Below are positions 1 to 64,000 of a stretch of 64,000 nucleotides of DNA, piece by piece. The DNA comes from Cyanobacteria bacterium M_surface_10_m2_119. Lineage in GTDB: Bacteria; Cyanobacteriota; Cyanobacteriia; PCC-6307; Cyanobiaceae. The position numbers and the translations under genes were made by a program. The DNA is taken from contig VGPU01000002.1 of the NCBI GenBank assembly GCA_016882525.1, positions 1 through 64,000 on the forward strand. The letters run 5' to 3'. The number at the start of each line of letters is the position of its first letter. Position 1 is the stretch's first letter. The notes beneath the pieces are model-generated. The model saw only the letters and a program-made list of their open reading frames with translations, did no database searches and was not told where the DNA came from.

Positions 1-145
1 CCACCAGGCTGTTGGCGATGGCGTCGTTCACCTCGGAGCCCAGGAACAGGATCCGCTCCACGCCCAGGCGCGTGTAGATGTCAACCCAGCGCTCGTACTG
101 GCTGCCGGGCAGGCGGTAGGGAACGCTGGGGGTGCCGATGGGCAT
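1..145 (-). CDS. clpP3: ATP-dependent Clp protease proteolytic subunit, N-terminal part (window edge)
   Basis: Only the first 48 codons are in the window. They read [20 protein letters not shown] and continue through a [20 protein letters not shown] block, the conserved N-terminus of a cyanobacterial ClpP. The catalytic residues lie beyond the window edge. The start is the ATG whose complement is at 143-145. It lies 99 bp downstream of clpR on the same strand. In Synechococcus elongatus clpR and clpP3 form an operon making a mixed ClpP3/R ring, so clpP3 is the best assignment, by context and not by full-length comparison. Confidence 0.8.
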
Positions 146-244
146 GGCGGTTGCGGTGGGAGCCGGTGGTGGAGGGGGTGGATCAGGGGTGGGGCCGCGG
201 GAGGGCAGCCGCCAGTGGAACCGAAATGCGGGTACGCCGCCGTG

Positions 245-952
245 TCAGCTGATGCCGGGGTTGCCGGGGCTGACCCCGCCGGCGGCGGCGGTGAGGGGCC
301 CGGGCAGCTGCTTCTGGCTGGTGAGCACCCGGTCGATCAGGCCGTACTCCACCGCCTCCTGGGCGGTGAGATAGGTCATGCGGTCGGAATCCTTGGAGAG
401 TTTCTCGACGCTGCGGCCGGTGTTGGCGGAAAGCATCTCAAGCATGGTCTGCTTGTTGTGCAGCACCTCCTTGGCCCGGATCTGGATGTCGCTGGCCTGG
501 CCGCGGGCGCCGCTGCGGGGCTGGTGCAGCACGATCGAGGCGTGGGGCAGGGCGGCACGGTGGCCCTTGGTGCCGGCACTGAGGATCATGGCGGCGGTGC
601 CCATGGCCTGGCCGATGCAGATGGTGTGCACAGGCGGCTTCACGTAGCGCAGGGTGTCGGCGATGGCGAAGGCTTCGGTCTCGAAGCCGATGGCATCACC
701 GGAGTACCAGCTGGTGCCGGTGGAGTTGATGTAGAAGAAGATCGGCTTCTCCGGGTTATCGAACTCCAGATAGAGCAGCTGGGCAATGATCAGCTCTGTC
801 ACGTCGATGCCCATCTGCCGCTTGGCGTCGTCGTCGCTGAACAGCGGCAAACCCAGGTAGACGATGCGCTCCTTGAGCAGCAGCGAGGGCAGATCCGGCG
901 GGGGGGTGCGCATGACGGCGGAATCGCCGTAGTAGGGGGCTGACACCGACAT
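245..952 (-). CDS. clpR: ClpR, non-catalytic ClpP-like subunit
   Basis: This 235-aa protein has the ClpP fold signature throughout. The nucleophile motif, normally GxxxSMG, reads GQAMGTAA, so Gly118 stands where the catalytic Ser should be. The His (LHQP, about residue 143) and Asp (about 188) of the triad remain. Loss of the Ser alone is the hallmark of ClpR, which assembles with ClpP3 into the essential cyanobacterial ClpP3/R core that pairs with ClpC. It sits directly upstream of clpP3. The N-terminus (MSVSAPYYGDS) matches the usual ClpR start in picocyanobacteria. Confidence 0.93.
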   Translation of the reverse strand: MSVSAPYYGDSAVMRTPPPDLPSLLLKERIVYLGLPLFSDDDAKRQMGIDVTELIIAQLLYLEFDNPEKPIFFYINSTGTSWYSGDAIGFETEAFAIADTLRYVKPPVHTICIGQAMGTAAMILSAGTKGHRAALPHASIVLHQPRSGARGQASDIQIRAKEVLHNKQTMLEMLSANTGRSVEKLSKDSDRMTYLTAQEAVEYGLIDRVLTSQKQLPGPLTAAAGGVSPGNPGIS

Positions 953-983
953 CCTCGCTGTACTTCAGGCCTTAAGCGGGAGC

Positions 984-2105
984 CTAGCGGGGGGGCTTGG
1001 ATCTCCGCTTGCCCGCGGCGGCCGGATCGCCGCCATTGCTCAGGGCCTCGCTGCGGGCGAACACAATGCGGCCGGTGGGGTTCTGCAGGGCGCCGGTGAT
1101 CACCACCGCAATCCGCTCGCCCTGGCGGCCCCTCGCCCCTTCCACCACCACCATCGTGCCGTCATCGAGGTAGCCCACCCCTTGCTCGGCCTCCTTGCCG
1201 TCGCGCACGATCTTGAGCTGCAGCTCATCGCCCGGCTGTACCTCCGGCCGCAGGGCCATCACCAGTTCGCTGAGGTTGAGCACCCGCAGGCTCTTCACCT
1301 CGGCCACCTTGGCCAGGTTGTAGTCGGCGGTGAGCAGGGTGCCGCCGGTGTCGGCCGTGAGGGCCTGGAGCTTGTCGTCGACGCCCTGGCCCTCGTAGCG
1401 GGTGCTGTTCACCACCAGGCGGCGGCCGTATTGCTCGCGCAGCTCGCTGAGCAGCTTCAGGCCGCGGCGACCGCGGCTGCGCTTGTCGGCGTTGGCGGAG
1501 TCGGCCAGGGTCTGCAGCTCGTCGATCACGCACTGGGCCACGATCACCTGCCCTTCGAGCAGACCGGAATCCAGCAGGCCCCGGATGCGGCCGTCGATGA
1601 TCACGCTGGTGTCCAGGATCTTGGCGCTGGCGGGCTGCAGCACCCCCTCGGCCACCAGCAGGGCCTCGGCATTCCCGGGGGAGAACAGGCGCAGCAGGGT
1701 GCGGCCATGCACCTCGGCCAGGTTGTAGCCCGACACCCCGAAGAACACGTTGCTGAGCACCGCTGCCAGGGGCTTCACGAACACCACCTCCCAGGGCAGG
1801 GGCAGCAGCAGGATCGGCGCCAGCAGCAGATTGGCCACCAGCAGGCCGAGGATCAGTCCCACGGCCCGGCTGATCAGCAGATCGGTGGGCATCGAGCGCA
1901 CCTGGGCCATCAGGCGCTTGCGCAACTGGCCGAAGAAGAAGCCCGCCAGCAGCCCGAAAAAGGCACCGAAGCCCCCCAGCACCGTGCGCAGACCCTCCGG
2001 GTTGTCGACCTGCACCAGCAGCGATTCCGGCAGGAGATCGACCCCCAGCCAGCCGGCAGCCCCCCCGGAGATCAGGAACAGCACCAGGATCAGGGAGTCG
2101 ACCAT
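984..2105 (-). CDS. PIN/TRAM-domain membrane protein (YacL-like)
   Basis: The N-terminal third has four hydrophobic segments. A PIN ribonuclease-like domain follows, beginning at KILDTSVIIDGRI and containing the acidic residues typical of PIN nucleases (DTSVIIDGR, DELQTLAD, LLTADYNL). A C-terminal TRAM domain (about the last 70 residues, EVQPGDELQLKIV) is expected to bind RNA. This is the conserved YacL family, whose function in cyanobacteria is not settled. The ORF track starts at 2132; I prefer the ATG at 2105 (MVDSLILVLFL), where the first membrane segment begins. It diverges from hemW. Confidence 0.85.
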   Translation of the reverse strand: MVDSLILVLFLISGGAAGWLGVDLLPESLLVQVDNPEGLRTVLGGFGAFFGLLAGFFFGQLRKRLMAQVRSMPTDLLISRAVGLILGLLVANLLLAPILLLPLPWEVVFVKPLAAVLSNVFFGVSGYNLAEVHGRTLLRLFSPGNAEALLVAEGVLQPASAKILDTSVIIDGRIRGLLDSGLLEGQVIVAQCVIDELQTLADSANADKRSRGRRGLKLLSELREQYGRRLVVNSTRYEGQGVDDKLQALTADTGGTLLTADYNLAKVAEVKSLRVLNLSELVMALRPEVQPGDELQLKIVRDGKEAEQGVGYLDDGTMVVVEGARGRQGERIAVVITGALQNPTGRIVFARSEALSNGGDPAAAGKRRSKPPR

Positions 2106-2187
2106 TCCCGCTGCCCCTGGCTTGCCTTGCACTCAAGAAGGCAGCATGCCTGAAACCGGGCCTGCTGGCCTGCCTGGGTAACCGCAC

Positions 2188-3507
2188 TTGATCGTGCCCG
2201 CACACGTGTCGTTCCCGCCCCGCAGCGCCTACCTGCACATCCCCTTCTGTCACCGGCGCTGCTTTTACTGCGATTTCCCGGTGGTGCCCCTGGGTGATCG
2301 GGCGGCGGGCGAGGCGGGCTCCCCGGGGGCCCCCTCGATCGCGGCCTACCTCGCGCTGCTGCACCGGGAGATCGCCGCCGCCCCCCCAGGGCCTCCCCTG
2401 AGCACGGTGTATTTCGGCGGTGGCACGCCCTCGCTGCTCACCCCTGTCCAGCTGGCAGGGCTGCTGGAGCAGCTGCGGCGCCAGTTCGGCCTGGCCCCGG
2501 CTGCGGAGGTGAGCCTGGAGCTCGATCCCGCCAGCTTTGATCAGCAGCGCCTGGCCGGCTACCTGGCCGCCGGTGTGAACCGGGTGAGCCTGGGGGGCCA
2601 GAGCTTCGACGATGCCGTGCTGCAGGCCCTTGGCCGGCGTCACAGCGGTGCAGACCTGCGCCAGGCCGCGGCCTGGCTGGCCCAGGCCCGGGCCGATGGG
2701 GCCCTGATGAGCTGGAGCCTGGATCTGATTCAGGCGGTGCCGGGCCAGAGCCGGGAGGGGTGGTGTCAGCAGCTGCGCCAGGCGGTGGCCTGCGGGCCGC
2801 CCCATCTCTCGGTGTACGACCTCACGATCGAGCCCGGCACCGTGTTTGGCCGCCGCGCCGAGCGGGGCCAGCTCCAGCTCCCCGACGACGATCTCAGTGC
2901 CGATCTGATGGAGCTCACCTGGGCCGAGCTCAGCGCCGCCGGCTACGGCCACTACGAGATTTCCAACTACGCCCTGCCGGGCCACGCCTCCCGCCACAAC
3001 CGGGTGTACTGGAGCGGCGCCGGCTGGTGGGGCTTCGGACTGGGGGCCACAGCGGCCCCCTGGGGCGAGCGGCAGGCCCGGCCCCGCACCCGGGAGGCCT
3101 ATCGCGCCTGGTTGGAGGATCTGGAGGCTGGGGCGGTGCCAGAACCAGCGGCGCGGCCGGAGGACGGCCGGGAACGGCTGGGCGACCGGCTGCTCGTGGG
3201 GTTGCGCCGGCGTGAGGGGGTGCACCTGCCCCAGCTGCTGGCCGAGGCGGGCCTGGCCTCGTCCCTTCAGGCGGCTGCCATTGGCGATGTGCGCCGCGTG
3301 CTGGCCGACTGGCGGGCGGAGGGCCTGCTGGTGGAGCAGGGACCGCGCTGGCGCCTCAGCGATCCGGCCGGTCTGGCCCTGAGCAATGCGGTGCTGCGGC
3401 GGTGGCTGGCCTGGTGGGAGGCGTGGTCTGGGGCGTCCCCTGATCGGCGATCCAGCGCCGCAGCGCCTCCACCGCCAGGGTCCGTCCCGGCAGCAGGGGC
3501 GGGCTGA
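2188..3507 (+). CDS. hemW: HemW-like radical SAM protein (heme chaperone / coproporphyrinogen oxidase family)
   Basis: The protein opens with the radical SAM motif HIPFCHRRCFYCDFPV, with CxxxCxYC cysteines binding a 4Fe-4S cluster. It continues with the family blocks YFGGGTPSLL, SLGGQSFDD and YEISNYALPGH. These place it in the HemN/HemW family; HemW members act as heme chaperones rather than as the oxygen-independent oxidase. At 439 aa it is longer than the usual 380-400, because a C-terminal tail of about 36 low-complexity residues reads into the antisense of panB. The start is a TTG at 2188, with in-frame GTG alternatives at 2194 and 2206. Confidence 0.9.
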   Translation: MIVPAHVSFPPRSAYLHIPFCHRRCFYCDFPVVPLGDRAAGEAGSPGAPSIAAYLALLHREIAAAPPGPPLSTVYFGGGTPSLLTPVQLAGLLEQLRRQFGLAPAAEVSLELDPASFDQQRLAGYLAAGVNRVSLGGQSFDDAVLQALGRRHSGADLRQAAAWLAQARADGALMSWSLDLIQAVPGQSREGWCQQLRQAVACGPPHLSVYDLTIEPGTVFGRRAERGQLQLPDDDLSADLMELTWAELSAAGYGHYEISNYALPGHASRHNRVYWSGAGWWGFGLGATAAPWGERQARPRTREAYRAWLEDLEAGAVPEPAARPEDGRERLGDRLLVGLRRREGVHLPQLLAEAGLASSLQAAAIGDVRRVLADWRAEGLLVEQGPRWRLSDPAGLALSNAVLRRWLAWWEAWSGASPDRRSSAAAPPPPGSVPAAGAG

Positions 3508-4213
3508 ATGGAGGTTGGCGGGCCGTGAGGCCGAGCAGGTCGGCGGTGACCCGCACCTGGCCGTCGCACCCGGGGCCGGCGCCGATGCCGATCACCGGCA
3601 GCTCCAGGGCCTGGCTGATGCCGGTGGCGAGATCCTCGGGCACGTGCTCCAGCACCAGGGCAAAGCAGCCGGCGGCCGCCAGGGAGCGGGCATCGCGCTC
3701 CAGGCGCTGGCGGCTGGCCAGGTCGTTGCCCTGGCGCCGGAAGCCCAGCCGGTGCACCGACTGGGGGGTGAGGCCGATGTGGCCCATCACGGGGATGCCA
3801 TGGCGCACCAGCCGGTCGATCACCGCCAGGGTCTCCGGCTCGGCCCCCTCCAGCTTCACGGCGGCGGCCGGGCTCTCCTTCAGCACCCGCCCCGCTGCCG
3901 CCACGGCCTCATCGCTGCTGCACTGGTAACTGAGGAAGGGCAGGTCGACGATCAGCAGGGGTTCCTGTCCGAGGGCACAGACGCTGGCCATTCCCCGCGC
4001 CGTGGCCCGGCAGTGGTGGAGCATCTCCTCCAGGGTCACCGGCAGGGTCGTGGGGTGCCCGAGGGCCACCATGGCCAGGGAATCGCCCACCAGCACGGCG
4101 TCCGGCCCGGCTTCGGCCACCACGGCCCCGGATAGGGCATCCCAGGCCGTGAGCACCGTGATCGGCAGTCCCGCCTGCTTGCGGCGGGCCAGGTCGGCAG
4201 GGCGCAGGGGCAC
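3356..4213 (-). CDS. panB: 3-methyl-2-oxobutanoate hydroxymethyltransferase
   Basis: PanB makes ketopantoate from ketoisovalerate and methylene-tetrahydrofolate, the first committed step to pantothenate and coenzyme A. The family blocks are clear: LTAWDALSGAVVAEAG, VLVGDSLAMVALGH, HIGLTPQSVH and VIGIGAGPGCDGQV. The catalytic core ends near LRRWIADQ. Some 27 further residues rich in Pro, Thr and Ala extend into the 3' end of hemW on the other strand. The start is the ATG at 4213. It stands alone, with SRP RNA just upstream in the opposite direction. Confidence 0.94.
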   Translation of the reverse strand: MPLRPADLARRKQAGLPITVLTAWDALSGAVVAEAGPDAVLVGDSLAMVALGHPTTLPVTLEEMLHHCRATARGMASVCALGQEPLLIVDLPFLSYQCSSDEAVAAAGRVLKESPAAAVKLEGAEPETLAVIDRLVRHGIPVMGHIGLTPQSVHRLGFRRQGNDLASRQRLERDARSLAAAGCFALVLEHVPEDLATGISQALELPVIGIGAGPGCDGQVRVTADLLGLTARQPPFSPPLLPGRTLAVEALRRWIADQGTPQTTPPTRPATAAAPHCSGPDRPDR

Positions 4214-4257
4214 GGGCGCTCAGCTTGGGGAGAGGGCATTGCTAGCATCGACCCGAC

Positions 4258-4353
4258 TCGGACCCATGCGGCCCGGACGCCTAAATCTGGTCAGGACCGG
4301 AAGGGAGCAGCCACACGGGATGCTCCAGGCAGGCGTGGACTCCGGGTCACCAA
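4258..4353 (+). ncRNA. ffs: Signal recognition particle RNA, small bacterial type
   Basis: The universal SRP RNA apical core is present as GGTCAGGACCGGAAGGGAGC followed by AGCC (about 4289-4312). The flanking arms pair into the expected long hairpin: GACCC at 4261 with GGGTC at 4344, and GGACGCC with GGCGT. This RNA binds Ffh to form the co-translational membrane-targeting particle. The length is about 95 nt; the exact ends are estimated from the pairing. It lies between panB and ftsZ. Confidence 0.93.
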
Positions 4354-4403
4354 ACTTCTGAGGGTCAGCCTCTGGTGCAGGCCCTGGCCCGGGTAACCGA
4401 CCA

Positions 4404-4448
4404 CCAGACAGCTGATCGCCAGACAGCGGATCGCCAGACAGTCAATCC
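4404..4448. repeat. Three tandem 15-bp units between SRP RNA and ftsZ
   Basis: Units are CCAGACAGCTGATCG (4404-4418), CCAGACAGCGGATCG (4419-4433) and a degenerate CCAGACAGTCAATCC (4434-4448). They lie in the 207-bp gap between the SRP RNA and the ftsZ stop, where I find no gene. The units are contiguous, without spacers, so this is a short tandem repeat and not a CRISPR. Function unknown. Confidence 0.85.
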
Positions 4449-4461
4449 CCAAGTCGCCGAA

Positions 4462-4483
4462 CCCAGGGGATCGATCCCCTGGG
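4462..4483. other. Perfect 22-bp palindrome downstream of ftsZ
   Basis: The sequence CCCAGGGGATCGATCCCCTGGG is its own reverse complement over all 22 bases. It lies 78 bp beyond the ftsZ stop and downstream of the SRP RNA. As RNA it could fold into a stem with a minimal loop, but no T-run follows on either strand, so it is not a standard intrinsic terminator. It could be a protein-binding site or a factor-dependent end; this cannot be decided from the sequence. Confidence 0.7.
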
Positions 4484-4560
4484 AATCAATCCATGGGTCG
4501 ATGCCTGGTGCGCGCCTTGGAAGCCTGCCTCAAGGGGCAGGCCACCTGGGCTCCCCAGCC

Positions 4561-5742
4561 CTAGCCTTCGCCGTCGCTGCGGGATTGTCGGTTGAGCAGG
4601 AACGGGGGGATGTGGGTACCCCGCTCGCTGCCGGAGCCGTTGAGGGGAGCTGCGGGGGCCGGGGCGCTGAAGGCGGTGCCGGAGGCAAAGCTCACGGCCG
4701 GACGTTCATGGCGGTAGGGGGCGCCGCTGTCGAAGCCGGTGGCAATCACGGTGACGTGGATCTCGCCCTCCAGGCGCTCATCCACCACCGCCCCCACGAT
4801 GATGTTGGCCTCGGGGTCCACTACATCGTAGATCTCCTCCGAGGCGGTGGTCATGTCCTCGAGGGTCATGTCCTTGCCGCCGCTGATGTTGATCACCACC
4901 CCCTTGGCCCCGTCGATGCGGGCGGATTCGAGCAGGGGGCTGCTCATGGCGGCCTGGGCTGCCTCGCTGGCGCGGCTGCGGCCTGAACCCACGCCGATCC
5001 CCAGCAACGCGGTGCCGGCATCGGCCATGACCGAGCGCACGTCGGCGAAGTCGACGTTCACCAGGCCGGGCCTGGTGATGATGTCGCTGATGCCCTTCAC
5101 GCCCATCCGCAGCACGTCGTCAGCGGCGCGGAAGGCCTCGTTCAGCGGGGCACCGGCGATGGCATCCCGCAGACGATCGTTGGGGATGACGATCAGGGTG
5201 TCGACGTGCTCGGCGAGGCGGGCAATCCCCTCCTCGGCCTGGCGCAGACGCTTGCGACCCTCGAAGCCGAAGGGCTTGGTGACAATGCCCACGGTGAGGG
5301 CTCCGACCTCCTTGGCCAGCTCCGCCAGGATCGGAGCCGCGCCGGTGCCGGTGCCGCCCCCCATGCCGGCGGCGATGAACACCAGGTCTGTGCCCTGGAG
5401 GGATTGCTGCAGCTCGGCCCGCGACTCTTCCGCCGCTTTCTGACCGATCACCGGGTTGCCACCGGCGCCGAGGCCGCGGGTGAGTTTCTGGCCCAGCTGG
5501 ATGCGCTGCTGGGCGGCTGACTGGAGCAGGGCCTGGGCATCGGTGTTGAGCACCCGGTAGCCGACCCCCTGCAGATCGGAGGCGATCATGCGGTTGACGG
5601 CATTGCTGCCTCCACCCCCAACGCCGATCACCTCGATACGGGCCGACTGGCTCGGAACAATGCCGGGGTTGGTGATCGGGCTTTCGCTCATGGCAAGGGG
5701 TTTCGGTGAGGCACCGTTGGCAGTGGGGCCTTCAGTGCCCAT
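4561..5742 (-). CDS. ftsZ: Cell division GTPase FtsZ
   Basis: FtsZ polymerises at mid-cell into the ring that recruits the division machinery. The tubulin-type signature GGGTGTG sits in [15 protein letters not shown], with [15 protein letters not shown] at the N-terminal nucleotide-binding edge and the synergy (T7) loop region [11 protein letters not shown]. The C-terminus carries the conserved peptide [11 protein letters not shown] that binds partner proteins, after a short Pro/Ala linker. The ORF track begins at 5811. A good -10 hexamer at 5770-5775 implies transcription starts near 5763, so I favour the ATG at 5742; the ATG at 5691 (MSESPITNP) is also possible. ftsQ is 102 bp upstream. Confidence 0.96.
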
Positions 5743-5769
5743 GGCGCGCTCTGCGCAGTCTGCGCGTGC

Positions 5770-5775
5770 ATTATG
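5770..5775 (-). promoter_or_regulatory. Candidate ftsZ -10 element CATAAT
   Basis: On the minus strand the sequence reads GGACTACATAATGCACGC, one mismatch from TATAAT, about 28 bases before the ATG at 5742. No convincing -35 box stands 17 bp upstream. It lies between ftsQ and ftsZ and would allow ftsZ transcription independent of the upstream ddl-ftsQ genes. It also argues against the longest ORF start at 5811. Confidence 0.4.
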
Positions 5776-5843
5776 TAGTCCGCACGGCCTGAAGGTCTGG
5801 CCGAGTCTCACACGTTTGCGGGTTTGAGAACACCGTCAGTTCA

Positions 5844-6668
5844 TCAGGGGTTGGACTGGACGGCGGATGGCGGCGGGGCGCCCCCAGTGAGGGCCAGCTC
5901 CGGCTGATTGGGATCGGTGAGGTCGATGGTGTGTGGCCGCTTGCCCTTGAGCTGGGCAGGAAGCACCGTCACCAGGTGACTGAGCACCTGCAGGCGTCGC
6001 TCCAGCTGGCTGTCGCTGGGGCCGAGCCGCACATTGCCCAGGCTGGCGCTCTCCACCCAGAGGCTGCCGCTGGGGTCGAAGCGGATCCGACGCAGGTCGC
6101 CCGCCAGTTCCTTGCTGTGCAGCAACACCTGGGTGAGGGCGGTCCGATGACGCGGTTGCCATCCCTGCACGAGCAGCTGATCGGAGGCGGATGTGCGCAA
6201 ACCCTGACCTTGTCGGGCGCTCATCCAGTTCCCCAGCCGATCGACATAGCCCAGTTCCAGGCCGCTGCTGTTCCGCCGCTCTGCCCGCGCCACCGGTTGG
6301 CGGTCCAGCAGTTCCACCCGCAGGCGCGGTGGGGCCATCAGCCGGCTCACCTGCACATCCTCCACCGGCAGGGCCGCCGAGAGGTCGCTGCCCAGGCGGC
6401 GTGGATCAAGGGTCAGCAGGGGCTGGGGAAAGCGCAGGTTGGCCGCCTTGATCACATCGGCGGCCGTCACCTGGCGGCTGCCCTGCACCTCCACCTGGTC
6501 GGGGCCGCGCAGCACCCAGCCCTGGCGCAGCAGGCCATAGCCGAGGCCTCCGGCCAGGGCCAGCAGCACCAGCATTCGCCAGGCGTTGCGCAGGCGCTCC
6601 TGGCGCTGTTGCTGCCGGAGCTGCCGGCGCCGTTCAGCGCCCGGAGGCAGGGGTCTGGCCTGGCTCAC
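5844..6668 (-). CDS. ftsQ: Cell division protein FtsQ (POTRA-domain membrane protein)
   Basis: This 274-aa protein has a basic cytoplasmic tail, one transmembrane helix (MLVLLALAGGLGYGLL, about residues 32-47) and a periplasmic POTRA domain (QVEVQGSRQVTAADVIKAANL and onward). A beta-type FtsQ domain follows. FtsQ bridges early and late divisome proteins. Its position between ddl and ftsZ is the classical division cluster order. The start ATG overlaps the stop of the upstream 136-aa gene by four bases (ATGA at 6665-6668), suggesting coupled translation. Confidence 0.9.
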   Translation of the reverse strand: MSQARPLPPGAERRRQLRQQQRQERLRNAWRMLVLLALAGGLGYGLLRQGWVLRGPDQVEVQGSRQVTAADVIKAANLRFPQPLLTLDPRRLGSDLSAALPVEDVQVSRLMAPPRLRVELLDRQPVARAERRNSSGLELGYVDRLGNWMSARQGQGLRTSASDQLLVQGWQPRHRTALTQVLLHSKELAGDLRRIRFDPSGSLWVESASLGNVRLGPSDSQLERRLQVLSHLVTVLPAQLKGKRPHTIDLTDPNQPELALTGGAPPPSAVQSNP

Positions 6669-7075
6669 AGCTCACAGCGGGAGCGGGCCATCAGCTCTCC
6701 CATCCAGCGGCGGGCCCGGTCCGCATCGGCGAAGGGCAGGTCCCTCTGCTGGCCATCGCCCACCAGGCGCAGGCGGCAGGCACCCTGGGCCTCCTCCGTG
6801 AGAGGCGCCTCGCCCGAGCGGAGCGCCAGCAGCTCCACCAGCTCCAGCTGCTTGATCACGAATTCCCCCTCAGGCTTGAGCTGGCCGGCCTCAAACGTGC
6901 TCCAGCTCAGCACCCCATCCAGCAGACGGGCGGCGCCGCAACCGTCGAGTTTCGCCAGCTCCGAGCCCTCCGCCCACTCGCGGAACAGGCGCTGGCGGCG
7001 ACGCTCCAGCCACCCCAGGGCCGTGAGCAGCACAAAAACCAGCAGCAGGGGCAGCCACAGAAGACCGTGACTCAT
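6665..7075 (-). CDS. Conserved hypothetical membrane protein between ddl and ftsQ
   Basis: A 136-aa protein with a single N-terminal membrane helix (LLWLPLLLVFVLLTALGWL) followed by a soluble domain of about 110 residues. I do not recognise a named family; proteins in this position are conserved in picocyanobacteria. The start ATG (MSHGLLW) lies in the last copy of a 17-bp tandem repeat that also creates four upstream mini-ORFs. Its stop overlaps the ftsQ start by ATGA. The context suggests a role linked to envelope or division, but this is inference only. Confidence 0.75.
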   Translation of the reverse strand: MSHGLLWLPLLLVFVLLTALGWLERRRQRLFREWAEGSELAKLDGCGAARLLDGVLSWSTFEAGQLKPEGEFVIKQLELVELLALRSGEAPLTEEAQGACRLRLVGDGQQRDLPFADADRARRWMGELMARSRCEL

Positions 7076-7129
7076 GGCAGGGCGTGACTCATGGCAGGGC
7101 GTGACTCATGGCAGGGCGTGACTCATGGC
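7067..7129. repeat. 17-bp tandem repeat at the ddl/orf136 junction
   Basis: The unit GTGACTCATGGCAGGGC occurs perfectly at 7067-7083, 7084-7100 and 7101-7117. A partial fourth copy (GTGACTCATGGC) covers 7118-7129. A diverged copy (GCCGACTCATGCC) follows at the ddl stop. Each copy carries CAT, an ATG on the minus strand. Because 17 is 3n+2, each ATG is in a different frame from its neighbour. Confidence 0.95.
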
Positions 7130-7143
7130 CGGTGCCGACTCAT
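7072..7143 (-). other. Chain of four overlapping six-codon mini-ORFs linking ddl to orf136
   Basis: Reading the minus strand, ATG at 7143 gives MSRHRP-stop, and ATGs at 7126, 7109 and 7092 each give MSHALP-stop. Every TGA overlaps the next ATG as ATGA. The first ATG overlaps the ddl stop (7140-7143) and the last TGA overlaps the orf136 start (7072-7075). No Shine-Dalgarno-like sequence occurs inside the units, so ribosomes would reach orf136 by repeated stop-and-restart. Expression of the peptides is unproven. Confidence 0.7.
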
Positions 7144-8288
7144 GCCGAAGGGCTGGGTACAGGCGCCAGGCGGTGCCATTGTCTCGCCCCTTCGATCAAT
7201 TCGTGCACCAACGCATCGAGTGCAACACCGCTGGCTGCCCAGAGCATCGGGTACATGCTCTGGCTGGTGAAGCCCGGCAGGGTGTTGATCTCATTGAGCC
7301 AGAGCTCGCCGCTGGCTTCGCTGAAGAAGAAGTCCACCCGCGAGAGCCCCTGGGCATTCACCGCCTGACAGGCCTGGATCGCCATCGCCCGGGCCCGCGC
7401 GCTGATGGCCTCGGGCACCACGGCGGGAATCACCGTGTGGCTTTTGCCCTCGCTGTATTTGGTGTCGTAGTCGTACCAGTCGGCGTCAAAGCAGATCTCG
7501 CCCAGTACCGAGGCCGCCAGCGGCGTGGCGCCACCGCCCTTCACGGCGCACTCCAGTTCCCGGGCCGTGACCCCCTGTTCCACCACTAGGCGGGGGTCGA
7601 GGGCCGCGGCCGCCGTGAGGCCGGCAAGCAGTTCTGCGCGGTTGCGCGCCTTGCTGATGCCCACGGAAGAGCCCAGGTTGGCCGGCTTCACGAAGCAGGG
7701 GTAGCACAGCTCCCCCTCCAGCCGCTCCAGCAGGGCCTGCGGATCGGCGTTGAGCTCACCGGCGTGCACGCAGGCGTAGGGCACCTGGGGCAGGCCGGCA
7801 GCGGCGAAGGCCGCCTTCATCGCCTGCTTGTCCATGCCCACGGCAGACCCCAGCACGCCTGAACCCACATAGGGCACCTGCATCAGGGTGAACAGGCCCT
7901 GGATCGTGCCGTCTTCGCCGTTGGGACCGTGCAGCACCGGAAACCACACGTCCATGTGAAGCGCGCCGGCGGGAAAGCCCTGGAAGCCGCCCTTGCCCAG
8001 GGCACAGCCGGTCCGCTGGGCTGCGGCGGTCAGTTGGTCTGCAGTGGCTGGCGTGCCCTGGACCAGCACGGTGTCCGCCAGCTCGGGACCCCACCAGCGG
8101 CCCTGGGGATCGATGTAAAAGCAGGTGGTGCGGTAGCGCCCGGCATTGGCGCCAGCTGCCAGAGCGCGCGCCACCGTGGCTGCTGAGCGGATCGCCACGG
8201 CGTGTTCGCCGGAGGCCCCTCCGAAGATCAGGCCCACCTGGATCAGACCATCGGACGGGGACGCGGAACTGGCAGGGGAGGGCATCAA
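7140..8288 (-). CDS. ddl: D-alanine--D-alanine ligase
   Basis: Ddl joins two D-alanines for the peptidoglycan stem peptide. The N-terminal motif [19 protein letters not shown], the ATP-grasp central region ([18 protein letters not shown]) and the C-terminal metal and substrate site ([27 protein letters not shown]) are all present. The length of 382 aa is normal for the cyanobacterial form, which has a large insert after the N-terminal strand. Two adjacent ATGs (MMPSP) could start it. It leads the orf136-ftsQ group and its stop forms an ATGA with the first mini-ORF. Confidence 0.95.
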
Positions 8289-8335
8289 CAGCTGCAGGGT
8301 GCAGCCTGCACCGAGGGGCCGGTGCAGGCTGAAAC

Positions 8336-9760
8336 TCAGGCCAGTGTGCCGCTCAGGGAGAAGGCGCGCACCTCTCCTATGTGCACATTCACCAGCTCGC
8401 CCGGCTGAATGGTGCTGCCATCGGGCCGCTGGCCTGGGAAGAACGTGAGCCGGTTGGTGCGGGTGCGCCCCATCGCCTGGGCCGGATCCTTCGGGTTGCG
8501 CCCCTCCACCAGAATGGTCTCCGTGCGACCTGCATACCGGGCACTGCGCTCCCGGGCCTTCTGTTCCACCAGGGCGTTGAGCTCCCGCAGGCGCTCCACC
8601 TTCACCTCTTCACTGAGCTGATCGGGCCAGTCGGCGGCGGGGGTGTTGGGGCGGGGTGAGTACGCGGCGGTGTTCACCTGGTCGAAGCCGATCTCCTCGA
8701 TCAACGCGAGGGTGCGGCGGTATTGGGCGTCGGTTTCACCGGGGAAGGCCACGATCACATCGGCGCTGATCGAGGCATCGGGCATGCGCTCGCGGATGCG
8801 CTCGATGATGCGGCGGTAGCGATCCACCGTGTAGCCACGGGCCATCGCCTTCAGCACGGCGTCGTCGCCGCTCTGGAAGGGGATGTGGAAGTGCTCGCAC
8901 ACCTTGGGCAGGTCGGCGCAGGTGTCGATCAGCCGCTCGGTGAAATAGCGCGGGTGGCTGGTGGCGAAGCGGATCCGCTCGATCCCGTCCACGTCATGCA
9001 CGAACTGCAGCAGGTCAGTGAGGGTGTGCTGGCGGCGGCCCCAGGGCGTGATGCCAGGGAGATCGCGGCCGTAGGCATCGATGTTCTGGCCCAGCAGGGT
9101 GATTTCCTTGAACCCCTGCGCAGCGAGCCCCTCCATTTCCAGCTTGATGGCTTCGGGCAGACGGGATTGCTCCTTGCCGCGCACCGAGGGCACCACGCAG
9201 TAGGTGCAGCGCTCGTTGCAGCCATAGATCACGTTCACCCAGCCGCACACGCTGCTGTCGCGGCGGGCGGTGGTGATGTCCTCAAGGATGTGGTGCTCCT
9301 CTGTGGCCACCACCTGCTGCCCCTGCTCCACCCTGGCCAGCAGCACATCAAGGCGGTTGGCGTGCTGGGGGCCCATCACCAGATCCAGCTCGGGCACGCG
9401 CCGCAGCAGCGATTCCCCCTCCTGCTGGGCCACGCAGCCGGCCACCACCAGGGTGAGGTTGGGGTTGGCGCGCTTGCGCTGGGCCTGACGGCCCAGGTAG
9501 CTGTACACCTTCTGCTCGGCGTTGTCGCGGATTGTGCAGGTGTTGTAGAGGACGAGATCCGCCTCCAGTTCGGCCTGCGCCTCGCGGTAGCCCATCGCTT
9601 CCAGGATCCCGGCCATGCGCTCGGAATCCGCCTTGTTCATCTGGCAGCCGAAGGTGGTGATCCAGTAGCTGCCGCGCCCCGCCTGGGGGGCCTGGGGAAC
9701 AGCACTGGCCTTGGGGCTGGCCTGGGAAAGGGTCGCGATCATGCCACCAGTGTCGACCAT
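8336..9760 (-). CDS. miaB: tRNA-2-methylthio-N6-dimethylallyladenosine synthase
   Basis: MiaB adds the 2-methylthio group to i6A37 of tRNAs reading U-starting codons. The N-terminal UPF0004 domain carries three cysteines ([24 protein letters not shown] and [11 protein letters not shown]). The radical SAM core has [11 protein letters not shown], and a C-terminal TRAM domain covers about the last 65 residues ([13 protein letters not shown]). Both iron-sulfur sites look intact. It is upstream of ddl, with a 47-bp gap, on the same strand. The ATG at 9760 or the in-frame ATG seven codons later could be the start. Confidence 0.95.
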
Positions 9761-9802
9761 GGCCGATTGTGGCGATCAAGCGCCCCGGCAGGAAACCGAC
9801 GG

Positions 9803-11643
9803 CTAGAGGTGATCCATCACGGAGAGCTGATAGCTCGTGCGGCCCAGCCGTCCGCCCAGTTCGGAGGAGAGGGCCAGCAGCAGTTGGATGGCCGTTTCCG
9901 GGGAACGCTCGCGCAGGTGCTCAAAGTCGTCGCGGCCCAGCACCAGCAGATGCCCGGGCTCATTGGCGATCACGTCAGCGCTGCGGGGCTTGCCGCTGAG
10001 AAAACTGATCTCCCCGAAGCACATGCCGGTGGTGAAGGTCGCCAGTCGAGAGTGACGCCAGTCACCGCTGCCGATCTGCACGCTGATCGCCGTGGTGAAG
10101 TGCCCCGAGACAATCAGGAACAGGCTGTCGCCATCGTCACCGCGGCGGATGACCCGTTCGCCGGCCTCCACGGTGCGCGGGCGCAGCAGCCCTTCCAGCT
10201 CCCGACGCTGGGGGGGATCCAGTTGCAGCAGCAGGGAGGGGAGTTCCGGGGTGGGGCGATCGACCGGCTCCTCGCGCTCCTGCAGCACCAGCGTTTCACC
10301 GAGCTCGAGGGCGATGTCCAGTTCATCCACCAGCTCAATGCCCGTCTGCTCCATCAGGGCCAGCCATCGGGGAGATTCGATCAGGCCCTGGGCACGGGAG
10401 ATGACGACCCGGATCCCGTGGCGGTCGAGCTCACCGAGGGTCTGGATCAGCATCTCCAGGGAATGGGGCAGGAGTTCCTGCACGTGGTGCATGTCCAGCA
10501 CGATCACCCTGGCGCTTGACGCCATCCCCTCCAGGTTGGCCAGCAACTGTTCCGTTCCGCTGAAATCCAGAACCCCCTGGGCGTGAAGAATGCGCAAGGA
10601 CTGGCCCCGGTCCCGCAGGTGCACCAGCTCGTTATTGGTGCGCCAGCGGCGTGACTGAATGTGGTTGCCGGTGTAGCTGCGGCGAATGGCCGAGCGTCCC
10701 AGGGGATTCTGGTCGTAGAGGTGCAGGTTGAGGCGTTCGGAGAGTTCCTTGCAGGCGGCAACCCCGCGCACGCTGTTGCCGTAACTGTCGAGCGGGGGGA
10801 ATAGACCGCGATGCCGAACTGGCCGGGCACCACGGCCAACACGCCGCCCGCCACCCCGCTCTTGGCGGGCATGCCCACGTCGTGCAGCCATTGGCCGGCG
10901 GCGTCGTACATGCCGCAGGTGCCCATCAGGCTGAGCATCTGCACCGTGGTGGATGGCTCCAGGGGGCGTTCGCCGGTGATCGGATTGCGTCCCTGGCAGG
11001 CGAGGGTGGCCGCCATCACCCCGAGATCGCGGCAGGTGACGCTGATGGCGCACTGGCGGAAGTAGAGGTCGAGTCCCGGCTCGACATCCCCTTCGATCAC
11101 CGACACGTTGCGCAGCAGATGGCTGATGGCCCGGTTGCGGTGGCCGGTGTCGCGCTCGGAGGCATACACCTCCCGGTCGATGGTGAGCTCCCGCCCCGCC
11201 AGCTGGGAGAAGAAGTTCAGCAGCAGCGTCTCGGCCCCTGCGCCGGCCAGCTGTTGAAGCTGGGCCGAGGTGGCGATGGCCCCCGCGTTGATCATCGGAT
11301 TGCGCGGTCTGCCGGTCTCGGGATCGAGGCTGATGGCATTGAAGGCCTCCCCCGAGGGTTCCACGCCCACCTTGCGCTGCATGTGCTCGACGGAGAGCGC
11401 CTGCAGGGCGAGGCCGTAGGCGAAGGGTTTGGAAATCGACTGGATGGTGAACGGCTTTTCCGTATCGCCCACCGCATAGATCCGGCCGTCGGCCATCGCT
11501 ACCACGATGCCGAAGTCATGGGGGTCCGCTTTGGCCAGTTCGGGGATGTAGTCCGCCACGGCTCCCTCCCGGCAGTGGGAGAGCCGGTTGTGGAGCTCCT
11601 GAAGCAACCCGAAAATCACCCTCGACTGGGTTGCCGAAGCCAT
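9803..11643 (-). pseudogene. glsA: Glutaminase fused to STAS and cyclic-nucleotide-binding domains, frameshifted
   Basis: The first part (start ATG at 11643) is a serine-type glutaminase with SISKPFAYGLAL, NPMINAGAIATSA, the SERDTGHRNRAI block and GMPAKSGVAGG. At about 10795 the frame is lost inside VYSPPLD. The sequence has six C where seven would keep the frame. In the next frame the protein resumes at PPLDSYGNSVRG and runs into a STAS domain (LRILHAQGVLDFSGTEQLL) and a cNMP-binding domain (FGEISFLSGKPRSADV). Restored length is about 613 aa. It would hydrolyse glutamine under anti-sigma-type or nucleotide control. The shift is in a homopolymer, so sequencing error or slippage is likely. Confidence 0.85.
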
Positions 11644-11831
11644 GCAGTCGCCCTGTGAGAGCCTGAAACCTGGCCCGAGTCCAGTGCGTCGAACTGTCGC
11701 GGATGCGACGGAATCGATCGCAGCGACATACACGTCAACGAGCCCCTGTTCCCAGCCTTGGGTGGGCACCCGCTGTCAAAACTGACGCTGGCCCCGGGCC
11801 GTGCCAGCTTGACGTCAGCGCCCCAGCTTCG

Positions 11832-12944
11832 ATGCGCCTGCGTCTGCGTCGCTTCCCGCTCACCAAGGCCGTGCCCCTGGCGATCAGCCGCGGCAGCACC
11901 AGCGCCGTGGAGCACCTGCTGGTGAGCATCGAGCACGACGGCCTCATCGGCTACGGCGAGACGGGCGGCTTCGACACCGGCCACCGTGCCTACGACACCG
12001 AGGCGATCGCCGCCGAGCTGGAGGCCCTGGCGCTGCAGCTGCAGCCCCTGGCGCCCGAGCCCCTTCAGGCCCTGGAGCCCCTGCTGGCGGGGCTCAGCCC
12101 ACCGGCGCGCTGCGGCCTCGATCTGGCCCTGCACGACTGGTGGGGGCAACGCCTGGGGCAACCGCTGCACCGGCTCTGGGGCCTGGATCCGGGGGCCTGT
12201 GTCGCCACCAGCGTCACCCTCGGGCTGGGGGAGCCCGCGGCGGTGCTGGCGCGGCTCGAGCGCTGGTGGCTGCAGCTGCCCGCCACCCGCATCAAGCTCA
12301 AGCTGGGCAGTCCCGACGGCCTCGCCCACGACCTGGCCCTGCTGGAGGCGGTGGCCGCGGCCCTGGAGCAGCGGCGCCAGAGCAATGGCGTGGCCTGCGA
12401 GCTGCAGGTGGATGCCAACGGCGGCTGGGATCTCGACACCGCCCGGGCGATACTGGAGCCGCTGGAGCGGGCCGGGGTGGTGCTGCTCGAGCAGCCCCTG
12501 GCACCCCAGGCCGAAGCCGAGGCCGACACGGCCGGCTTCGCGGCGCTGCACCCCCACTGCCCGCTGCCGCTGGTGGCCGATGAGAGCTGCTGGGACCTGG
12601 CCGACCTGCTGCGGCTGGCCCCCCATGTGGATGGGATCAACATCAAGCTGCTCAAGAGCGGCGGGCTCGGCGAGGCCCTGCTGCTGGCCCGCACGGCCCG
12701 GCGGCTGGGGCTGGGGGTGATGCTCGGCTGCTATTCCGACGGCTCGCTGCTCAACGGTGCCGCCGCCCAGCTGCTGCCCCTGGTGCGCTGGCCCGATCTC
12801 GACAGCCACCTCAACCTGGTGGACGACCCCTTTGTGGGGCTGGAGTGCCGGGGGGATGTGCTGTTGCCGTCGCAGGAGCCCGGGATCGGCGTGCGCCCCG
12901 GGCCGGAGCTGGCGGCGTTCCTGCGGCCGCGGGAGGTGGCCTGA
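11832..12944 (+). CDS. Mandelate racemase/enolase-family epimerase, DgcA-like
   Basis: A 370-aa enolase-superfamily enzyme of the dipeptide-epimerase group. Seen are IKLKLGS (the KxK catalytic lysine region), LQVDANGGWD, VVLLEQPLAP and LVADESCW for the metal ligands, and DGINIKLLKSGG with the second catalytic lysine. Family members epimerise L-Ala-D/L-Glu dipeptides or, as DgcA, racemise N-acetylglutamate. The ATG at 11832 (MRLRLRRFPLTKA) fits the family start; the longer ORF upstream does not. The following DUF1611 gene overlaps its stop by one base, which favours the DgcA-like role. Confidence 0.85.
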   Translation: MRLRLRRFPLTKAVPLAISRGSTSAVEHLLVSIEHDGLIGYGETGGFDTGHRAYDTEAIAAELEALALQLQPLAPEPLQALEPLLAGLSPPARCGLDLALHDWWGQRLGQPLHRLWGLDPGACVATSVTLGLGEPAAVLARLERWWLQLPATRIKLKLGSPDGLAHDLALLEAVAAALEQRRQSNGVACELQVDANGGWDLDTARAILEPLERAGVVLLEQPLAPQAEAEADTAGFAALHPHCPLPLVADESCWDLADLLRLAPHVDGINIKLLKSGGLGEALLLARTARRLGLGVMLGCYSDGSLLNGAAAQLLPLVRWPDLDSHLNLVDDPFVGLECRGDVLLPSQEPGIGVRPGPELAAFLRPREVA

Positions 12945-14011
12945 TGTTGCGTGCTGACCACCGGGTGGTGCTGCTCCAGCACGGCGGCCTGGCCGACCTC
13001 TCCGGCAAGACCGGCCTCACCCTGCTGCGCTACCGGCGCGGGCCGGTGGTGGCGGTGGTGGATCCCGACCAGGCTGGCCGCAGCCTGCCGGAGGTGACCG
13101 GCATCGACCGCACGGTGCCAGTGGTGGCCTCGCTGGACGAGGCCCTGGCCTACGGCCCGGAGGTGGCGGTGATCGGCCTGGCCCCTTCGGGGGGGCGCTT
13201 GCCGGAGCCGGTGCGGGCGGATGTGGCGGCGGCCCTGCGGGCCGGGCTCTCGGTGGCCAGCGGGCTGCACAGCCGCATCGGCGACGATCCGGAGCTGGCG
13301 CCCCTGCGCCGCGATCCGGCCTGGATCTGGGACCTGCGCCGTGAGCCAGGCGGGCTGTTGGTGGCGGCGGCCCGGGCGGCGGCCCTGCCCTGCCGGCGGC
13401 TGCTGGCGGTGGGCTCCGACATGGCCGTGGGCAAAATGAGCGCCTGCCTGGAGCTGGCGGCCGCGGCCGAGCAGCTGGGCGTCCCTGCCCGGTTTGTGGG
13501 CACGGGCCAGGCCGGCATCCTGATCAGCGGCCAGGGGGTGGCCCTCGATGCGGTGCGGGTCGACTACGCCGCCGGGGCGGTGGAGGCGGCGGTGCTGGCG
13601 GCGGGTGAGGGGATGGGTCCCGAGGGCCTGGTGCTGGTGGAGGGCCAGGGATCCCTGGCCCATCCGGGCTCCACCGCCACCCTGCCGCTGATTCGCGGCA
13701 GCCAGCCCACCGATCTGCTGCTGGTGCACCGGGCCGGCCAGCGCCACATCAAGGGACTGCCGGAGCTGCCGATTCCGCCGCTGCCGGAGTTGATCGCGGC
13801 GGTGGAGGCGCTTGCGGCCCTGGGGCGGCCCGATGGGCACCGGCCGCGGGTGAAGGCGGTGGCGCTCAACACCGGTCACCTTGATGGCGAGGCCGCTGCC
13901 CGGGCCATTGCGGCGGTGGCGGAGTCCACGGGCCTGCCCTGCACCGATGTGGTGCGCTCTGGTGGTGCCGCCCTGCTCCAGGCCCTGGGGCTCGCCGGCG
14001 ATCGCCCATAA
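12944..14011 (+). CDS. DUF1611 protein, DgcN-like
   Basis: The 355-aa product has an N-terminal Rossmann-like part and a C-terminal P-loop domain with VGSDMAVGKMSACLEL. This is the DUF1611 family. From my memory of work on marine bacteria, DgcN of this family N-acetylates D-glutamate and pairs with an enolase-superfamily DgcA. The two genes here overlap as TGATG, supporting one pathway, possibly salvage of D-glutamate or muropeptide residues. The ATG at 12944 is the natural start. The stop TAA merges with the A-run that forms the T-tract of the tRNA-His terminator on the opposite strand. Confidence 0.8.
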   Translation: MLRADHRVVLLQHGGLADLSGKTGLTLLRYRRGPVVAVVDPDQAGRSLPEVTGIDRTVPVVASLDEALAYGPEVAVIGLAPSGGRLPEPVRADVAAALRAGLSVASGLHSRIGDDPELAPLRRDPAWIWDLRREPGGLLVAAARAAALPCRRLLAVGSDMAVGKMSACLELAAAAEQLGVPARFVGTGQAGILISGQGVALDAVRVDYAAGAVEAAVLAAGEGMGPEGLVLVEGQGSLAHPGSTATLPLIRGSQPTDLLLVHRAGQRHIKGLPELPIPPLPELIAAVEALAALGRPDGHRPRVKAVALNTGHLDGEAAARAIAAVAESTGLPCTDVVRSGGAALLQALGLAGDRP

Positions 14012-14035
14012 AAAAACCGACCCCGGGGGGCCGGC
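14010..14035 (-). terminator. Intrinsic terminator of tRNA-His
   Basis: On the minus strand GCCGGCCCCCCGGGGTCGG forms a GC-rich hairpin followed directly by TTTTTTT. It lies about 11 bases after the mature tRNA-His 3' end. The T-tract is the complement of the A-run that holds the DUF1611 stop codon. Confidence 0.85.
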
Positions 14036-14045
14036 TGTTCAAGAG

Positions 14046-14119
14046 GGCGAGCGAGGGGACTCGAACCCCCGAATGGCGGCGCCACAAGCCGCTGCCTTAA
14101 CCACTTGGCGACGCCCGCC
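14046..14119 (-). tRNA. tRNA-His (GTG)
   Basis: The minus strand reads GGCGGGCGTCGCCAAGTGG and folds into a full cloverleaf. The anticodon loop TTGTGGC is closed by GCGGC/GCCGC and gives anticodon GTG. The T-loop is TTCGAGT. The extra G at position -1 opposite C73, the histidine identity pair, is encoded (14119 and 14046). No CCA is encoded. Confidence 0.95.
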
Positions 14120-14126
14120 GTGATCG

Positions 14127-14621
14127 ATGCCAATGTACCAATGCATCCTTCCCAGAACCCACTTGCCTGCTGCCATCCGATCGGGCTGGGCTGCTGCGGT
14201 GCTGCTGGGTGGCCTCTGCGCCGGCGGGCTGGCCCTCACCAATCCCGGGCCGGCAGACTTCGAGAGCTTCGCCGCCGACCAGCTGGTGGAGGTGCTGGAG
14301 GAGGAGGTGTGCCGGGGCGGGGTGTTGCCCACCCTCGTGCAGATGGCTCTGCGCGACTGTCCCGGGGTCGTGCGCGCCCAGCGCCAGGCGATCGCTGCCG
14401 TGGTGGGTCGCCACAGCCAGCGCTCCGACCTGGGCCTGCTCAGCATCTATCGCAGCCGCCTGGGCGGCAATCAGGTGCTCGGCTGGCGCCTGCCCCGCTT
14501 CACTGCCACGGTGGTGGGGGCTGCCGGCCACTTTCTGATCCTGCGCGCCGGTGTGGAGGATGGGGCCCCGGCGGAATCCCGCGCCGCCTCCGCCCCTGCG
14601 CCCCGCCGTGACGCGCTCTGA
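14127..14621 (+). CDS. DUF4359 family protein, membrane-anchored
   Basis: A 164-aa protein with an N-terminal hydrophobic segment (WAAAVLLGGLCAGGLAL). The DUF4359 core follows: LTNPGPADFESFAADQLVEV, conserved cysteines (EEVC, LRDCP), and a C-terminal LLSIYRS block ahead of GWRLPRFTATVVGAAGHF. DUF4359 proteins are common in cyanobacteria and have no known function. The single anchor suggests attachment to the plasma or thylakoid membrane. The start is uncertain, with ATGs at 14127 and 14133. The next gene begins inside its last codons. Confidence 0.75.
   Translation: MPMYQCILPRTHLPAAIRSGWAAAVLLGGLCAGGLALTNPGPADFESFAADQLVEVLEEEVCRGGVLPTLVQMALRDCPGVVRAQRQAIAAVVGRHSQRSDLGLLSIYRSRLGGNQVLGWRLPRFTATVVGAAGHFLILRAGVEDGAPAESRAASAPAPRRDAL
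14132..14137 (-). promoter_or_regulatory. Candidate -10 element for tRNA-His
   Basis: On the minus strand TACATT lies 12 bases before the first base of tRNA-His, a suitable distance for a -10 hexamer. I see no clear -35. The hexamer is inside the first codons of the divergent DUF4359 gene, so the two would share this DNA. Confidence 0.35.
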
Positions 14622-15918
14622 AGCCCCCGTGCCGGCCGTTGGGCCGCTGCGCCTGCGCCTGCCGCGCTGTCTCCTTGATCCGGGCCTGGTGGGTGTTCCC
14701 GTGCAGCGGGGCCAGGGGAGGGACGGGCTGGTGGCCCTGGACCTGGAGCACCGGGGCGGATGGATCACCGCCCTGCGACCCCTGCCCGCCACGGATCAGC
14801 CCCTGCCCCTGGGGCTGCCTCCGCTGGTGGAGCCCCATGCCCACCTCGACAAGTGCTTCACGCAGGGTCGCTGGCCCAACCCCAGCGGCACGATCCCGGA
14901 GGCCCTGGCCCAGAACCATCGCGAGGGCCGTGAGCGCAGCCGTGACCAGGTGCTGGCCAGGGCCGAGCGGGCGCTGGAGCAGGCCTGGCGCCAGGGGTTG
15001 CGCGCGATCCGCAGCCACATCGACAGCGGCGGCCCCGGTGCCCGGCCCAGCTGGGAGGCCCTGCTCGCGCTGCGGGAGCGCTGGGCGGGCCGGGTGGAGC
15101 TCCAGCTGGTGGCCCTGGTGCCCCTGGCGCACTGGACCACGCCGGAAGGGGAGGCCCTGGCCCGCTGGGTGGCGGATCGGGGTGGCCTGCTGGGCGGCGT
15201 CCTTGGACCGCCTGACGGCTCCGGTCGCCGTGACCGCGAGGCCCTCCGCGCCCTGCTCGCCCTGGCCGAGCGCCTGGGGGTGGCCGTTGACCTGCACATC
15301 GATGAGGCCGATGTCGCCCCCGCCCGCGGCGTGCGGCTGCTGCTGGCGGAGCTGGAGCGACAGCCGCACGCCGTGCCGATCACCTGCAGCCACGCCGCCA
15401 GCCTGGGGCTGCTGAGCGAGCAGCGGCTGGCGCTCCTGGCCGAGCGGCTGGCGGCGGCGGCGGTGTCCGTGGTGGCACTGCCCCTCACCAACCTCTGGCT
15501 GCTCGGCCGGCGCCCGGAGAGCACGCCCCTGCTGCGGGTGCAGACGCCGCTGCGCAGCCTGCAGCGGGCCGGGGTGCGGGTGGCGGTCGGTGCCGACAAC
15601 GTGCAGGACCCCTGGTATCCAGGTGGGGATTTCGACCCCCTGGAGGTGCTGCGCCTCGCCCCGCTCACCAGCCATCTCGATCCGGCCCTCCGGGAGGGCC
15701 TCGCTCCCTTCACCACCGAGCCGGCCCGGATGCTGGGCCTGGCCTGGGATGGGGTGGTGCGCGTGGGTGCTCCGGCCGATCTGCTGCTCCTCGCCGCTGA
15801 CAGCTGGGGAGAGTTGCTGGCCCGATCACCCCAGCGGAGAGTGCTGCGGGCCGGTCACTGGCTGCCGCCTCCGCCGGCCCAGCTGCCTTCGCCCCTCTTC
15901 GCCGCCAGCATGGGCTGA
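14608..15918 (+). CDS. Amidohydrolase, cytosine deaminase (CodA)-like
   Basis: A TIM-barrel amidohydrolase of 436 aa. Metal-binding residues are visible in VEPHAHLDKCFT (HxH), in HIDEADVA, in ITCSHAASLG and in GADNVQDPW. The VEPHAHLDK and DNVxDP signatures belong to the cytosine deaminase / isopropylammelide amidohydrolase subgroup. Likely chemistry is hydrolytic deamination of a pyrimidine- or triazine-like ring; the substrate cannot be told from sequence. I choose the GTG at 14608, which overlaps the DUF4359 stop by 14 bp, over the upstream ATG at 14551. Confidence 0.8.
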   Translation: MTRSEAPVPAVGPLRLRLPRCLLDPGLVGVPVQRGQGRDGLVALDLEHRGGWITALRPLPATDQPLPLGLPPLVEPHAHLDKCFTQGRWPNPSGTIPEALAQNHREGRERSRDQVLARAERALEQAWRQGLRAIRSHIDSGGPGARPSWEALLALRERWAGRVELQLVALVPLAHWTTPEGEALARWVADRGGLLGGVLGPPDGSGRRDREALRALLALAERLGVAVDLHIDEADVAPARGVRLLLAELERQPHAVPITCSHAASLGLLSEQRLALLAERLAAAAVSVVALPLTNLWLLGRRPESTPLLRVQTPLRSLQRAGVRVAVGADNVQDPWYPGGDFDPLEVLRLAPLTSHLDPALREGLAPFTTEPARMLGLAWDGVVRVGAPADLLLLAADSWGELLARSPQRRVLRAGHWLPPPPAQLPSPLFAASMG

Positions 15919-15932
15919 TTCGCACCAGCCCT

Positions 15933-17315
15933 GTGCCTGCCCTCCCACCCCGGCCCAGTGAGGCGTGCATCCAAGCGCTTGCGGCCGAGCTGCGTGCCCG
16001 TGCTCCAGGCCTGGAGCTGATCACCGCCAACCAACCTGCGGAGCTGGCGCGTCTCTCGCGCGACTACTTCGACTACTCCCCGGTGCTGGTGCCGCGCCTG
16101 GCCGATCAGCGGGCCCAGCTGGTGGTGCGGGCGACGGGCGTGGTTGAGGTGCAGGAGGTGGCAGCGGCCTGTGCCCGGGCCGGCGTTCCCCTCACCCTTC
16201 GGGGGGCCGGCACTGGCAACTACGGCCAGTGCGTGCCCCTGGCGGGCGGGGTGGTGCTCGATCTCAGTGGTTTGCAACGCCTGCGCTCCCTCCACCCGGA
16301 CACCGGCGTGATCGAGGTGGAGGCCGGGGCCGTGATGGCCGCGATCGAGGCCCAACTGGCCCCGCAGGGCCGTGCCCTGCGCCTGCGGCCGAGCACGGTG
16401 CGTACGGCCACCATGGGCGGCTTCATCGCCGGTGGATCCGGGGGCATCGGCTCCCTGCGCTGGGGCTTCCTGCGCGATGCCGGCAACCTGCTCGGCTTGG
16501 AGGTGGTGACGGTGGAGCCGGAGCCGCGGCTGCTGCAGCTGGATGCGGCCGCCAGCGCGCCCCTCAACCATGCCTATGGCTGCAACGGCATCGTCACGGC
16601 CGTACGCCTGCCCACCTGTGAGGCGGTGGTCTGGCAGCAACTGGTGGTGGGGTTTGCCAGCTGGAGCCAGGCTCTGGAGGCAACCCGGGAGCTGCTCACC
16701 TCGGCGCTGGCCCTCGAGTCGGTCACCCTGCTGGAGGCGCCGATCGCCCAGGCCTCCCCCTGGCCCGCCGGCTGTGTCCCTGCCGCGGAGGGGGAGCATC
16801 GCCTGCTGCTGCTGGCCGCTCCGGATGCCCTGGCCGTGCTGCCGGCCTGGCTGGCGGCCCGGGGCGGCCAGCTGTGCTGGCAGGCACCCCAGGGCCTGAG
16901 CCGGGGGCTGCCCCTGCGCGAGCTCTCCTGGAACCACACCACCCTCCACTGGCGTGCCCAGCACCCGGGCTGGACCTATCTCCAGATGCTGCTACCCCAG
17001 CCGGAGCGCCCCCTGCTGGAGGAGCTGAGTCGGGGCTGGGCCGGGGATCTGCACTGGCATCTGGAGGCGGTGCGCCATCAGGGCTGTGCCCGGCTGGCGG
17101 CCCTGCCGCTGCTGCGCTGGCAGGGGGAGGAGGCCCTGGAGAGGCTGATGGTCCAGCTGCGCCAGGCCGGTGCCGTGCTCTTCAACCCCCACGTGATCAC
17201 GGTGGAGGAAGGAGGCCTCGGGGTGATCGATGCCGATCAGGTGGCCGCGAAGGTCGCCTACGACCCGGCGGGGCTTCTCAATCCGGGCAAGCTGCGCGGC
17301 TGGCTGGAGCGCTGA
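15933..17315 (+). CDS. FAD-binding oxidase, GlcD / linked-oxidase family
   Basis: A 460-aa flavoprotein with the PCMH-type FAD-binding domain. Signatures are VVRATGVVEVQEVAAACARAGV, LTLRGAGTGNYGQCVPLAGG, and VRTATMGGFIAGGSGGIGSLRWG. The C-terminal FAD-linked oxidase cap ends in YDPAGLLNPGKLRGWLE, the usual ending of GlcD relatives. The substrate is unknown; relatives oxidise 2-hydroxy acids. It starts at a GTG 15 bp after the amidohydrolase and probably shares its transcript. Confidence 0.82.
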   Translation: MPALPPRPSEACIQALAAELRARAPGLELITANQPAELARLSRDYFDYSPVLVPRLADQRAQLVVRATGVVEVQEVAAACARAGVPLTLRGAGTGNYGQCVPLAGGVVLDLSGLQRLRSLHPDTGVIEVEAGAVMAAIEAQLAPQGRALRLRPSTVRTATMGGFIAGGSGGIGSLRWGFLRDAGNLLGLEVVTVEPEPRLLQLDAAASAPLNHAYGCNGIVTAVRLPTCEAVVWQQLVVGFASWSQALEATRELLTSALALESVTLLEAPIAQASPWPAGCVPAAEGEHRLLLLAAPDALAVLPAWLAARGGQLCWQAPQGLSRGLPLRELSWNHTTLHWRAQHPGWTYLQMLLPQPERPLLEELSRGWAGDLHWHLEAVRHQGCARLAALPLLRWQGEEALERLMVQLRQAGAVLFNPHVITVEEGGLGVIDADQVAAKVAYDPAGLLNPGKLRGWLER

Positions 17316-17351
17316 CGGGCTGGCGCAGTGCTGACGGGGGTTGGAGATCCC

Positions 17352-17888
17352 TCAGCAGCCCAGGCTGAGGCGGGTGTCCACGCCCGTGCGCGGATTGGTG
17401 CCGGCGGCGTCGCGGCAGAGCAGGCGCTGGTCGACCCGATCCAGCAGGGCATCGCTGAAGTCGGCATTGGTCACGGTGGCGCCGCTGAAGTTGCTGCCGG
17501 AGGCGATGGCGCCGCTGAGCACGGCATCGGTGAAGTCGGCGCCGCTGAAGTCGACCTTGTCCATCAGCACGCCGCTGAGGTCGGCGCCCCGGAAATCGGC
17601 CTCGGGAAACGCCGCCTGGGTGAGGATCGCCCCGTGCAGATTGGCTCCGGCGAAGTTGGCGTGGCGGCCGGCGGAGCCGGCAAAGGAGGTGTTGGCCAGA
17701 TCCTGGCCGCTGAAGTCGGCCTCGTTCTGGTTGGTGAGCGTGTAGTCGATGCCTGAGAAGTCCGCGGCCGCCGGCAGGGCAGGCATCCAGGCCAGCACTA
17801 GCGCCAGTCCAAGCGCCGTCGCCAGGGCCATCAGACCGGCCAGGGCGCTTCGCGTCGGCGTGCGCAGGCTCTGGGGAAGGCGGGGCAT
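17352..17888 (-). CDS. Exported pentapeptide-repeat protein
   Basis: The 178-aa product has an N-terminal signal peptide (LALVLAWMPALPAAA, cleavage likely before DFSG). About fifteen pentapeptide units of the A(D/N)LxF type follow, for example ADFRGADLSGVLMDKVDFSG, predicting a right-handed beta-helix. Such proteins are common in the thylakoid lumen of cyanobacteria, where their roles are mostly unknown. The tail has two cysteines (LLCRD and the final C). The ATG at 17888 gives a good signal peptide; a GTG at 17912 overlapping the folC stop would add eight residues. The longer ORF upstream is a shadow of folC. Confidence 0.85.
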   Translation of the reverse strand: MPRLPQSLRTPTRSALAGLMALATALGLALVLAWMPALPAAADFSGIDYTLTNQNEADFSGQDLANTSFAGSAGRHANFAGANLHGAILTQAAFPEADFRGADLSGVLMDKVDFSGADFTDAVLSGAIASGSNFSGATVTNADFSDALLDRVDQRLLCRDAAGTNPRTGVDTRLSLGC

Positions 17889-17911
17889 CGGAAAGGCGGC
17901 CGGGGGCACCG

Positions 17912-19162
17912 TCACTCTGACGCGGCGAGCAGGCCGCCGATCAGATACAGCGAGCCCGCCACGATCACCCGTCTCCCCCCGGCCGCGCTGTGGGCCGCGG
18001 CTATCCCGGCCTGGAGCTCCGCGGCCTCCATCAGTTGGGGGGCCAGGGCCGGTGCGGCCTCCACGAGGGTGGCCCGACTCCAGCAGCTGTGATCCGGGAC
18101 CGGCACGATCCAGGCCCGGTCGCCCGGGGCGAGCAAGGTCTCCAGGATGGCGGGGCCCTCCTTGTTGGCCAGCATGCCGATCACCCAGCACCGCGGCCCT
18201 GGGTCCAGGCCGTGGCGGTCGGGTTGCTCCGCCAGCTCCCGGCGCAGGGCTTCGGCCGCCGGGGGATTGTGGGCGCCGTCAAGGAGCAGGGGCACGCCGT
18301 GCCGCTGGAGCTGTTGGAGGCGCCCAGGCCAGCGGGCGGCGGCGAACCCCTCCCGGACCGCCGCCATCGGGATCACCCACCCCCGCTCCGTCAGGGCCTC
18401 GAGCATCCCCAGCGCCACTGCGCCGTTCACCGCCTGCACGGCCCCCGCCAACCCGCAGTCGCCCCAGGCGTCGCCGATCATCAGGCGGCCGTCGGCCTGG
18501 CGGGCCAGGGGGGGGCGCCAGCGCAGCTCGGCCCCCGCCGCCGCGGCAGCCGCCTCGAGCACCGCAGCCACGGCGGGGGCCTGGGGCCCACTCACGGCGA
18601 CGCTGCCGCCCTGGAGCACGCCGGCCTTTTCGCCGGCAATGCTGGCCAGGTCGGGCCCCAGAAACTCCCGGTGATCGAGCCCCACGGAGGCAAAGCCGAT
18701 CACCTCCCGGGCGGGATGGCAGGTGGTGGCATCGAGCCGTCCCCCCAGCCCCACCTCCAGCACCACCAGGGGACAACCCGCCTCCGCGAAGGCCAGGAAG
18801 GCCGCGGCCGTCACCAGTTCGAAGGGGGTGAGGCCGTGGGTCTCGGCGCTGGCCCGGGCCGTCAGCAGATGCCGGCGCAGGACCTCCGGTTCAATCGGTT
18901 CAGCACCGGGCCGGATGCGCTCCGTCCAGCTCACCAGGTGGGGAGAGGTGTAGAGCCCGGCCTGGATTCCGGCGGCCAGCAGGCTCTGGTGCACCAGGGT
19001 GCTGATCGATCCCTTGCCGTTGGTGCCCGCCACCTGCACCGCCGCAAAGCGCCGCTCCGGGTGGCCCAGCTCCGCCAGGGCGGCCTGCAGCCGTCCCAGT
19101 CCCAGATCCACCCCGCGCCGGGCGAAGGGCTCGATCAGATCCGCGAAGGAATCGAGGGCCAC
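17912..19162 (-). CDS. folC: Dihydrofolate / folylpolyglutamate synthase
   Basis: FolC adds glutamates to folates and, in bacteria, often also makes dihydrofolate from dihydropteroate. The Mur-ligase ATP site VQVAGTNGKGSISTLVHQSL, the TSPHLVSWTERIR loop, VVLEVGLGGRLDATT and LLLDGAHNPPAAEAL identify the family. The length of 416 aa is typical. It follows argD with a gap of only seven bases and precedes the pentapeptide gene on the same strand, so the three may be cotranscribed. Confidence 0.94.
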   Translation of the reverse strand: MALDSFADLIEPFARRGVDLGLGRLQAALAELGHPERRFAAVQVAGTNGKGSISTLVHQSLLAAGIQAGLYTSPHLVSWTERIRPGAEPIEPEVLRRHLLTARASAETHGLTPFELVTAAAFLAFAEAGCPLVVLEVGLGGRLDATTCHPAREVIGFASVGLDHREFLGPDLASIAGEKAGVLQGGSVAVSGPQAPAVAAVLEAAAAAAGAELRWRPPLARQADGRLMIGDAWGDCGLAGAVQAVNGAVALGMLEALTERGWVIPMAAVREGFAAARWPGRLQQLQRHGVPLLLDGAHNPPAAEALRRELAEQPDRHGLDPGPRCWVIGMLANKEGPAILETLLAPGDRAWIVPVPDHSCWSRATLVEAAPALAPQLMEAAELQAGIAAAHSAAGGRRVIVAGSLYLIGGLLAASE

Positions 19163-19169
19163 CCGGGGC

Positions 19170-20357
19170 TCAGCCGAGGCTGAGCAGGGCCTGCTCGAGC
19201 AGCTGCACCGCGCGGCGGATCTGGCGGGGCTTGATCGTGAGCGGTGGCACCAGGCGCACCACGTTGGTGCCGGCGGGCACCACCAGCAGACCCTGCTCCA
19301 GGGCGGCCTTCACCACGGCCGGAGCTGCCGGGGCCTCTGGGGAGAGCACCAGGCCCTGCAGCAGGCCCCAGCCCCGGTGACCGTCCACCAGGGTGGGATG
19401 CCGCTGGGCCAGGCCGTCGAGTTCGCTGGCCAGCACGGCGCCCACCAGCTGCACATGGGCCAGGAGCTGGCGACGCCCCAGCTCGGCCAGCACGGTGAGG
19501 CCGGCGCGGCAGGCAAAGGGGTTGCCGCCGAAGGTGCTGGCATGGTCGCCAGGGCGGAAGTGGTCGCAGTGCCGCTTCACGGCCAGGGCGCCAATCGGGA
19601 TGCCGCCGCCCAGGCCCTTGGCCAGGGTGAAAGCGTCCGGTTCGATGCCCAGGGTCTCGTAGCCCCAGAGCGCGCCACTGCGCCCCACGCCGATCTGCAC
19701 TTCATCGAAGATCAGCAGGATCTGGTGCTCGTCGCAGAGCTGCCGCACCCGGGCGAAGAAGGCCCGATCGCCGGGGTGAACCCCCCCCTCCCCCTGGAGC
19801 GGTTCGAGCAGCACCGCCGCCACCCGCGGTCCCTCGGCCTCGCAGGCGGCGAGCAGCGACTCAAAGGCCGCCGTGTCGTTGTAGGGGAAATAGCGAAAGC
19901 CCTGCACCATCGGCGTGAAGCCCTGGTGGTATTTGGGCTGGCCGGTGGCGCTCACCGCTGCCAGGGTGCGGCCGTGGAAGCTGGCCTCGGCCGTGAGGAT
20001 CAGGGGACCCTCCGCATCGCTGATGCCGCGCACGAGGTTGCCGTGCTTGCGCGCCAGCTTGATGGCCGCCTCGTTTGCCTCGGCGCCGGAATTGCAGAAG
20101 AAGACCCGATCGAAGCAGCTGCGGGCGGTGATCGCGGCGGCGAGCTCCTGTTGCTCCGGGATGCGGTAGAGGTTGGAGACGTGCTGCAGCTTGCCGAGCT
20201 GACGGCTCAGGGCCTTGCGCAGACGCCCGTCGCTGTGGCCCAGGGTGCAGACGGCGATGCCGGCCACGCAGTCGAGGTAGCGGCGACCGTTGCGGTCCCA
20301 CACCCACACCCCCTTGCCCCGCACCAGCTCCACAGGAAAGCGGGCGTAGGTGTCCAT
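19170..20357 (-). CDS. argD: Acetylornithine aminotransferase
   Basis: A class III PLP aminotransferase of 395 aa for arginine synthesis. Motifs are FCNSGAEANEAAIKLARK, LTAEASFHGRTLAAVSATG, LIFDEVQIGVGRSG and the PLP lysine in FTLAKGLGGG. The ending MVQGF-type substrate loop and the length fit ArgD. The ORF track starts at 20465, but its first 36 codons run through tRNA-Leu. The ATG at 20357 (MDTYARFPVELVRG) is the family start. Confidence 0.95.
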   Translation of the reverse strand: MDTYARFPVELVRGKGVWVWDRNGRRYLDCVAGIAVCTLGHSDGRLRKALSRQLGKLQHVSNLYRIPEQQELAAAITARSCFDRVFFCNSGAEANEAAIKLARKHGNLVRGISDAEGPLILTAEASFHGRTLAAVSATGQPKYHQGFTPMVQGFRYFPYNDTAAFESLLAACEAEGPRVAAVLLEPLQGEGGVHPGDRAFFARVRQLCDEHQILLIFDEVQIGVGRSGALWGYETLGIEPDAFTLAKGLGGGIPIGALAVKRHCDHFRPGDHASTFGGNPFACRAGLTVLAELGRRQLLAHVQLVGAVLASELDGLAQRHPTLVDGHRGWGLLQGLVLSPEAPAAPAVVKAALEQGLLVVPAGTNVVRLVPPLTIKPRQIRRAVQLLEQALLSLG

Positions 20358-20389
20358 CACCGGATTGTCCGGCTCGGGTGCAGGTGGGA

Positions 20390-20471
20390 TGGGAGCGGTG
20401 GGACTCGAACCCACATGCCCGAAGGCGCTCGATTTTGAGTCGAGTCCGTCTACCAATTCCGGCACGCTCCC
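20390..20471 (-). tRNA. tRNA-Leu (CAA)
   Basis: The minus strand reads GGGAGCGTGCCGGAATTGG and ends in CGCTCCC plus discriminator A. The anticodon stem CTCGA/TCGAG encloses CTCAAAA, giving anticodon CAA for UUG codons. A long variable arm (GCGCCTTCGGGCATGT) is present, as in all tRNA-Leu. It lies between murA and argD on their strand. Confidence 0.95.
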
Positions 20472-20483
20472 AATGGGGGGAGC

Positions 20484-21830
20484 TTACGCGGCGATGCTCA
20501 GGGTCGGCGCCTCGTTCTCCAGGGCCATCGCGTCGATGCGCTCGATCCATGCTCCCACCGCGGTGAGTTTGTCTTCCAGGCCGGCATAGCCCCGGTCGAG
20601 GTACTCCAGGCCGAAGACATCGGTGAGGCCGTCAGCGGCGAGACCGGCCAGCACCATCGCGGCCGAGGCCCGCAGGTCGGTGCCCTGCACCGGGGCTCCG
20701 CTCAGCCGTGCCACGCCTTCGATGAAGGCGGTGTTGCCCTGGGTGCGGATCGAGGCCCCCATCCGCTGCAGCTCGGCCACGTGCTGAAGCCGGTTCTCGA
20801 AGATGTTCTCGCAGACCATGCTGCTGCCTTCGGCGGTGGCCAGCAGGCTCAGGAAGGGGGCCTGGAGGTCGGTGGGGAAGCCGGGGAAGGGCTGGGTGCG
20901 CAGGTCGACCCCCTGGATGCGCTCGGCGCTGAGGGTGAGTCCCGTGCCGTCGTGCTCGATCCGGCAGCCGGCCTCTTCCAGTTTGGTGAGCACGGCCCCC
21001 AGATGCTCGGGAATCACGGGGGTCACCCGCAGGCAGGAGCGGGTGATGGCCGCCGCCAGCAGCAGGGTGCCGGCCTCGATGCGGTCGGGAATGACGGCGT
21101 AATCGGCCCCGTGGAGGCGTTCGACGCCCTCGATGGTGATGGTGGGGGTTCCGGCACCGCGGATGCGTGCCCCCATGGCGATGAGCAGGCCGGCGAGGTC
21201 AATCACCTCCGGCTCCTGGGCGGCGTTGTCAATGACGGACTCACCGTCGGCCAGGGCGGCCGCCATCATCAGGGTCTCGGTGGCGCCGACGCTGGGGCAG
21301 TCCAGGTGCATGCGGGCGCCGCTCAGGCGCTGGCCCCGGCCGGGCACCACGGCGGTCACGACGCCGTGCTCGATGGTCACCTGGGCACCCATGGCCTTCA
21401 GGCCTTTCACGTGCTCGACCACGGGGCGGGTGCCGATCTGGCATCCGCCGGGCAGGGGCACCTTGGCCATGCCCGTGCGGGCCAGCAGGGGGCCGATGCA
21501 GAAGAAGCTGGCCCGGAGGCTGTTCACCAGCCCATAGGGAGCGGTGGAGCTGTGGATGTCGGCGCCGTTCAGCACCAGGCTGTCGCCTTCGCGATGGACG
21601 CTGCCCCCGAGGCTGGAGAGCATGTCCCCCATGCCGGTGATGTCGGTGAGGGGAGGCACATTGCGTAGCCGGATGGTGTCGCGGCTCAGAAGACAGGCCG
21701 CCATGAGCACCAGGGCCGAATTCTTGGCGCCACTCACCTGCAACTCACCATGCAGCCGTCGCCCGCCGGCAATGCGCAGATAAGACCGCTGAGACGCCAG
21801 GCTGGTGCTGGCTTGGGCGGGGACGGGCAT
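20484..21830 (-). CDS. murA: UDP-N-acetylglucosamine 1-carboxyvinyltransferase
   Basis: MurA transfers enolpyruvate to UDP-GlcNAc, the first committed step of peptidoglycan synthesis. The catalytic cysteine is in [15 protein letters not shown], the residue attacked by fosfomycin. The opening [20 protein letters not shown] and the later [12 protein letters not shown] and [13 protein letters not shown] are standard. The ORF extends to 21920 with a low-complexity Ser/Thr leader. I prefer the ATG at 21830 (MPVPAQAS), but the true start is uncertain. Confidence 0.93.
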
Positions 21831-22084
21831 GGTGGTGTCGCTGCTGGAGGGGGAGATATGACCTGTGCCGTTCGGGCTGGTGGTGCCGGGGAAGGAATTC
21901 TTGGCAGCGGTTCGTTGCACGGTCAGGCTGCCCTCCTCTTGCCCGCGAATACTGACAACAAAACGTGAGACTGTCTAGACGGCCGCTGGCCGAACTGGCC
22001 CGAGGGTGCTGCCGGTGCAGAGGGCTGGGCCTGCCGGGTGCGGTGATGTCGTAAGGTTTGCGAGTCGCCACGGGCGACAGCCAC

Positions 22085-22168
22085 GCGGATGTGGCGGAAT
22101 TGGTAGACGCGCTAGTTTCAGGTACTAGTGGCAGCAATGTCGTGGGAGTTCAAGTCTCCCCATCCGCA
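22085..22168 (+). tRNA. tRNA-Leu (CAG)
   Basis: The sequence begins GCGGATGTGGCGGAATTGG and ends CATCCGC plus discriminator A. The anticodon stem CTAGT/ACTAG encloses TTCAGGT, giving CAG. The long variable arm and the D-arm GGAATTGGTAGAC mark it as leucine. The next gene begins ten bases after it. Confidence 0.95.
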
Positions 22169-22178
22169 TTCAAACCCC

Positions 22179-22427
22179 ATGATTCTTCTGAAAATTTCCA
22201 ACTCCTCCGAGGTCGTTGCCTCGAAGATCGGAAAGTTTCTCGAGAGTCTCACCCCTGATGCCCTCGATCAGTCCACGGTCGAGGACATTGTGATGGCCAA
22301 GCTGATTGAGAACCTCAAGGCCGAAGGTCTCAAGGGGGAGGTGGCCGCTGTCAAGGGCCTCGATCTGGAAGACAGTGAGATCGTGCTCCGGGAAGCCGCT
22401 CGGGTGCGGCGTCATGAGCATTTCTGA
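22179..22427 (+). CDS. Conserved hypothetical small protein
   Basis: An 82-aa soluble, charged protein (MILLKISNSSEVVASKIGKF) with predicted helices and no membrane segment or metal motif. I do not recognise a named family. The ATG at 22179 is chosen because the longer ORF runs back through tRNA-Leu. Codon usage is balanced and the reading frame keeps a clear amphipathic pattern, so I believe it is real. It sits between tRNA-Leu and the methyltransferase gene, 14 bp before the latter. Confidence 0.65.
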   Translation: MILLKISNSSEVVASKIGKFLESLTPDALDQSTVEDIVMAKLIENLKAEGLKGEVAAVKGLDLEDSEIVLREAARVRRHEHF

Positions 22428-22441
22428 CCGATGGTTGGATT

Positions 22442-23272
22442 GTGGCCACCGCTGAGCTGATCAGCAGCCGCCGTAACCCGCTGGTGCGTCAGTGGCGCCA
22501 GCTCCACGAGCTCAAGGGGCGTCGCGAGCAGGGCTTGCTGCTCCTGGAGGGAACCCATCTGCTGCAGGAGGCGTTGCGCCTGGGCCTGAGGCCGCAGGCG
22601 GTGGTGGCCACCGATGACTGGGTGCAGCGCAACCCGGCTTCAGCGGCAGCCCTGTGGTCCTGCGGTGGATTGCAGCGGGTCACCGCGGATGTGCTCGCGG
22701 CCCTTGCCACCACCCGTCATCCCGATGGGGTGGCCTTCACGCTGCCGACGCCCCCGCCTGCTGCGCTCGATGGGGCCGATCCCAGTGGCGGGCTCTGGTT
22801 GCTGTTGGACACCATCCAGGATCCCGGCAATCTCGGCACCCTGATGCGCACCGCCCTGGCAGCCCGGGTGAGGGCGCTCTGGCTGGTGGAGGGGGCCGAT
22901 CCCTTCCAGCCCAAGGTGTTGCGCGCCTCCGCCGGGGCGGCCCTGGAGTTGCCGATCTGGCGCGGTGACCGCTCCACCCTGGCGGCACACCTGGCCCAGG
23001 CCCGTGCCAGGGGACCCCTGCAGCTGGTGGCCACGCTGCCGCCGGCGGCTGGAGCTGGGCCCTACTGGCAACTCGACTGGACCCGGCCCACCGTGCTGAT
23101 GCTCGGCAGTGAGGGGGGGGGGCTGGCCCCGGAGTTGCTGAACCTTGCCAGCCATCGGGTCACGATTCCCCACAGTCCGGCGGTGGAATCGCTGAATGTG
23201 GCGGTGGCGGCGGCACCTCTGCTGCTGGAGCGCCAGCGCCAGCAGATCACCGCCGCCGGTGGCAACGGTTGA
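22442..23272 (+). CDS. RNA 2'-O-methyltransferase, TrmH/SpoU family
   Basis: A 276-aa protein. Residues 1-100 form the L30e-like substrate-binding domain (LISSRRNPLVRQWRQL, LLLEGTHLLQEAL). The rest is a SPOUT domain with the three SpoU motifs: LLLDTIQDPGNLGTLMRTA, VLMLGSEGGGLAPELL and IPHSPAVESLNVAVAAA. It uses S-adenosylmethionine to methylate ribose in rRNA or tRNA. Which nucleotide is not predictable. The start at 22442 is a GTG shortly after the small upstream gene. Confidence 0.9.
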   Translation: MATAELISSRRNPLVRQWRQLHELKGRREQGLLLLEGTHLLQEALRLGLRPQAVVATDDWVQRNPASAAALWSCGGLQRVTADVLAALATTRHPDGVAFTLPTPPPAALDGADPSGGLWLLLDTIQDPGNLGTLMRTALAARVRALWLVEGADPFQPKVLRASAGAALELPIWRGDRSTLAAHLAQARARGPLQLVATLPPAAGAGPYWQLDWTRPTVLMLGSEGGGLAPELLNLASHRVTIPHSPAVESLNVAVAAAPLLLERQRQQITAAGGNG

Positions 23273-23303
23273 GCGACAGGAGAGAATGCCGGCCAGCTGA
23301 ACA

Positions 23304-24764
23304 GTGGCCCCGGTGAGCGCAGCCCCCTCCTCCGGTTTTGATTTCGATGTGATCGTGATCGGGGCCGGTTACGGCGGCTTCGACGCCGCGAAGCACGCCG
23401 CGGAGCACGGCCTGACCGTCGCCATCGTCGAATCGCGGGACATGGGTGGCACCTGCGTGAACCGGGGCTGCGTTCCTTCCAAGGCGCTGCTGGCCGCCAG
23501 CGGCCGGGTGCGGGAGCTGGCTGACGCCGAGCACCTGGCCGGCTTCGGCATTCATGCCGCCCCGGTGCGCTTCGAGCGCCAGAAGATCGCCGACCACGCC
23601 AACCAGCTGGTGGCCACGATCCGCGCCAACCTCACCAAGACCCTGGAGCGCGCCGGCGCCACGATCCTGCGGGGCAAGGGCCGCCTGGCTGGCCACCAGC
23701 AGGTCACGGTGCGCGAGAGCGGCAGCGGCGTGGAGCGCACCTATTCCGCCCGCGACGTGATCATCGCCACCGGTTCGGAGCCCTTCGTGCCCCGCGGCAT
23801 CGAGACCGATGGCCGCACCGTGTTCACCAGCGACGAGGCCGTGAGCCTGGAGTGGCTGCCCCGCTGGTTGGCGATCATCGGCAGTGGCTACATCGGCCTG
23901 GAATTCGCCGATGTCTACACGGCCCTGGGCTGTGAGGTGACGATGATCGAGGCCCTGGATCGGGTGATGCCCACCTTCGATCCCGACATCGCCAAGATTG
24001 CCGCCCGCAACCTGATCGATGGCCGCGACATCGATGCCCGCGCCGGCCTGCTGGCCCGCAAGGTGACCCCCGGCTGCCCGGTGAAAATCGAGCTGGCCGA
24101 CATGGCCACCAAGGAGCTGGTGGAGACCCTGGAGGTGGACGCGGTGCTGGTGGCCACCGGCCGGGTGCCGAGCAGCGCCGAGCTCAACCTGGCGGCCGTC
24201 GGCGTGGAGACCGAGCGCGGCTTCATTCCCGTGGATGACCACATGCGCGTGCTGGTGGGCGGTGAGCCGGTGCCGCACCTCTGGGCCGTGGGAGATGTGA
24301 CCGGAAAGATGATGCTGGCCCACACCGCCGCGGCCCAGGGCACCGTGGCCATTGACAACATCCTGGGCCATGGGCGCCGGATCGACTACCGCTCGATCCC
24401 GGCGGCCACCTTCACCCATCCGGAGATCAGCTCCGTGGGTCTCAGCGAGGTTGATGCCAAGGCCCTGGCCGCCAGGGAGGGCTTCGAACTGGGCGCTGTG
24501 CGCAGCTACTTCAAGGCCAACTCCAAGGCTCTGGCCGAGCTGGAGAGCGACGGCCTGATGAAGCTGCTGTTCAACAAGGCCACCGGCGAGGTGCTCGGGG
24601 CCCACATCTACGGCCTGCATGCAGCCGATCTCATTCAGGAGATCGCCAATGCCGTGGCCCGCCGCCAGAGCGTGAAGCAGCTGGCCAACGAGGTGCACAC
24701 CCATCCCACCCTGAGCGAAGTGGTGGAGGTGGCCTACAAGCAGGCCGCCATGGCTGTTGCCTAG
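23304..24764 (+). CDS. lpdA: Dihydrolipoamide dehydrogenase (E3)
   Basis: E3 reoxidises lipoyl groups of the pyruvate dehydrogenase and glycine cleavage complexes using FAD and NAD+. The FAD motif VIVIGAGYGGFDAAKHAA is near residue 16. The redox disulfide is in GGTCVNRGCVPSKALL (Cys51 and Cys56). The NAD motif is IIGSGYIGLEFADVY, and the C-terminal HTHPTLSEVVE carries the catalytic His. It resembles the plastid and cyanobacterial form. Its stop TAG lies in the first unit of an 18-bp tandem repeat. The start is GTG or TTG-like at 23304. Confidence 0.95.
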   Translation: MAPVSAAPSSGFDFDVIVIGAGYGGFDAAKHAAEHGLTVAIVESRDMGGTCVNRGCVPSKALLAASGRVRELADAEHLAGFGIHAAPVRFERQKIADHANQLVATIRANLTKTLERAGATILRGKGRLAGHQQVTVRESGSGVERTYSARDVIIATGSEPFVPRGIETDGRTVFTSDEAVSLEWLPRWLAIIGSGYIGLEFADVYTALGCEVTMIEALDRVMPTFDPDIAKIAARNLIDGRDIDARAGLLARKVTPGCPVKIELADMATKELVETLEVDAVLVATGRVPSSAELNLAAVGVETERGFIPVDDHMRVLVGGEPVPHLWAVGDVTGKMMLAHTAAAQGTVAIDNILGHGRRIDYRSIPAATFTHPEISSVGLSEVDAKALAAREGFELGAVRSYFKANSKALAELESDGLMKLLFNKATGEVLGAHIYGLHAADLIQEIANAVARRQSVKQLANEVHTHPTLSEVVEVAYKQAAMAVA

Positions 24765-24824
24765 CCCTCAGCTGTTGCCTAGCCCTCAGCTGTTGCCGAG
24801 CCCTCAGCTGTTGCCCAGCCCTCA
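24753..24824. repeat. Four tandem 18-bp units at the lpdA/AraC 3' junction
   Basis: The unit GCTGTTGCCTAGCCCTCA occurs at 24753-24770 and 24771-24788 exactly. Units three (GCCGAG, 24789-24806) and four (GCCCAG, 24807-24824) differ by one base. The first unit contains the lpdA stop TAG. Each unit also ends in TCA, a TGA on the minus strand, and the last of these is the AraC gene stop. Confidence 0.95.
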
Positions 24825-25676
24825 GCGGCGCGTCTGAGAGGGCTTCTCTCCGTAGCGCTCCTGATAGTGCCGGGCGGTGGTGCTGTTGCTGGGCAGCCCG
24901 CAGAGCTCCACGGTCTGCAGCAGGTTCCCTGGTCGGTCGACCTCCAGCAACAGCTGCCGCAGCCGCGAAAGCCGTAACTCCCGCAGGCTCTGCAAGGGCC
25001 GTTTGTTGAGGTGGCGCCGGAAGGCCATCTGCAGAGCCCGGGGCGACACCCCGGTGGCCACGGACAGCTCCGGCAGGCTGAGGTCGTCCTGCAGGCCGGA
25101 GCGCATGCGGCGCAGGGACTGGATCAGATGCTGCCAGCCCCGATCCCTGCGATACCCGCCGCCATCACTCCGGCAGGCCAGGAGCACGCCCACCAACAGT
25201 TCCACGATCTTCGGCTCCAGGCTCAACCACGCGCCAGTGCGCCCGTCCCGGCCATGGCCGTGGAGGGCATGCATGGCCTCGCGCAGTCGCTCGGTTTCGA
25301 GGCAATCGCGCTGCCCGCCCCGCTGGTGCCAGGGTTCGTCCACCACCAGCTTCTCGGCCAGGCCCTGGCGGTCTGCCGCCAGCACCAGGTGCTCCAACGG
25401 CAGCAGCAGCATCCAGCTGCCCGGGGGGGGGTGGCCGTTGGAGCCGGGAGGATCAATGGTCAGGCTCTCCAGCTCTCCACCACCCCCCATCTGCCAGCGC
25501 AGCTGGAGCTGATCGGTCCGGCATGTCCACGCGGAGCCTGCCGCAGCAGCTTGGAGGCTCAGGATCGGACCCAGGCTGCAGGCATGGGGTGCATCGGGCC
25601 GGGGCCGGAGCAGGAGACTGGGGGGAGTGTCGAGGGCAAGGCGGGGACGACCCTTGTCCGGCATGGGGGTGTGCAA
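24822..25676 (-). CDS. AraC-family transcriptional regulator
   Basis: A 284-aa protein whose last 100 residues carry two helix-turn-helix motifs of the AraC type: [25 protein letters not shown] and a second around [31 protein letters not shown]. The final FxxxYGxxP-like motif is conserved as RYGEKPSQ. The N-terminal part resembles the sensor region of AraC-binding-type regulators but has no ligand clue. It converges on lpdA, and its stop lies in the last repeat unit. Targets are not evident from the neighbours. Confidence 0.85.
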
Positions 25677-25798
25677 CGGGCGGCGATGGAGGGGGCAGCG
25701 CCGGGGCGTTGCTCAGGTCGATTGTCGCAACCCGGTCCGCAAAAGCCCACCCCCACGGCTCCTACGATCAGCGAACCGATCCGTTCCGCCCGAGCCCA

Positions 25799-26683
25799 TT
25801 GGAGATCCGCCGCCGTCCCCCGAATCCCTCCGTGAAGGTGGCGCACCTGGAATACGCCATTCCCCACCAGGAAGCGGAGCCGCGTCACATCCTCGAGCGG
25901 ATCGTGTGGGAGAAGGACCGGGAGGTGGCTTCCGCCCGGGAGCGGGTGAGCCTGGAGCAGCTGAAACGCCAGGTGGCCGAGTTACCCCCAACCCTGGACT
26001 TTCTCGCCGCCCTGCGGGCCAGTTGCCGCAAGCCGGCGGTGATCGCTGAGGTGAAGAAGGCCAGCCCCAGCAAGGGGGTGATCCGCGATGACTTCGATCC
26101 CGAAGCGATTGCCCGGGGTTATTCCGCCGGCGGCGCCAGCTGTCTGTCGGTCCTCACCGACAAGCTGTTTTTCCAGGGTGGTTTCGAGGTGCTGGTTCAG
26201 GTCCGCCAGGTGGTGGATCTGCCTCTGCTGTGCAAGGACTTCATCCTCAGCCCCTATCAGCTCTACCAGGCCCGGGCTGCCGGTGCCGATGCCGCCCTGC
26301 TGATCGCCGCGATTCTCTCGGACACCGACATGGCCTACCTGCTCAAGGTGGCCCGCAGCCTCGGTCTCTGTGCCCTGGTGGAGGTGCATGACTCCCACGA
26401 ACTGGAGCGGGTGCTGGGGCTCGAGGGCGTGCAGCTGATCGGCATCAACAACCGCAATCTGGCCACCTTCGAGACCGATCTGGCCACGACGGAGCAGCTC
26501 ACGGCCCGCTATGGCGACCAGATCCGTGCCAAGGGCTGTCTGCTGGTGAGCGAGTCGGGGCTGTTCAGCCGCGACGATCTCGATCGGGTGCAGGGTGCCG
26601 GCGCCGATGCCGTGCTCGTGGGGGAATCGCTGATGCGCCAGGCGGATGTCACCGCAGCCCTTGAGACCTTGATCGGCGGTTGA
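25799..26683 (+). CDS. trpC: Indole-3-glycerol phosphate synthase
   Basis: TrpC closes the indole ring in tryptophan synthesis. The TIM-barrel motifs are [15 protein letters not shown] (substrate lysine), [27 protein letters not shown] and [10 protein letters not shown]. The length of 294 aa matches picocyanobacterial TrpC. The start is decided by homology: these proteins begin [10 protein letters not shown], and here [11 protein letters not shown] is preceded by TTG at 25799, so a TTG start is used. The longer ORF from 25523 is antisense to the AraC gene. Confidence 0.94.
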
Positions 26684-26685
26684 CC

Positions 26686-27948
26686 ATGGCCCCGGCCAGC
26701 AGGCCGGCTGCGGTGCTGGAGCCTCCCTCCGGCTTCGATCTGGTGGTGGTCGGGGGAGGCCCTGCGGGTGCCATGGCCGCTGCCACGGCCGCGCGCAGCG
26801 GCCTGGCCGTGGCCCTGGTGGAGAAGCGCCGTGTGCCGCGCCACAAGCCCTGCGGCGGAGGCCTGCCCCTGCCGGTGCGCTCGGAGCTAGCCGGCCTGGT
26901 GCCGGAAGCGGTGGTGGACACCCGGGTGCGCTGGATGCGCCACAGCTGGGCCTTTCGGGAAGCGGTGGAAGCCTGCGTGGATCCGCCAGGAACCCCCGGT
27001 GACGCCTCCCGGGGCCTGTGGATGGTGCAGCGTCCGCGCTTTGATCAGGCGCTGGTGGCGGCGGCGGTCGCCGCCGGTGCGCAGCTGCTGGAGGGTCACA
27101 GCTTTGTGGGGCTGGAGACGGGTTGCGATGGACTGCAGGTGCACCTGCGCGGACCGGGTGGATCGAAGCCCCAGCCCCTGCGGGCACGCCATCTGATCGG
27201 CGCCGATGGAGCGGCAGGGGGGGTGGCCGCTGCCACCGGTCTGCGCCCTTCCCCGCGCATCGCCCTGGCTCTGGAGCTGGAGGTGCCCCATCAATGGGAG
27301 GGCAACGATCCGTTGGTGCGCCCGGATCTGCTCCACCTCGATTACGGCGTGCTGCGCCGGGGGTACGCCTGGGTGTTTCCCAAGGCCGATCACCTCAACA
27401 TCGGTGCCGGCCTGTTCCACGGCCGGCGCCGGGATGTGCGGCGGGATCCGACCGCCCGCACCCGCATCCGCGCGGCGATCGATGGCTACGCCGCTGCCCT
27501 CGGCGTGGCGGCGCACCGCCTGGAGGGCCTGCGGGTCTACGCCCACCCGCTGCCGTTCTGGGATGGACCCGAGCCCCTGCACACGCCCGATGGGCGGGTG
27601 CTGCTGGTAGGAGATGCCGCTGGCCTGATCAATCCCCTGTTCGGCGATGGCCTCTTCCATGCGATCCGCAGTGGCCGACTCGCGGCCGAGGCCGTGGTGG
27701 CCGGGGAGCCCACGAGCCACACGGCGCGGGTGCATGACCTGCTGGCGGCCGACTTCGAGGCGGCCCGGCGTCTGGCCCGCCTCTTCTACAGCCTGCCCGG
27801 CCTCACGTACCGTCACGCCATCAGCCTGCCGCAGGCGACCCCCCTGGCCGTGCGCCTGTTGGGCGGTGAGCTTTCGTTCCGTGGCCTGGGCCGCCGGGCG
27901 CTCCGGCGCATCGCCCGGGGTTGGCTGGCCGAGTGGCGCGGCGGCTGA
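26686..27948 (+). CDS. Geranylgeranyl reductase-family FAD-dependent oxidoreductase
   Basis: A 420-aa flavoprotein with an FAD Rossmann motif (LVVVGGGPAGAMAAATAARSG), the GGR family KPCGGGLP signature, and a C-terminal GDAAGLINPLFGDGLFHAI. ChlP-like reductases of this family saturate isoprenoid double bonds in chlorophyll, tocopherol or lipid synthesis. Sequence alone does not show which substrate applies, and ChlP itself is usually more conserved. The start is ATG 26686 after trpC; a TTG at 26680 would overlap the trpC stop by four bases. Confidence 0.82.
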   Translation: MAPASRPAAVLEPPSGFDLVVVGGGPAGAMAAATAARSGLAVALVEKRRVPRHKPCGGGLPLPVRSELAGLVPEAVVDTRVRWMRHSWAFREAVEACVDPPGTPGDASRGLWMVQRPRFDQALVAAAVAAGAQLLEGHSFVGLETGCDGLQVHLRGPGGSKPQPLRARHLIGADGAAGGVAAATGLRPSPRIALALELEVPHQWEGNDPLVRPDLLHLDYGVLRRGYAWVFPKADHLNIGAGLFHGRRRDVRRDPTARTRIRAAIDGYAAALGVAAHRLEGLRVYAHPLPFWDGPEPLHTPDGRVLLVGDAAGLINPLFGDGLFHAIRSGRLAAEAVVAGEPTSHTARVHDLLAADFEAARRLARLFYSLPGLTYRHAISLPQATPLAVRLLGGELSFRGLGRRALRRIARGWLAEWRGG

Positions 27949-27980
27949 GGGGCGCCAGGCCGCTGCTCGACAGGGCACGC

Positions 27981-28014
27981 AAAAAAAAGCCAGCACCCCG
28001 GAAGGATGCTGGCC
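27981..28014 (-). terminator. Intrinsic terminator of rpsD
   Basis: On the minus strand GGCCAGCATCC and GGGGTGCTGGC form an 11-bp stem around a short TTCC loop. Eight consecutive T follow. It lies 28 bases after the rpsD stop codon. Confidence 0.93.
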
Positions 28015-28041
28015 AGAGATGGAACTGGGTGTTCGGAAGTC

Positions 28042-28650
28042 TCAGACCTTGCGGCTGTAGAACTCCACCACCAGCAGTTCGTTGATTTCAAGGGCGACCC
28101 ACTCGCGCTCGCACTTGCTGATCACCTTGGCGGTGAACTTGGCCTTGTCGAATTCGAGGTGGGGCGGGATGTTGGCCAGACCGGGGAATTCCAGGTTGGT
28201 CTCAGCCAGCTTGCGGGAGGCCTTACGCTCGCGCACGGCGATCACATCGCCGGCCTTGCACTGGTAGCTGGGAATGTCGACGACGCGGCCGTTCACCGTG
28301 ATGTGGCCGTGGTTCACGAACTGGCGCGCACCGGGCACGGTGGGGCCGAAGCCGAGACGGAAGCAGACGTTGTCGAGACGGTTCTCGAGCAGCTTGAGCA
28401 GGTTGGTTCCGGTGGAACCCTCCTGGGCGCGCGCTTTCTTCACGTAGCGCACGAGCTGGCGCTCGGAGATGCCGTAGTTGAAGCGAAGCTTCTGCTTCTC
28501 TTCGAGGCGGATGGCGTATTCGGAGCGCTTGCGACGGGCTTGGCCGTGCTGACCGGGGGGATAAGACCGCTTGGCGGACTTACGGGTGAGACCGGGGAGG
28601 TCTCCCAAGCGCCGCGTGATCCTCAGGCGAGGGCCGCGGTAGCGAGACAT
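28042..28650 (-). CDS. rpsD: 30S ribosomal protein S4
   Basis: S4 nucleates 30S assembly by binding the 5' domain of 16S rRNA. The 202-aa protein opens [20 protein letters not shown] and includes the S4 RNA-binding domain from [11 protein letters not shown] to [16 protein letters not shown]. The ending [11 protein letters not shown] is the usual S4 C-terminus. It is a single-gene unit with a strong terminator. Base 28650 is the first base of the start codon, and yidD runs away in the other direction. Confidence 0.97.
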
Positions 28651-28711
28651 GGAAAACGTTCAAAGGACGGAAGGAAGGCGACTGCTCCGGGGGATCGGCC
28701 ATGCTGGAAGG

Positions 28712-29056
28712 ATGCAGCAGAGCCGGCCTGCCATGCAGCGCCAACGATCGATCCTATCGGTCGGCCCCGAGGCCCTCGGCCTCTCCCCCTGGCCGGTGTC
28801 CCCGGAGATCCGGATCACTCCGGCTGCGGGCTTGTCCCACGGGATCGGCGTCCTGCTGCTGGGCCTGATCGCTGCCTATCGCCGCTGGCTCTCACCCCTG
28901 CTGGGGCCGCGCTGCCGGTTCATTCCCAGCTGCAGCGCCTATGGCCTGGAGGCCATCCAGCGCCATGGCCCCTGGCGTGGCGGTTGGCTCACCCTGGGGC
29001 GGCTGCTGCGCTGTCACCCCTTCACCCCCTGCGGCTGTGACCCGGTGCCCGACTGA
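28712..29056 (+). CDS. yidD: Membrane protein insertion efficiency factor YidD
   Basis: The YidD core fills the C-terminal 75 residues: [35 protein letters not shown], then [18 protein letters not shown]. The three conserved cysteines and RxCRFxPSCSxY are present. YidD assists YidC in inserting membrane proteins. Usual length is 70-90 aa, so the 115 aa from the ATG at 28712 may be over-long. An ATG at 28733 or an internal TTG near the core are alternatives. The next gene starts inside its stop (TGATG). Confidence 0.9.
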
Positions 29057-29319
29057 TGGCGGAACTGTTGCTCTACACCCGTCAGGGCTGTTGTCTGTGT
29101 GAGGGCCTGGAGGAGAAGTTGCGGGCCCTCCAGCCCCCTCCGTTGCTCCATCGGGTGGATGTGGATGGAGACCCGGCCCTCCAGGCCCGCTTCGGGCTGG
29201 AGGTGCCGGTGCTGGTGGTGTGCACTCCGGCCGGTGAGCGCCAGCTGCCGCGGGTGCCTCCCCGCCTGGCTGCGGCCCAACTGCGCCGCTGGCTCGAGAC
29301 CCAGGGGGTTGGCGACTGA
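29056..29319 (+). CDS. Glutaredoxin-family (DUF836-like) protein
   Basis: An 87-aa thioredoxin-fold protein: LLLYTRQGCCLCEGLEEKL carries a CCLC active-site motif, followed by DVDGDPALQARFGLEVPVLVV with the cis-proline. This matches the small glutaredoxin-like DUF836 family. It probably catalyses or senses thiol-disulfide exchange; partner unknown. Its ATG shares one base with the yidD stop, so it is likely translated with yidD. Confidence 0.85.
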   Translation: MAELLLYTRQGCCLCEGLEEKLRALQPPPLLHRVDVDGDPALQARFGLEVPVLVVCTPAGERQLPRVPPRLAAAQLRRWLETQGVGD

Positions 29320-29443
29320 GGGCCCCGGCTGCGGCACCGCCCCCCTTCGCCATCCGAACCACTGACATCCAACGGTTTGGTTCCGGCTGAACGTGCTGCT
29401 GGCCAATCCCACTTAGAACGGGCGCCAACCGCGCGAACCGGCG

Positions 29444-30949
29444 ATGACCTGCCTGCTCCACTCCCTCCTGCACCAGGTGGGCCTGGAGGTGCCTGCCGAC
29501 CTCCCCAACGGGGAAGTGCGGCTGGTGAGCTGTGATTCCCGTCGCCTCGGCGCCGGCACCCTGTTTGTGGGTCTGCCGGGTGCCCAGGCCGATGGTGGTC
29601 GCTTCTGGCGGGAGGCGCTGGCTGCCGGAGCCGTCGCCGCCGTGATCGGTCCCGAGGCGGCTGCCGCAGAACCGCCTGGGGCCGGTGATCCGGTGGTGGT
29701 GGCGACTGCACCGGTGGCCCGCTGGGCAGGGCTGCTGGCTGCGGCCTTCTGGGGACAGCCCAGCCAGCGCATGGCCCTGATCGGGGTCACCGGTACCAAC
29801 GGGAAGACCACCACCACCCACCTGATCGAACACCTGGCTGACCATGCCGGCCACCCCTCCGCTCTGTTCGGCACGCTGGTGAACCGCTGGCCCGGTCACA
29901 GCGTGACGGCTCAGCACACCACCGCCTTTGCCGATCTGCTGCAGGCCCAGCTGGCCCAGGCGGTCGAGGCCGGTGCCGGCATCGCCGCCATGGAAGTGAG
30001 TTCCCATGCCCTCGATCAGCAGCGGGTGGCGGGCTGCCGTTTCGCGGGCGCGATCTTCACGAACCTCACCCAGGATCACCTGGATTACCACCCGTCGATG
30101 CAGGCCTACTTCGAGGCGAAGGCCCTGCTCTTCTCTCCCGGCTTCCTGGGCGGGGGTGCGGTCGTCAATGTCGACGATCCCTGGGGGGCTCAGTTGGCGG
30201 AACGGCTGCTGGCCGCCGGGGAGGGGGCCTGCTGGCGCAGCTCGCTCCTGTCAGGCAGCACTGAGCTGACGATCACCGATCTGGAGCTGGGCAGTGACGG
30301 GGTGCGGGGCCGGTTGGTCAGTCCTGTCGGCGATGGGCTCTTCCGCTCACCCCTGGTGGGCCGCTTCAACCTGATGAATCTCCTCCAGGCCGTGGGTGCG
30401 CTGCTGCAGCAGGGCATTCCCCTGGCGCCGCTGCTCGATGGTCTGGCCAGTTTCCGCGGGGTTCCCGGTCGTATGGAGCGGGTGCGGGTGGGCGATGGCC
30501 AGGGCCGCCCTGCCGTGCTTGTGGATTACGCCCACACCCCGGATGGTCTCGAGAATGCCCTGGCCGCCTGCCGGCCTTTCACCCGCGGCCGCCTGGTGTG
30601 CGTCTTCGGCTGTGGGGGTGACCGGGACCGCAGCAAGCGCCCGCAGATGGGGGCGATTGCCGCTCGCCTTGCCGATGAGGTGGTGGTGACGTCCGATAAC
30701 CCACGCACGGAGGATCCCCAGCAGATCCTGGAGGATGTGGTCGCGGGGATTCCGGCAGGCACGTTGCTGCGCGTGGAGGCCGATCGGGCCACGGCGATCG
30801 CCTCTGCCGTGGCCCAGGCCGCCGCCGAGGATCTGGTGCTGATCGCCGGCAAGGGACACGAGGACTATCAGATCCTCGGCACCACCAAGATCCATTTCGA
30901 CGACCGGGAGGAGGCGGAAAAGGCCCTGCGGCTGCGCCTGGTGGGCTGA
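29444..30949 (+). CDS. murE: UDP-N-acetylmuramoyl-tripeptide synthetase MurE (meso-DAP adding)
   Basis: MurE adds the third residue to the peptidoglycan stem. The ATP motif is [32 protein letters not shown] and [14 protein letters not shown] are family blocks. The specificity motif DNPRTEDP near residue 425 is the meso-diaminopimelate signature, as expected for a Gram-negative-type wall. The C-terminal GKGHEDYQ is conserved. Length is 501 aa. The ATG at 29444 begins [14 protein letters not shown]. The 124-bp gap upstream may hold its promoter. Confidence 0.95.
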
Positions 30950-30966
30950 TCCGAGGGCCTCAGACC

Positions 30967-31752
30967 TCACTCGGGACGGGCCGTGGCCAGGTTCACCTTT
31001 CGCTGATGGATGTCGCGCTCGTTCACCCAGCCGCCACCGTCCATCTCCAGCCAGGTGCCCGAGCGCCGGCCCGTGAGGGAGAGGGCCTGGCCATTGCTCA
31101 CCTCCCGGCGGACCTGGGAGGTGTCGTCGGCCAGCTCGTGGATCCGCACGCGGCCATGGCTGCCCCGGGCCTCGGCGAGGAAGGAGGTGGCGGTGCGGCT
31201 GCCGGAGGCCTCGGTCGCCGGCTCACGCTCCGCATCCAGGGGACTGGCCAGGCTTGAGGCTTGCCGGTCGCGGTTGCGCAGGGCAGCCCAGCTCAGGCCA
31301 GCCAGGCCGATGGGCAGCAGCAACCACCAGCCACGGGAGCGGTCGACCGGTCTGCCGCCGTCGCCTGTGGTGGCCATGGAGCGGCTGAAGTCAGTGCCGA
31401 AATCGGTGCGCGCCACGTTGCCGTTCACCTGCGCCCCCAACTGGCCCAGGGTGCCCAGCACTCCCTGGCGAACGCTGTAGGGGCAGGTGAGTCGGGCCTG
31501 CTGGACCCCGTCACGGGTGAGGTTGAACACGATCTCAACCCGGTCGGCGTCGAGGGTGCGACTGGAGACGACGGTGGCCTGGTCCGTTTTCCAGCCCTGG
31601 CTGGCTGCCTGCCGCAGGCAGGAGGTGCGGGCCGTGCGCAGCAGCTCCTCCGATGAGACGGCCTGGGCGGCATCGTGGCCGCCCAGCAGGGCCAGGGTGG
31701 CCGCGGCTGTCAGCAGACCCCGACGCAGGCGGGTTGGGTACACCTGGTTCAT
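30967..31752 (-). CDS. Exported SH3-like domain protein
   Basis: A 261-aa protein with a signal peptide (LLTAAATLALLGGHDAAQA). A globular extracytoplasmic domain with two Cys follows. A single membrane helix (WWLLLPIGLAGLSWAAL, about residues 141-157) comes next. The C-terminal 60 residues look like a bacterial SH3 fold (RVRIHELADDTSQVRREVSN to GTWLEMDGGGWVNERDI). Family not recognised beyond SH3-like. It converges on murE with an 18-bp gap. Confidence 0.7.
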   Translation of the reverse strand: MNQVYPTRLRRGLLTAAATLALLGGHDAAQAVSSEELLRTARTSCLRQAASQGWKTDQATVVSSRTLDADRVEIVFNLTRDGVQQARLTCPYSVRQGVLGTLGQLGAQVNGNVARTDFGTDFSRSMATTGDGGRPVDRSRGWWLLLPIGLAGLSWAALRNRDRQASSLASPLDAEREPATEASGSRTATSFLAEARGSHGRVRIHELADDTSQVRREVSNGQALSLTGRRSGTWLEMDGGGWVNERDIHQRKVNLATARPE

Positions 31753-32127
31753 GGTTTGAAGACAAGGGAAAGGAACAGGGGGTGAGGTCTTGCCGTGGCC
31801 GTTCAGGAGCCAGGACAGAACTCCATGGCTGGAGCCGGCGTCGTCGTGGATGGCATGGGGTTGCGCCGATCCGTGCCCACGGTTTCAACGTATGAACAGC
31901 TGAGCGAATGGCAACACAGCCAAGACGACGGGCGCAGAGCTCAACGGAATGCGCAATGCATCCAGCCTGGATTGCCTGATTTTTCGCCGCATGAAGGATG
32001 AAGCGAGGGCTCGCGCTGTCGGCAGCGACTGCGGACGGCAGTTCACCTGTTGCAGTGGCCTGTCATGCGCAGATCTGATGGCACCATGGGGCCGCTTTCT
32101 CCCGCGTGTATGGCTTCAAGACCATCG
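31753..32127. other. 375-bp intergenic stretch between SH3-like gene and aquaporin
   Basis: The two genes diverge from here, so promoters for both must lie inside. No ORF has convincing coding character, no tRNA or hairpin-plus-T-run is visible, and I cannot pick a clear -35/-10 pair. A slightly AT-richer patch (GATTGCCTGATTTTTCGCC, about 31970-31990) is the most likely regulatory part. Confidence 0.4.
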
Positions 32128-32848
32128 ATGGCCAAGACTTTTCTGGCCGAGTTGTTCGGCACCTTCTGGCTGGTGCTCGGCGGTTGCGGCAGTGCCGTTC
32201 TGGCGGCTGCCTTCCCCTACAGCGAAGCGGCCTCCAACCCCTTCGGCCTGGGGTTTCTTGGGGTCGCCCTGGCCTTTGGTCTCACCCTGCTCACGATGGC
32301 CTACGCCATCGGACATATTTCCGGCTGCCACATCAATCCCGCGGTGAGCTTCGGCCTCTGGGCCTGCGGTCGCTTCCCGGGATCGCAGCTGCTCACTTAC
32401 ATCGTGGCCCAGGTGCTGGGCGCGATCATCGCCGGAGGCTTCCTCTACCTGGTGGCCAGTGGGCGTGATGGCTTCAGTCTCACCGGAAGCAATCCCTGGC
32501 CACCAACGGCTGGGGTGCCCATTCCCCTGGTGGGTATGGCTTTCTCTCTGCGCTGGCACTGGAACTGGTGCTCACGTTCTTCTTCCTGCTGGTGATCCTC
32601 GGGCCACCGACCGGCTGGCGCCCACCGGCTTTGCCGGAGTGCCCATCGGTCTGTCCCTCACCCTGATTCACCTGATCAGCATTCCGGTCACCAACACCTC
32701 GGTGAACCCGGCCCGCAGCACCGGGGTGGCGGTCTGGGCAGGCGCCGAGGCGATGGGCCAGCTCTGGCTGTTCTGGCTGGCTCCGATCGTGGGGGCGTTG
32801 CTGGCCGGCTGGGTCTACCGCGCCCTCCTTGAAGAACGTTCTGCCTGA
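32128..32848 (+). pseudogene. aqpZ: Aquaporin Z, disrupted by two single-base frameshifts
   Basis: The N-terminal part reads [20 protein letters not shown] and carries the first NPA box in [14 protein letters not shown]. At about 32494 the frame is lost: CCC where CCCC would continue [16 protein letters not shown] second shift at about 32601 (GGG for GGGG) restores the final frame, which runs [17 protein letters not shown] to the second NPA box SVNPARST. Correcting both gives an uninterrupted six-helix AqpZ of about 240 aa. Both shifts are one-base losses in G/C runs, so sequence error is a serious alternative to real inactivation. Its 3' end overlaps the aminotransferase by 34 bp. Confidence 0.88.
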
Positions 32849-34089
32849 GGGGGCACCCTGGCCTCGGCCAGGCTCTCCAGCAGCTGCTCCAGCTCGGCCT
32901 CCTCACTCACAATGTGGGTGCAGGCCCGCAGGCAGGCTGGACTCTCCAGACTGCGCAGCCAGATCCGCTCCCGCCCGAGGGCATTCACCATGGCTTCCGG
33001 GCTCGGGGCATCAGGGTCCCGCATCCGGAAGCTCACCAGGCCAGCCGGGGGCGGCGCTGTGAGCAGGGTCTCGAGCGCGGGATTGTGCTGCAGCCCCGTC
33101 CAGAGCCGGGTGGCCAAGCCCTGGATCCGTTGGTGGCGGGCCTGGTCGGATCCCTCCGCTTCCAGCAGCTGCAGCGATTGATCCAGGCCGGCAAAGAGCG
33201 GGATGCAGGAGGTGGCCACTTCAAACCGGCGCGCGTCGGCATGAAAGCCCCCCTCAGCGCTGCCCTCGTCGCTGAGGCTGCGCCAGCCGATCAGGGTGGG
33301 CCGGGCCTCCGCCAGCAGCCGTTCCGAGAGGGCCACCACCCCCAGTCCTTCCGGGCCGCAGCACCACTTGTGGCCGGTGCAGGCGTAGATGTCAGCCGCG
33401 GCGGCGGCCCGCTGCACGGGCAGCGAACCCAGGCTCTGGGCCCCATCCACCAGCAACCAGGGGGATGCCGGATGCCGGTGCAGCAGGGAGGCGATTGCGG
33501 GGATCGGCATCAACTGGCCGGTGTTCCAGAGCAGGTGGGAGATCACCACCAGGCGGGTCTGCGGGGTGAGGGCTGCCTCCAGCCGCTCCAGCACCAGGGC
33601 TTCGGCCTGCTCCGCATTGCCGCGCAGATCGGCGATCGCCAGCGGCTGAATCTGCAGCTGGTGGCGACGGGCCAGTTCCCGGCAGGCCGCCACCAGTCCT
33701 GGATGCTCACAATCACTGATCAGGAGGTGCTCACCGGGTGTCCAGGGCAGACCCCAGAGCGGCAGCACGCAGCCAGAGGTCACGTTTTCGGTGAAGGCCA
33801 GGCGTTGGCTGCTCACCCCCAGCCAACCGGCAAGTCGCTGGCGCAGCCGGGCCACGATGCCCTCCACCTCCGGCCAGACGGCGTTGGTGAAGGGGCCGAG
33901 CTCCTGGATGGTGCTCCAGCAGCGCTGAATCGCCTCCAGCGAGGGGGTGGGCAGGGGCCCCTGGCCCCCGTAGTTGAAGTAGGTCTTGTGGGCCAGGGCC
34001 GGCATCTGCTGGCGCAACCCCCCGTCTGCACTGGCCCCTTGGGGTGCGGGGAACTCGTTAGCGTGACGGCGCTGGGGTGCTGCTTCCAT
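32815..34089 (-). CDS. Class V aminotransferase / cysteine desulfurase-like PLP protein
   Basis: A fold-type I PLP enzyme of about 424 aa. The cofactor lysine is in [18 protein letters not shown], the PLP aspartate in [15 protein letters not shown], and substrate residues in [17 protein letters not shown]. This group includes isopenicillin-N-epimerase-like and cysteine-desulfurase-like proteins; the specific reaction is uncertain. The ATG at 34089 overlaps the divergent protease ATG; the ATG at 34005 ([15 protein letters not shown]) is more conserved in position and would leave about 80 bp for a protease promoter. Confidence 0.82.
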
Positions 34090-34623
34090 GGGATTGCCCA
34101 CTGACGCCATCATCGATCAGAGCTGGGCGCGGAGCCTGAGCCGCTTTGCCGGGGGGCGCACCGTTCGCTACTGGATCAATGACCAGGCCCGCACCCTCGA
34201 CGACGGCACCCGGGCCGAGGCCATCTCCCGCTCGGAAGCGACCTTCATCCGCCAGACCATGGCCGAGGTGGATGCACTCACCGGCTTGAAGCTGGTGGAG
34301 AAAAAATGGCCACGCAACACCGACATCGACCTCTACCGCGTGGCCGACTACCGCCAGAAGGGGTTGCTGGGGGAGACCACCCGCTACCGCGGCTGGTTTG
34401 AGATCACCTGGGAAGACCGCGGTGGCAATCAGGTCACCAAGGATGAGCGCTGGACGATCACCCACGAGATCGGCCATGTCTTCGGTCTGGACCATCCCTA
34501 TGGCCAGCCCTATTCCGGCCGGTATGACACCAGCACACGATCATGTCGTACAACGTCTCGTCGAATACGGGTTTCACACGCACGGATGTGGCCGCACTCC
34601 AGAAGCTCTGGGGTGCGGCCTGA
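34088..34623 (+). pseudogene. Metzincin zinc protease (matrixin/serralysin-like), frameshifted
   Basis: The first 150 codons carry the metzincin zinc site ITHEIGHVFGLDHP (HExxHxxGxxH). At about 34534 one base appears lost: AGCACACG where AGCGACACG would continue DTSDTIMSYN. In the other frame the Met-turn IMSYNVSSNTGFTRTDVAAL and the ending LQKLWGAA follow, with stop TGA at 34621. Restored length is about 178 aa. There is no signal peptide, so secretion, if any, would need another route. As read, the frame ends in junk after RYDTSTRS. Confidence 0.8.
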
Positions 34624-34632
34624 AGGGAGCCG

Positions 34633-35685
34633 TCAGGCTCCCCGTCCGAAGGTCACCTGACAGGCGGCGTTGATCAGCTGGGCCTCGGCGGCGGTGGTGG
34701 GCACGTCTCCGTTGAGCAGGCCTTCCTCGCAGTCGGCTTCCATCTCGTAGGTGCCGTAGCCGTTGTTCACCGCAAAGGTCACGCCGCTCTGGGCGATCGG
34801 TTGCACGGTGCCGTAGTAGAGCTGCCAATTGGTGTTGGGAACCACGACCACCGTCTGGCGGCGCTCGATCGCCCTGTCGATCGCATTGTTCAAGATGGCG
34901 GCGGTGGTGAGGGCGGTGACACCCCAGACGACCGACTGACCGACCCACCAGCCCCACGGCGGGGAACTCCAACCGCCGTACCAGCCACCGCCCCAGGGCC
35001 GGTTGCCGTACCAACCGCGGTTTTGGGCCCAGCCGGGCGAGCCATAGAAGTTGTTGTTCACCACGGTGCGCCGCGTCCAGATGTTGCGGTCGCGCCGGTT
35101 GTAATCCCGCCAGCGGTTGCTGTCCCAATCCTTCCAGCGGTTCTTGTCCTTGGCTTTGCGCTCATCCCAGCCGCGGTCATAACCCCGCTCAAACCCCTTG
35201 TCTTTGCCTTTGTCCTTGCCTTTCTGGAATCCTTCCTCGTAGCCGGCGGTGGTGCCTTTCTTGTAACCCTTGTCCTTCCCTTTTTCGAGGCCTTCCTGGT
35301 AAATGCGGTCGCGCTCCTTCTGATTCAGCTTGTTGCTGCGCGAATCTGTTGAATTCTTTTTATTCTGGTTTTGCTGTTGGTTGTTGTGCTGCTGTTTCTG
35401 TTGTTTTTGTTGTTGTTCCTTCTTCTTTTTCTTCTTTTTGTCGCTGTCGTTGTCCTGTTGGTTGGCGATCAGCAGGCCCCGGTCGGAGACGCCGGCCTGG
35501 GTGCCCTGCCAGGTCGAGGTTGATCCAGCTGGCGAGAGACTGGGCTGGGCCGCCAGCACGGGCAGGGGGCCCGTGCTGGCCATCAGGGCGGCCATCGCCA
35601 GGGCCGGCAGGCTGAGCCGGTGTCTGGCGGACACGCCAGGTCGCTCAGGCGGTTGGGGCTGGTGCCTCAGAACGTCGGATCGCAT
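34633..35685 (-). CDS. Exported Lys/Gln/Asn-rich protein with GKDKG-type repeats
   Basis: A 350-aa protein with an N-terminal signal peptide (LALPA-type segment ending PLPVLAAQP). A tract of Lys then Gln/Asn covers about residues 82-110 (DKKKKKKKEQQQKQQKQQ). Short repeats follow (GLEKGKDKGYKKG, GFQKGKDKGKDKGFERG), then a Trp/Arg/Asn-rich region and a Trp/Gly-rich stretch with a hydrophobic segment (VVWGVTALTTAAIL). A C-terminal globular part has two Cys. I do not recognise the family. The Lys/Gln tract is much more AT-rich than its surroundings. The ATG at 35685 or the later one at MAALMAS could be the start. Confidence 0.7.
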   Translation of the reverse strand: MRSDVLRHQPQPPERPGVSARHRLSLPALAMAALMASTGPLPVLAAQPSLSPAGSTSTWQGTQAGVSDRGLLIANQQDNDSDKKKKKKKEQQQKQQKQQHNNQQQNQNKKNSTDSRSNKLNQKERDRIYQEGLEKGKDKGYKKGTTAGYEEGFQKGKDKGKDKGFERGYDRGWDERKAKDKNRWKDWDSNRWRDYNRRDRNIWTRRTVVNNNFYGSPGWAQNRGWYGNRPWGGGWYGGWSSPPWGWWVGQSVVWGVTALTTAAILNNAIDRAIERRQTVVVVPNTNWQLYYGTVQPIAQSGVTFAVNNGYGTYEMEADCEEGLLNGDVPTTAAEAQLINAACQVTFGRGA

Positions 35686-35841
35686 GGGGAAAGGGGTGGC
35701 GTGAACGGATCGGCAGCCTCCGGGCTCCAGAGTGGAGCGGCGTGCTCGCCTGGTTCCACCTTGGTCAGGGGATCACCCGGTAGCCCGACGGAAATGCCCC
35801 CAGGTTGTGACCGGATGTGACTGGAGTCCAGGGGGTTCCGC

Positions 35842-36021
35842 TCAGAGGACCTGGCCCACCATCACGGCGGCCACCGCGGAGAACAGGGTGATGCCGAGGG
35901 CGGTGAGGGGGTTCTGACCCTGGGCAACCGCCAGGCTGGTGACCACACCGGCACCGATGCAGGCCACGGCCAGCTGGCTCACAAGCTCACTGCGATCGCG
36001 GGGGGTGGGGCTGGGAGTCAC
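35842..36021 (-). CDS. 59-aa two-helix membrane protein (absent from ORF track)
   Basis: From a GTG at 36019-36021 the minus strand encodes 59 codons to a TGA at 35842-35844. A charged N-terminus (VTPSPTPRDRSELVSQ) precedes two hydrophobic segments, LAVACIGAGVVTSLAVAQG and LTALGITLFSAVAAVMVGQ, with a short polar turn GQNP between them. The clear helix-turn-helix membrane pattern and lack of another gene in the 400-bp gap support it. Function unknown. Confidence 0.6.
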   Translation of the reverse strand: MTPSPTPRDRSELVSQLAVACIGAGVVTSLAVAQGQNPLTALGITLFSAVAAVMVGQVL

Positions 36022-36091
36022 GGCAGGGGCGACGGCTGCTCAGGACCGTAGGGGTGGTGCCGGATGACGCCCTGTCAAAACCCTCGCCTTG

Positions 36092-37597
36092 TTACGCCGC
36101 GTCGGAGTTTGTTACCGGCCGCAATCTGGAGGCGGGGCGGGCGCGCCCGCCGCGGGCCCACTCCTGCAGGTGTTCCAGTTGTTCCCGGGCGGTGCGCGAC
36201 AGCGGCACCACCTGGCTGGCCGCCGCCACCAGATCGGCTTCGCCGAACTCGCGCCCCTCGGCGAAGGCCAGGTGCATCGCCTCAATCACGGTTTGCTCGA
36301 GCTCCGCGCCGGAGAACCCGGCCGTGCGATCCACCAGCACCTCCAGGCCGAGCCGATGGTCGGGCCTCCGCCGGCGCAGCTGCAGGTCGAGGATGGCTCG
36401 GCGCTCCTCGGCGCTGGGGAGATCGAGCAGGAAGATCTCGTCGAAGCGGCCTTTGCGCAGCAGTTCGGCCGGTAGCCGCTCCACACCGTTGGCCGTTGCC
36501 ACCACGAAGACGGCGCTGGTCTTCTCGGCCATCCAGGTGAGCACGGTCCCCAGCACCCGCTGGCTGGTGCCGCCATCGCTGCGGGAATCCCCGCCGAAGC
36601 CCTTGTCGATCTCGTCGATCCAGAGCACGCAGGGGGCCATGGCTTCGGCTCGCTGGATCATCTCCCGGGTGCGGGCCTCGCTGGCGCCCACCAGCCCGGC
36701 GAACAGCCGGCCCACGTCCAGGCGCAGCAACGGCATGCCCCAGCTGTGGGCGATGGCCTTGGCCGTGAGCGACTTGCCCGTTCCCTGGGGGCCCACCAGC
36801 AACACTCCCCGGGGCAGGGGCAGGCCATAGCGCTGGGCTTCGTCGCTGAAGGCCATCCGCCGCTGTTCGAGCCAGTGCTTGAGAGCATCCAGCCCGCCGA
36901 TGTCAGCAGGCGTGGCCTCGCTGGGGCAGTACTCCAGCAGCTCGCTCTTGGCAATCGCCTGACGTTTTTCCTCCAGCACTTCCGCCAGGTCCTCCTCGCT
37001 CAGGCGTCCCCGCCGGGCCAGGGCCCGCGCCGCCAGCTGGCGTACCCGCTGCTCGCTGAGGCCGTGGCAGGCGGTGGTGAGCTGGTCGAGCACCGGGGCC
37101 CCCAGGGCCTCGCCACTGGCGCGGGCAATCGAGGCGAGCAGCTGACGGATCTCGCCCGCATCCGGCAGGGGCAGTTCCAGCACCGTGACGCTGTCGTCAA
37201 GCTCAGGTGGCAGCTGCCAGTTCGGTGCCGTGATCACCACGGTGCGTGGCGCCCGCCGCAGCTGCCCGGCCAGGTTGCGCAGGCGCCGGCAGATGCCCGC
37301 ATCCTCGCAGTAGCGATGGAAGTCGCGCAGCACCAGGATCGCGCCCTGATCCGCGGGTAAGGGATCGAGGCAGGCCAGGGCCGCCATCGGGTTGCGAGCC
37401 GCCTCCCCCAGGCGGTTGGGGGCGCCGCTGAGCCCCTCGATGAAGTCCCAGCAAAGGAGGGTGCGATTTCCCAGGCGTGTGGCCGCCTGCTCCAGCAGGG
37501 TCTCCACCCGATCCTCCTCCAGGCTGCGGATCCAGAGAATCGGGGTGCGGGAGCGGATCAAGAGATCCAGTTGGTCGGCCCAGCTGCCGGTGGTCAT
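36092..37597 (-). CDS. AAA ATPase, Ycf46-like
   Basis: A 501-aa protein. The N-terminal half is a degenerate AAA-like domain seen in Ycf46 relatives (DLLIRSRTPILWIRSLEEDRVE). The C-terminal half is a full AAA module with Walker A LVGPQGTGKSLTAKAIAHSW, Walker B CVLWIDEIDKGF and a sensor/arginine-finger region RKGRFDEIF. Ycf46 is conserved in cyanobacteria and plastids and has been linked to CO2 and photosynthesis regulation. The start is ATG 37597, overlapping the DUF177 stop by ATGA; the upstream extension in the track is a shadow. Confidence 0.87.
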   Translation of the reverse strand: MTTGSWADQLDLLIRSRTPILWIRSLEEDRVETLLEQAATRLGNRTLLCWDFIEGLSGAPNRLGEAARNPMAALACLDPLPADQGAILVLRDFHRYCEDAGICRRLRNLAGQLRRAPRTVVITAPNWQLPPELDDSVTVLELPLPDAGEIRQLLASIARASGEALGAPVLDQLTTACHGLSEQRVRQLAARALARRGRLSEEDLAEVLEEKRQAIAKSELLEYCPSEATPADIGGLDALKHWLEQRRMAFSDEAQRYGLPLPRGVLLVGPQGTGKSLTAKAIAHSWGMPLLRLDVGRLFAGLVGASEARTREMIQRAEAMAPCVLWIDEIDKGFGGDSRSDGGTSQRVLGTVLTWMAEKTSAVFVVATANGVERLPAELLRKGRFDEIFLLDLPSAEERRAILDLQLRRRRPDHRLGLEVLVDRTAGFSGAELEQTVIEAMHLAFAEGREFGEADLVAAASQVVPLSRTAREQLEHLQEWARGGRARPASRLRPVTNSDAA

Positions 37598-38142
37598 GAC
37601 TCCTGGGGCGAGTCCTGCTGAGACTGCAGGGCTGCCAGAGCAGACCAGCGGGGGTCGATGGGGCCCGTGGCCTGGCTGCCCCAGCTGGCTGGCCCCGGGC
37701 AATCGGTGCCGCAGCGGTTCACCAGCGGCAGCTGCAGGCTGAGGTGCTCGAAGGCCCAGTGGGCCGGATCAAAGCTGCCTCCCGGATCGAGGGTCTCGCA
37801 GGGGGTGTCGGGATCCAGCTCCAGGAGTGCCTCGCCCTCGGAGTCGAGCTCGGCTTCCAGGAGTGCTGCTTCCTGTGCGCCCTCGCCGAGCCAGAGCAAT
37901 TCCCGCGTGTCAAACCCCAGGGGGTGATTGAAGTGCTGCAGGCAGCGGTCGCAGCAGAGGGTGACGATCGTGCTGGCCTGGCCTTCCACCTCCAGCAGGT
38001 TGCCCCGGTGCAGCACATGGATGTGGCCACGCACCGGAGTGAGGGTCTCCAGGGCCTCGAGCACATGATCGAGCTCCCAGTGCCTGCCAACCGCGAGGCC
38101 GCTGAGCTCGGCGATCGTGACCGGCCGCAGCGGATCGCTCAC
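37594..38142 (-). CDS. DUF177 (YceD-like) protein
   Basis: A 182-aa protein with the DUF177 core: hydrophobic strands flanking [16 protein letters not shown], whose CxxC may bind zinc, and acidic residues further on, ending with a [10 protein letters not shown] cysteine pair. YceD/DUF177 proteins are implicated in 23S rRNA stability, and in plants in plastid rRNA accumulation. It overlaps both neighbours by four bases (yidC upstream, the AAA gene downstream), in line with one operon. Confidence 0.85.
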
Positions 38143-39278
38143 TTCTTGCCCTTGGGCTCAAATGGCAGGCGGCCAGCGGTGGCGCCCCCATCCGCACTCA
38201 CGGTCACAGCCTGTTGGGCCAACTGCTGATCGAGGATCTTCTGGAGGTTCTCCGGCAGCGCCTCACGGGTGAGCAGGAAGGTCTGGAGGGCCTGGAAGAT
38301 GTTGGCCACCACCATGTAGAGCAGCACCCCCGCCGGCAGGGGGAAGAAGAGGAACATGGCGGTGATCATCACCGGCGTGATCTTGTTGGCCGTCGACTGC
38401 TGAGGGTTGGGGGGCATGCCCATCCCCGAGAGGATCTGGGACAGGAACAGGGAGCCGCCGAAGGCCGCGACCAGGATCGCGATATCCCAGTTCACGCCGC
38501 CGTCGCCCATGAAGCCCACCTGGCCGAGGGCCTGGATGAACAGGAAGCCGCTGCGGGCCGCCAGTCCGGGCACCTTGGCCTCCACCGTGGCATCGCCGGT
38601 CGTGATGGCCGTGATCGTGCCGTTCTGGTCAACGCTCACGATGCCTTCGCCCTTGGTCACCGACCAGGTGGGCTGGAAGCGACTGCCGTTCTCGGCTCCG
38701 GAGAGCACGCTGGCGAAGCTGTCGCCGGCCTTGGTGTGGAGGTTGACGGTCTCGCGGTCACCGACCCCGAGTTTGGTTCCCTTCTCCAGGGTGCCGATCA
38801 CCGGCACGTGGTTGGAGCTGCTGAGGAAGATGGCGTGGCTGGGGGTGTTGAACGCCTTGGGCTCCACCGCCGCGATCTGCTCACTCGGCAGCACCTTCAC
38901 GTTGAAGGTGTAGGGCACATCGGCGAAGGGTGATCCCCGCAGGGTGGCGAAGAGGGCGAACAGAATCGGCATCTGCACCAGCAGGGGCAGGCAGCCGGCC
39001 AGGGGGCTCCCGAACTCCTGCATGAGCTTGCCCAGCTCCTCCTGCTGCTTCTGCGGGTTGTTGGCGTAGCGGCTGCGGATCTCCGCCTGGCGCTGCTGCA
39101 TCACGGGCTGGGCGATGCGCATCCGGCGGGCGTTGCGGATCGAGCCGGCGCTGAGGGGGAACAGGGCCAGGCGGATCACCACCGTGAGGGCAATGATCGC
39201 CAGGCCGTAGCTCGGCACCAACCCGTAAAAGAAATCGAGGATCGGGATCAGCAGGTTGTCGGAGATGTAGCCGATCAC
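38139..39278 (-). CDS. yidC: Membrane protein insertase YidC/Oxa1 with a lumenal Ig-like insert
   Basis: YidC inserts and folds membrane proteins of the plasma and thylakoid membranes. The conserved core has five hydrophobic segments: [22 protein letters not shown], the cytoplasmic helical hairpin ([13 protein letters not shown]), [15 protein letters not shown], and two at the C-terminus ([21 protein letters not shown]). Between the second and third a long extracytoplasmic insert (residues about 175-255) contains [20 protein letters not shown], a BIG2-like bacterial Ig pattern. It follows the PH-domain gene with an 84-bp gap and overlaps the DUF177 start. Confidence 0.93.
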
Positions 39279-39362
39279 GGCGCAGGGGGTGCTGGGGTGA
39301 AGGGGGCAGCGTGGCTCAGTGTGCCTGAGCGGGTGGGGCAGGTGGCGGGATGGGGCCGGCGC

Positions 39363-39785
39363 TCAGGCCGCCATGCCCTTGGGCTTGGCAGCCTGGCCTG
39401 CGGCCCGGCGTTCCTCGATGTAAGTCTCCAGTTCGCGGAAGCGCGGCACGGAACGCATCTCAAGCTTCGCGCCATCGCTCAGCACGAGCACCATGTCGCC
39501 CCAGGCACCGAAGCCCCGGGGAACGCTGCGCACTTCGCGAATCTGGCTGTACACCACCTGGGTGCGGTCCCTGCCGAGCCAGCCGCCATTCACCTCGATG
39601 CGGCGACTGGTGATGCGGAACCGCAGCCAGAGGGCCCGCACGATGGCCCCCACGGCGAAGGGGATGCCGATCAGGGTGAGGCCGAAGAAGAGGTTCACGA
39701 TCAGGTCGCCCTTGGCCGGCCCACCCTCGTAGAAGACGGTTTCCTGGATCGTGGCGGCGCCCGGCTGGGGGGAGGGAGTGCTCAT
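39363..39785 (-). CDS. PH-domain (bPH2-like) membrane protein
   Basis: A 140-aa protein with a hydrophobic hairpin (LIVNLFFGLTLIGIPFAVGAIVRALWL), then a small PH-like domain: RITSRRIEVNGGWLGRDRTQVVYSQIREV and the closing strands MVLVLSDGAKLEMRSV. This type sits between rnpA and yidC in many cyanobacteria. Function unknown, though the position suggests membrane-protein assembly. The start ATG 39785 overlaps the rnpA stop (ATGA); the longer ORF is antisense noise from upstream. Confidence 0.85.
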   Translation of the reverse strand: MSTPSPQPGAATIQETVFYEGGPAKGDLIVNLFFGLTLIGIPFAVGAIVRALWLRFRITSRRIEVNGGWLGRDRTQVVYSQIREVRSVPRGFGAWGDMVLVLSDGAKLEMRSVPRFRELETYIEERRAAGQAAKPKGMAA

Positions 39786-40165
39786 CGGATCAGGCCTGCG
39801 CGCTGCAGTAGCTCGCTGCATTCTCCCAGCAGAGCGGCCGGCTCGCGGTCGGCGCTGCCCGGTTTCAGGCTGATCAACAGCCAGATCGGGCCCTCGGGCC
39901 CGGCGATCGGGCACTGGAGCAGGTGGTGGTGCAGCAGCCGTCGCAGGCGGTTGCGCAGCACGGCCCGCTTGTGCACCTTGCTGCTCACAACCACGCCGCA
40001 GCGCCAGGGGCTGGGGGGCTGGCCGTGCTGGGCCGGGGGGAGAAGGGCCGGTTGGGCATGCAGCCAACGCAGCACTAAAAAAGGGCCGTGACTGGCACGA
40101 CCCCGGCGGTAGAGGCTGTCAAAGGTGCGCTGGCCCTTCAGCCGGTGCCGTTGGGGCAGGGCCAT
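39782..40165 (-). CDS. rnpA: Ribonuclease P protein component
   Basis: RnpA supports the catalytic RNA in 5' tRNA maturation. The 127-aa protein has the leading MALPQRHRLKGQRTFDSLYRRG and the RNA-binding signature SSKVHKRAVLRNRLRRLLHHH, with the conserved basic RNR-type motif. It lies 42 bp downstream of rpmH on the same strand, the classical pair. Its stop overlaps the PH-domain gene. Confidence 0.93.
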   Translation of the reverse strand: MALPQRHRLKGQRTFDSLYRRGRASHGPFLVLRWLHAQPALLPPAQHGQPPSPWRCGVVVSSKVHKRAVLRNRLRRLLHHHLLQCPIAGPEGPIWLLISLKPGSADREPAALLGECSELLQRAGLIR

Positions 40166-40207
40166 GGGGGGCTGGCTGGAGGACGTTCCTGGGCCTGGGC
40201 CCAGGGC

Positions 40208-40345
40208 TCAGACGGCGAGGCGGGCACGGCCACGGCGACGGCGGGAGCGGATCACGCGGCGGCCGGTGTGGGTGCGCATCCGCACCCGGAAGCCGGAGAC
40301 CCGCTTGCGCTTGCGGCTGGTTCCTTCAAGAGTGCGCTTGGTCAT
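40208..40345 (-). CDS. rpmH: 50S ribosomal protein L34
   Basis: A 45-aa strongly basic protein, too short for the ORF track: [20 protein letters not shown] continues with [20 protein letters not shown] and ends ARLAV. The [18 protein letters not shown] core is diagnostic for L34. It begins at the ATG complementary to 40343-40345 and leads the rnpA-PH-yidC-DUF177 series. Confidence 0.97.
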
Positions 40346-40418
40346 GGCCGGTTGCTCGCTCCCCTCTGCTCATCGGTTTGGGCTGAGGGGACAACCTATC
40401 AGGCGGGGTGTGCCCGGC

Positions 40419-41048
40419 TCAGTTGCTGGGGGGGTCGATCTGGATCAGCCAGCTGCCCAGGTAGCCGGAGATCGGCACATCGCCAGGGGCCTGGGCCAGG
40501 GCGTTGAACTGATACATCCCCACGTTGAAGGGATTGAACAGCAGCATGTACACCCCGATGGTGCCCGTGTCGGGGATCGGGGTGTCGGGGAAGATCTCGA
40601 TGGCGCTGCCGTTCTCCGCGAGCTCGATGGTGGCCGGGATCTGCTCGAGGCAACGGGTGCGGGAGAGCATCCCCCCCTCGCTCATGCGGCACAGCTTCAC
40701 CCGTTTCGGGTCGATCGTCGCGTCAAACGACTTGGGGATGGTGACGCTCAACTTGAGGATCGCGGTCTTGCGGTCCTTCGGTCGCAGGATCAGGTAATAC
40801 TCCGAGCGCTTGAGGCGCTGGGTATCGGTCATGAAGAAGTAGAGCTTCCGGTAGTCCTTGCTGTTGTCCCAGCGGAACTCCAGCAGGCCGGGGGTGCCCT
40901 GGGCCTGGGCCGGGGGCATCAGGGGCGCCCTCCCGGCCAGCAGTCCAGCCGAGCCGGCCAGCGCCAGGCCGGTGGCGGCGGCCAGCCCCAGCAGGCCCCG
41001 CCGGGTGGAACGGCCAACGGTCGGCCGTGGCAGCAGAGGAAGGGCCAT
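40419..41048 (-). CDS. DUF2808 exported protein
   Basis: A 209-aa protein with an N-terminal Arg-rich signal peptide (RSTRRGLLGLAAATGLALAG, also compatible with a Tat-type export) and a likely cleavage after PPAQAQ. The DUF2808 core includes YRKLYFFMTDTQRLKRSEYY, LSVTIPKSFDATIDPKRVK and IPDTGTIGVYMLLFNPFNVG. Function is unknown; DUF2808 is largely cyanobacterial. ATGs at 41066 and 41048 are both possible; I choose the second. Confidence 0.85.
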   Translation of the reverse strand: MALPLLPRPTVGRSTRRGLLGLAAATGLALAGSAGLLAGRAPLMPPAQAQGTPGLLEFRWDNSKDYRKLYFFMTDTQRLKRSEYYLILRPKDRKTAILKLSVTIPKSFDATIDPKRVKLCRMSEGGMLSRTRCLEQIPATIELAENGSAIEIFPDTPIPDTGTIGVYMLLFNPFNVGMYQFNALAQAPGDVPISGYLGSWLIQIDPPSN

Positions 41049-41119
41049 CGGGCTCGGGAGATTCACCCTTGATTCTCAGCAGGCCGTGTCGGCGCCGGGT
41101 TGCCCCAGTGGTCGGCCCG

Positions 41120-41494
41120 CTAGCTGGCGCGGTCCGGGCGTAGCCGGCTGGCCTCCCGCAGGTAGGGATGGCTGGGTTCACGGTCGACTTCCAGCCAGGC
41201 ATGGGCCAGCAGCCGGATGCAGCGCGGCAGATCGCCCGCCACGGCCATCTGCTGGCAATCCAGCAGGGCCACCTGATCCCAGCCGTTGCGCCGCCGGGCG
41301 ATGGCTGCCGGGAAGACGGCATCCAGATCGGCGGTCACGGAGAAGGTCACCGACACCAGGCGATCCCCCTCCAGGCCGTTGCGGGCGACCAGGGCATCGA
41401 CCAGTTCCGCCACGGCGCTGCCGATGGCCTCACTGGTGTTCGCCTCGGCGGTGGTGGCGCCCCGCAGGGCACGCAGCTGCAGGTCGGCGTTCAT
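41120..41494 (-). CDS. aroH: Chorismate mutase, AroH type
   Basis: The monofunctional AroH fold converts chorismate to prephenate for phenylalanine and tyrosine. LRALRGATTAEANTSEAIGSA at the N-terminus holds the active-site arginine and TTAEAN signature. The middle VSVTFSVTADLDAVFPAAIAR is also conserved, as is the ending MAVAGDLPRCIRLLAH. The protein is 124 aa from the ATG at 41494, which overlaps the sppA stop by ATGA. Confidence 0.93.
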   Translation of the reverse strand: MNADLQLRALRGATTAEANTSEAIGSAVAELVDALVARNGLEGDRLVSVTFSVTADLDAVFPAAIARRRNGWDQVALLDCQQMAVAGDLPRCIRLLAHAWLEVDREPSHPYLREASRLRPDRAS

Positions 41495-42303
41495 GGCCAC
41501 CACAGCCAGAGGGGCTGGCCGCTCCAGGCCAGCTCCAGGGAGAGGGCCTGGCCGAGGGCCCGCAGGGCCGAGCGGCCCGGCAGCAGGCCGGCGAACCGGC
41601 GAGGCTGGGCGCCGAACTCGGTGGGTCGAGTCTTCTCAGGGTCGAGGTCCGCCAGGCTGGCTGCCAGTCGCCGGGCGCTCTCCTCATCCCCCAGGGCGTC
41701 CACCAGGCCCAGGTCCAGGGCCTGGGCGCCAGTGAACACCCTGCCGTCAGCGAAGGCTCGCACCGCCTCTTCCGTCAGTCCCCGACCCTCCGCGACCGCT
41801 GCCACGAACTGGTGGTAGCTGGAGTCGATCAGCGACTGCAGGAGACTGCGCTCTTCAGTGGTCAGGGCCCGATCCGGGGACAGGATGTCCTTGTAGAGAC
41901 CGCTTTTCACGGTCTCGAAGCTGATGCCGATCCGCTCCAGCAGCTTGGAGAGGTTGTTGCCCCTCAGGATCACGCCGATGGAGCCGGTGATGGTGCCGGG
42001 GTTGGCCAGGATCTTCTCGGCTGCCACGCCGATGTAGACCCCGCCCGAGGCTGAGATGTTGCCGAAGCTGGCCACCACGCGGCAGCCCTTCTCGCGCAGG
42101 CGCAGGAGGGCTGCGTGAATTTCCTGGCTGTCACCCACGGTGCCCCCGGGGCTGTCGATGCGCAGCAGCAGGGCGGGGCATTCCCGCTGTTCCACCTGCC
42201 GCAGGGCCTTGAGCACCCGCTTGCGCGTGCCTCCGGCGATGGGGCCCTCGATGGCGATGCGGGCCAGGGTGCGGCGGGACTTGCGGCGCCAGGGCCAGAC
42301 CAT
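41491..42303 (-). CDS. sppA: Signal peptide peptidase SppA (S49 family)
   Basis: SppA degrades signal peptides left in the membrane; the cyanobacterial enzymes also take part in thylakoid protein turnover. The nucleophile serine lies in GNISASGGVYIGVAAEKI. The general-base lysine lies in VKSGLYKDILSPDRALT. The substrate-binding LLLRIDSPGGTVGDSQEI is conserved. From the ATG at 42303 (MVWPWRRKSRRT) the protein is 270 aa, typical of the short single-domain form. The ORF track's longer start (42438) overlaps the divergent transporter gene and looks spurious. Confidence 0.92.
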   Translation of the reverse strand: MVWPWRRKSRRTLARIAIEGPIAGGTRKRVLKALRQVEQRECPALLLRIDSPGGTVGDSQEIHAALLRLREKGCRVVASFGNISASGGVYIGVAAEKILANPGTITGSIGVILRGNNLSKLLERIGISFETVKSGLYKDILSPDRALTTEERSLLQSLIDSSYHQFVAAVAEGRGLTEEAVRAFADGRVFTGAQALDLGLVDALGDEESARRLAASLADLDPEKTRPTEFGAQPRRFAGLLPGRSALRALGQALSLELAWSGQPLWLWWP

Positions 42304-42361
42304 GCGTTCGGGGGAGGGTGGCTGGATCTTAAAAAGAAGCTCCGATCCGGCCCCCGGCCCC

Positions 42362-43339
42362 ATGCTCCAGGCCTCGCGCTGGTCTTCCTTGCTTCCACTG
42401 GCCATGGTGCTCCCCTTTGCGCTCTGGGGCACGGCCATGGCAGCGATGAAACCCTTGCTGGATGGGGCGGCTCCCCTGCAGGTGGCGACGCTGCGGCTGC
42501 TGCCCGCCGGGCTGGTGCTGCTCGCTGCGGCCGCCCTGTTGCGGCGTCCCCTGGGGATTGATCGGCGCGACTGGCCCTGGCTCCTGCTGTTCGCCCTGGT
42601 TGACGCCAGCCTCTTTCAGGGACTGCTGGCCCGGGGACTGGCCCAGACGGGGGCCGGGCTGGGATCCGTGCTGATCGACTCCCAGCCGCTGCTGGTGGCC
42701 CTGCTGGCCCGGAGCCTGTTCGGGGAGGCGATCAATCCCGTGGGATGGCTGGGGTTGATGCTCGGATTGCTCGGCATCCTCTGTCTGGGTCTGCCGGCGG
42801 CGGTGCTGCAGCACTGGTGGCTCGAGGGGCCTGTGGCCTTCGGCGTGCGGGCCTGGAGCCATGGGGAGCTGTGGATGCTGGCGGCCGCAGCGGCCATGGC
42901 GGTGGGCACGGTGCTCTGTCGGTTCGCCACCCGCCACAGTGACCCCTTGGCGATCACCGGCTGGCACATGCTTCTCGGCGGGCTGCCCCTGCTGCTGCTG
43001 GCCGAACTGCCCGCCACCCGCGCGGCAGCGGGGTGGCTTCCCCCCTGGACCGCTGCCCAGTGGGGCTGGATGGCCTATGCCACCCTGCTCGGCAGCGCCC
43101 TGGCCTATGGCCTCTTCTTCTGGTTCGCCAGCGCTGGCGATCTCACAGGCTTCACTGCGCTCACCTTCCTCACCCCGGTGTTTGCCCTGCTGTGCGGGGT
43201 GCTCTGGCTCGGGGAACAGCTCCAGCCCCTGCAGTGGCTCGGGGCCGCCCTGGCTCTGATCTCGGTGCTGCTGATCAACCGCCGTGCCCAGCTGTGGCGC
43301 CCGGGGGCGGCAGCCTGCACACCGGAGCAGGGGCCCTGA
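42362..43339 (+). CDS. EamA-family (DMT) transporter
   Basis: A 325-aa integral membrane protein with ten hydrophobic segments in two EamA halves. The first includes FALWGTAMAAMKPLLDG and PAGLVLLAAAALL; the second includes WHMLLGGLPLLLLAELP and ALTFLTPVFALLCGVLWLGE, the usual end of an EamA repeat. Members of this family export amino acids, nucleosides or other metabolites; the substrate cannot be told here. ATG 42362 is chosen. It diverges from sppA, and its stop overlaps the next start by TGATG. Confidence 0.88.
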   Translation: MLQASRWSSLLPLAMVLPFALWGTAMAAMKPLLDGAAPLQVATLRLLPAGLVLLAAAALLRRPLGIDRRDWPWLLLFALVDASLFQGLLARGLAQTGAGLGSVLIDSQPLLVALLARSLFGEAINPVGWLGLMLGLLGILCLGLPAAVLQHWWLEGPVAFGVRAWSHGELWMLAAAAAMAVGTVLCRFATRHSDPLAITGWHMLLGGLPLLLLAELPATRAAAGWLPPWTAAQWGWMAYATLLGSALAYGLFFWFASAGDLTGFTALTFLTPVFALLCGVLWLGEQLQPLQWLGAALALISVLLINRRAQLWRPGAAACTPEQGP

Positions 43340-44424
43340 TGCGCATCCTCGTGGCGAGCACCCCGGTGGGGTGCCTGGGCAGTGGCCGGGGTGGCGGGGT
43401 GGAGCTCACGGCCGCGGCCCTGGTGGCGGGCTTGCTGGAGCGGGGGCATCGGCTGACCGTGCTGGCGGGGGAGGGCTCCCGCCTGCCGCCGGCCTGCGAT
43501 GGGGCCACCCTCTGGTGCGAGCGGGGTGCCGACCAGCCCAGCTGGCAGCACCGTCCCCGGCAAGCCCCGGTGGAGCTGCCACCGGATGCCCTGCTCGGCC
43601 GCCTCTGGCGCCGGGCTCTCCAGGAGCAGGGGCAGTTCGATGTGATCGTGAACCTCGCCTACGACTGGCTGCCCCTCTGGCTCACCCCCCACACCGCCAC
43701 CCCCCTCGCCCACCTCGTGAGCATGGGCTCGGTGGCCGAGGTGATGGATGGGCTGATCGCTGAGCTGGCCCGCAGCCATCCCCGCCATCTGGCCTTTCAC
43801 ACCGCCGCCCAGGCCGCTGATTTCGCCTTGCAGGATCCTCCCCGCCTGGTGGGCAATGGCTTTGATCTGGATCGCTATGGCTTCCAGGCCGAGCCCGAGC
43901 CCCTGCTGGGCTGGGCCGGGCGGATTGCCCCGGAGAAGGGGCTGGAGGACGCGGCGGCCGTGGCGGCCGGCCTGGGGCTCCCCCTGGCGGTGTGGGGCCT
44001 GGAGGAAGACGGTGCCTACGCCCGGCGGGTGGAGGCGGCCGTGCCGGCCGGAACCCTCCAGTGGCGAGGTTTTCTGCCCACGGAGCGCCTTCAGGCCGAT
44101 CTGGGTCGCTGTGCCGTTCTGCTGAACACGCCCAAGTGGAATGAGGCCTTCGGCAATGTGGTGGTGGAGGCCATGGCCTGTGGGGTGCCGGTGGCCGCCT
44201 ATGCCCGGGGTGGTCCGGCCGAGATCGTGCAGGAGGGGCTCACCGGCGCCCTGGCGGTGCCCGATGATCGCGCGTCGCTGGCGGCTGCGGTGCTGCGGGC
44301 CCGCCAGGTGCGCCGAGGCGACTGCCGGCGCTGGGTGGAGGAACACTGCTCTCAGCAGGCCTTCGCTGCCCGGCTTGAGGCCTGGCTGGCCGAGCTTTGT
44401 GAGGCCGGCGCCGAGCGCCGATAG
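43339..44424 (+). CDS. Glycosyltransferase, GT4 family
   Basis: A 361-aa GT-B enzyme. The N-terminal glycine-rich ILVASTPVGCLGSGRGGGVEL binds acceptor or phosphate. The C-terminal nucleotide-sugar site is GWAGRIAPEKGLEDA and the EX7E block EAFGNVVVEAMACGVPVAA. Donor and acceptor sugars are unknown. It is overlapped by one base with the EamA transporter and 27 bp before an ArnT-like glycosyltransferase, suggesting a small surface-glycan or lipid-modifying group. Confidence 0.88.
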   Translation: MRILVASTPVGCLGSGRGGGVELTAAALVAGLLERGHRLTVLAGEGSRLPPACDGATLWCERGADQPSWQHRPRQAPVELPPDALLGRLWRRALQEQGQFDVIVNLAYDWLPLWLTPHTATPLAHLVSMGSVAEVMDGLIAELARSHPRHLAFHTAAQAADFALQDPPRLVGNGFDLDRYGFQAEPEPLLGWAGRIAPEKGLEDAAAVAAGLGLPLAVWGLEEDGAYARRVEAAVPAGTLQWRGFLPTERLQADLGRCAVLLNTPKWNEAFGNVVVEAMACGVPVAAYARGGPAEIVQEGLTGALAVPDDRASLAAAVLRARQVRRGDCRRWVEEHCSQQAFAARLEAWLAELCEAGAERR

Positions 44425-44451
44425 GGTCGATTCCAAGCCCGGTCCGTCCCC

Positions 44452-46257
44452 TTGCGCTCTTCTCCCGCCACCGATGGCCCGCCCGCGCCGGTGCCGGCTC
44501 CCCAGGCCCGCCGCCTCTGGCTGGCAGGGCTCCTGGCTGGGCTGCTGCTGTTCGTGTGGCAGCTCGGCAGCACCGGCCTGGTGGATGAGACGCCCCCCTT
44601 GTTCGCCGCCTCAGCCCGGGCCATGGCCGAGACAGGGGACTGGCTGATCCCCCAGGTCAACGGTCTGCCCCGTTACGACAAGCCTCCCCTGGTGTACTGG
44701 GCGATGGGGCTGATCTATGCCCTGCCCGCCCAGTCCGCCTGGGATCCCCTCGGCACCTGGGCCGCGCGCCTGCCCTCAGCCCTGGCTTCGGTGGCGGTGA
44801 TGCAGGCCCTGTTGCAGACCCTGCTGCGCTGGCCCCAGGCGCGGCATCGGCCAGGCCTCACGGCCCTGGCCGCCGCCCTCGCCTGTGGGCTCTCCCCGCT
44901 GATGTTGATCTGGGGACGGATCGCCGTCAGCGATGCCCTCTTCAGTGGCTGCCTGGCGCTCAGCCTGCTCAGCTGCTGGAGCAGCTACGCCGGCGCCGGC
45001 CGGCACTGGTGGCGCGGCTGGGTCTTACTCGGGCTGGCCGTGCTGGCGAAGGGGCCCGTGGCCGTGGTGCTGCTGGGGCTCACCCTCGGGGGCTTCGCCT
45101 GGCTCCAGCGCGATCTGGCAGGACTGTGGCGCAGTCTCCGGGCTGGGCGCGGGCTGCTGCTCACTGGAGCGCTGGCCCTGCCCTGGTACGGCGCCGCCCT
45201 CCTGCGGGAGGGGGAGCCGTTCTGGCGGAGCTTCTTCGGCTACCACAACCTGCAACGCTTCAGTAGCGTGGTGAACAACCATCAGGCCCCCTGGTGGTTC
45301 TTTGGCCTGATGCTGGTGTTGGCGAGCCTGCCGGTCTCGCCGTTGCTGTTGCTGGGGCTGGGCCGGGCCCTTCGGGGGCCGGTGCCGCCGCCCGCCCTTT
45401 CCCTCCAACGTTTTGCCGCCTGCTGGCTGCTGGCCGTGCTGCTGTTCTTCACGGCGGCAGCCACCAAGCTGCCCAGTTACTGGCTGCCCGCCACCCCGGC
45501 GGCGGGCCTCCTGATCGCCCTGGCGGCCCAGCGCGGTGCCCGTCTGGCCTGGTGGCTCGTGCTGGCCCTCACCCTGATTCTGGCCACCGGCCTTGCCCTG
45601 GCCTCCATCTGGGTGCCATGGATCGTCACGCCGGAGATGCCCACCCTGCCGGTGGAGTTGCTCGTCAGCGGCCGCTTGCGCGTGGCGGCAGCCTGTTTTC
45701 TGCTGGCTGTCCTGCTCGGCCTGATCGGCTGGCGGCGGGCGCGGGTGCGCGCCCTGGTGTTGTTGCAGGTGCCCCTGGTGGCCTTCGTCCCCCTGGCGCT
45801 GCTGCCCCTGGCCCAGCTGGGGGACCGGTTGCGGGCTGAGCCCGTACGCCAGCTCGCGGCCACCGCTCGCCTCGCAGGGGTCTCCCTGCCCCCCTCCCAG
45901 CCCCTGGCGATGGTGGGGATGCTCAAGCCCTCCCTTCACTTCTATGGCCGCCGCGTGGTGGTCTACGAAGAGGCTGGACCGATCGGGCTGCTCAACCTGG
46001 CGGAGCGCCTGGAAAGCGAGCGACGCCGAGGCCAGAACCCCACCCCCGCCGCTGCCGGCGACCCCCTGCTTCTGGTGATTGATGACGCCACGGCCCGGCT
46101 CGCCCACTGGCAGGGGCTGGGCCACGAGCAACTCGACCGGGCGGGGATCTATGCCCTCTGGCGGCTCGATCGTGGTCGGCTCGCCGAGCGGGCCGATGCC
46201 CTGCGGCGACAGGGGCTCCGGTCGACCTGGCGTGAGCCCCGTGCCGAGCGCTACTGA
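44452..46257 (+). CDS. ArnT-like glycosyltransferase family 39/83 membrane protein
   Basis: A 601-aa polytopic protein with about 12 membrane segments in the first 440 residues. The first extracytoplasmic loop carries GLVDETPPLFAASARAMAETG, the acidic DE pair of ArnT/PMT enzymes. PRYDKPPLVYWAM follows as in ArnT. These transfer sugars from polyprenyl carriers to lipid or protein on the outer face. The start is a TTG at 44452. Its stop overlaps the convergent DUF721 gene by seven bases. Confidence 0.87.
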   Translation: MRSSPATDGPPAPVPAPQARRLWLAGLLAGLLLFVWQLGSTGLVDETPPLFAASARAMAETGDWLIPQVNGLPRYDKPPLVYWAMGLIYALPAQSAWDPLGTWAARLPSALASVAVMQALLQTLLRWPQARHRPGLTALAAALACGLSPLMLIWGRIAVSDALFSGCLALSLLSCWSSYAGAGRHWWRGWVLLGLAVLAKGPVAVVLLGLTLGGFAWLQRDLAGLWRSLRAGRGLLLTGALALPWYGAALLREGEPFWRSFFGYHNLQRFSSVVNNHQAPWWFFGLMLVLASLPVSPLLLLGLGRALRGPVPPPALSLQRFAACWLLAVLLFFTAAATKLPSYWLPATPAAGLLIALAAQRGARLAWWLVLALTLILATGLALASIWVPWIVTPEMPTLPVELLVSGRLRVAAACFLLAVLLGLIGWRRARVRALVLLQVPLVAFVPLALLPLAQLGDRLRAEPVRQLAATARLAGVSLPPSQPLAMVGMLKPSLHFYGRRVVVYEEAGPIGLLNLAERLESERRRGQNPTPAAAGDPLLLVIDDATARLAHWQGLGHEQLDRAGIYALWRLDRGRLAERADALRRQGLRSTWREPRAERY

Positions 46258-46826
46258 GGCCGGTCCTGGGGAGTGGCCTCAGGCGGCTGGTTGCTGGCCG
46301 TCGCCAGGTGCCGCCGGCGACAGAAGCTGCAGTGCCCCCAGCGGGCCATCTCACCCGCGGGGGCCGGGCAGCCACAGGCCGGGCAGCAGGCCATCCCATG
46401 CACGTCGGCCCGGCTGGGGTGTCGGGCCCAGGTCGCCTGCGTCTCCTCAGCGGCCGGCGGGGCCAGGGGTGCCGCGTGGTGCTGCTCGACCCGCAGCTCC
46501 CTCACGGGAAAGCCGGCCGCGCGCAGGCTGGCCAGCAGCTGGTGGCGGTGGTACTGCAGGGCCTGCAGCCAGGGGCCGGGCGCGGCTCCCACGGTGAGGC
46601 GCGAGCCCTGCAGCCGCAGAGGGCGGCAGTGGGGGGCCAGCTGGGCGCCAGCCAGGGCTGGCCAGCGCTGCCACAGGGCTGCCAGGTGACCCTGGCGCTG
46701 CCACTGTTGCTCGAGGCTGGCCAGACAGTCCTGTACCGGCGTGGCCGGAGGCCGGGGGGCCGGCATCAGCAGGGAGAACGCCCCGAGCCGCCGGCTGCTG
46801 CTGGGGTTGGGCGGCTGGGCGGGCAT
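46251..46826 (-). CDS. DUF721 (DciA-like) protein with a C-terminal Cys4 motif
   Basis: The 191-aa product has the DUF721 fold in residues about 25-120: DCLASLEQQWQRQGHLAALW, LRLQGSRLTVGAAPGPWLQAL and YHRHQLLASLRAAGF. DciA of this family loads the replicative helicase in many bacteria. The C-terminal part carries CCPACGCPAPAGEMARWGHC then SFCRRRH, a likely zinc ribbon not present in classical DciA. ATG 46826 is chosen; the track ORF from 47189 runs antisense through vipp1. Confidence 0.8.
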   Translation of the reverse strand: MPAQPPNPSSSRRLGAFSLLMPAPRPPATPVQDCLASLEQQWQRQGHLAALWQRWPALAGAQLAPHCRPLRLQGSRLTVGAAPGPWLQALQYHRHQLLASLRAAGFPVRELRVEQHHAAPLAPPAAEETQATWARHPSRADVHGMACCPACGCPAPAGEMARWGHCSFCRRRHLATASNQPPEATPQDRPQ

Positions 46827-46905
46827 GGCGACAACCGCGGCAGATCCGCCGGGCGGGTTGTGGTTAGCCTCCCAGCATCGCCCCGATCTGCCTCCTGCTC
46901 CACCC

Positions 46906-47694
46906 ATGGGCTTCTTTGATCGCCTCAGCCGCCTGTTCCGCGCCAATGCCAATGCGGTGATCAGCAGCATGGAGGATCCGTCCAAGATCCTCGACCAGTC
47001 CGTGGAGGACATGCAGCGGGATCTGGTGAAGCTGCGCCAGGCCGTGGCCACGGCCATTGCCAGCCAGAAGCGCATCCAGAACCAGGCCGAGCAGGCGGAC
47101 GCCCAGGCCAAGACCTGGTATGAGCGGGCTGAGCTGGCCCTGAAGAAGGGTGAGGAGAGCCTGGCCCGCGAGGCCCTCTCCCGCCGCAAGACCTACCAGG
47201 ACACTGCCACGGCCCTGAACGGCCAGCTCCAGAGCCAGGCGGGCCAGGTGGAGCAGCTCAAGAAGAGCCTGCTGCAGCTGGAAAGCAAGATTGCCGAGGC
47301 CAAGACCAAGAAGGACATGCTCAAGGCGCGCGCCCAGGCGGCGCAGGCCCAGGAGCAGCTCCAGAGCGCGGTGAGCGGCCTGGGCACGGACAACGCCATG
47401 GCCGCCTTCGAGCGCATGGAGGAGAAGGTGCAGTCCCTCGAGGCCCGCAGTCAGGCAGCTGCCGAGCTGGCTGGTGCCGATCTGGAGAGCCAGTTCGCGG
47501 CCCTGGAGGGGAGCGATGTCGACGAGGAACTGGCCGCCCTGCGCAGCCGCCTCCAGGGCGGTCAGCTCGAAGGGGCTCCGGAGCCGATCGCCCTGCCCGC
47601 GGAGGGCGGGCCGGCCCCCCAGCTGGAGCCTGCCCAGGTGGCCCAGGTGGATGCCGAGCTCGAGGAGCTCAAGCGCTCGATCGACAAGCTCTGA
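46906..47694 (+). CDS. vipp1: Vipp1 / IM30 (PspA family) membrane-remodelling protein
   Basis: A 262-aa largely coiled-coil protein. It opens MGFFDRLSRLFRANANAVIS and continues DPSKILDQSVEDMQRDLVKLRQAVA, the PspA/IM30 signature. The C-terminal extension (residues about 225-262, ending AELEELKRSIDKL) distinguishes Vipp1 from PspA. Vipp1 assembles into ESCRT-III-like rings needed for thylakoid biogenesis. The start is the ATG at 46906. Confidence 0.94.
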   Translation: MGFFDRLSRLFRANANAVISSMEDPSKILDQSVEDMQRDLVKLRQAVATAIASQKRIQNQAEQADAQAKTWYERAELALKKGEESLAREALSRRKTYQDTATALNGQLQSQAGQVEQLKKSLLQLESKIAEAKTKKDMLKARAQAAQAQEQLQSAVSGLGTDNAMAAFERMEEKVQSLEARSQAAAELAGADLESQFAALEGSDVDEELAALRSRLQGGQLEGAPEPIALPAEGGPAPQLEPAQVAQVDAELEELKRSIDKL

Positions 47695-47736
47695 ACCCGT
47701 TCTCCATACAATCGCCCTTTCGATCACGCTCCCGCC

Positions 47737-48057
47737 GTGTCCGTTGCCCAGCTCACCGACGCCAATTTCGAGACCGAGGTGCTGCAGGCCGCCACACCGG
47801 TGCTGGTGGATGTGTGGGCCCAGTGGTGTGGCCCCTGCCGCCTGATGGCCCCCCTGATGGACTGGGCCGCCGCCGAGTACGCCGGCCGCCTGGCGGTGGG
47901 GAAGCTGGAGGCGGATCCCAATCCCGCCAGCCGCGACCGGCTCCAGGTGCAGGGCCTGCCCACCCTCGTGATCTACAGGGGCGGTCAGGAGGTGGCCCGC
48001 CATGAGGGCGCCATGGCCCAGGCCCAGTTGAAGGCCTTCCTGGATGCCCATCTCTGA
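47737..48057 (+). CDS. Thioredoxin
   Basis: A 106-aa thioredoxin with active site WAQWCGPCRLMAP and the later cis-proline in VQGLPTLVIYRGG. It reduces target disulfides, receiving electrons from thioredoxin reductase. The start is a GTG at 47737 (MSVAQLTDANFE), 42 bp after vipp1. It overlaps the following aminotransferase start by 14 bases. Confidence 0.93.
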   Translation: MSVAQLTDANFETEVLQAATPVLVDVWAQWCGPCRLMAPLMDWAAAEYAGRLAVGKLEADPNPASRDRLQVQGLPTLVIYRGGQEVARHEGAMAQAQLKAFLDAHL

Positions 48058-49237
48058 TCGGCTGGCCCAGCTCGGCAGCGGCGTCTTTGCCCGCAACGAT
48101 CGCCGCAAGGCGGACTATGCCCGCCGCGCCGCTGATCCGGCTTCAGGTCTGCCCCCCCTCCTCGACCTCTCCCTCGGCTCGACGGATCTCCAGCCGCCCC
48201 CTGAGGCGATCGCGGCGATGGCGGCCCGGCTCGGGGAGCCCGCCAGCGCCGCCTACTGCCTGCATGCCGCCACGGCCCCCCTGCGCGAGGCGGTGGCGGC
48301 CTGGGCCCAGCGCCGCTTCGGCACGGTCGTTGACCCGGAAACCGAGGTGCTGCTGCTGGTGGGCTCGCAGGAGGGCACGGCCCATCTGCCCCTGGCCGTG
48401 CTCAATCCCGGTGACGCGGCCCTGTTGCTCGATCCCTACTACCCCTCCCACATGGGGGGCCTGCATCTGGCCTCGGCGCGGCCCCGGCTGCTGCGGCTCG
48501 ATGCAGCGGCCGCCTGGCGTCCTGATTTCGAGCAGCTCTCCCCTGCGGAGTGGGACGAGCTGGCTCTGATGGTGCTGGGCTTTCCCCACAACCCCACCGC
48601 CACCACCGGCGAGCAGGCCTGGGTGGATGCGGCGGTGGAAAAGGCGCTGCGCCATTCCGTCGTGCTGGCCCACGACAACCCCTATGTGGATCTGGCCCTC
48701 GACGGCACGGCCCCGGCCCTGCTGCGCAACCCGGCCTGGCGCCAGTGCGGGATCGAGTTTTTCTCGTTTTCCAAGAGCTGGTGCCTGGGGGGATATCGCC
48801 TGGCCTTCGCCATCGGTGCCGAGTGGCTGATCACGGCCCTGCGCCAGCTCAAGGGGGTGGTGGATTTCAACCAGTCCCTGGCCCTGCAGGCCGGGGCGAT
48901 CGCGGCGCTGGAGCAGGCCCCGCACTGGCCGGAGCGGCTCTGCGCCGTCTACCGGCAACGGCGCGATGCGATGGCCGCCGCCCTGGAGGCGGTGGGCTGG
49001 CCGGTGCCCCTGCCCTCGATGGCCCTCTATCTCTGGTTGCCGCTGCCTCCCCTGGCTGCGGATCTCGACTCCGAGCGTTTCTGTGCTGCCCTGCTGGAGG
49101 CCAGCGGCGTGGCCCTCACCCCGGGTCATGGCTTCGGCCCCGGTGGGGAGGGATGGGTGCGTCTGGCGCTGGTGCATCCCCAGGCGGAGCTGGAGGCTGG
49201 CGCCGCCCGCATCGGTCGCTGGCTCGCCAGCCGTTGA
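48044..49237 (+). CDS. Class I/II aminotransferase
   Basis: A 397-aa fold-type I PLP enzyme. The cofactor lysine is in FFSFSKSWCLGGYRLAF, and the family blocks LLVGSQEGTAHLPLA, FPHNPTATTGEQA and VLAHDNPYVDLAL are present. Resemblance is to LL-diaminopimelate and similar aminotransferases, but the exact substrate is uncertain. It begins inside the thioredoxin gene and its stop overlaps birA. Confidence 0.85.
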   Translation: MPISDRLAQLGSGVFARNDRRKADYARRAADPASGLPPLLDLSLGSTDLQPPPEAIAAMAARLGEPASAAYCLHAATAPLREAVAAWAQRRFGTVVDPETEVLLLVGSQEGTAHLPLAVLNPGDAALLLDPYYPSHMGGLHLASARPRLLRLDAAAAWRPDFEQLSPAEWDELALMVLGFPHNPTATTGEQAWVDAAVEKALRHSVVLAHDNPYVDLALDGTAPALLRNPAWRQCGIEFFSFSKSWCLGGYRLAFAIGAEWLITALRQLKGVVDFNQSLALQAGAIAALEQAPHWPERLCAVYRQRRDAMAAALEAVGWPVPLPSMALYLWLPLPPLAADLDSERFCAALLEASGVALTPGHGFGPGGEGWVRLALVHPQAELEAGAARIGRWLASR

Positions 49238-49989
49238 GGGCTCCGGCCCCCACAGTCCCCTGGCGGCTGCGGCGCCTGGCGGTGTGTGCCAGCACTGAGC
49301 GTGAGCTGGATCGCTGGCTGGCCGCTGGTGCCTCGGCGGCGGTGCAAGGGGGCCAGCGGCTGGCGGTGCTGGCCCGCCACCAGCGCCATGGCCAGGGTCA
49401 GCAGGGACGGATCTGGCTTGCACCGGTCGGCGGGGTGTGGCTCAGTGCCGCCCTCCCCTGGCCGGAGCGCCAGGGGGCTGCCCTGGGGCTGGCGGTGGCT
49501 GTGGGCGTGGCCCTCCAGCTGGAGCGCCTGGGGCTGGAGCCCCGCATCAAGTGGCCCAATGACCTGTTGCTCGGGGGGCGCAAGCTGGCAGGGCTGCTGC
49601 CGCGCCTTCGCCTGCGGGGCGAGCGGGTGCGTTGGGCCCAGGTGGGCCTGGGCTTGAACGGGGTGAATCGGGTGCCGGCCGGCGCGATCAACCTGGCGAC
49701 GGCCCTGGCGGGTTTACCGGCGGGTCCCGGCGCTGGGCGCGGGCGTCCCTGGCATCCCCAGGCCGTGCCTCGTCGGCTGCTGCCGCTGGTGCTGGCTGGG
49801 CTCGACTGGGCCGTGGCCCAGGCCGACGAACCGACACTGGTGCGTGCGCAGGCTGAGGCCCGCCTCTGGCGGCCCGCTGAAGGGGTGCAGCTGGCCGGCC
49901 AGCCGTGGCAGGTGGAGGGGCTGGAGATCGACGGGGGCCTGCGGCTGCGGCGGGGCGCCCTGCTCACCCGCATTCACCGCCAGTTCTGA
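49234..49989 (+). CDS. birA: Biotin--[acetyl-CoA carboxylase] ligase
   Basis: The enzyme biotinylates the carboxyl carrier protein of acetyl-CoA carboxylase. IKWPNDLLLGGRKLAGLLPRL and the C-terminal strands fit BirA. The biotin/ATP loop, GRGRRGR in Escherichia coli, reads GQGQQGRIW here, with Gln in place of two arginines. There is no N-terminal DNA-binding domain, so it is not a repressor. The TTG at 49234 overlaps the aminotransferase stop (TTGA) and gives 251 aa; the longer ORF is a shadow. Confidence 0.85.
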   Translation: MRAPAPTVPWRLRRLAVCASTERELDRWLAAGASAAVQGGQRLAVLARHQRHGQGQQGRIWLAPVGGVWLSAALPWPERQGAALGLAVAVGVALQLERLGLEPRIKWPNDLLLGGRKLAGLLPRLRLRGERVRWAQVGLGLNGVNRVPAGAINLATALAGLPAGPGAGRGRPWHPQAVPRRLLPLVLAGLDWAVAQADEPTLVRAQAEARLWRPAEGVQLAGQPWQVEGLEIDGGLRLRRGALLTRIHRQF

Positions 49990-50027
49990 TGCGGGCGAAA
50001 GCGGCACGGATTTTTACAATGCGGCCC

Positions 50028-51182
50028 ATGGCACAACGCACCACCCTGATCCGGCTCGCGCTGGCCCTGTGCGCTCCGGCCTCTCTGGCCGCTGTGCTGT
50101 GGTCTTCCCTGGCTGCTGCGGAGGAGCCGGCAGCGGAGATCACCGCCCCGGTGGCGGCTCCGCCACCGCCCCCAGCTGTCCCTGCCCCCGAGCGGCTGCA
50201 GGCGGCTCCGCCGCCTGCAGCCCTGCCGCCCGCCCAGCCCGCGCCCCTGCGTTTTGACCAGTCCCTCGATGCGCTGGTCAAGGAGGGCATCGTCAGCCCG
50301 GCGGAGCGCCAGCGGATCCGCACCGGTGCCACCACCACGCCCCAGCAATCGCTTGCCCACCAGCGGGCCTGCCGCAGTGGAGCGCTCTCCGAACAGGAGT
50401 GCCGCACCGGCGTGGTGGTGCGCTGGCGCGGGCGCAACGACCAGCCGTCCACCGAGGCCGATGCCCTGGCGGCAGCAGGGTCGGAGCTGGCGGTGGCTGG
50501 CGGCGTCTCCTTGCTCGGTGCGCCCCTCACCACCCCCCTCACCGTGCCGGTGTCGGCCCTGCTGGCGGGCCCTGGCGGCACCTTCAGTCTCGCCAGTGTG
50601 TTCGCGGTGACGCCACGGCCGGCGCCGGTGCTGGGCAATGGCAACCGCCGGCTGCTCTTTCCCCTGATCGGCTCGGCCGTCACCTCCAGTGAGTTCGGCT
50701 ATCGCCTCCACCCCGTGCTGGGGAGCTGGCTGATGCATGCGGGCAAGGATCTGGCCGCGCCCCAGGGCACCCCGGTGGTGGCCGCCCTGGCCGGTCGGGT
50801 GATGAGCAGTGGTCTAGCGGGTGGCTATGGCCTGGCCATCGAAATCGAGCACGAGAATCCACGCCGCCGCACCCTCTACGGCCACCTCAGCGAGCTCTAC
50901 GTGAAGCCCGGTGACCGGGTGCGCCAGGGGGAGGTGATCGGTCGCGTTGGCAGCACCGGTCTGAGCACCGGTCCTCACCTGCATTTTGAGCTGCGCCTGC
51001 CGGCCGAGGGCGGCTGGGTGGCGGTGGACCCGGGCGATCTTGACCCCGGCGCTGCGGCGGCCGGCAGTGATGCGATCGCCATGCTGATGGGGCAATTGCT
51101 CCAGCGGCTGGAGCGACCCCAGGCCCGGCGAAACCTGCCGCAGCAGACTGCCCTCGCCCCGTCGCCTGCCGCAGCCCGTTAG
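50028..51182 (+). CDS. M23 (LytM-type) metallopeptidase, exported
   Basis: A 384-aa exported protein: signal peptide LIRLALALCAPASLAAVLWSSL, a Pro/Ala-rich linker, a middle domain, then a LytM domain with zinc residues in HAGKDLAAPQG and HLHFELR. It probably cleaves or regulates peptidoglycan cross-bridges at the envelope. ATGs at 49989 (overlapping birA stop), 50019 and 50028 are possible; I take the last, which gives the best signal peptide. A TACAAT sequence at 50015 could be a -10 but is too close to be certain. Confidence 0.85.
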   Translation: MAQRTTLIRLALALCAPASLAAVLWSSLAAAEEPAAEITAPVAAPPPPPAVPAPERLQAAPPPAALPPAQPAPLRFDQSLDALVKEGIVSPAERQRIRTGATTTPQQSLAHQRACRSGALSEQECRTGVVVRWRGRNDQPSTEADALAAAGSELAVAGGVSLLGAPLTTPLTVPVSALLAGPGGTFSLASVFAVTPRPAPVLGNGNRRLLFPLIGSAVTSSEFGYRLHPVLGSWLMHAGKDLAAPQGTPVVAALAGRVMSSGLAGGYGLAIEIEHENPRRRTLYGHLSELYVKPGDRVRQGEVIGRVGSTGLSTGPHLHFELRLPAEGGWVAVDPGDLDPGAAAAGSDAIAMLMGQLLQRLERPQARRNLPQQTALAPSPAAAR

Positions 51183-51880
51183 CGCGCGCTGGTGATCCGG
51201 CCGTCCCGGAAGTGCACCACCTGGTCAGCCCGGGCGGCGACATCGTCTTCGTGGGTCACCAGCACCAGGGTGATGCCGCTGCGGTGCAGTTGGTCGAAGA
51301 TGGCCAGCACCTCCTCGGTGGTGCGCGAATCGAGGGCGCCGGTGGGCTCATCGGCCAGCAACAGGGCCGGCTCGTTGATGATGGCCCGGGCTATGGCCAC
51401 CCGCTGCTGCTGGCCACCGGAAAGCTGGTTGGGTTTGTTGTTCAGCCGCTGTCCCAGACCCACCCGCTCCAGGGCCTCCTGGGCCCGCCGGCGCCGCTCG
51501 GCTGCCGGTACGCCGGCATAGACCATCGGCAGCATCACGTTCTCCAGGGCCGTGAGCTGGGGCAGGAGGTGAAACTGCTGGAACACAAAACCCAGCTGGT
51601 GGTTGCGCAGATCGGCGAGGGCATCGTCGTCGAGGGTTTCCACCGGCACCCCATTGAGGCGGTAGCTGCCGCCACTGGGTCGATCCAGGCAGCCGAGGAT
51701 GTTCATCGCCGTGCTCTTGCCGGAGCCGGAGGCCCCCATCACGGCCAGGTAGTCGCCCTGGTTGACCCGCAGATCGAGGCCGTCCAGAGCACGCACCTGG
51801 GATTCGCCGACGCCGTAGATCTTCTCCACCCCGATGAGCTCGGCGACGGGCCGGCAGGGGGCTGGCTGGCCTGGCTGCAT
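51179..51880 (-). CDS. ABC transporter ATP-binding protein, MacB/DevA-like
   Basis: A 233-aa ATPase with Walker A GASGSGKSTAMNIL, signature LSGGQQQRVAIARAI, and Walker B ALLLADEPTGALDSR. The family matches LolD/MacB/DevA, which pair with FtsX-type permeases to move lipids, glycolipids or peptides across the envelope. No permease gene adjoins it here. Its start shares one base with the ndhB stop (TGATG). Its stop overlaps the M23 peptidase stop across TTAG. Confidence 0.92.
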   Translation of the reverse strand: MQPGQPAPCRPVAELIGVEKIYGVGESQVRALDGLDLRVNQGDYLAVMGASGSGKSTAMNILGCLDRPSGGSYRLNGVPVETLDDDALADLRNHQLGFVFQQFHLLPQLTALENVMLPMVYAGVPAAERRRRAQEALERVGLGQRLNNKPNQLSGGQQQRVAIARAIINEPALLLADEPTGALDSRTTEEVLAIFDQLHRSGITLVLVTHEDDVAARADQVVHFRDGRITSAR

Positions 51881-53454
51881 CAGCTCAGGGCTGCCTGAAG
51901 GAGAGGGGTCCCCGCCACGGCCTGGCTGGCCCAGGTGAACAGGGGGCTCGAGAGGATGCCGCCAACAGCGGTCACGATCACACAGCCCACCAGAGCCGTG
52001 CGCAGAGCGGGAAGACCGGGCACGCGCCAGTTGATGGCCGGGTAGGCCTTCACCACATCGGAGGCTTCCTGGGGCTCCTTCACCACCATCATCTTGATCA
52101 CCGAGATGTAGTAGTAGATCGAAACAACGGAGGTGAGCAGGCCCACAACCACCAGCAGGTATTGGCCATCGGCCCAGCCCGCGAAGAAGAGATAGATCTT
52201 GCCGAAGAAGCCCAGCATCGGCGGAATACCTCCCAGGGAGAGGAGGCAGAGGCTGAGGCCCAGGGTGATCAGAGGATCCTTCTGATAGAGACCGGCATAG
52301 TCGCTGATCCGGTCACTGCCGGTGCGAAGCGAGAAGAGGATGATGCAGGCGAAGGCCCCCAGATTCATGAACAGGTAGGCCGCCATGTAGAGCACCATGG
52401 CGGCATAGCCGTCCTCGGTGCCGCACACCAGGCCGATCATCACAAAGCCGGCCTGGCCGATGGAGCTGTAGGCCAGCATCCGCTTCATGGAGGTCTGGGC
52501 CAGGGCCACCACATTGCCCAGCACCATGCTCAGCAAGGCCAGCACGGTGAACAGCAGCTTCCACTGGGTGTCGAAACTGCCGAAACAGCCCACCAGGATG
52601 CGCAGGGCGAGGGCGAAGCCGGCGGCCTTGGAGCCCACCGAGAGGAAGGCCACCACCGGCGTGGGCGAACCCTCGTACACGTCGGGGGTCCACTGGTGGA
52701 AGGGCACCGCGGCAATCTTGAAGGCCACCGTGGCAAGCACGAACACCAGGGCCAGGGCGGCGATCGGTGAGGTGCTGGTCTGCAGGGCCACGCCCACAGC
52801 CTCCAGGCTGGTGGAGCCGCCCGTGAGGCCGTAGAGGAGAGAGGCGCCGTAGAGAAACACGGCCGCGGCGGCCGAACCCACCAGCAGGTACTTGAGCGCG
52901 GCCTCGGAACTGCGGGCGTCGCGCTTCATGTAGCCCGAGAGCAGGTAGCTGGCCACCGAGAGGGTTTCCAGCGACACGAAGATGCTCACCAGGTCGGTGG
53001 AGCCGCACAGGAACATGGCCCCGAGGGTCGCCGCCAGCAGGATCGCCGCGTATTCGCCTACCGGCGTGCCGCTGCGCTCCACATAGCGCCAGCTGAGCAT
53101 CAGGGTGATCAGGGTGGAGGCGGCCACCACGGCCCGGAAGGCGACCGCCAGGTTGTCGGCCAGGAAGCTGCCGAGGAACGAGGGGGCCAGGTCGGGGGCG
53201 CTCCACTGCAGAGCCAGCAGCACCAGGGCACCCCCCAGACCGGCGTAGCTGACGGGTGGCACCCAGCGGCTGGCCGCCTTTTCGCCAGCCAGATCCACCA
53301 GCAGGCAGAGCACCAGAGCCAGCAGCACCGCCCCCTCCGGCGCAATGGCGGCGGCATTGAGCTGCAGGGCCAGGCTCGAGACGCCTGTGCCGTTGCCGAT
53401 GGCGTCAACCGCCGGATTGACCGCGGTGAGGAGGGCGCCGGGCAGGGACATCAC
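51880..53454 (-). CDS. ndhB: NAD(P)H-quinone oxidoreductase subunit 2
   Basis: NdhB is a proton-pumping membrane subunit of the cyanobacterial NDH-1 complexes for respiration, cyclic electron flow and CO2 uptake. The 524-aa protein has about 14 membrane helices and the family blocks [40 protein letters not shown] and [18 protein letters not shown]. Length is as expected. It diverges from topA, leaving 119 bp for both promoters, and leads into the ABC ATPase. Confidence 0.96.
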
Positions 53455-53573
53455 AGCGGCTCTAGGGCCAGGGTTTGTTGCGCGTGACTGTAGCGGCGCT
53501 GTTCCCGGCCTTCCTGGTCCGCCACTTCCGGACGGGTGGTGCGATAAAGAGGGAAGCGGTCGTCCACCTGCCT

Positions 53574-56336
53574 GTGGGTCACACCCTCGTCATCGTTGAG
53601 AGCCCCACGAAGGCCCGCACCATCCGCGGCTTCCTTCCCAAGGACTTCAAGGTGGAAGCCTCCATGGGGCACGTGCGCGACCTGCCCAACAACGCCAGTG
53701 AGATCCCGGCGGCCCACAAGGGCGAGAAGTGGGCGAACCTCGGCGTGAACACCGCCAACAACTTCGAGCCCCTCTACGTGGTGCCGAAGGACAAGAAGAA
53801 GGTGGTGAAGGAGCTCAAGGACGCTCTCAAGGGGGCCGACCAGCTGCTGCTGGCCACCGACGAAGACCGGGAAGGGGAATCGATCAGCTGGCACCTGCTG
53901 CAGCTGCTCAATCCGAAGGTGCCCGTCAAGCGGATGGTGTTCCACGAGATCACCAAGGAGGCGATCGGCCGGGCCCTGGAGCAGACCCGCGAGCTCGACA
54001 TGGAGCTGGTGCACGCCCAGGAGACCCGGCGCATCCTCGATCGGCTGGTGGGCTACACCCTCTCTCCGCTGCTGTGGAAGAAGGTGGCGTGGGGGCTCTC
54101 CGCCGGCCGCGTGCAGTCGGTGGCGGTGCGCCTGCTCGTGCAGCGCGAACGGGCGCGCCGGGCCTTCAAAAGCGGCAGCTACTGGGACCTCAAGGCCCGG
54201 CTGGAGCAGGGCGGCAGCGGTTTTGAGGCCAAATTGAGCCAGCTGGGCGGCGTGAAGATCGCCGGCGGCAGCGATTTCGACGAGAGCACCGGCGCCCTCA
54301 AGGCCGGCAGCAAGGTGCGCCTGCTCGCCGAAGCCGAGGCCCGCCAGCTGCGCGAGGCGGTGCTGGCCGCCCCCTGGTCCGTGGCGGCGGTGGAGGAGAA
54401 GCCCACCGTGCGCAAGCCGGTGGCCCCCTTCACCACCAGCACCCTGCAGCAGGAGGCAAACCGCAAGCTGCGACTCTCGGCCCGCGAAACCATGCGCACG
54501 GCCCAGGGGCTCTACGAGCGCGGCTTCATCACCTACATGCGCACCGACTCGGTGCACCTGAGCGAGCAGGCGATCAGCGCCGCCCGCAGCTGCGTGGCCG
54601 CCAAATATGGCCAGGAGTATCTGAGCCCCAGCCCGCGCCAGTTCTCCACCAAGGCCCGCAACGCCCAGGAGGCCCACGAGGCGATCCGCCCGGCCGGTGA
54701 GAGCTTCCGGGATCCCAGCGCCACCGGCCTCGATGGCCGCGACCTGGCCCTCTATGAGCTGATCTGGAAGCGCACCGTCGCCTCCCAGATGGCCGACGCC
54801 AAGCTCACGATGCTGAGCGTGGATCTGGAGGTGGATGGCGGAGCACTGGGCACCGCCAGCTTCCGGGCCAGCGGCAAGCGCATCGATTTTCCCGGCTTTT
54901 TCCGTGCCTATGTGGAGGGCTCCGACGATCCCGATGCGGCGCTGGAGGGTCAGGAGGTGCTGCTGCCGGCCCTGAACACCGGCGACCAGCCCGGCTGCCG
55001 GGAGGTAGAGGCCCTCGGCCACCAGACCCAGCCCCCCGCCCGCTACAGCGAGGCGGCTCTGGTGAAGATGCTGGAGAAGGAGGGCATCGGCCGCCCCTCC
55101 ACCTACGCCTCGATCATCGGCACGATCGTCGACCGGGGCTACGCCACCCTGTCCGGCAATGCCCTCACCCCCAGCTTCACCGCCTTTGCGGTGACGGCCC
55201 TGCTGGAGGAGCACTTTCCGGACCTGGTGGACACCAGCTTCACCGCCCGGATGGAGAACACCCTCGATGAGATCTCCCACGGCCAGGTGCAGTGGCTGCC
55301 CTACCTGGAGAGCTTCTACAAGGGTGAGAAGGGCCTGGAGGCCCAGGTGGCCCAGCGCGAGGGCGACATCGATCCCGGCGCCTCGCGCACCGTGGAGCTG
55401 GAAGGGCTGCCCTGCGTGGTGCGTATCGGCCGCTTCGGTGCCTATCTGGAGGCCAAGCGCGTGGCCGACGACGGCAGCGAGGAGCTGCTCAAGGCCACCC
55501 TGCCCCAGGAGATCACCCCGGCCGACCTCGATGCCGAGAAGGCCGAGCTGATTCTCAAGCAGAAGGCCGATGGGCCCGAGGCGCTCGGCGAGGATCCCGA
55601 GACCGGCGAGCTGATCTACCTCCTCTTCGGCCAGTACGGCCCCTACCTGCAGCGGGGCCAGGTGAGCGATGAGAACCCCAAGCCCAAGCGCGCCTCCCTG
55701 CCCAAGGGGGTGAAGCCGGAGGAGCTGAAGCTGGAGGATGCCCTGGGCCTGCTGCGCCTGCCGCGCCAGCTGGGCGAGCATCCCGAGGGCGGCAAGATTG
55801 AGGCCGGCCTGGGCCGTTTCGGTCCCTACGTGGTGCACCACAAGGGCAAGGGCGAAAAGGATTACCGCTCCCTCAAGGCCGAGGACGACGTGCTGATGGT
55901 GGGGCTCTCCCGCGCCCTGGAGCTGCTGGCGATGCCCAAGCGGGGCCGGGGCGGCCGCACCGCCCTCAAGGATCTGGGCACCCCCGAGGGCGCCGATGAG
56001 GCGATTCAGCTGTTCGATGGCCCCTATGGCCTCTACGTGAAGCAGGGCAAGGTGAACGCCTCCCTGCCGGAGGGCACCACCGCCGACACCATCACCCTGG
56101 AGCAGGCCCTGGAGCTGCTCGCGGCCAAGGCGGCCAGCGGCAAGGCCAAGGGCCGCAAGCCGAGTGCGAAATCCGCCGCCGGCAAGTCGCCTGCAGGCCG
56201 ATCGACGGCCGCCAAGGCGAGCACCGCCAAGGCTTCCGCAGCCAAGACGGCGGCGGCGAGGAAGACGCCTGCCACCACCAAGACAGGCCGTCTGCGTGCC
56301 AGCGCCGTGCGGGTGATCAAGGCGGCCGATAGCTGA
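53574..56336 (+). CDS. topA: DNA topoisomerase I
   Basis: Topoisomerase I relaxes negative supercoils. The Toprim domain starts [20 protein letters not shown] and has TDEDREGES. The active-site tyrosine is in [16 protein letters not shown]. Several C-terminal Topo-C repeats follow ([37 protein letters not shown] and [11 protein letters not shown]), with no zinc-finger cysteines. The last 65 residues are a Lys/Ala/Ser-rich histone-H1-like tail. By comparison with relatives beginning [10 protein letters not shown], the GTG at 53574 is the start rather than 53475. Confidence 0.94.
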
Positions 56337-56833
56337 TGGGCAGCCGGCAGCTGGTGATGGGGCTCGGGCTGGCGGTGGCGGTGGCCGGATGCAGTGGCAC
56401 GCCATTGGGCGAGCGTCTCAGCGCCAGCTTTCCCCAGGCCGGCGGCGGCTCCGCTCCCCAGGCCGCGCCAGCAACGCCGGCACCTTCGCCGGCTCCGGGC
56501 CCTCCCTCCGCCGGCTCTGCCGCCCCCACGCCTGGCCCCCCAGCAGCCCCCAAGCCGACCCGGCCCGCGGAGCGTTCCCAGGGCCCCTCCCCCAGGCCAG
56601 CCAGCCAGCCAGCTCCGGCTGCCAAGGCCCTGCCACCGGCGCCCTACAGGCTCACCCTGCGCCTGCCGGCCGCCGATCCTGCAGCCCCTGCCGAGGCGGT
56701 CACCCAGGCCCTCAGGGCAGCAGGAGTCTCATTTGAGGTGGAGCGGATCGAGCAGGCTCCTCCAGCTCCCGCCAGCCCTGTGATGTCAGCACCGGCCCCT
56801 GCCACGTCCCAACCGGCTCCCCCTCCCCGCTGA
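56336..56833 (+). CDS. Proline/alanine-rich lipoprotein
   Basis: A 165-aa protein with a lipobox-type signal peptide (LVMGLGLAVAVAGCSG; Cys19 the likely acylated residue). A long Pro/Ala-rich linker runs from about residue 40 to 100. A short globular part follows (YRLTLRLPAADPAAPAEAVT to VSFEVERIEQ) and a second Pro-rich tail. No family recognised. Its ATG overlaps the topA stop by one base. It could be an outer or inner membrane lipoprotein. Confidence 0.7.
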   Translation: MGSRQLVMGLGLAVAVAGCSGTPLGERLSASFPQAGGGSAPQAAPATPAPSPAPGPPSAGSAAPTPGPPAAPKPTRPAERSQGPSPRPASQPAPAAKALPPAPYRLTLRLPAADPAAPAEAVTQALRAAGVSFEVERIEQAPPAPASPVMSAPAPATSQPAPPPR

Positions 56834-56898
56834 TCCCGCCCAGCAACCCGGTCGATCGATCCAGCCCAACGCCTCCATCCCTCTGCCTCACCCCGCTG

Positions 56899-57570
56899 AT
56901 GGCTGTGCCCCCATCCCGTTCCCCCCGCGGTGGCCAGCTCAGTGCCCGCCAGGCCCGCCAGCTGATGGACACCGCCTACCTGGCTGCCGCCACGGGGCTT
57001 CTCTGGGTCGCGCTCTACTACCTGCCCGTCGGCAGCCCCCTCTTTCGCCTGGCCCTTCCCCTGCCACTCACCCTCCTCCAGTTGCGCCATGGCTGGCGCT
57101 GCGCCGTGGAGGGTCTGCTGGTCACGGCCCTGCTCCTGGTGGCCTTGATGGGCCCGATCCGCGGCCCCCTGGTCGTCTTCCCCTATGGCCTTCTCGCCCT
57201 CTGGCTCGGCTGGTGTTGGCGACGGCGCACCAGCTGGTGGCTGAGCTGGGGAGTGGGCAGCGTGATCGGCACCCTCGGATTTCTCGTGCGCGTGGCGGTG
57301 CTGTCGGTGATGGTGGGTGAGAACCTCTGGGTGGTGATCACCACCGCCGCTGCGGGCCTGCTCGAGCGCCTCGCCGGTGGGGTGGGCCTGGCCGCAGCTG
57401 TGGATCTGGCCCAGGTGCAGGTGGCCGCAGTGCTGCTGGTGTGGGTGCAGAACCTGATCATCGTGCTCGCGCTCCACGCGGTGGCCTATTGGATCTTTCC
57501 GCGCCTGCAGGCTCCGATCAGCGAGCCTCCTGCTGCTCTGCGGGCTCTGGTGGCACTGGATCCACTCTGA
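56899..57570 (+). CDS. DUF2232 membrane protein
   Basis: A 223-aa integral membrane protein with about six hydrophobic segments, including AYLAAATGLLWVALYYLPVG, LFRLALPLPLTLLQLRHGWR and ALLLVALMGPIRGPLVVF. The LPLPLTLLQLRHGWRC block is typical of DUF2232 (YybS-like). Function is unknown. It follows the lipoprotein gene on the same strand and may share a transcript with the CobT-like gene, which starts 20 bases after its stop. Confidence 0.82.
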   Translation: MAVPPSRSPRGGQLSARQARQLMDTAYLAAATGLLWVALYYLPVGSPLFRLALPLPLTLLQLRHGWRCAVEGLLVTALLLVALMGPIRGPLVVFPYGLLALWLGWCWRRRTSWWLSWGVGSVIGTLGFLVRVAVLSVMVGENLWVVITTAAAGLLERLAGGVGLAAAVDLAQVQVAAVLLVWVQNLIIVLALHAVAYWIFPRLQAPISEPPAALRALVALDPL

Positions 57571-57589
57571 TGCCGTTCCCCCTGGTGCC

Positions 57590-58693
57590 GTGATGCAGGC
57601 CGCCCAGCCGCCCCCGCAGTGGCAGCGCAGCCGGGTCCTGCTCCTGCTGGCGGCCACCGAGACCGCGGCCGTGCCGGGTATCTCCGCAGCCGGAGCGACC
57701 CCAGCCTCCCGCCTGGGTACCGCGGCCGCCGACGCCGAGCTTCTGCTGCGCGGTCCGGGGCCGGGGCGTCCCCATGCCCTGCCCCCGCTGCCGGCCGGGG
57801 TGAGCCCAGCCCTGATCAGCCATGTGGTGCTGCGGGAGCTGGGGCTGCTGGAGCGACTGGTCGTGGCAGACCTGGGCTGTGCCGTTGCGCCCGCCGTCCC
57901 CCACCTGCGCCTGCCGGGCCAGGAGGGCGACGGCCCTGCCCGCTGCCTGAGCAGTGGGCAGGCCATGGCTCTGGAGCGGGTGGAGGCGCTGCTGGCCAGG
58001 GGCAAGGCCTGGGGCCAGGCCTTGCCGCCTGGGGACCCTCTGGTGCTGGCCGAATGTGTGCCGGGTGGCACCACCACCGCCCTGGCCGTGTTGCGCGGGC
58101 TGGGGCTGGCCGCCGATGGGCTGGTGAGCGGCAGCCTGCGCCGCAGCGCCCACGCCCTCAAGGCGGCCTTGGTGGATCAGGGTCTGGCCGCTGCAGCCCT
58201 GGAGGGCGAGAGCACTGTGCCGGCCAGGGTGCTGGCGGCGGTGGGTGACCCGATGCAGCCCCTGGCGGCCGGGTTGTTGCTGGCCGCCGCAGGCCGGGGT
58301 GTGCCCGTGCTGCTCGCCGGCGGCAGCCAGATGGCAGCGGTGCTGGCGGTGGCCCTGGCCCTGGCGTCTCCAGCCCAGCGCGCCCGGTTGGCGGCCGCCA
58401 CCTGGCTCGCCACCACCGCCTGGGTGGCGGAAGAGCCCGAGAGCGACCTTGAGCGCTTGCTGGCCCTGATCGCCGCCCGCTGGCAGGTGGAGCCGCGCCT
58501 GCGGGTGGCCGGGCTGCGATTCCATGCCTGCCGCAGCGCCGCCCTGCAGGATTTCGAGCGGGGCTTCGTGAAGGAGGGAGTGGGTGCTGGCGGCCTGGCC
58601 TGGATCTGGCAGCGCCTCGGGCGTGATCCAGCGGCCCTGGCCGAGGCCTGTGATCGGGCCTGCACACACTTGTTCGCCGAGGCCGGTGCTTAG
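57590..58693 (+). CDS. CobT-like nicotinate-nucleotide phosphoribosyltransferase family protein
   Basis: A 367-aa protein of the TIGR00303 family related to CobT, which activates the lower-ligand base of cobamides. Seen are PAGVSPALISHVVLRELG, ECVPGGTTTALAVLRGLG (the Gly-rich nucleotide site) and VPVLLAGGSQMAAVLAVAL. Cyanobacteria make pseudocobalamin with an adenine lower ligand, so the base activated may differ from dimethylbenzimidazole. No other cobalamin gene is nearby. Two adjacent ATGs begin it. Confidence 0.82.
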   Translation: MMQAAQPPPQWQRSRVLLLLAATETAAVPGISAAGATPASRLGTAAADAELLLRGPGPGRPHALPPLPAGVSPALISHVVLRELGLLERLVVADLGCAVAPAVPHLRLPGQEGDGPARCLSSGQAMALERVEALLARGKAWGQALPPGDPLVLAECVPGGTTTALAVLRGLGLAADGLVSGSLRRSAHALKAALVDQGLAAAALEGESTVPARVLAAVGDPMQPLAAGLLLAAAGRGVPVLLAGGSQMAAVLAVALALASPAQRARLAAATWLATTAWVAEEPESDLERLLALIAARWQVEPRLRVAGLRFHACRSAALQDFERGFVKEGVGAGGLAWIWQRLGRDPAALAEACDRACTHLFAEAGA

Positions 58694-58703
58694 GGTTCGG
58701 CCC

Positions 58704-59732
58704 ATGCCCGCTCCCGCCGATCCACTGCTGCGCCGTCGCCAGTTCCTCCAGCTGGGACTGGGCGCCTCGGCTCTGCTGGCTCTGCCTGGCTGCCGCACGG
58801 ATGGGGCCCAGGAGCTGCTGGGGGCTGCCGGGGAGCAGCCAGCCAGCTGGCTGCGGGATCTTCCCAGGGGCTGGCGCAGCCGGAGCCTGCCCGATCCAGC
58901 CGCTGTGCTGGCTCGCCTGCAGCCCGGAGCACCAGGGCCGGTTCCTGCCCTGGTGGGTCTGGGCGACGGCTGGGCTTCCACCCAGCCCCCTACCCACTGG
59001 CGCCCCCTGGAGGCGGCGCCCTTGTTGGAGCGTCTGGCGGCCTGGGCCGCCCCCGTGAGCCGCCTTTTCGCCGCGCCGGGACAGCCGGCCTTCGCCTTCC
59101 CCTGGGCCTACAGCCCCTGGGTGCTGGCCTTGCGCTCCCGGGGTGTCCTGGCCGCCCGCGGGGCGGAGGGCTGGTCGTTGCTGCTCGATCCCAGCCTGCG
59201 GGGGCGACTGGTGCTGCCGTCGAGCCCTCGCGTCTGCATCGAGCTGATGGGCCGGGATTTCGAGCGCATCCAGGCGCTGCGCCGCCAGGCCCTGGCCCAC
59301 GATGATCGCCATGGCCTCAACCTGCTGCTGAGCGGCAAGGCTCAGGCAGCGGTGCTGCCGCTGCGGCGGTTGCTTCCGCTCCTGCGCCGGGATCAGCGCC
59401 TGGCGGTGGTGCTGCCCGAGGGTGGTGCGCCCCTGAGCTGGCAGCTGCTGCTGCGCCCCGCCGGCAGCGCCGCCCCTGCTCCGCTCGATTGGATGGCCGC
59501 GGCCCTGGAGGCCCCCCTGCTGCCGGCGCTGCTGCAGGGGGGCTGGGTACCTCCCCTCCCTCGGGCGGTTCTGGAGCCCCTGGTGCGGCGTTTCCCCCAG
59601 CCCATCGCCGGATTGCTGTTGCCGCCGGAGGCCTGGCTGGACCGCTCCTGGAGTCTGCCGCCGCTGAACACCGCCGAGCGCCTGGCCCTGCAGACGGTCT
59701 GGGACGCTGCCGCTCCTGATCGGCCTGCCTGA
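58704..59732 (+). CDS. Tat-type exported substrate-binding-like lipoprotein
   Basis: A 342-aa protein. The leader LLRRRQFLQLGLGASALLAL has a twin-arginine-type motif (RRRQFLQ), followed by a lipobox LPGC at about residue 30. The mature part resembles a periplasmic binding protein of the polyamine/iron class: FAFPWAYSPWVLALRSRGV, LVLPSSPRVCIEL and GLNLLLSGKAQAAVLPLRRL. Ligand unknown, and no permease gene adjoins it. ATG 58704 (MPAPADPLLRRR) is chosen; the upstream ORF extension overlaps the CobT-like gene. Confidence 0.75.
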   Translation: MPAPADPLLRRRQFLQLGLGASALLALPGCRTDGAQELLGAAGEQPASWLRDLPRGWRSRSLPDPAAVLARLQPGAPGPVPALVGLGDGWASTQPPTHWRPLEAAPLLERLAAWAAPVSRLFAAPGQPAFAFPWAYSPWVLALRSRGVLAARGAEGWSLLLDPSLRGRLVLPSSPRVCIELMGRDFERIQALRRQALAHDDRHGLNLLLSGKAQAAVLPLRRLLPLLRRDQRLAVVLPEGGAPLSWQLLLRPAGSAAPAPLDWMAAALEAPLLPALLQGGWVPPLPRAVLEPLVRRFPQPIAGLLLPPEAWLDRSWSLPPLNTAERLALQTVWDAAAPDRPA

Positions 59733-59758
59733 TCCGGGGCCTGGGCCGGGAGCACTGC

Positions 59759-60958
59759 TCAGCCCCAGAGACGCCGCCGCGGGGCGGCCGCCAGCCGGCG
59801 ATGGGTGTCAGCCAGGAGGGCGGGGATGGGCAGGGTCAGGGGGCAGCGGGGCAGACAGGCGCCACACCCCTGGCAGGCCTCGGCATTGAGCGCTTCCCAC
59901 CAGTGGCCGGCTCGGCCGATTAGGTTGTAGCGCTGGCCCGCGAAGACCTCCATGCCGTGGCCGACGGCCAGGTTGCGCAGGCGCAGCAGCTCGGGGATCG
60001 GCACCGCGTTGGGGCAGGGCAGGCAGGCGCGGCACTGGCCGCAGCGCTCGGCGCCCAGGCGTTCCCGGCCGGCCGTGCCGAGGCGTGTCAGGGCCTGGCG
60101 CTGCTCCGGGCTGAGCCAGGGGGGCTGGGCCTCGGCAGCGGTGCTCGCCGGGCTGGATGGGCTGCACCAGCCACCGGCCGGCGAGGGCCCGCCGATGGCG
60201 GCGGCCCAGGCCAGATCGCTGGGCTGCTCAGCCCCCAGGCTCAGGGTGGAGACCCCCTGGTCGAGCAGAAAGCGGTAGGCCAGCTCCAGGGGGTGGAACG
60301 GGGCGCAGTCGGCCAGCAGCTCGGGTGGTGGGTCGTAGAGACGGCCACCCTTGTCGGCCGGGGAGATCGCCAGCACGCCGATGCCCTCGGCCAGGGCGGC
60401 GCGGGCCAGGGGCAGGCGGGTCTGGTCGAAGAGGTGCAGGTGCAGGCTGCAGGCCTGGAAGCGGCCCGTGGCCAGGGCGGCTTCGATCAGCTCAGGTGAG
60501 CCGTGGCTGGTGAAGCCCACCTGCCCCACCAGGCCCTCGCCGGTGGCCCAGGCCAGCAGTTCGGCGCCCGGGCCCTGGTGGGCCCACGCCAGGTGCTCGG
60601 GCAGGTTGAGGCCGTGCACCGCCAGGGTGGTGAGCTGGGGGATCCCCAGGCGCTTGAGAATCGCCCGCAGCTGCTGCTGGGCGGTGGCGAGGTCGCTGCC
60701 GGGCAGCAGCTTGCTGGTGATGCGCCAGCCGCCCTCCGGTCGCAGTCCGTGCTGCGCGAGCGCGGCCAGGGCCTGGCCCAGAAAGCTCTCGGCGGGCCCG
60801 TAGGCCGGGGCCGTCTCCAGGTGGTTGAGGCCGGCGGCCAGGGCGGCGCGCAGCACCGCCTCCATCTGGGCGGGGCTGCCCAGGGCCCGCATCGTGCCCA
60901 GGGTGAAGACCGACACCGGCGGGCCGGCGCCGTAGGGGCGCTGGTGGCCCGTGATCAA
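59759..60958 (-). CDS. Aldo/keto reductase with C-terminal ferredoxin-like domain
   Basis: A 399-aa protein. Residues 1-270 form an aldo/keto reductase barrel (LGTMRALGS, HLETAPAYGPAESFLGQALA). The C-terminal part has cysteine clusters CGQCRACLPCPNAVPIP and CQGCGACLPRCPLTLPIP, consistent with iron-sulfur clusters. Such AKR-ferredoxin fusions occur in cyanobacteria and may couple reduction to ferredoxin; substrate unknown. The start is a TTG at 60958 overlapping the DUF151 stop (TTGA). Confidence 0.85.
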   Translation of the reverse strand: MITGHQRPYGAGPPVSVFTLGTMRALGSPAQMEAVLRAALAAGLNHLETAPAYGPAESFLGQALAALAQHGLRPEGGWRITSKLLPGSDLATAQQQLRAILKRLGIPQLTTLAVHGLNLPEHLAWAHQGPGAELLAWATGEGLVGQVGFTSHGSPELIEAALATGRFQACSLHLHLFDQTRLPLARAALAEGIGVLAISPADKGGRLYDPPPELLADCAPFHPLELAYRFLLDQGVSTLSLGAEQPSDLAWAAAIGGPSPAGGWCSPSSPASTAAEAQPPWLSPEQRQALTRLGTAGRERLGAERCGQCRACLPCPNAVPIPELLRLRNLAVGHGMEVFAGQRYNLIGRAGHWWEALNAEACQGCGACLPRCPLTLPIPALLADTHRRLAAAPRRRLWG

Positions 60959-61569
60959 CCGCCGTCGCCGGAGGGGTTCTCCGGCTGGGAGTCGCCCTCC
61001 TCGGTCGGTGGCGTTTCGCCGGCTTCCGCCGGCTCGGGCTGGGCCTGGCTCAGGTGGCGCACCAGTTCAGCCGGGCTCACAGAATCGAGGAAGCGGCGGA
61101 ACTGGTCCTGGTCTTCGGCGTCGGCCTCCGCATCCACGGGGATGGAGGCATCCGCCACCACTTCCTCCAGCATCCAGATCGGGCTGCCGGTGCGCACGGC
61201 CAGGGCGATGGCATCGCTCGGCCGGGCATCCAGTTCGAGGGCGCCCCCACCCCCGCCGCCCTGACTCTTGGTCGCTGCGGCGTCGTCGCTGCGCTGGAGC
61301 TTGAGCACCGCCCGGAAGGTGCTGTCTTCGATGGTGTGGATCACCACGCGCTCCAGCTGCAGCCCGCCGGCGTCCAGCAGGGCCACCATCAGGTCGTGGC
61401 TGAGGGGGCGCGGCGGCGGCTCATCGCCGAGGCCCGCCAGGATGTTCTGGGCCTGGGCCTGGTCGATCCAGATCGGCACCTGCCGGCGGCCGGAGGGGTC
61501 GCGCAGGAGCACGATCGGGCTGCGGCTGGCCGCATCCAGGGCGATGCCGGCGACGCGCATTTCCACCAT
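60955..61569 (-). CDS. Bifunctional nuclease family (DUF151) protein
   Basis: The 204-aa protein has the DUF151 domain at residues 1-140: EMRVAGIALDAASRSPIVLL, VPIWIDQAQAQNILAGL, RPLSHDLMVALLDAGG, and DARPSDAIALAVRTGSPIW. The family is linked to RNase/DNase activity in plants; the bacterial role is unsettled. A Gly-run (GGGGGGALEL) sits before the conserved block, and the C-terminus is acidic and disordered. Its stop overlaps the aldo/keto reductase start. Confidence 0.86.
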   Translation of the reverse strand: MVEMRVAGIALDAASRSPIVLLRDPSGRRQVPIWIDQAQAQNILAGLGDEPPPRPLSHDLMVALLDAGGLQLERVVIHTIEDSTFRAVLKLQRSDDAAATKSQGGGGGGALELDARPSDAIALAVRTGSPIWMLEEVVADASIPVDAEADAEDQDQFRRFLDSVSPAELVRHLSQAQPEPAEAGETPPTEEGDSQPENPSGDGG

Positions 61570-61621
61570 GGTGTGGCGAGCCCCTTTGCCCGATTATGGC
61601 CAGCAGACCGCGGGGGGGCCG

Positions 61622-62293
61622 ATGTTCACCGGATTGGTGCGGGCGACCGGGGTGATCGAGCGCGCCGCCGGTGGGGTGCGCCTGCGCTGGGAGGCCGCCG
61701 CCGAGGGCTGGGGGCCGGCCGAGCTGGCCCTGGGCGACAGCGTCGCTGTCGACGGGGTCTGCCTCACCGTGGCCGAGCGCCTCGCCGACGGTTTCCGCGC
61801 CGACGTCAGTGAGGAGACCCTGGCCCGCACCACCCTGGCGGCGAAGGCGCTGCGGCGGGCGCCGGTGAATCTGGAGCCGGCCCTGCGCCTGGCGGACCGT
61901 CTCGGTGGGCACCTGGTGAGTGGCCATGTGGATGGCCTGGGGCGGGTGGTTGCCGTGGAGCGCCAGGTGGCCTCCTGGCATCTGGAGCTGGCCTGGCAGG
62001 ACCCGGCCTATGGCCGTTACGTCTGCGAGAAGGCCAGCGTGGCCGTCGATGGCATCAGCCTCACGGTGGCGGGCTGCCAGCCCTCCGGAGACCGGTTCTG
62101 GATTGCGGTGATCCCCCACACCTGGGCGGCGACCACCCTGCAGGGCTTGCGGGTGGGGGATGCGGTGAACCTGGAGGCGGATCTGCTGGCCAAATACGCC
62201 GAGCGTCTCCTGGCCACCCGGCTGGCGGGTCCTGAAGCGTCCCCCTCGGCGATCAATCGGGACTGGCTGGTCGAACACGGGTGGTCTGCTTAG
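61622..62293 (+). CDS. ribE: Riboflavin synthase, alpha subunit
   Basis: Riboflavin synthase dismutates two lumazines to riboflavin. Its two homologous barrels are visible: MFTGLVRATGVIERAAG and LALGDSVAVDGVCLTVAE in the first, and GGHLVSGHVDGLGRVVAV with KASVAVDGISLTVAG in the second. Length is 223 aa. The start ATG 61622 follows the divergent DUF151 gene. The ORF track's longer form from 61268 is a shadow of that gene. Confidence 0.94.
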   Translation: MFTGLVRATGVIERAAGGVRLRWEAAAEGWGPAELALGDSVAVDGVCLTVAERLADGFRADVSEETLARTTLAAKALRRAPVNLEPALRLADRLGGHLVSGHVDGLGRVVAVERQVASWHLELAWQDPAYGRYVCEKASVAVDGISLTVAGCQPSGDRFWIAVIPHTWAATTLQGLRVGDAVNLEADLLAKYAERLLATRLAGPEASPSAINRDWLVEHGWSA

Positions 62294-62305
62294 GGTTGAG
62301 GGGCG

Positions 62306-62866
62306 ATGCACACCAGCGCCATGGCGGCAGCGGCCAGCCTGCGGGCGTTCACCCTGTTTGAGGGGGCCCTGATGCTGGTGCTGGGGGTGCTGGCCCTGGC
62401 CTTTCCGGTGCTGGCCTCCAAGTGGGTGACCGCCGTGGTGGCGGGGGCCTTCCTGGTGGGCGGCCTGATGGGCTGGATCGACAACCTGCTCCGGGCCCGC
62501 CTGCTCAGCCGCTGGCTCACCTTCTGGCGGCTGGTGGTCTCGACCCTGTTTCTGGTGGCCGGCGGCAGCATGATCCAGCAGCTGGGGGCCCCCGAGACCG
62601 CGCCCGTGGCCACCCTCGCCCTGGCCATCGGTGTGGTGTTTCTGCTGGAGGGCCTGGTGGCCCTGGGGGTCTCCCTCAGTCACCGGCAGGTGCGCGGCTG
62701 GGGCTGGGGCCTGCTCAACGGTCTGGTGACCGTGCTGCTGGGCCTGTTGATCCTGAGCATGGGCAGCTCAGGTCTCCTCAGCGTGCTGGGGTTGCTGGTG
62801 GGCGTGAGCTTCCTCTTCAGCGGCATCGACCTGCTGCGTTTCAGCGCCCGCTTCCACGATCCCTGA
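62306..62866 (+). CDS. HdeD family (DUF308) membrane protein
   Basis: A 186-aa protein with six hydrophobic segments in the HdeD pattern, for example FEGALMLVLGVLALAFPVLA, VVAGAFLVGGLMGWIDNLL and GLLSVLGLLVGVSFLFSGID. HdeD proteins contribute to acid or general stress tolerance in enterobacteria; their cyanobacterial role is untested. It starts 12 bases after ribE and may be cotranscribed. Confidence 0.86.
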   Translation: MHTSAMAAAASLRAFTLFEGALMLVLGVLALAFPVLASKWVTAVVAGAFLVGGLMGWIDNLLRARLLSRWLTFWRLVVSTLFLVAGGSMIQQLGAPETAPVATLALAIGVVFLLEGLVALGVSLSHRQVRGWGWGLLNGLVTVLLGLLILSMGSSGLLSVLGLLVGVSFLFSGIDLLRFSARFHDP

Positions 62867-62894
62867 GAACACCAGGGGCCGGGGCCGCAGCGCA

Positions 62895-63314
62895 TCAGCC
62901 TTCGGCGTCGCTGTCTTCGAGGGGCAGCAGCCAGATGGAGCCGGTTTCCGGGTGCAGTTCGATGCGGAATTCCTGCCCCGGCTCCAGGCCCATCCGCTTG
63001 GTGTAGGCATTGCCGATCAGCAGGTTGCCGTTGCCGTGCACCCGGGTGCGGAATTCGGCCTGGCGGCCCTTGCCACTGCCGGCACCGCCCGCACTCGCGC
63101 CACCCCCACCGGGCAGGCTGTAGCCCTTGGCCGCCACCAGCGCCCGGTAGAAGCTCTTACGCAGCACCCGTCCACTCGGGCCGACGTAGCCGCAGGCGCG
63201 GGCAATCTGATCCTCGGGCCGGTTGCTGAGGGCGCGGGCCTTATCGAGCAGGGCCTGGCCTTCCAACATGGCCGGTGGACGGGGATCGGGCCGGGGGGCG
63301 CTGCCGAATGCCAT
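62895..63314 (-). CDS. cyAbrB-type transcriptional regulator
   Basis: The 139-aa protein matches cyanobacterial AbrB (cyAbrB), whose AbrB-type swapped-hairpin domain is C-terminal: VHGNGNLLIGNAYTKRMGLE then FRIELHPETGSIWLLP. The N-terminal part (LLDKARALSNRPEDQIARAC) is the cyAbrB-specific region. cyAbrB proteins regulate carbon and nitrogen metabolism genes. ATG 63314 is chosen; an internal ATG (MLEGQALL, 63269) is possible. A Gly/Ser linker lies between the halves. Confidence 0.92.
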   Translation of the reverse strand: MAFGSAPRPDPRPPAMLEGQALLDKARALSNRPEDQIARACGYVGPSGRVLRKSFYRALVAAKGYSLPGGGGASAGGAGSGKGRQAEFRTRVHGNGNLLIGNAYTKRMGLEPGQEFRIELHPETGSIWLLPLEDSDAEG

Positions 63315-63331
63315 GGCGGGGACGGCTCGAG

Positions 63332-63949
63332 TCAGAGCAGGTAAAGGATGCCGTAGAGCACCACCCAGATGCCATCCACGAAGTGCCAGTAGAGCTCGGC
63401 GGCCTCCAGGCCGAAGTGGTTCTCGGCGGTGATCACGCCCCCCGGGCGAGTCTGCAGGGCAACGATGGCGATGCAGATCGCTCCCAGGGTGACGTGCAGG
63501 CCGTGGAAGCCCGTGAGGGCGTAGAAGGTGCTGGCAAAGAGGTTGTCGGTGAGGCCAAACGGCAGGGAGAAATACTCCACCATCTGCCCGGCCAGGAAGG
63601 CCACGCCCAGGGCTCCGGTGACCAGCAGCCAATGGCGCGCTGCGGGCAGCCGATTGGCCCGGCATTCCTTCCCGGCCCGGTGGAAGGTGAAGCTGCTCAC
63701 GAGCAACAGCACGGTGTTGATGGTGGGCAGGATGAGCTCCAGCTCATAGGTGCTCCCCTCCGGGAGTGGATTCACCGCTCGGAAGGTGAGATAGGCAGCA
63801 AAGAAGCCGGCGAAGGTCATGCCGTCGGCCACCAGAAAGGTGACCAGGCCGAACAAACGCAGATCGGGATGCTCGTGCTCCTGTTCGTGGTTGGAGCCTT
63901 CGGCGGCAGGGATGGCCTTGGCTGGGGTGCTGGGGGTGGTGCTGGTCAT
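63332..63949 (-). CDS. ctaE: Cytochrome c oxidase subunit III
   Basis: Subunit III of the terminal oxidase in cyanobacterial respiration. The 205-aa protein has five membrane helices with the family blocks VTFLVADGMTFAGFFAAYLT, FTFHRAGKECRA, GQMVEYFSLPFGL, FHGLHVTLGAICI and YWHFVDGIWVVLYGIL. The acidic and His residues (HGLHV and YWHFVD) are conserved. Its ATG overlaps the stop of the upstream gene (ATGA), which is the usual ctaD. Confidence 0.96.
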   Translation of the reverse strand: MTSTTPSTPAKAIPAAEGSNHEQEHEHPDLRLFGLVTFLVADGMTFAGFFAAYLTFRAVNPLPEGSTYELELILPTINTVLLLVSSFTFHRAGKECRANRLPAARHWLLVTGALGVAFLAGQMVEYFSLPFGLTDNLFASTFYALTGFHGLHVTLGAICIAIVALQTRPGGVITAENHFGLEAAELYWHFVDGIWVVLYGILYLL

Positions 63950-64000
63950 CGGGCCGCCTCCAGGGTTGGCGCTTTCGGTTCCTGGGCTCTCCCGTAGCCA
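63946..64000 (-). CDS. ctaD: C-terminal tail of the gene upstream of ctaE, probably ctaD
   Basis: Only the last 17 codons are in the window: GYGRAQEPKAPTLEAAR and stop TGA (63946-63948), overlapping the ctaE start by ATGA. The tail has no diagnostic motif. The assignment to cytochrome oxidase subunit I rests on the conserved ctaC-ctaD-ctaE order and is inference. Confidence 0.55.
   Translation of the reverse strand, partial: GYGRAQEPKAPTLEAAR

Follow-up and report, generated by a model that had tools for sequence, protein, structure and literature searches.

Gene arrangement and start-stop array at the locus

The window, a 64,000-nt stretch of a draft picocyanobacterial genome (Cyanobiaceae), contains a cell-wall and cell-division locus comprising ddl, orf136, ftsQ and ftsZ (Table 1). 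On the minus strand, the stop codon of ddl is connected to the start codon of orf136 through four six-codon ORFs of 21 nt each, by ATGA overlaps that occur five times at intervals of exactly 17 bp. We refer to this arrangement as a ladder and to the mini-ORFs as its rungs. Read directly from the minus strand, the array is CCTTCGGC ATGAGTCGGCACCGGCC ATGAGTCACGCCCTGCC (x3) ATGAGTCACGGTCTTCTG; the TGA of ddl (7142-7140) sits within the first ATGA, and from ddl towards orf136 the peptide MSRHRP is encoded once and MSHALP three times. Compared with rungs 2-4, rung 1 has different letters at 5 of the 17 positions, all of them outside the ATGA. This geometry, which is established here, bears out the ATGA-linked chain of four ORFs described in an earlier note on this DNA, including its arithmetic: with an ORF of 21 nt and an overlap of 4 nt, each 17-bp unit adds one more stop-restart step. 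The overlap between orf136 and ftsQ, given in the same note as a further ATGA, is in fact GTGA according to the ORF coordinates (6668-6665).

Table 1. Features of the ddl-orf136-ftsQ region (window coordinates).
Feature	Position	Strand	Description	Basis
ddl	7140..8288	-	D-alanine--D-alanine ligase	Pfam Dala_Dala_lig_N/C, NCBIfam NF002528, ORF
Array	7066..7144	-	complete 17-bp tandem array, including the orf136 start	TRF
Rung 1	7123..7143	-	mini-ORF ATGAGTCGGCACCGGCCATGA, MSRHRP*	sequence
Rung 2	7106..7126	-	mini-ORF ATGAGTCACGCCCTGCCATGA, MSHALP*	sequence
Rung 3	7089..7109	-	MSHALP*, identical to rung 2	sequence
Rung 4	7072..7092	-	MSHALP*; TGA overlaps the ATG of orf136	sequence
orf136	6665..7075	-	function-unknown conserved cyanobacterial protein with hydrophobic N-terminus, between ddl and ftsQ	in 367/400 family genomes
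ftsQ	5844..6668	-	POTRA_1	Pfam POTRA_1, ORF coordinates

TRF describes the array as 3.8 copies of 17 bp with 100% match (7066-7129) and also as 2.3 copies of 34 bp (7066-7144), and within 460 kb of the genome it is among the two strongest short tandem arrays. The pattern ATGA-N13-ATGA-N13-ATGA is confined to it in the whole 2.6-Mb genome; as it occurs nowhere else, a dispersed mobile repeat was rejected. The array has an unexceptional predicted mRNA fold (z 0.42), which is not better than that of shuffled sequences. No Shine-Dalgarno core precedes any of the five ATGs in the window, whereas 90 of 104 relatives have such a core ahead of orf136, which fits, and does not prove, a dependence on ribosomes coming from ddl.

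The gene boundaries flanking the array were examined by comparison with relatives. The orf136 start at 7075 is sound, since the N-terminus MSHGLLWLPLLLVF aligns unshifted over about 105 relatives. A later or earlier start was rejected, because this N-terminus is conserved and no in-frame start lies between 7075 and the ladder stop. Rung 1 was also considered as a frameshifted remnant of ddl and rejected, as the length of the ddl tail agrees with that of relatives if the gene ends at the first ATGA. For the other end of ddl, the TTG at 8288 is simply the longest option. No Pfam or NCBIfam family matches orf136 above the cut-off.

The same junction in relatives and the origin of the array

Counting repeat units at this junction in related genomes, as suggested in the earlier note, gave mostly one plain 4-nt ATGA overlap, homologous to the first ATGA of the array, and no ladder in any of the approximately 105 relatives checked (one genome per species). 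A single overlap is thereby established as the ancestral state. Our script missed the ddl motif in 16 loci; 15 of these read ATGA at the orf136 start, and the other (L106) is a doubtful partial match. A few relatives have gaps of 6, 15, 22, 23, 30 or 31 nt between ddl and orf136, and since these organisms live, strict coupling is inessential at this junction.

Because these relatives have no ladder, the ladder at ddl-orf136 is, as far as the compared sequences tell, lineage-specific. The repeat unit ATGAGTCACGCCCTGCC matches the orf136 start of relatives, ATGAGTCACGGCCTGCT, at 15 of 17 positions; it is less like the orf136 of the window itself, in which codons have drifted. From this resemblance, the array appears to have arisen by tandem duplication of the start of orf136. 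Enough time would have passed since then for rung 1 and orf136 to diverge, with rungs 2-4 identical.

Start-stop ladders across the family

If an ATGA junction is duplicated by n bp, the new ATG is in frame with the next TGA only if n = 2 mod 3. Given a duplication, the chance of this is one in three, so that a single ladder proves little alone, and we therefore made a family-wide test. Scans for three ATGAs at fixed spacing were set against a reversed-pattern control, with totals summed by hand from per-genome tables. The 17-bp spacing gave 93 matches versus 15 in the control across 400 genomes (53 versus 8 in a 161-genome subset) and the 14-bp spacing 67 versus 11; both lengths are 2 mod 3 and lie about six-fold above the control. 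The 11-bp spacing gave 38 matches versus 13, and the 16-bp spacing was not enriched (26 versus 18). At 20 bp, a frame-compatible spacing, few matches were found and enrichment was weak (16 versus 7), so that frame alone does not suffice for the size range. The 18-bp scan was dominated by in-frame coding repeats, which do not allow a fair judgement of context. On viral contigs, scanned for four ATGAs, there was no 17-bp excess (75 stretches at 17 bp versus at least 120 at 16 bp).

Ladders were classed as repeat-like if adjacent rungs were at least 50% alike outside the ATGA, and as lying at a gene join if an upstream ORF stops in the first ATGA and a downstream ORF starts at the last, where each ORF either counts 60 codons or more or continues beyond the end of the retrieved segment (both thresholds are our own choice). 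Exactly at a gene join were 18 of 46 repeat-like 17-bp ladders and 1 of 38 non-repeat matches; for single ATGA sites the share is 2.1% within the same loci and 11% in the GC-rich window genome. Many repeat-like ladders are without a clear upstream gene. In-frame stops are absent from the rungs of repeat-like 17-bp ladders (0 of 101, with 6.9 expected by shuffling), and non-repeat matches contain 14, with 14.1 expected.

The repeat-like 17-bp ladders occupy the joins of 12 gene pairs of unrelated functions, among them rfbC-rfbD, hisH-rsmD, EamA-glyoxalase, MFS-MlaE, HEAT-phosphatase, a pair that is probably menC-menE, and one of the formyltransferase-O-antigen-ligase-like type. The units at different joins have nothing in common but ATGA. 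At hisH-rsmD, a 17-bp ladder occurs in one genus and a 14-bp ladder in another.

Two species of one genus with the same upstream formyltransferase carry a 17-bp ladder in one case and a 14-bp ladder in the other (L335, L356). At the MFS-MlaE join, two 17-bp rungs are found in four genomes of one genus (L130, L134, L135, L136), with rung sequences wholly different between the two species pairs. A five-ATGA 17-bp ladder has no evident gene on either side (L138, G014:C149:1355-1426). The longest 14-bp ladder among those seen, with six ATGAs and thus five rungs, lies upstream of an 84-codon ORF (L362, G055:C21:158-231).

Surveys free of selection for ladders

The three-ATGA scans select for ATGA, so that finding it retained in them adds nothing independent; this selection is avoided only in the surveys of hisH-rsmD, of ddl-orf136 and of one genus. 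The orf136-ftsQ join was left out of them because ftsQ has several possible starts in one clade. That clade (L014, L015, L017, L021, L026) has a short ORF between orf136 and ftsQ that varies in length, and the ftsQ start is ambiguous.

We gathered the hisH-rsmD join by protein search alone in 110 genomes, again one per species. A 4-nt overlap (ATGA, GTGA or TTGA) is present in 94; the remainder consists of two 1-nt overlaps, one 10-nt overlap, one unreadable join and 12 expanded joins. All 12 expanded joins are gap-free full relays and none is frame-breaking: five have one 11-bp rung, four have one 17-bp rung (one of them starting TTGA), and one each has one 14-bp, two 14-bp or two 17-bp rungs. 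Three of the 17-bp cases belong to the window's own genus. Events in sister species are not independent; judged by eye, the expansions go back to roughly five separate origins. Under equal tolerance of the three length classes, five of five in frame would have a probability near 0.004. In one clade, three species have an 11-bp rung where a fourth has one of 17 bp; the 6-nt difference leaves the mini-ORF frame intact. At another join, surveyed in a genus of nine species, six have single overlaps and three sister species have 3, 3 and 2 rungs.

A probable relay that keeps the coupling

Our data suggest that duplicated overlapping junctions probably survive where the copy length keeps the stop-restart chain, so that the coupling of orf136 to ddl would be relayed and not lost. 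In this reading, the stop/start overlap of ddl and orf136 would have been expanded in tandem, most likely by replication slippage, each unit being a copy of the first 17 bases of orf136. As 17 is 2 mod 3, every added copy would form a full cistron of six codons, its stop sharing an ATGA with the start that follows. A ribosome ending ddl could then terminate and reinitiate five times in succession, at each rung and finally at orf136. Through such a five-step relay, the coupling to ddl of orf136, and via the GTGA also of ftsQ, would be passed on rather than broken. Frame-keeping ladders at many joins support the relay as the thing preserved; we infer that ribosomes pass through all rungs, that the filter on duplication lengths represents selection on coupling, and that the net effect of the ladder on output is small.

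The interpretation offered in the earlier note thus holds for the relay geometry. Its second element, that repeat number tunes the expression of orf136 and ftsQ, is possible, but found no direct support, and no other species compared has a ladder at ddl-orf136. Its neutral alternative, a junction duplication that does little because the geometry is preserved, fits better than tuning, although tolerance itself appears to need a working relay.

Alternative explanations

On a rheostat reading, selection would act on how many 17-bp rungs there are, and this number would set the output of orf136 and ftsQ, with slippage supplying the variants and a fixed fraction of ribosomes lost (or added) at each step. 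Rungs 2-4 are identical, as in a recently changing array, the rung number varies among sister species at another join (3, 3 and 2), and the missing Shine-Dalgarno core, present in most relatives, would make output relay-dependent. We nevertheless consider this explanation rather unlikely, because the ddl-orf136 ladder occurs in no other species compared and the genes at ladder sites have unrelated functions. Similarly doubtful is its extension to picocyanobacteria in general, according to which minimal start-stop ladders would be recurrent and evolvable, with rung number and length as selected coupling settings of a slippage-driven rheostat that works via reinitiation alone. Another improbable explanation takes the array for a slippage duplication without a translational role; on this view, orf136 has an independent start at its own ATG, and the ATGA chain follows incidentally from duplicating an ATGA junction. 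A ladder arises automatically if the duplication length is 2 mod 3, a one-in-three chance, and ddl and orf136 are uncoupled in some relatives. Moreover, the second strong array of the window (24753-24826, 4.1 copies of 18 bp, GCTGTTGCCTAGCCCTCA) duplicates the 3' end and TAG stop of a dihydrolipoamide-dehydrogenase-like gene, with the stop lost in two later copies, which shows that slippage duplications at gene ends occur without start-stop logic. Against such an inert spacer speak the chain kept in 12 of 12 expanded hisH-rsmD joins, the enrichment of 14 and 17 bp but not 16 bp, the rungs free of internal stops, and the orf136 ATG without a Shine-Dalgarno core.

Two further explanations carry very little weight. 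A binding role is possible for tandem repeats near start codons and has been proposed for TAACTGA repeats (PMC4679880); the array could accordingly be a DNA- or RNA-binding element, or a structured RNA, that contains ATGA by chance. This is highly improbable, as units at different joins have only ATGA in common and the repeat period is tied to the reading frame; a structured RNA was rejected on the folding prediction, which is no better than for shuffles. That assembly inflated a single junction is scarcely credible either, even for a draft genome in 118 contigs: the array is shorter than 80 bp and hence below ordinary read length, rung 1 and the last copy are unlike the middle copies, and similar ladders are present in single-contig genomes, e.g., G006 and G035.

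Comparison with known systems

The nearest known system is that of the mycobacterial MIRUs, for example in senX3-regX3: repeats at gene joins with an internal ORF that shows -4 nt coupling (Supply et al. 1997, cited in PMC12548453; PMC4213456). Their tandem copies vary between strains, with three 77-bp units or two 77-bp units and one 53-bp unit (PMC12548453; PMC4213456); by our own arithmetic, both lengths are 2 mod 3. The ddl-orf136 repeat unit likewise holds an ORF with -4 nt coupling to those next to it. However, each ladder array is built from its own junction, whereas MIRUs are one dispersed, apparently mobile sequence family, and ladder units measure 17 bp at ddl-orf136 and 11, 14 or 17 bp elsewhere, compared with the several times longer MIRUs of 53-77 bp. 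Home-made at each junction and several times shorter, the ddl-orf136 ladder is therefore not a MIRU.

It is established that genes overlapping at an ATGA can be translationally coupled by termination-reinitiation (Huber et al. 2019, PMC6728339). The ancestral 4-nt overlap of ddl and orf136 is of the most common type, and every rung repeats it; in contrast to the known cases, with one stop-start step between two real genes, there are up to five steps here, which run through ORFs shorter than the ribosome footprint. Natural uORFs and bicistronic designs use short upstream ORFs to deliver the ribosome to a gene (reviewed in PMC12548453). The rungs resemble them as meaningless short ORFs whose stop overlaps the next start, but the ladder is naturally tandem, made of repeats and located inside an operon. 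In some cyanobacteria, TAACTGA heptamer repeats stand in tandem just upstream of start codons (PMC4679880), as the ladder does directly before the orf136 start; unlike the ladder, they are a single common 7-bp sequence without start codon or reading-frame logic. In the open-access literature searched, we found no description of start-stop ladders in cyanobacteria.

Implications

Related species thus have comparable ladders that preserve the frame at further gene joins. Nature has in this way set up experiments on the number of successive stop-restart steps open to a bacterial ribosome when the ORFs, at four to six codons, are shorter than its footprint, and the ladders supply ready test constructs. 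The frame filter on junction duplications provides comparative evidence that very short relays work in living cells. The ladders furthermore show a mutational route by which overlapping gene pairs gain spacing while their coupling is kept.
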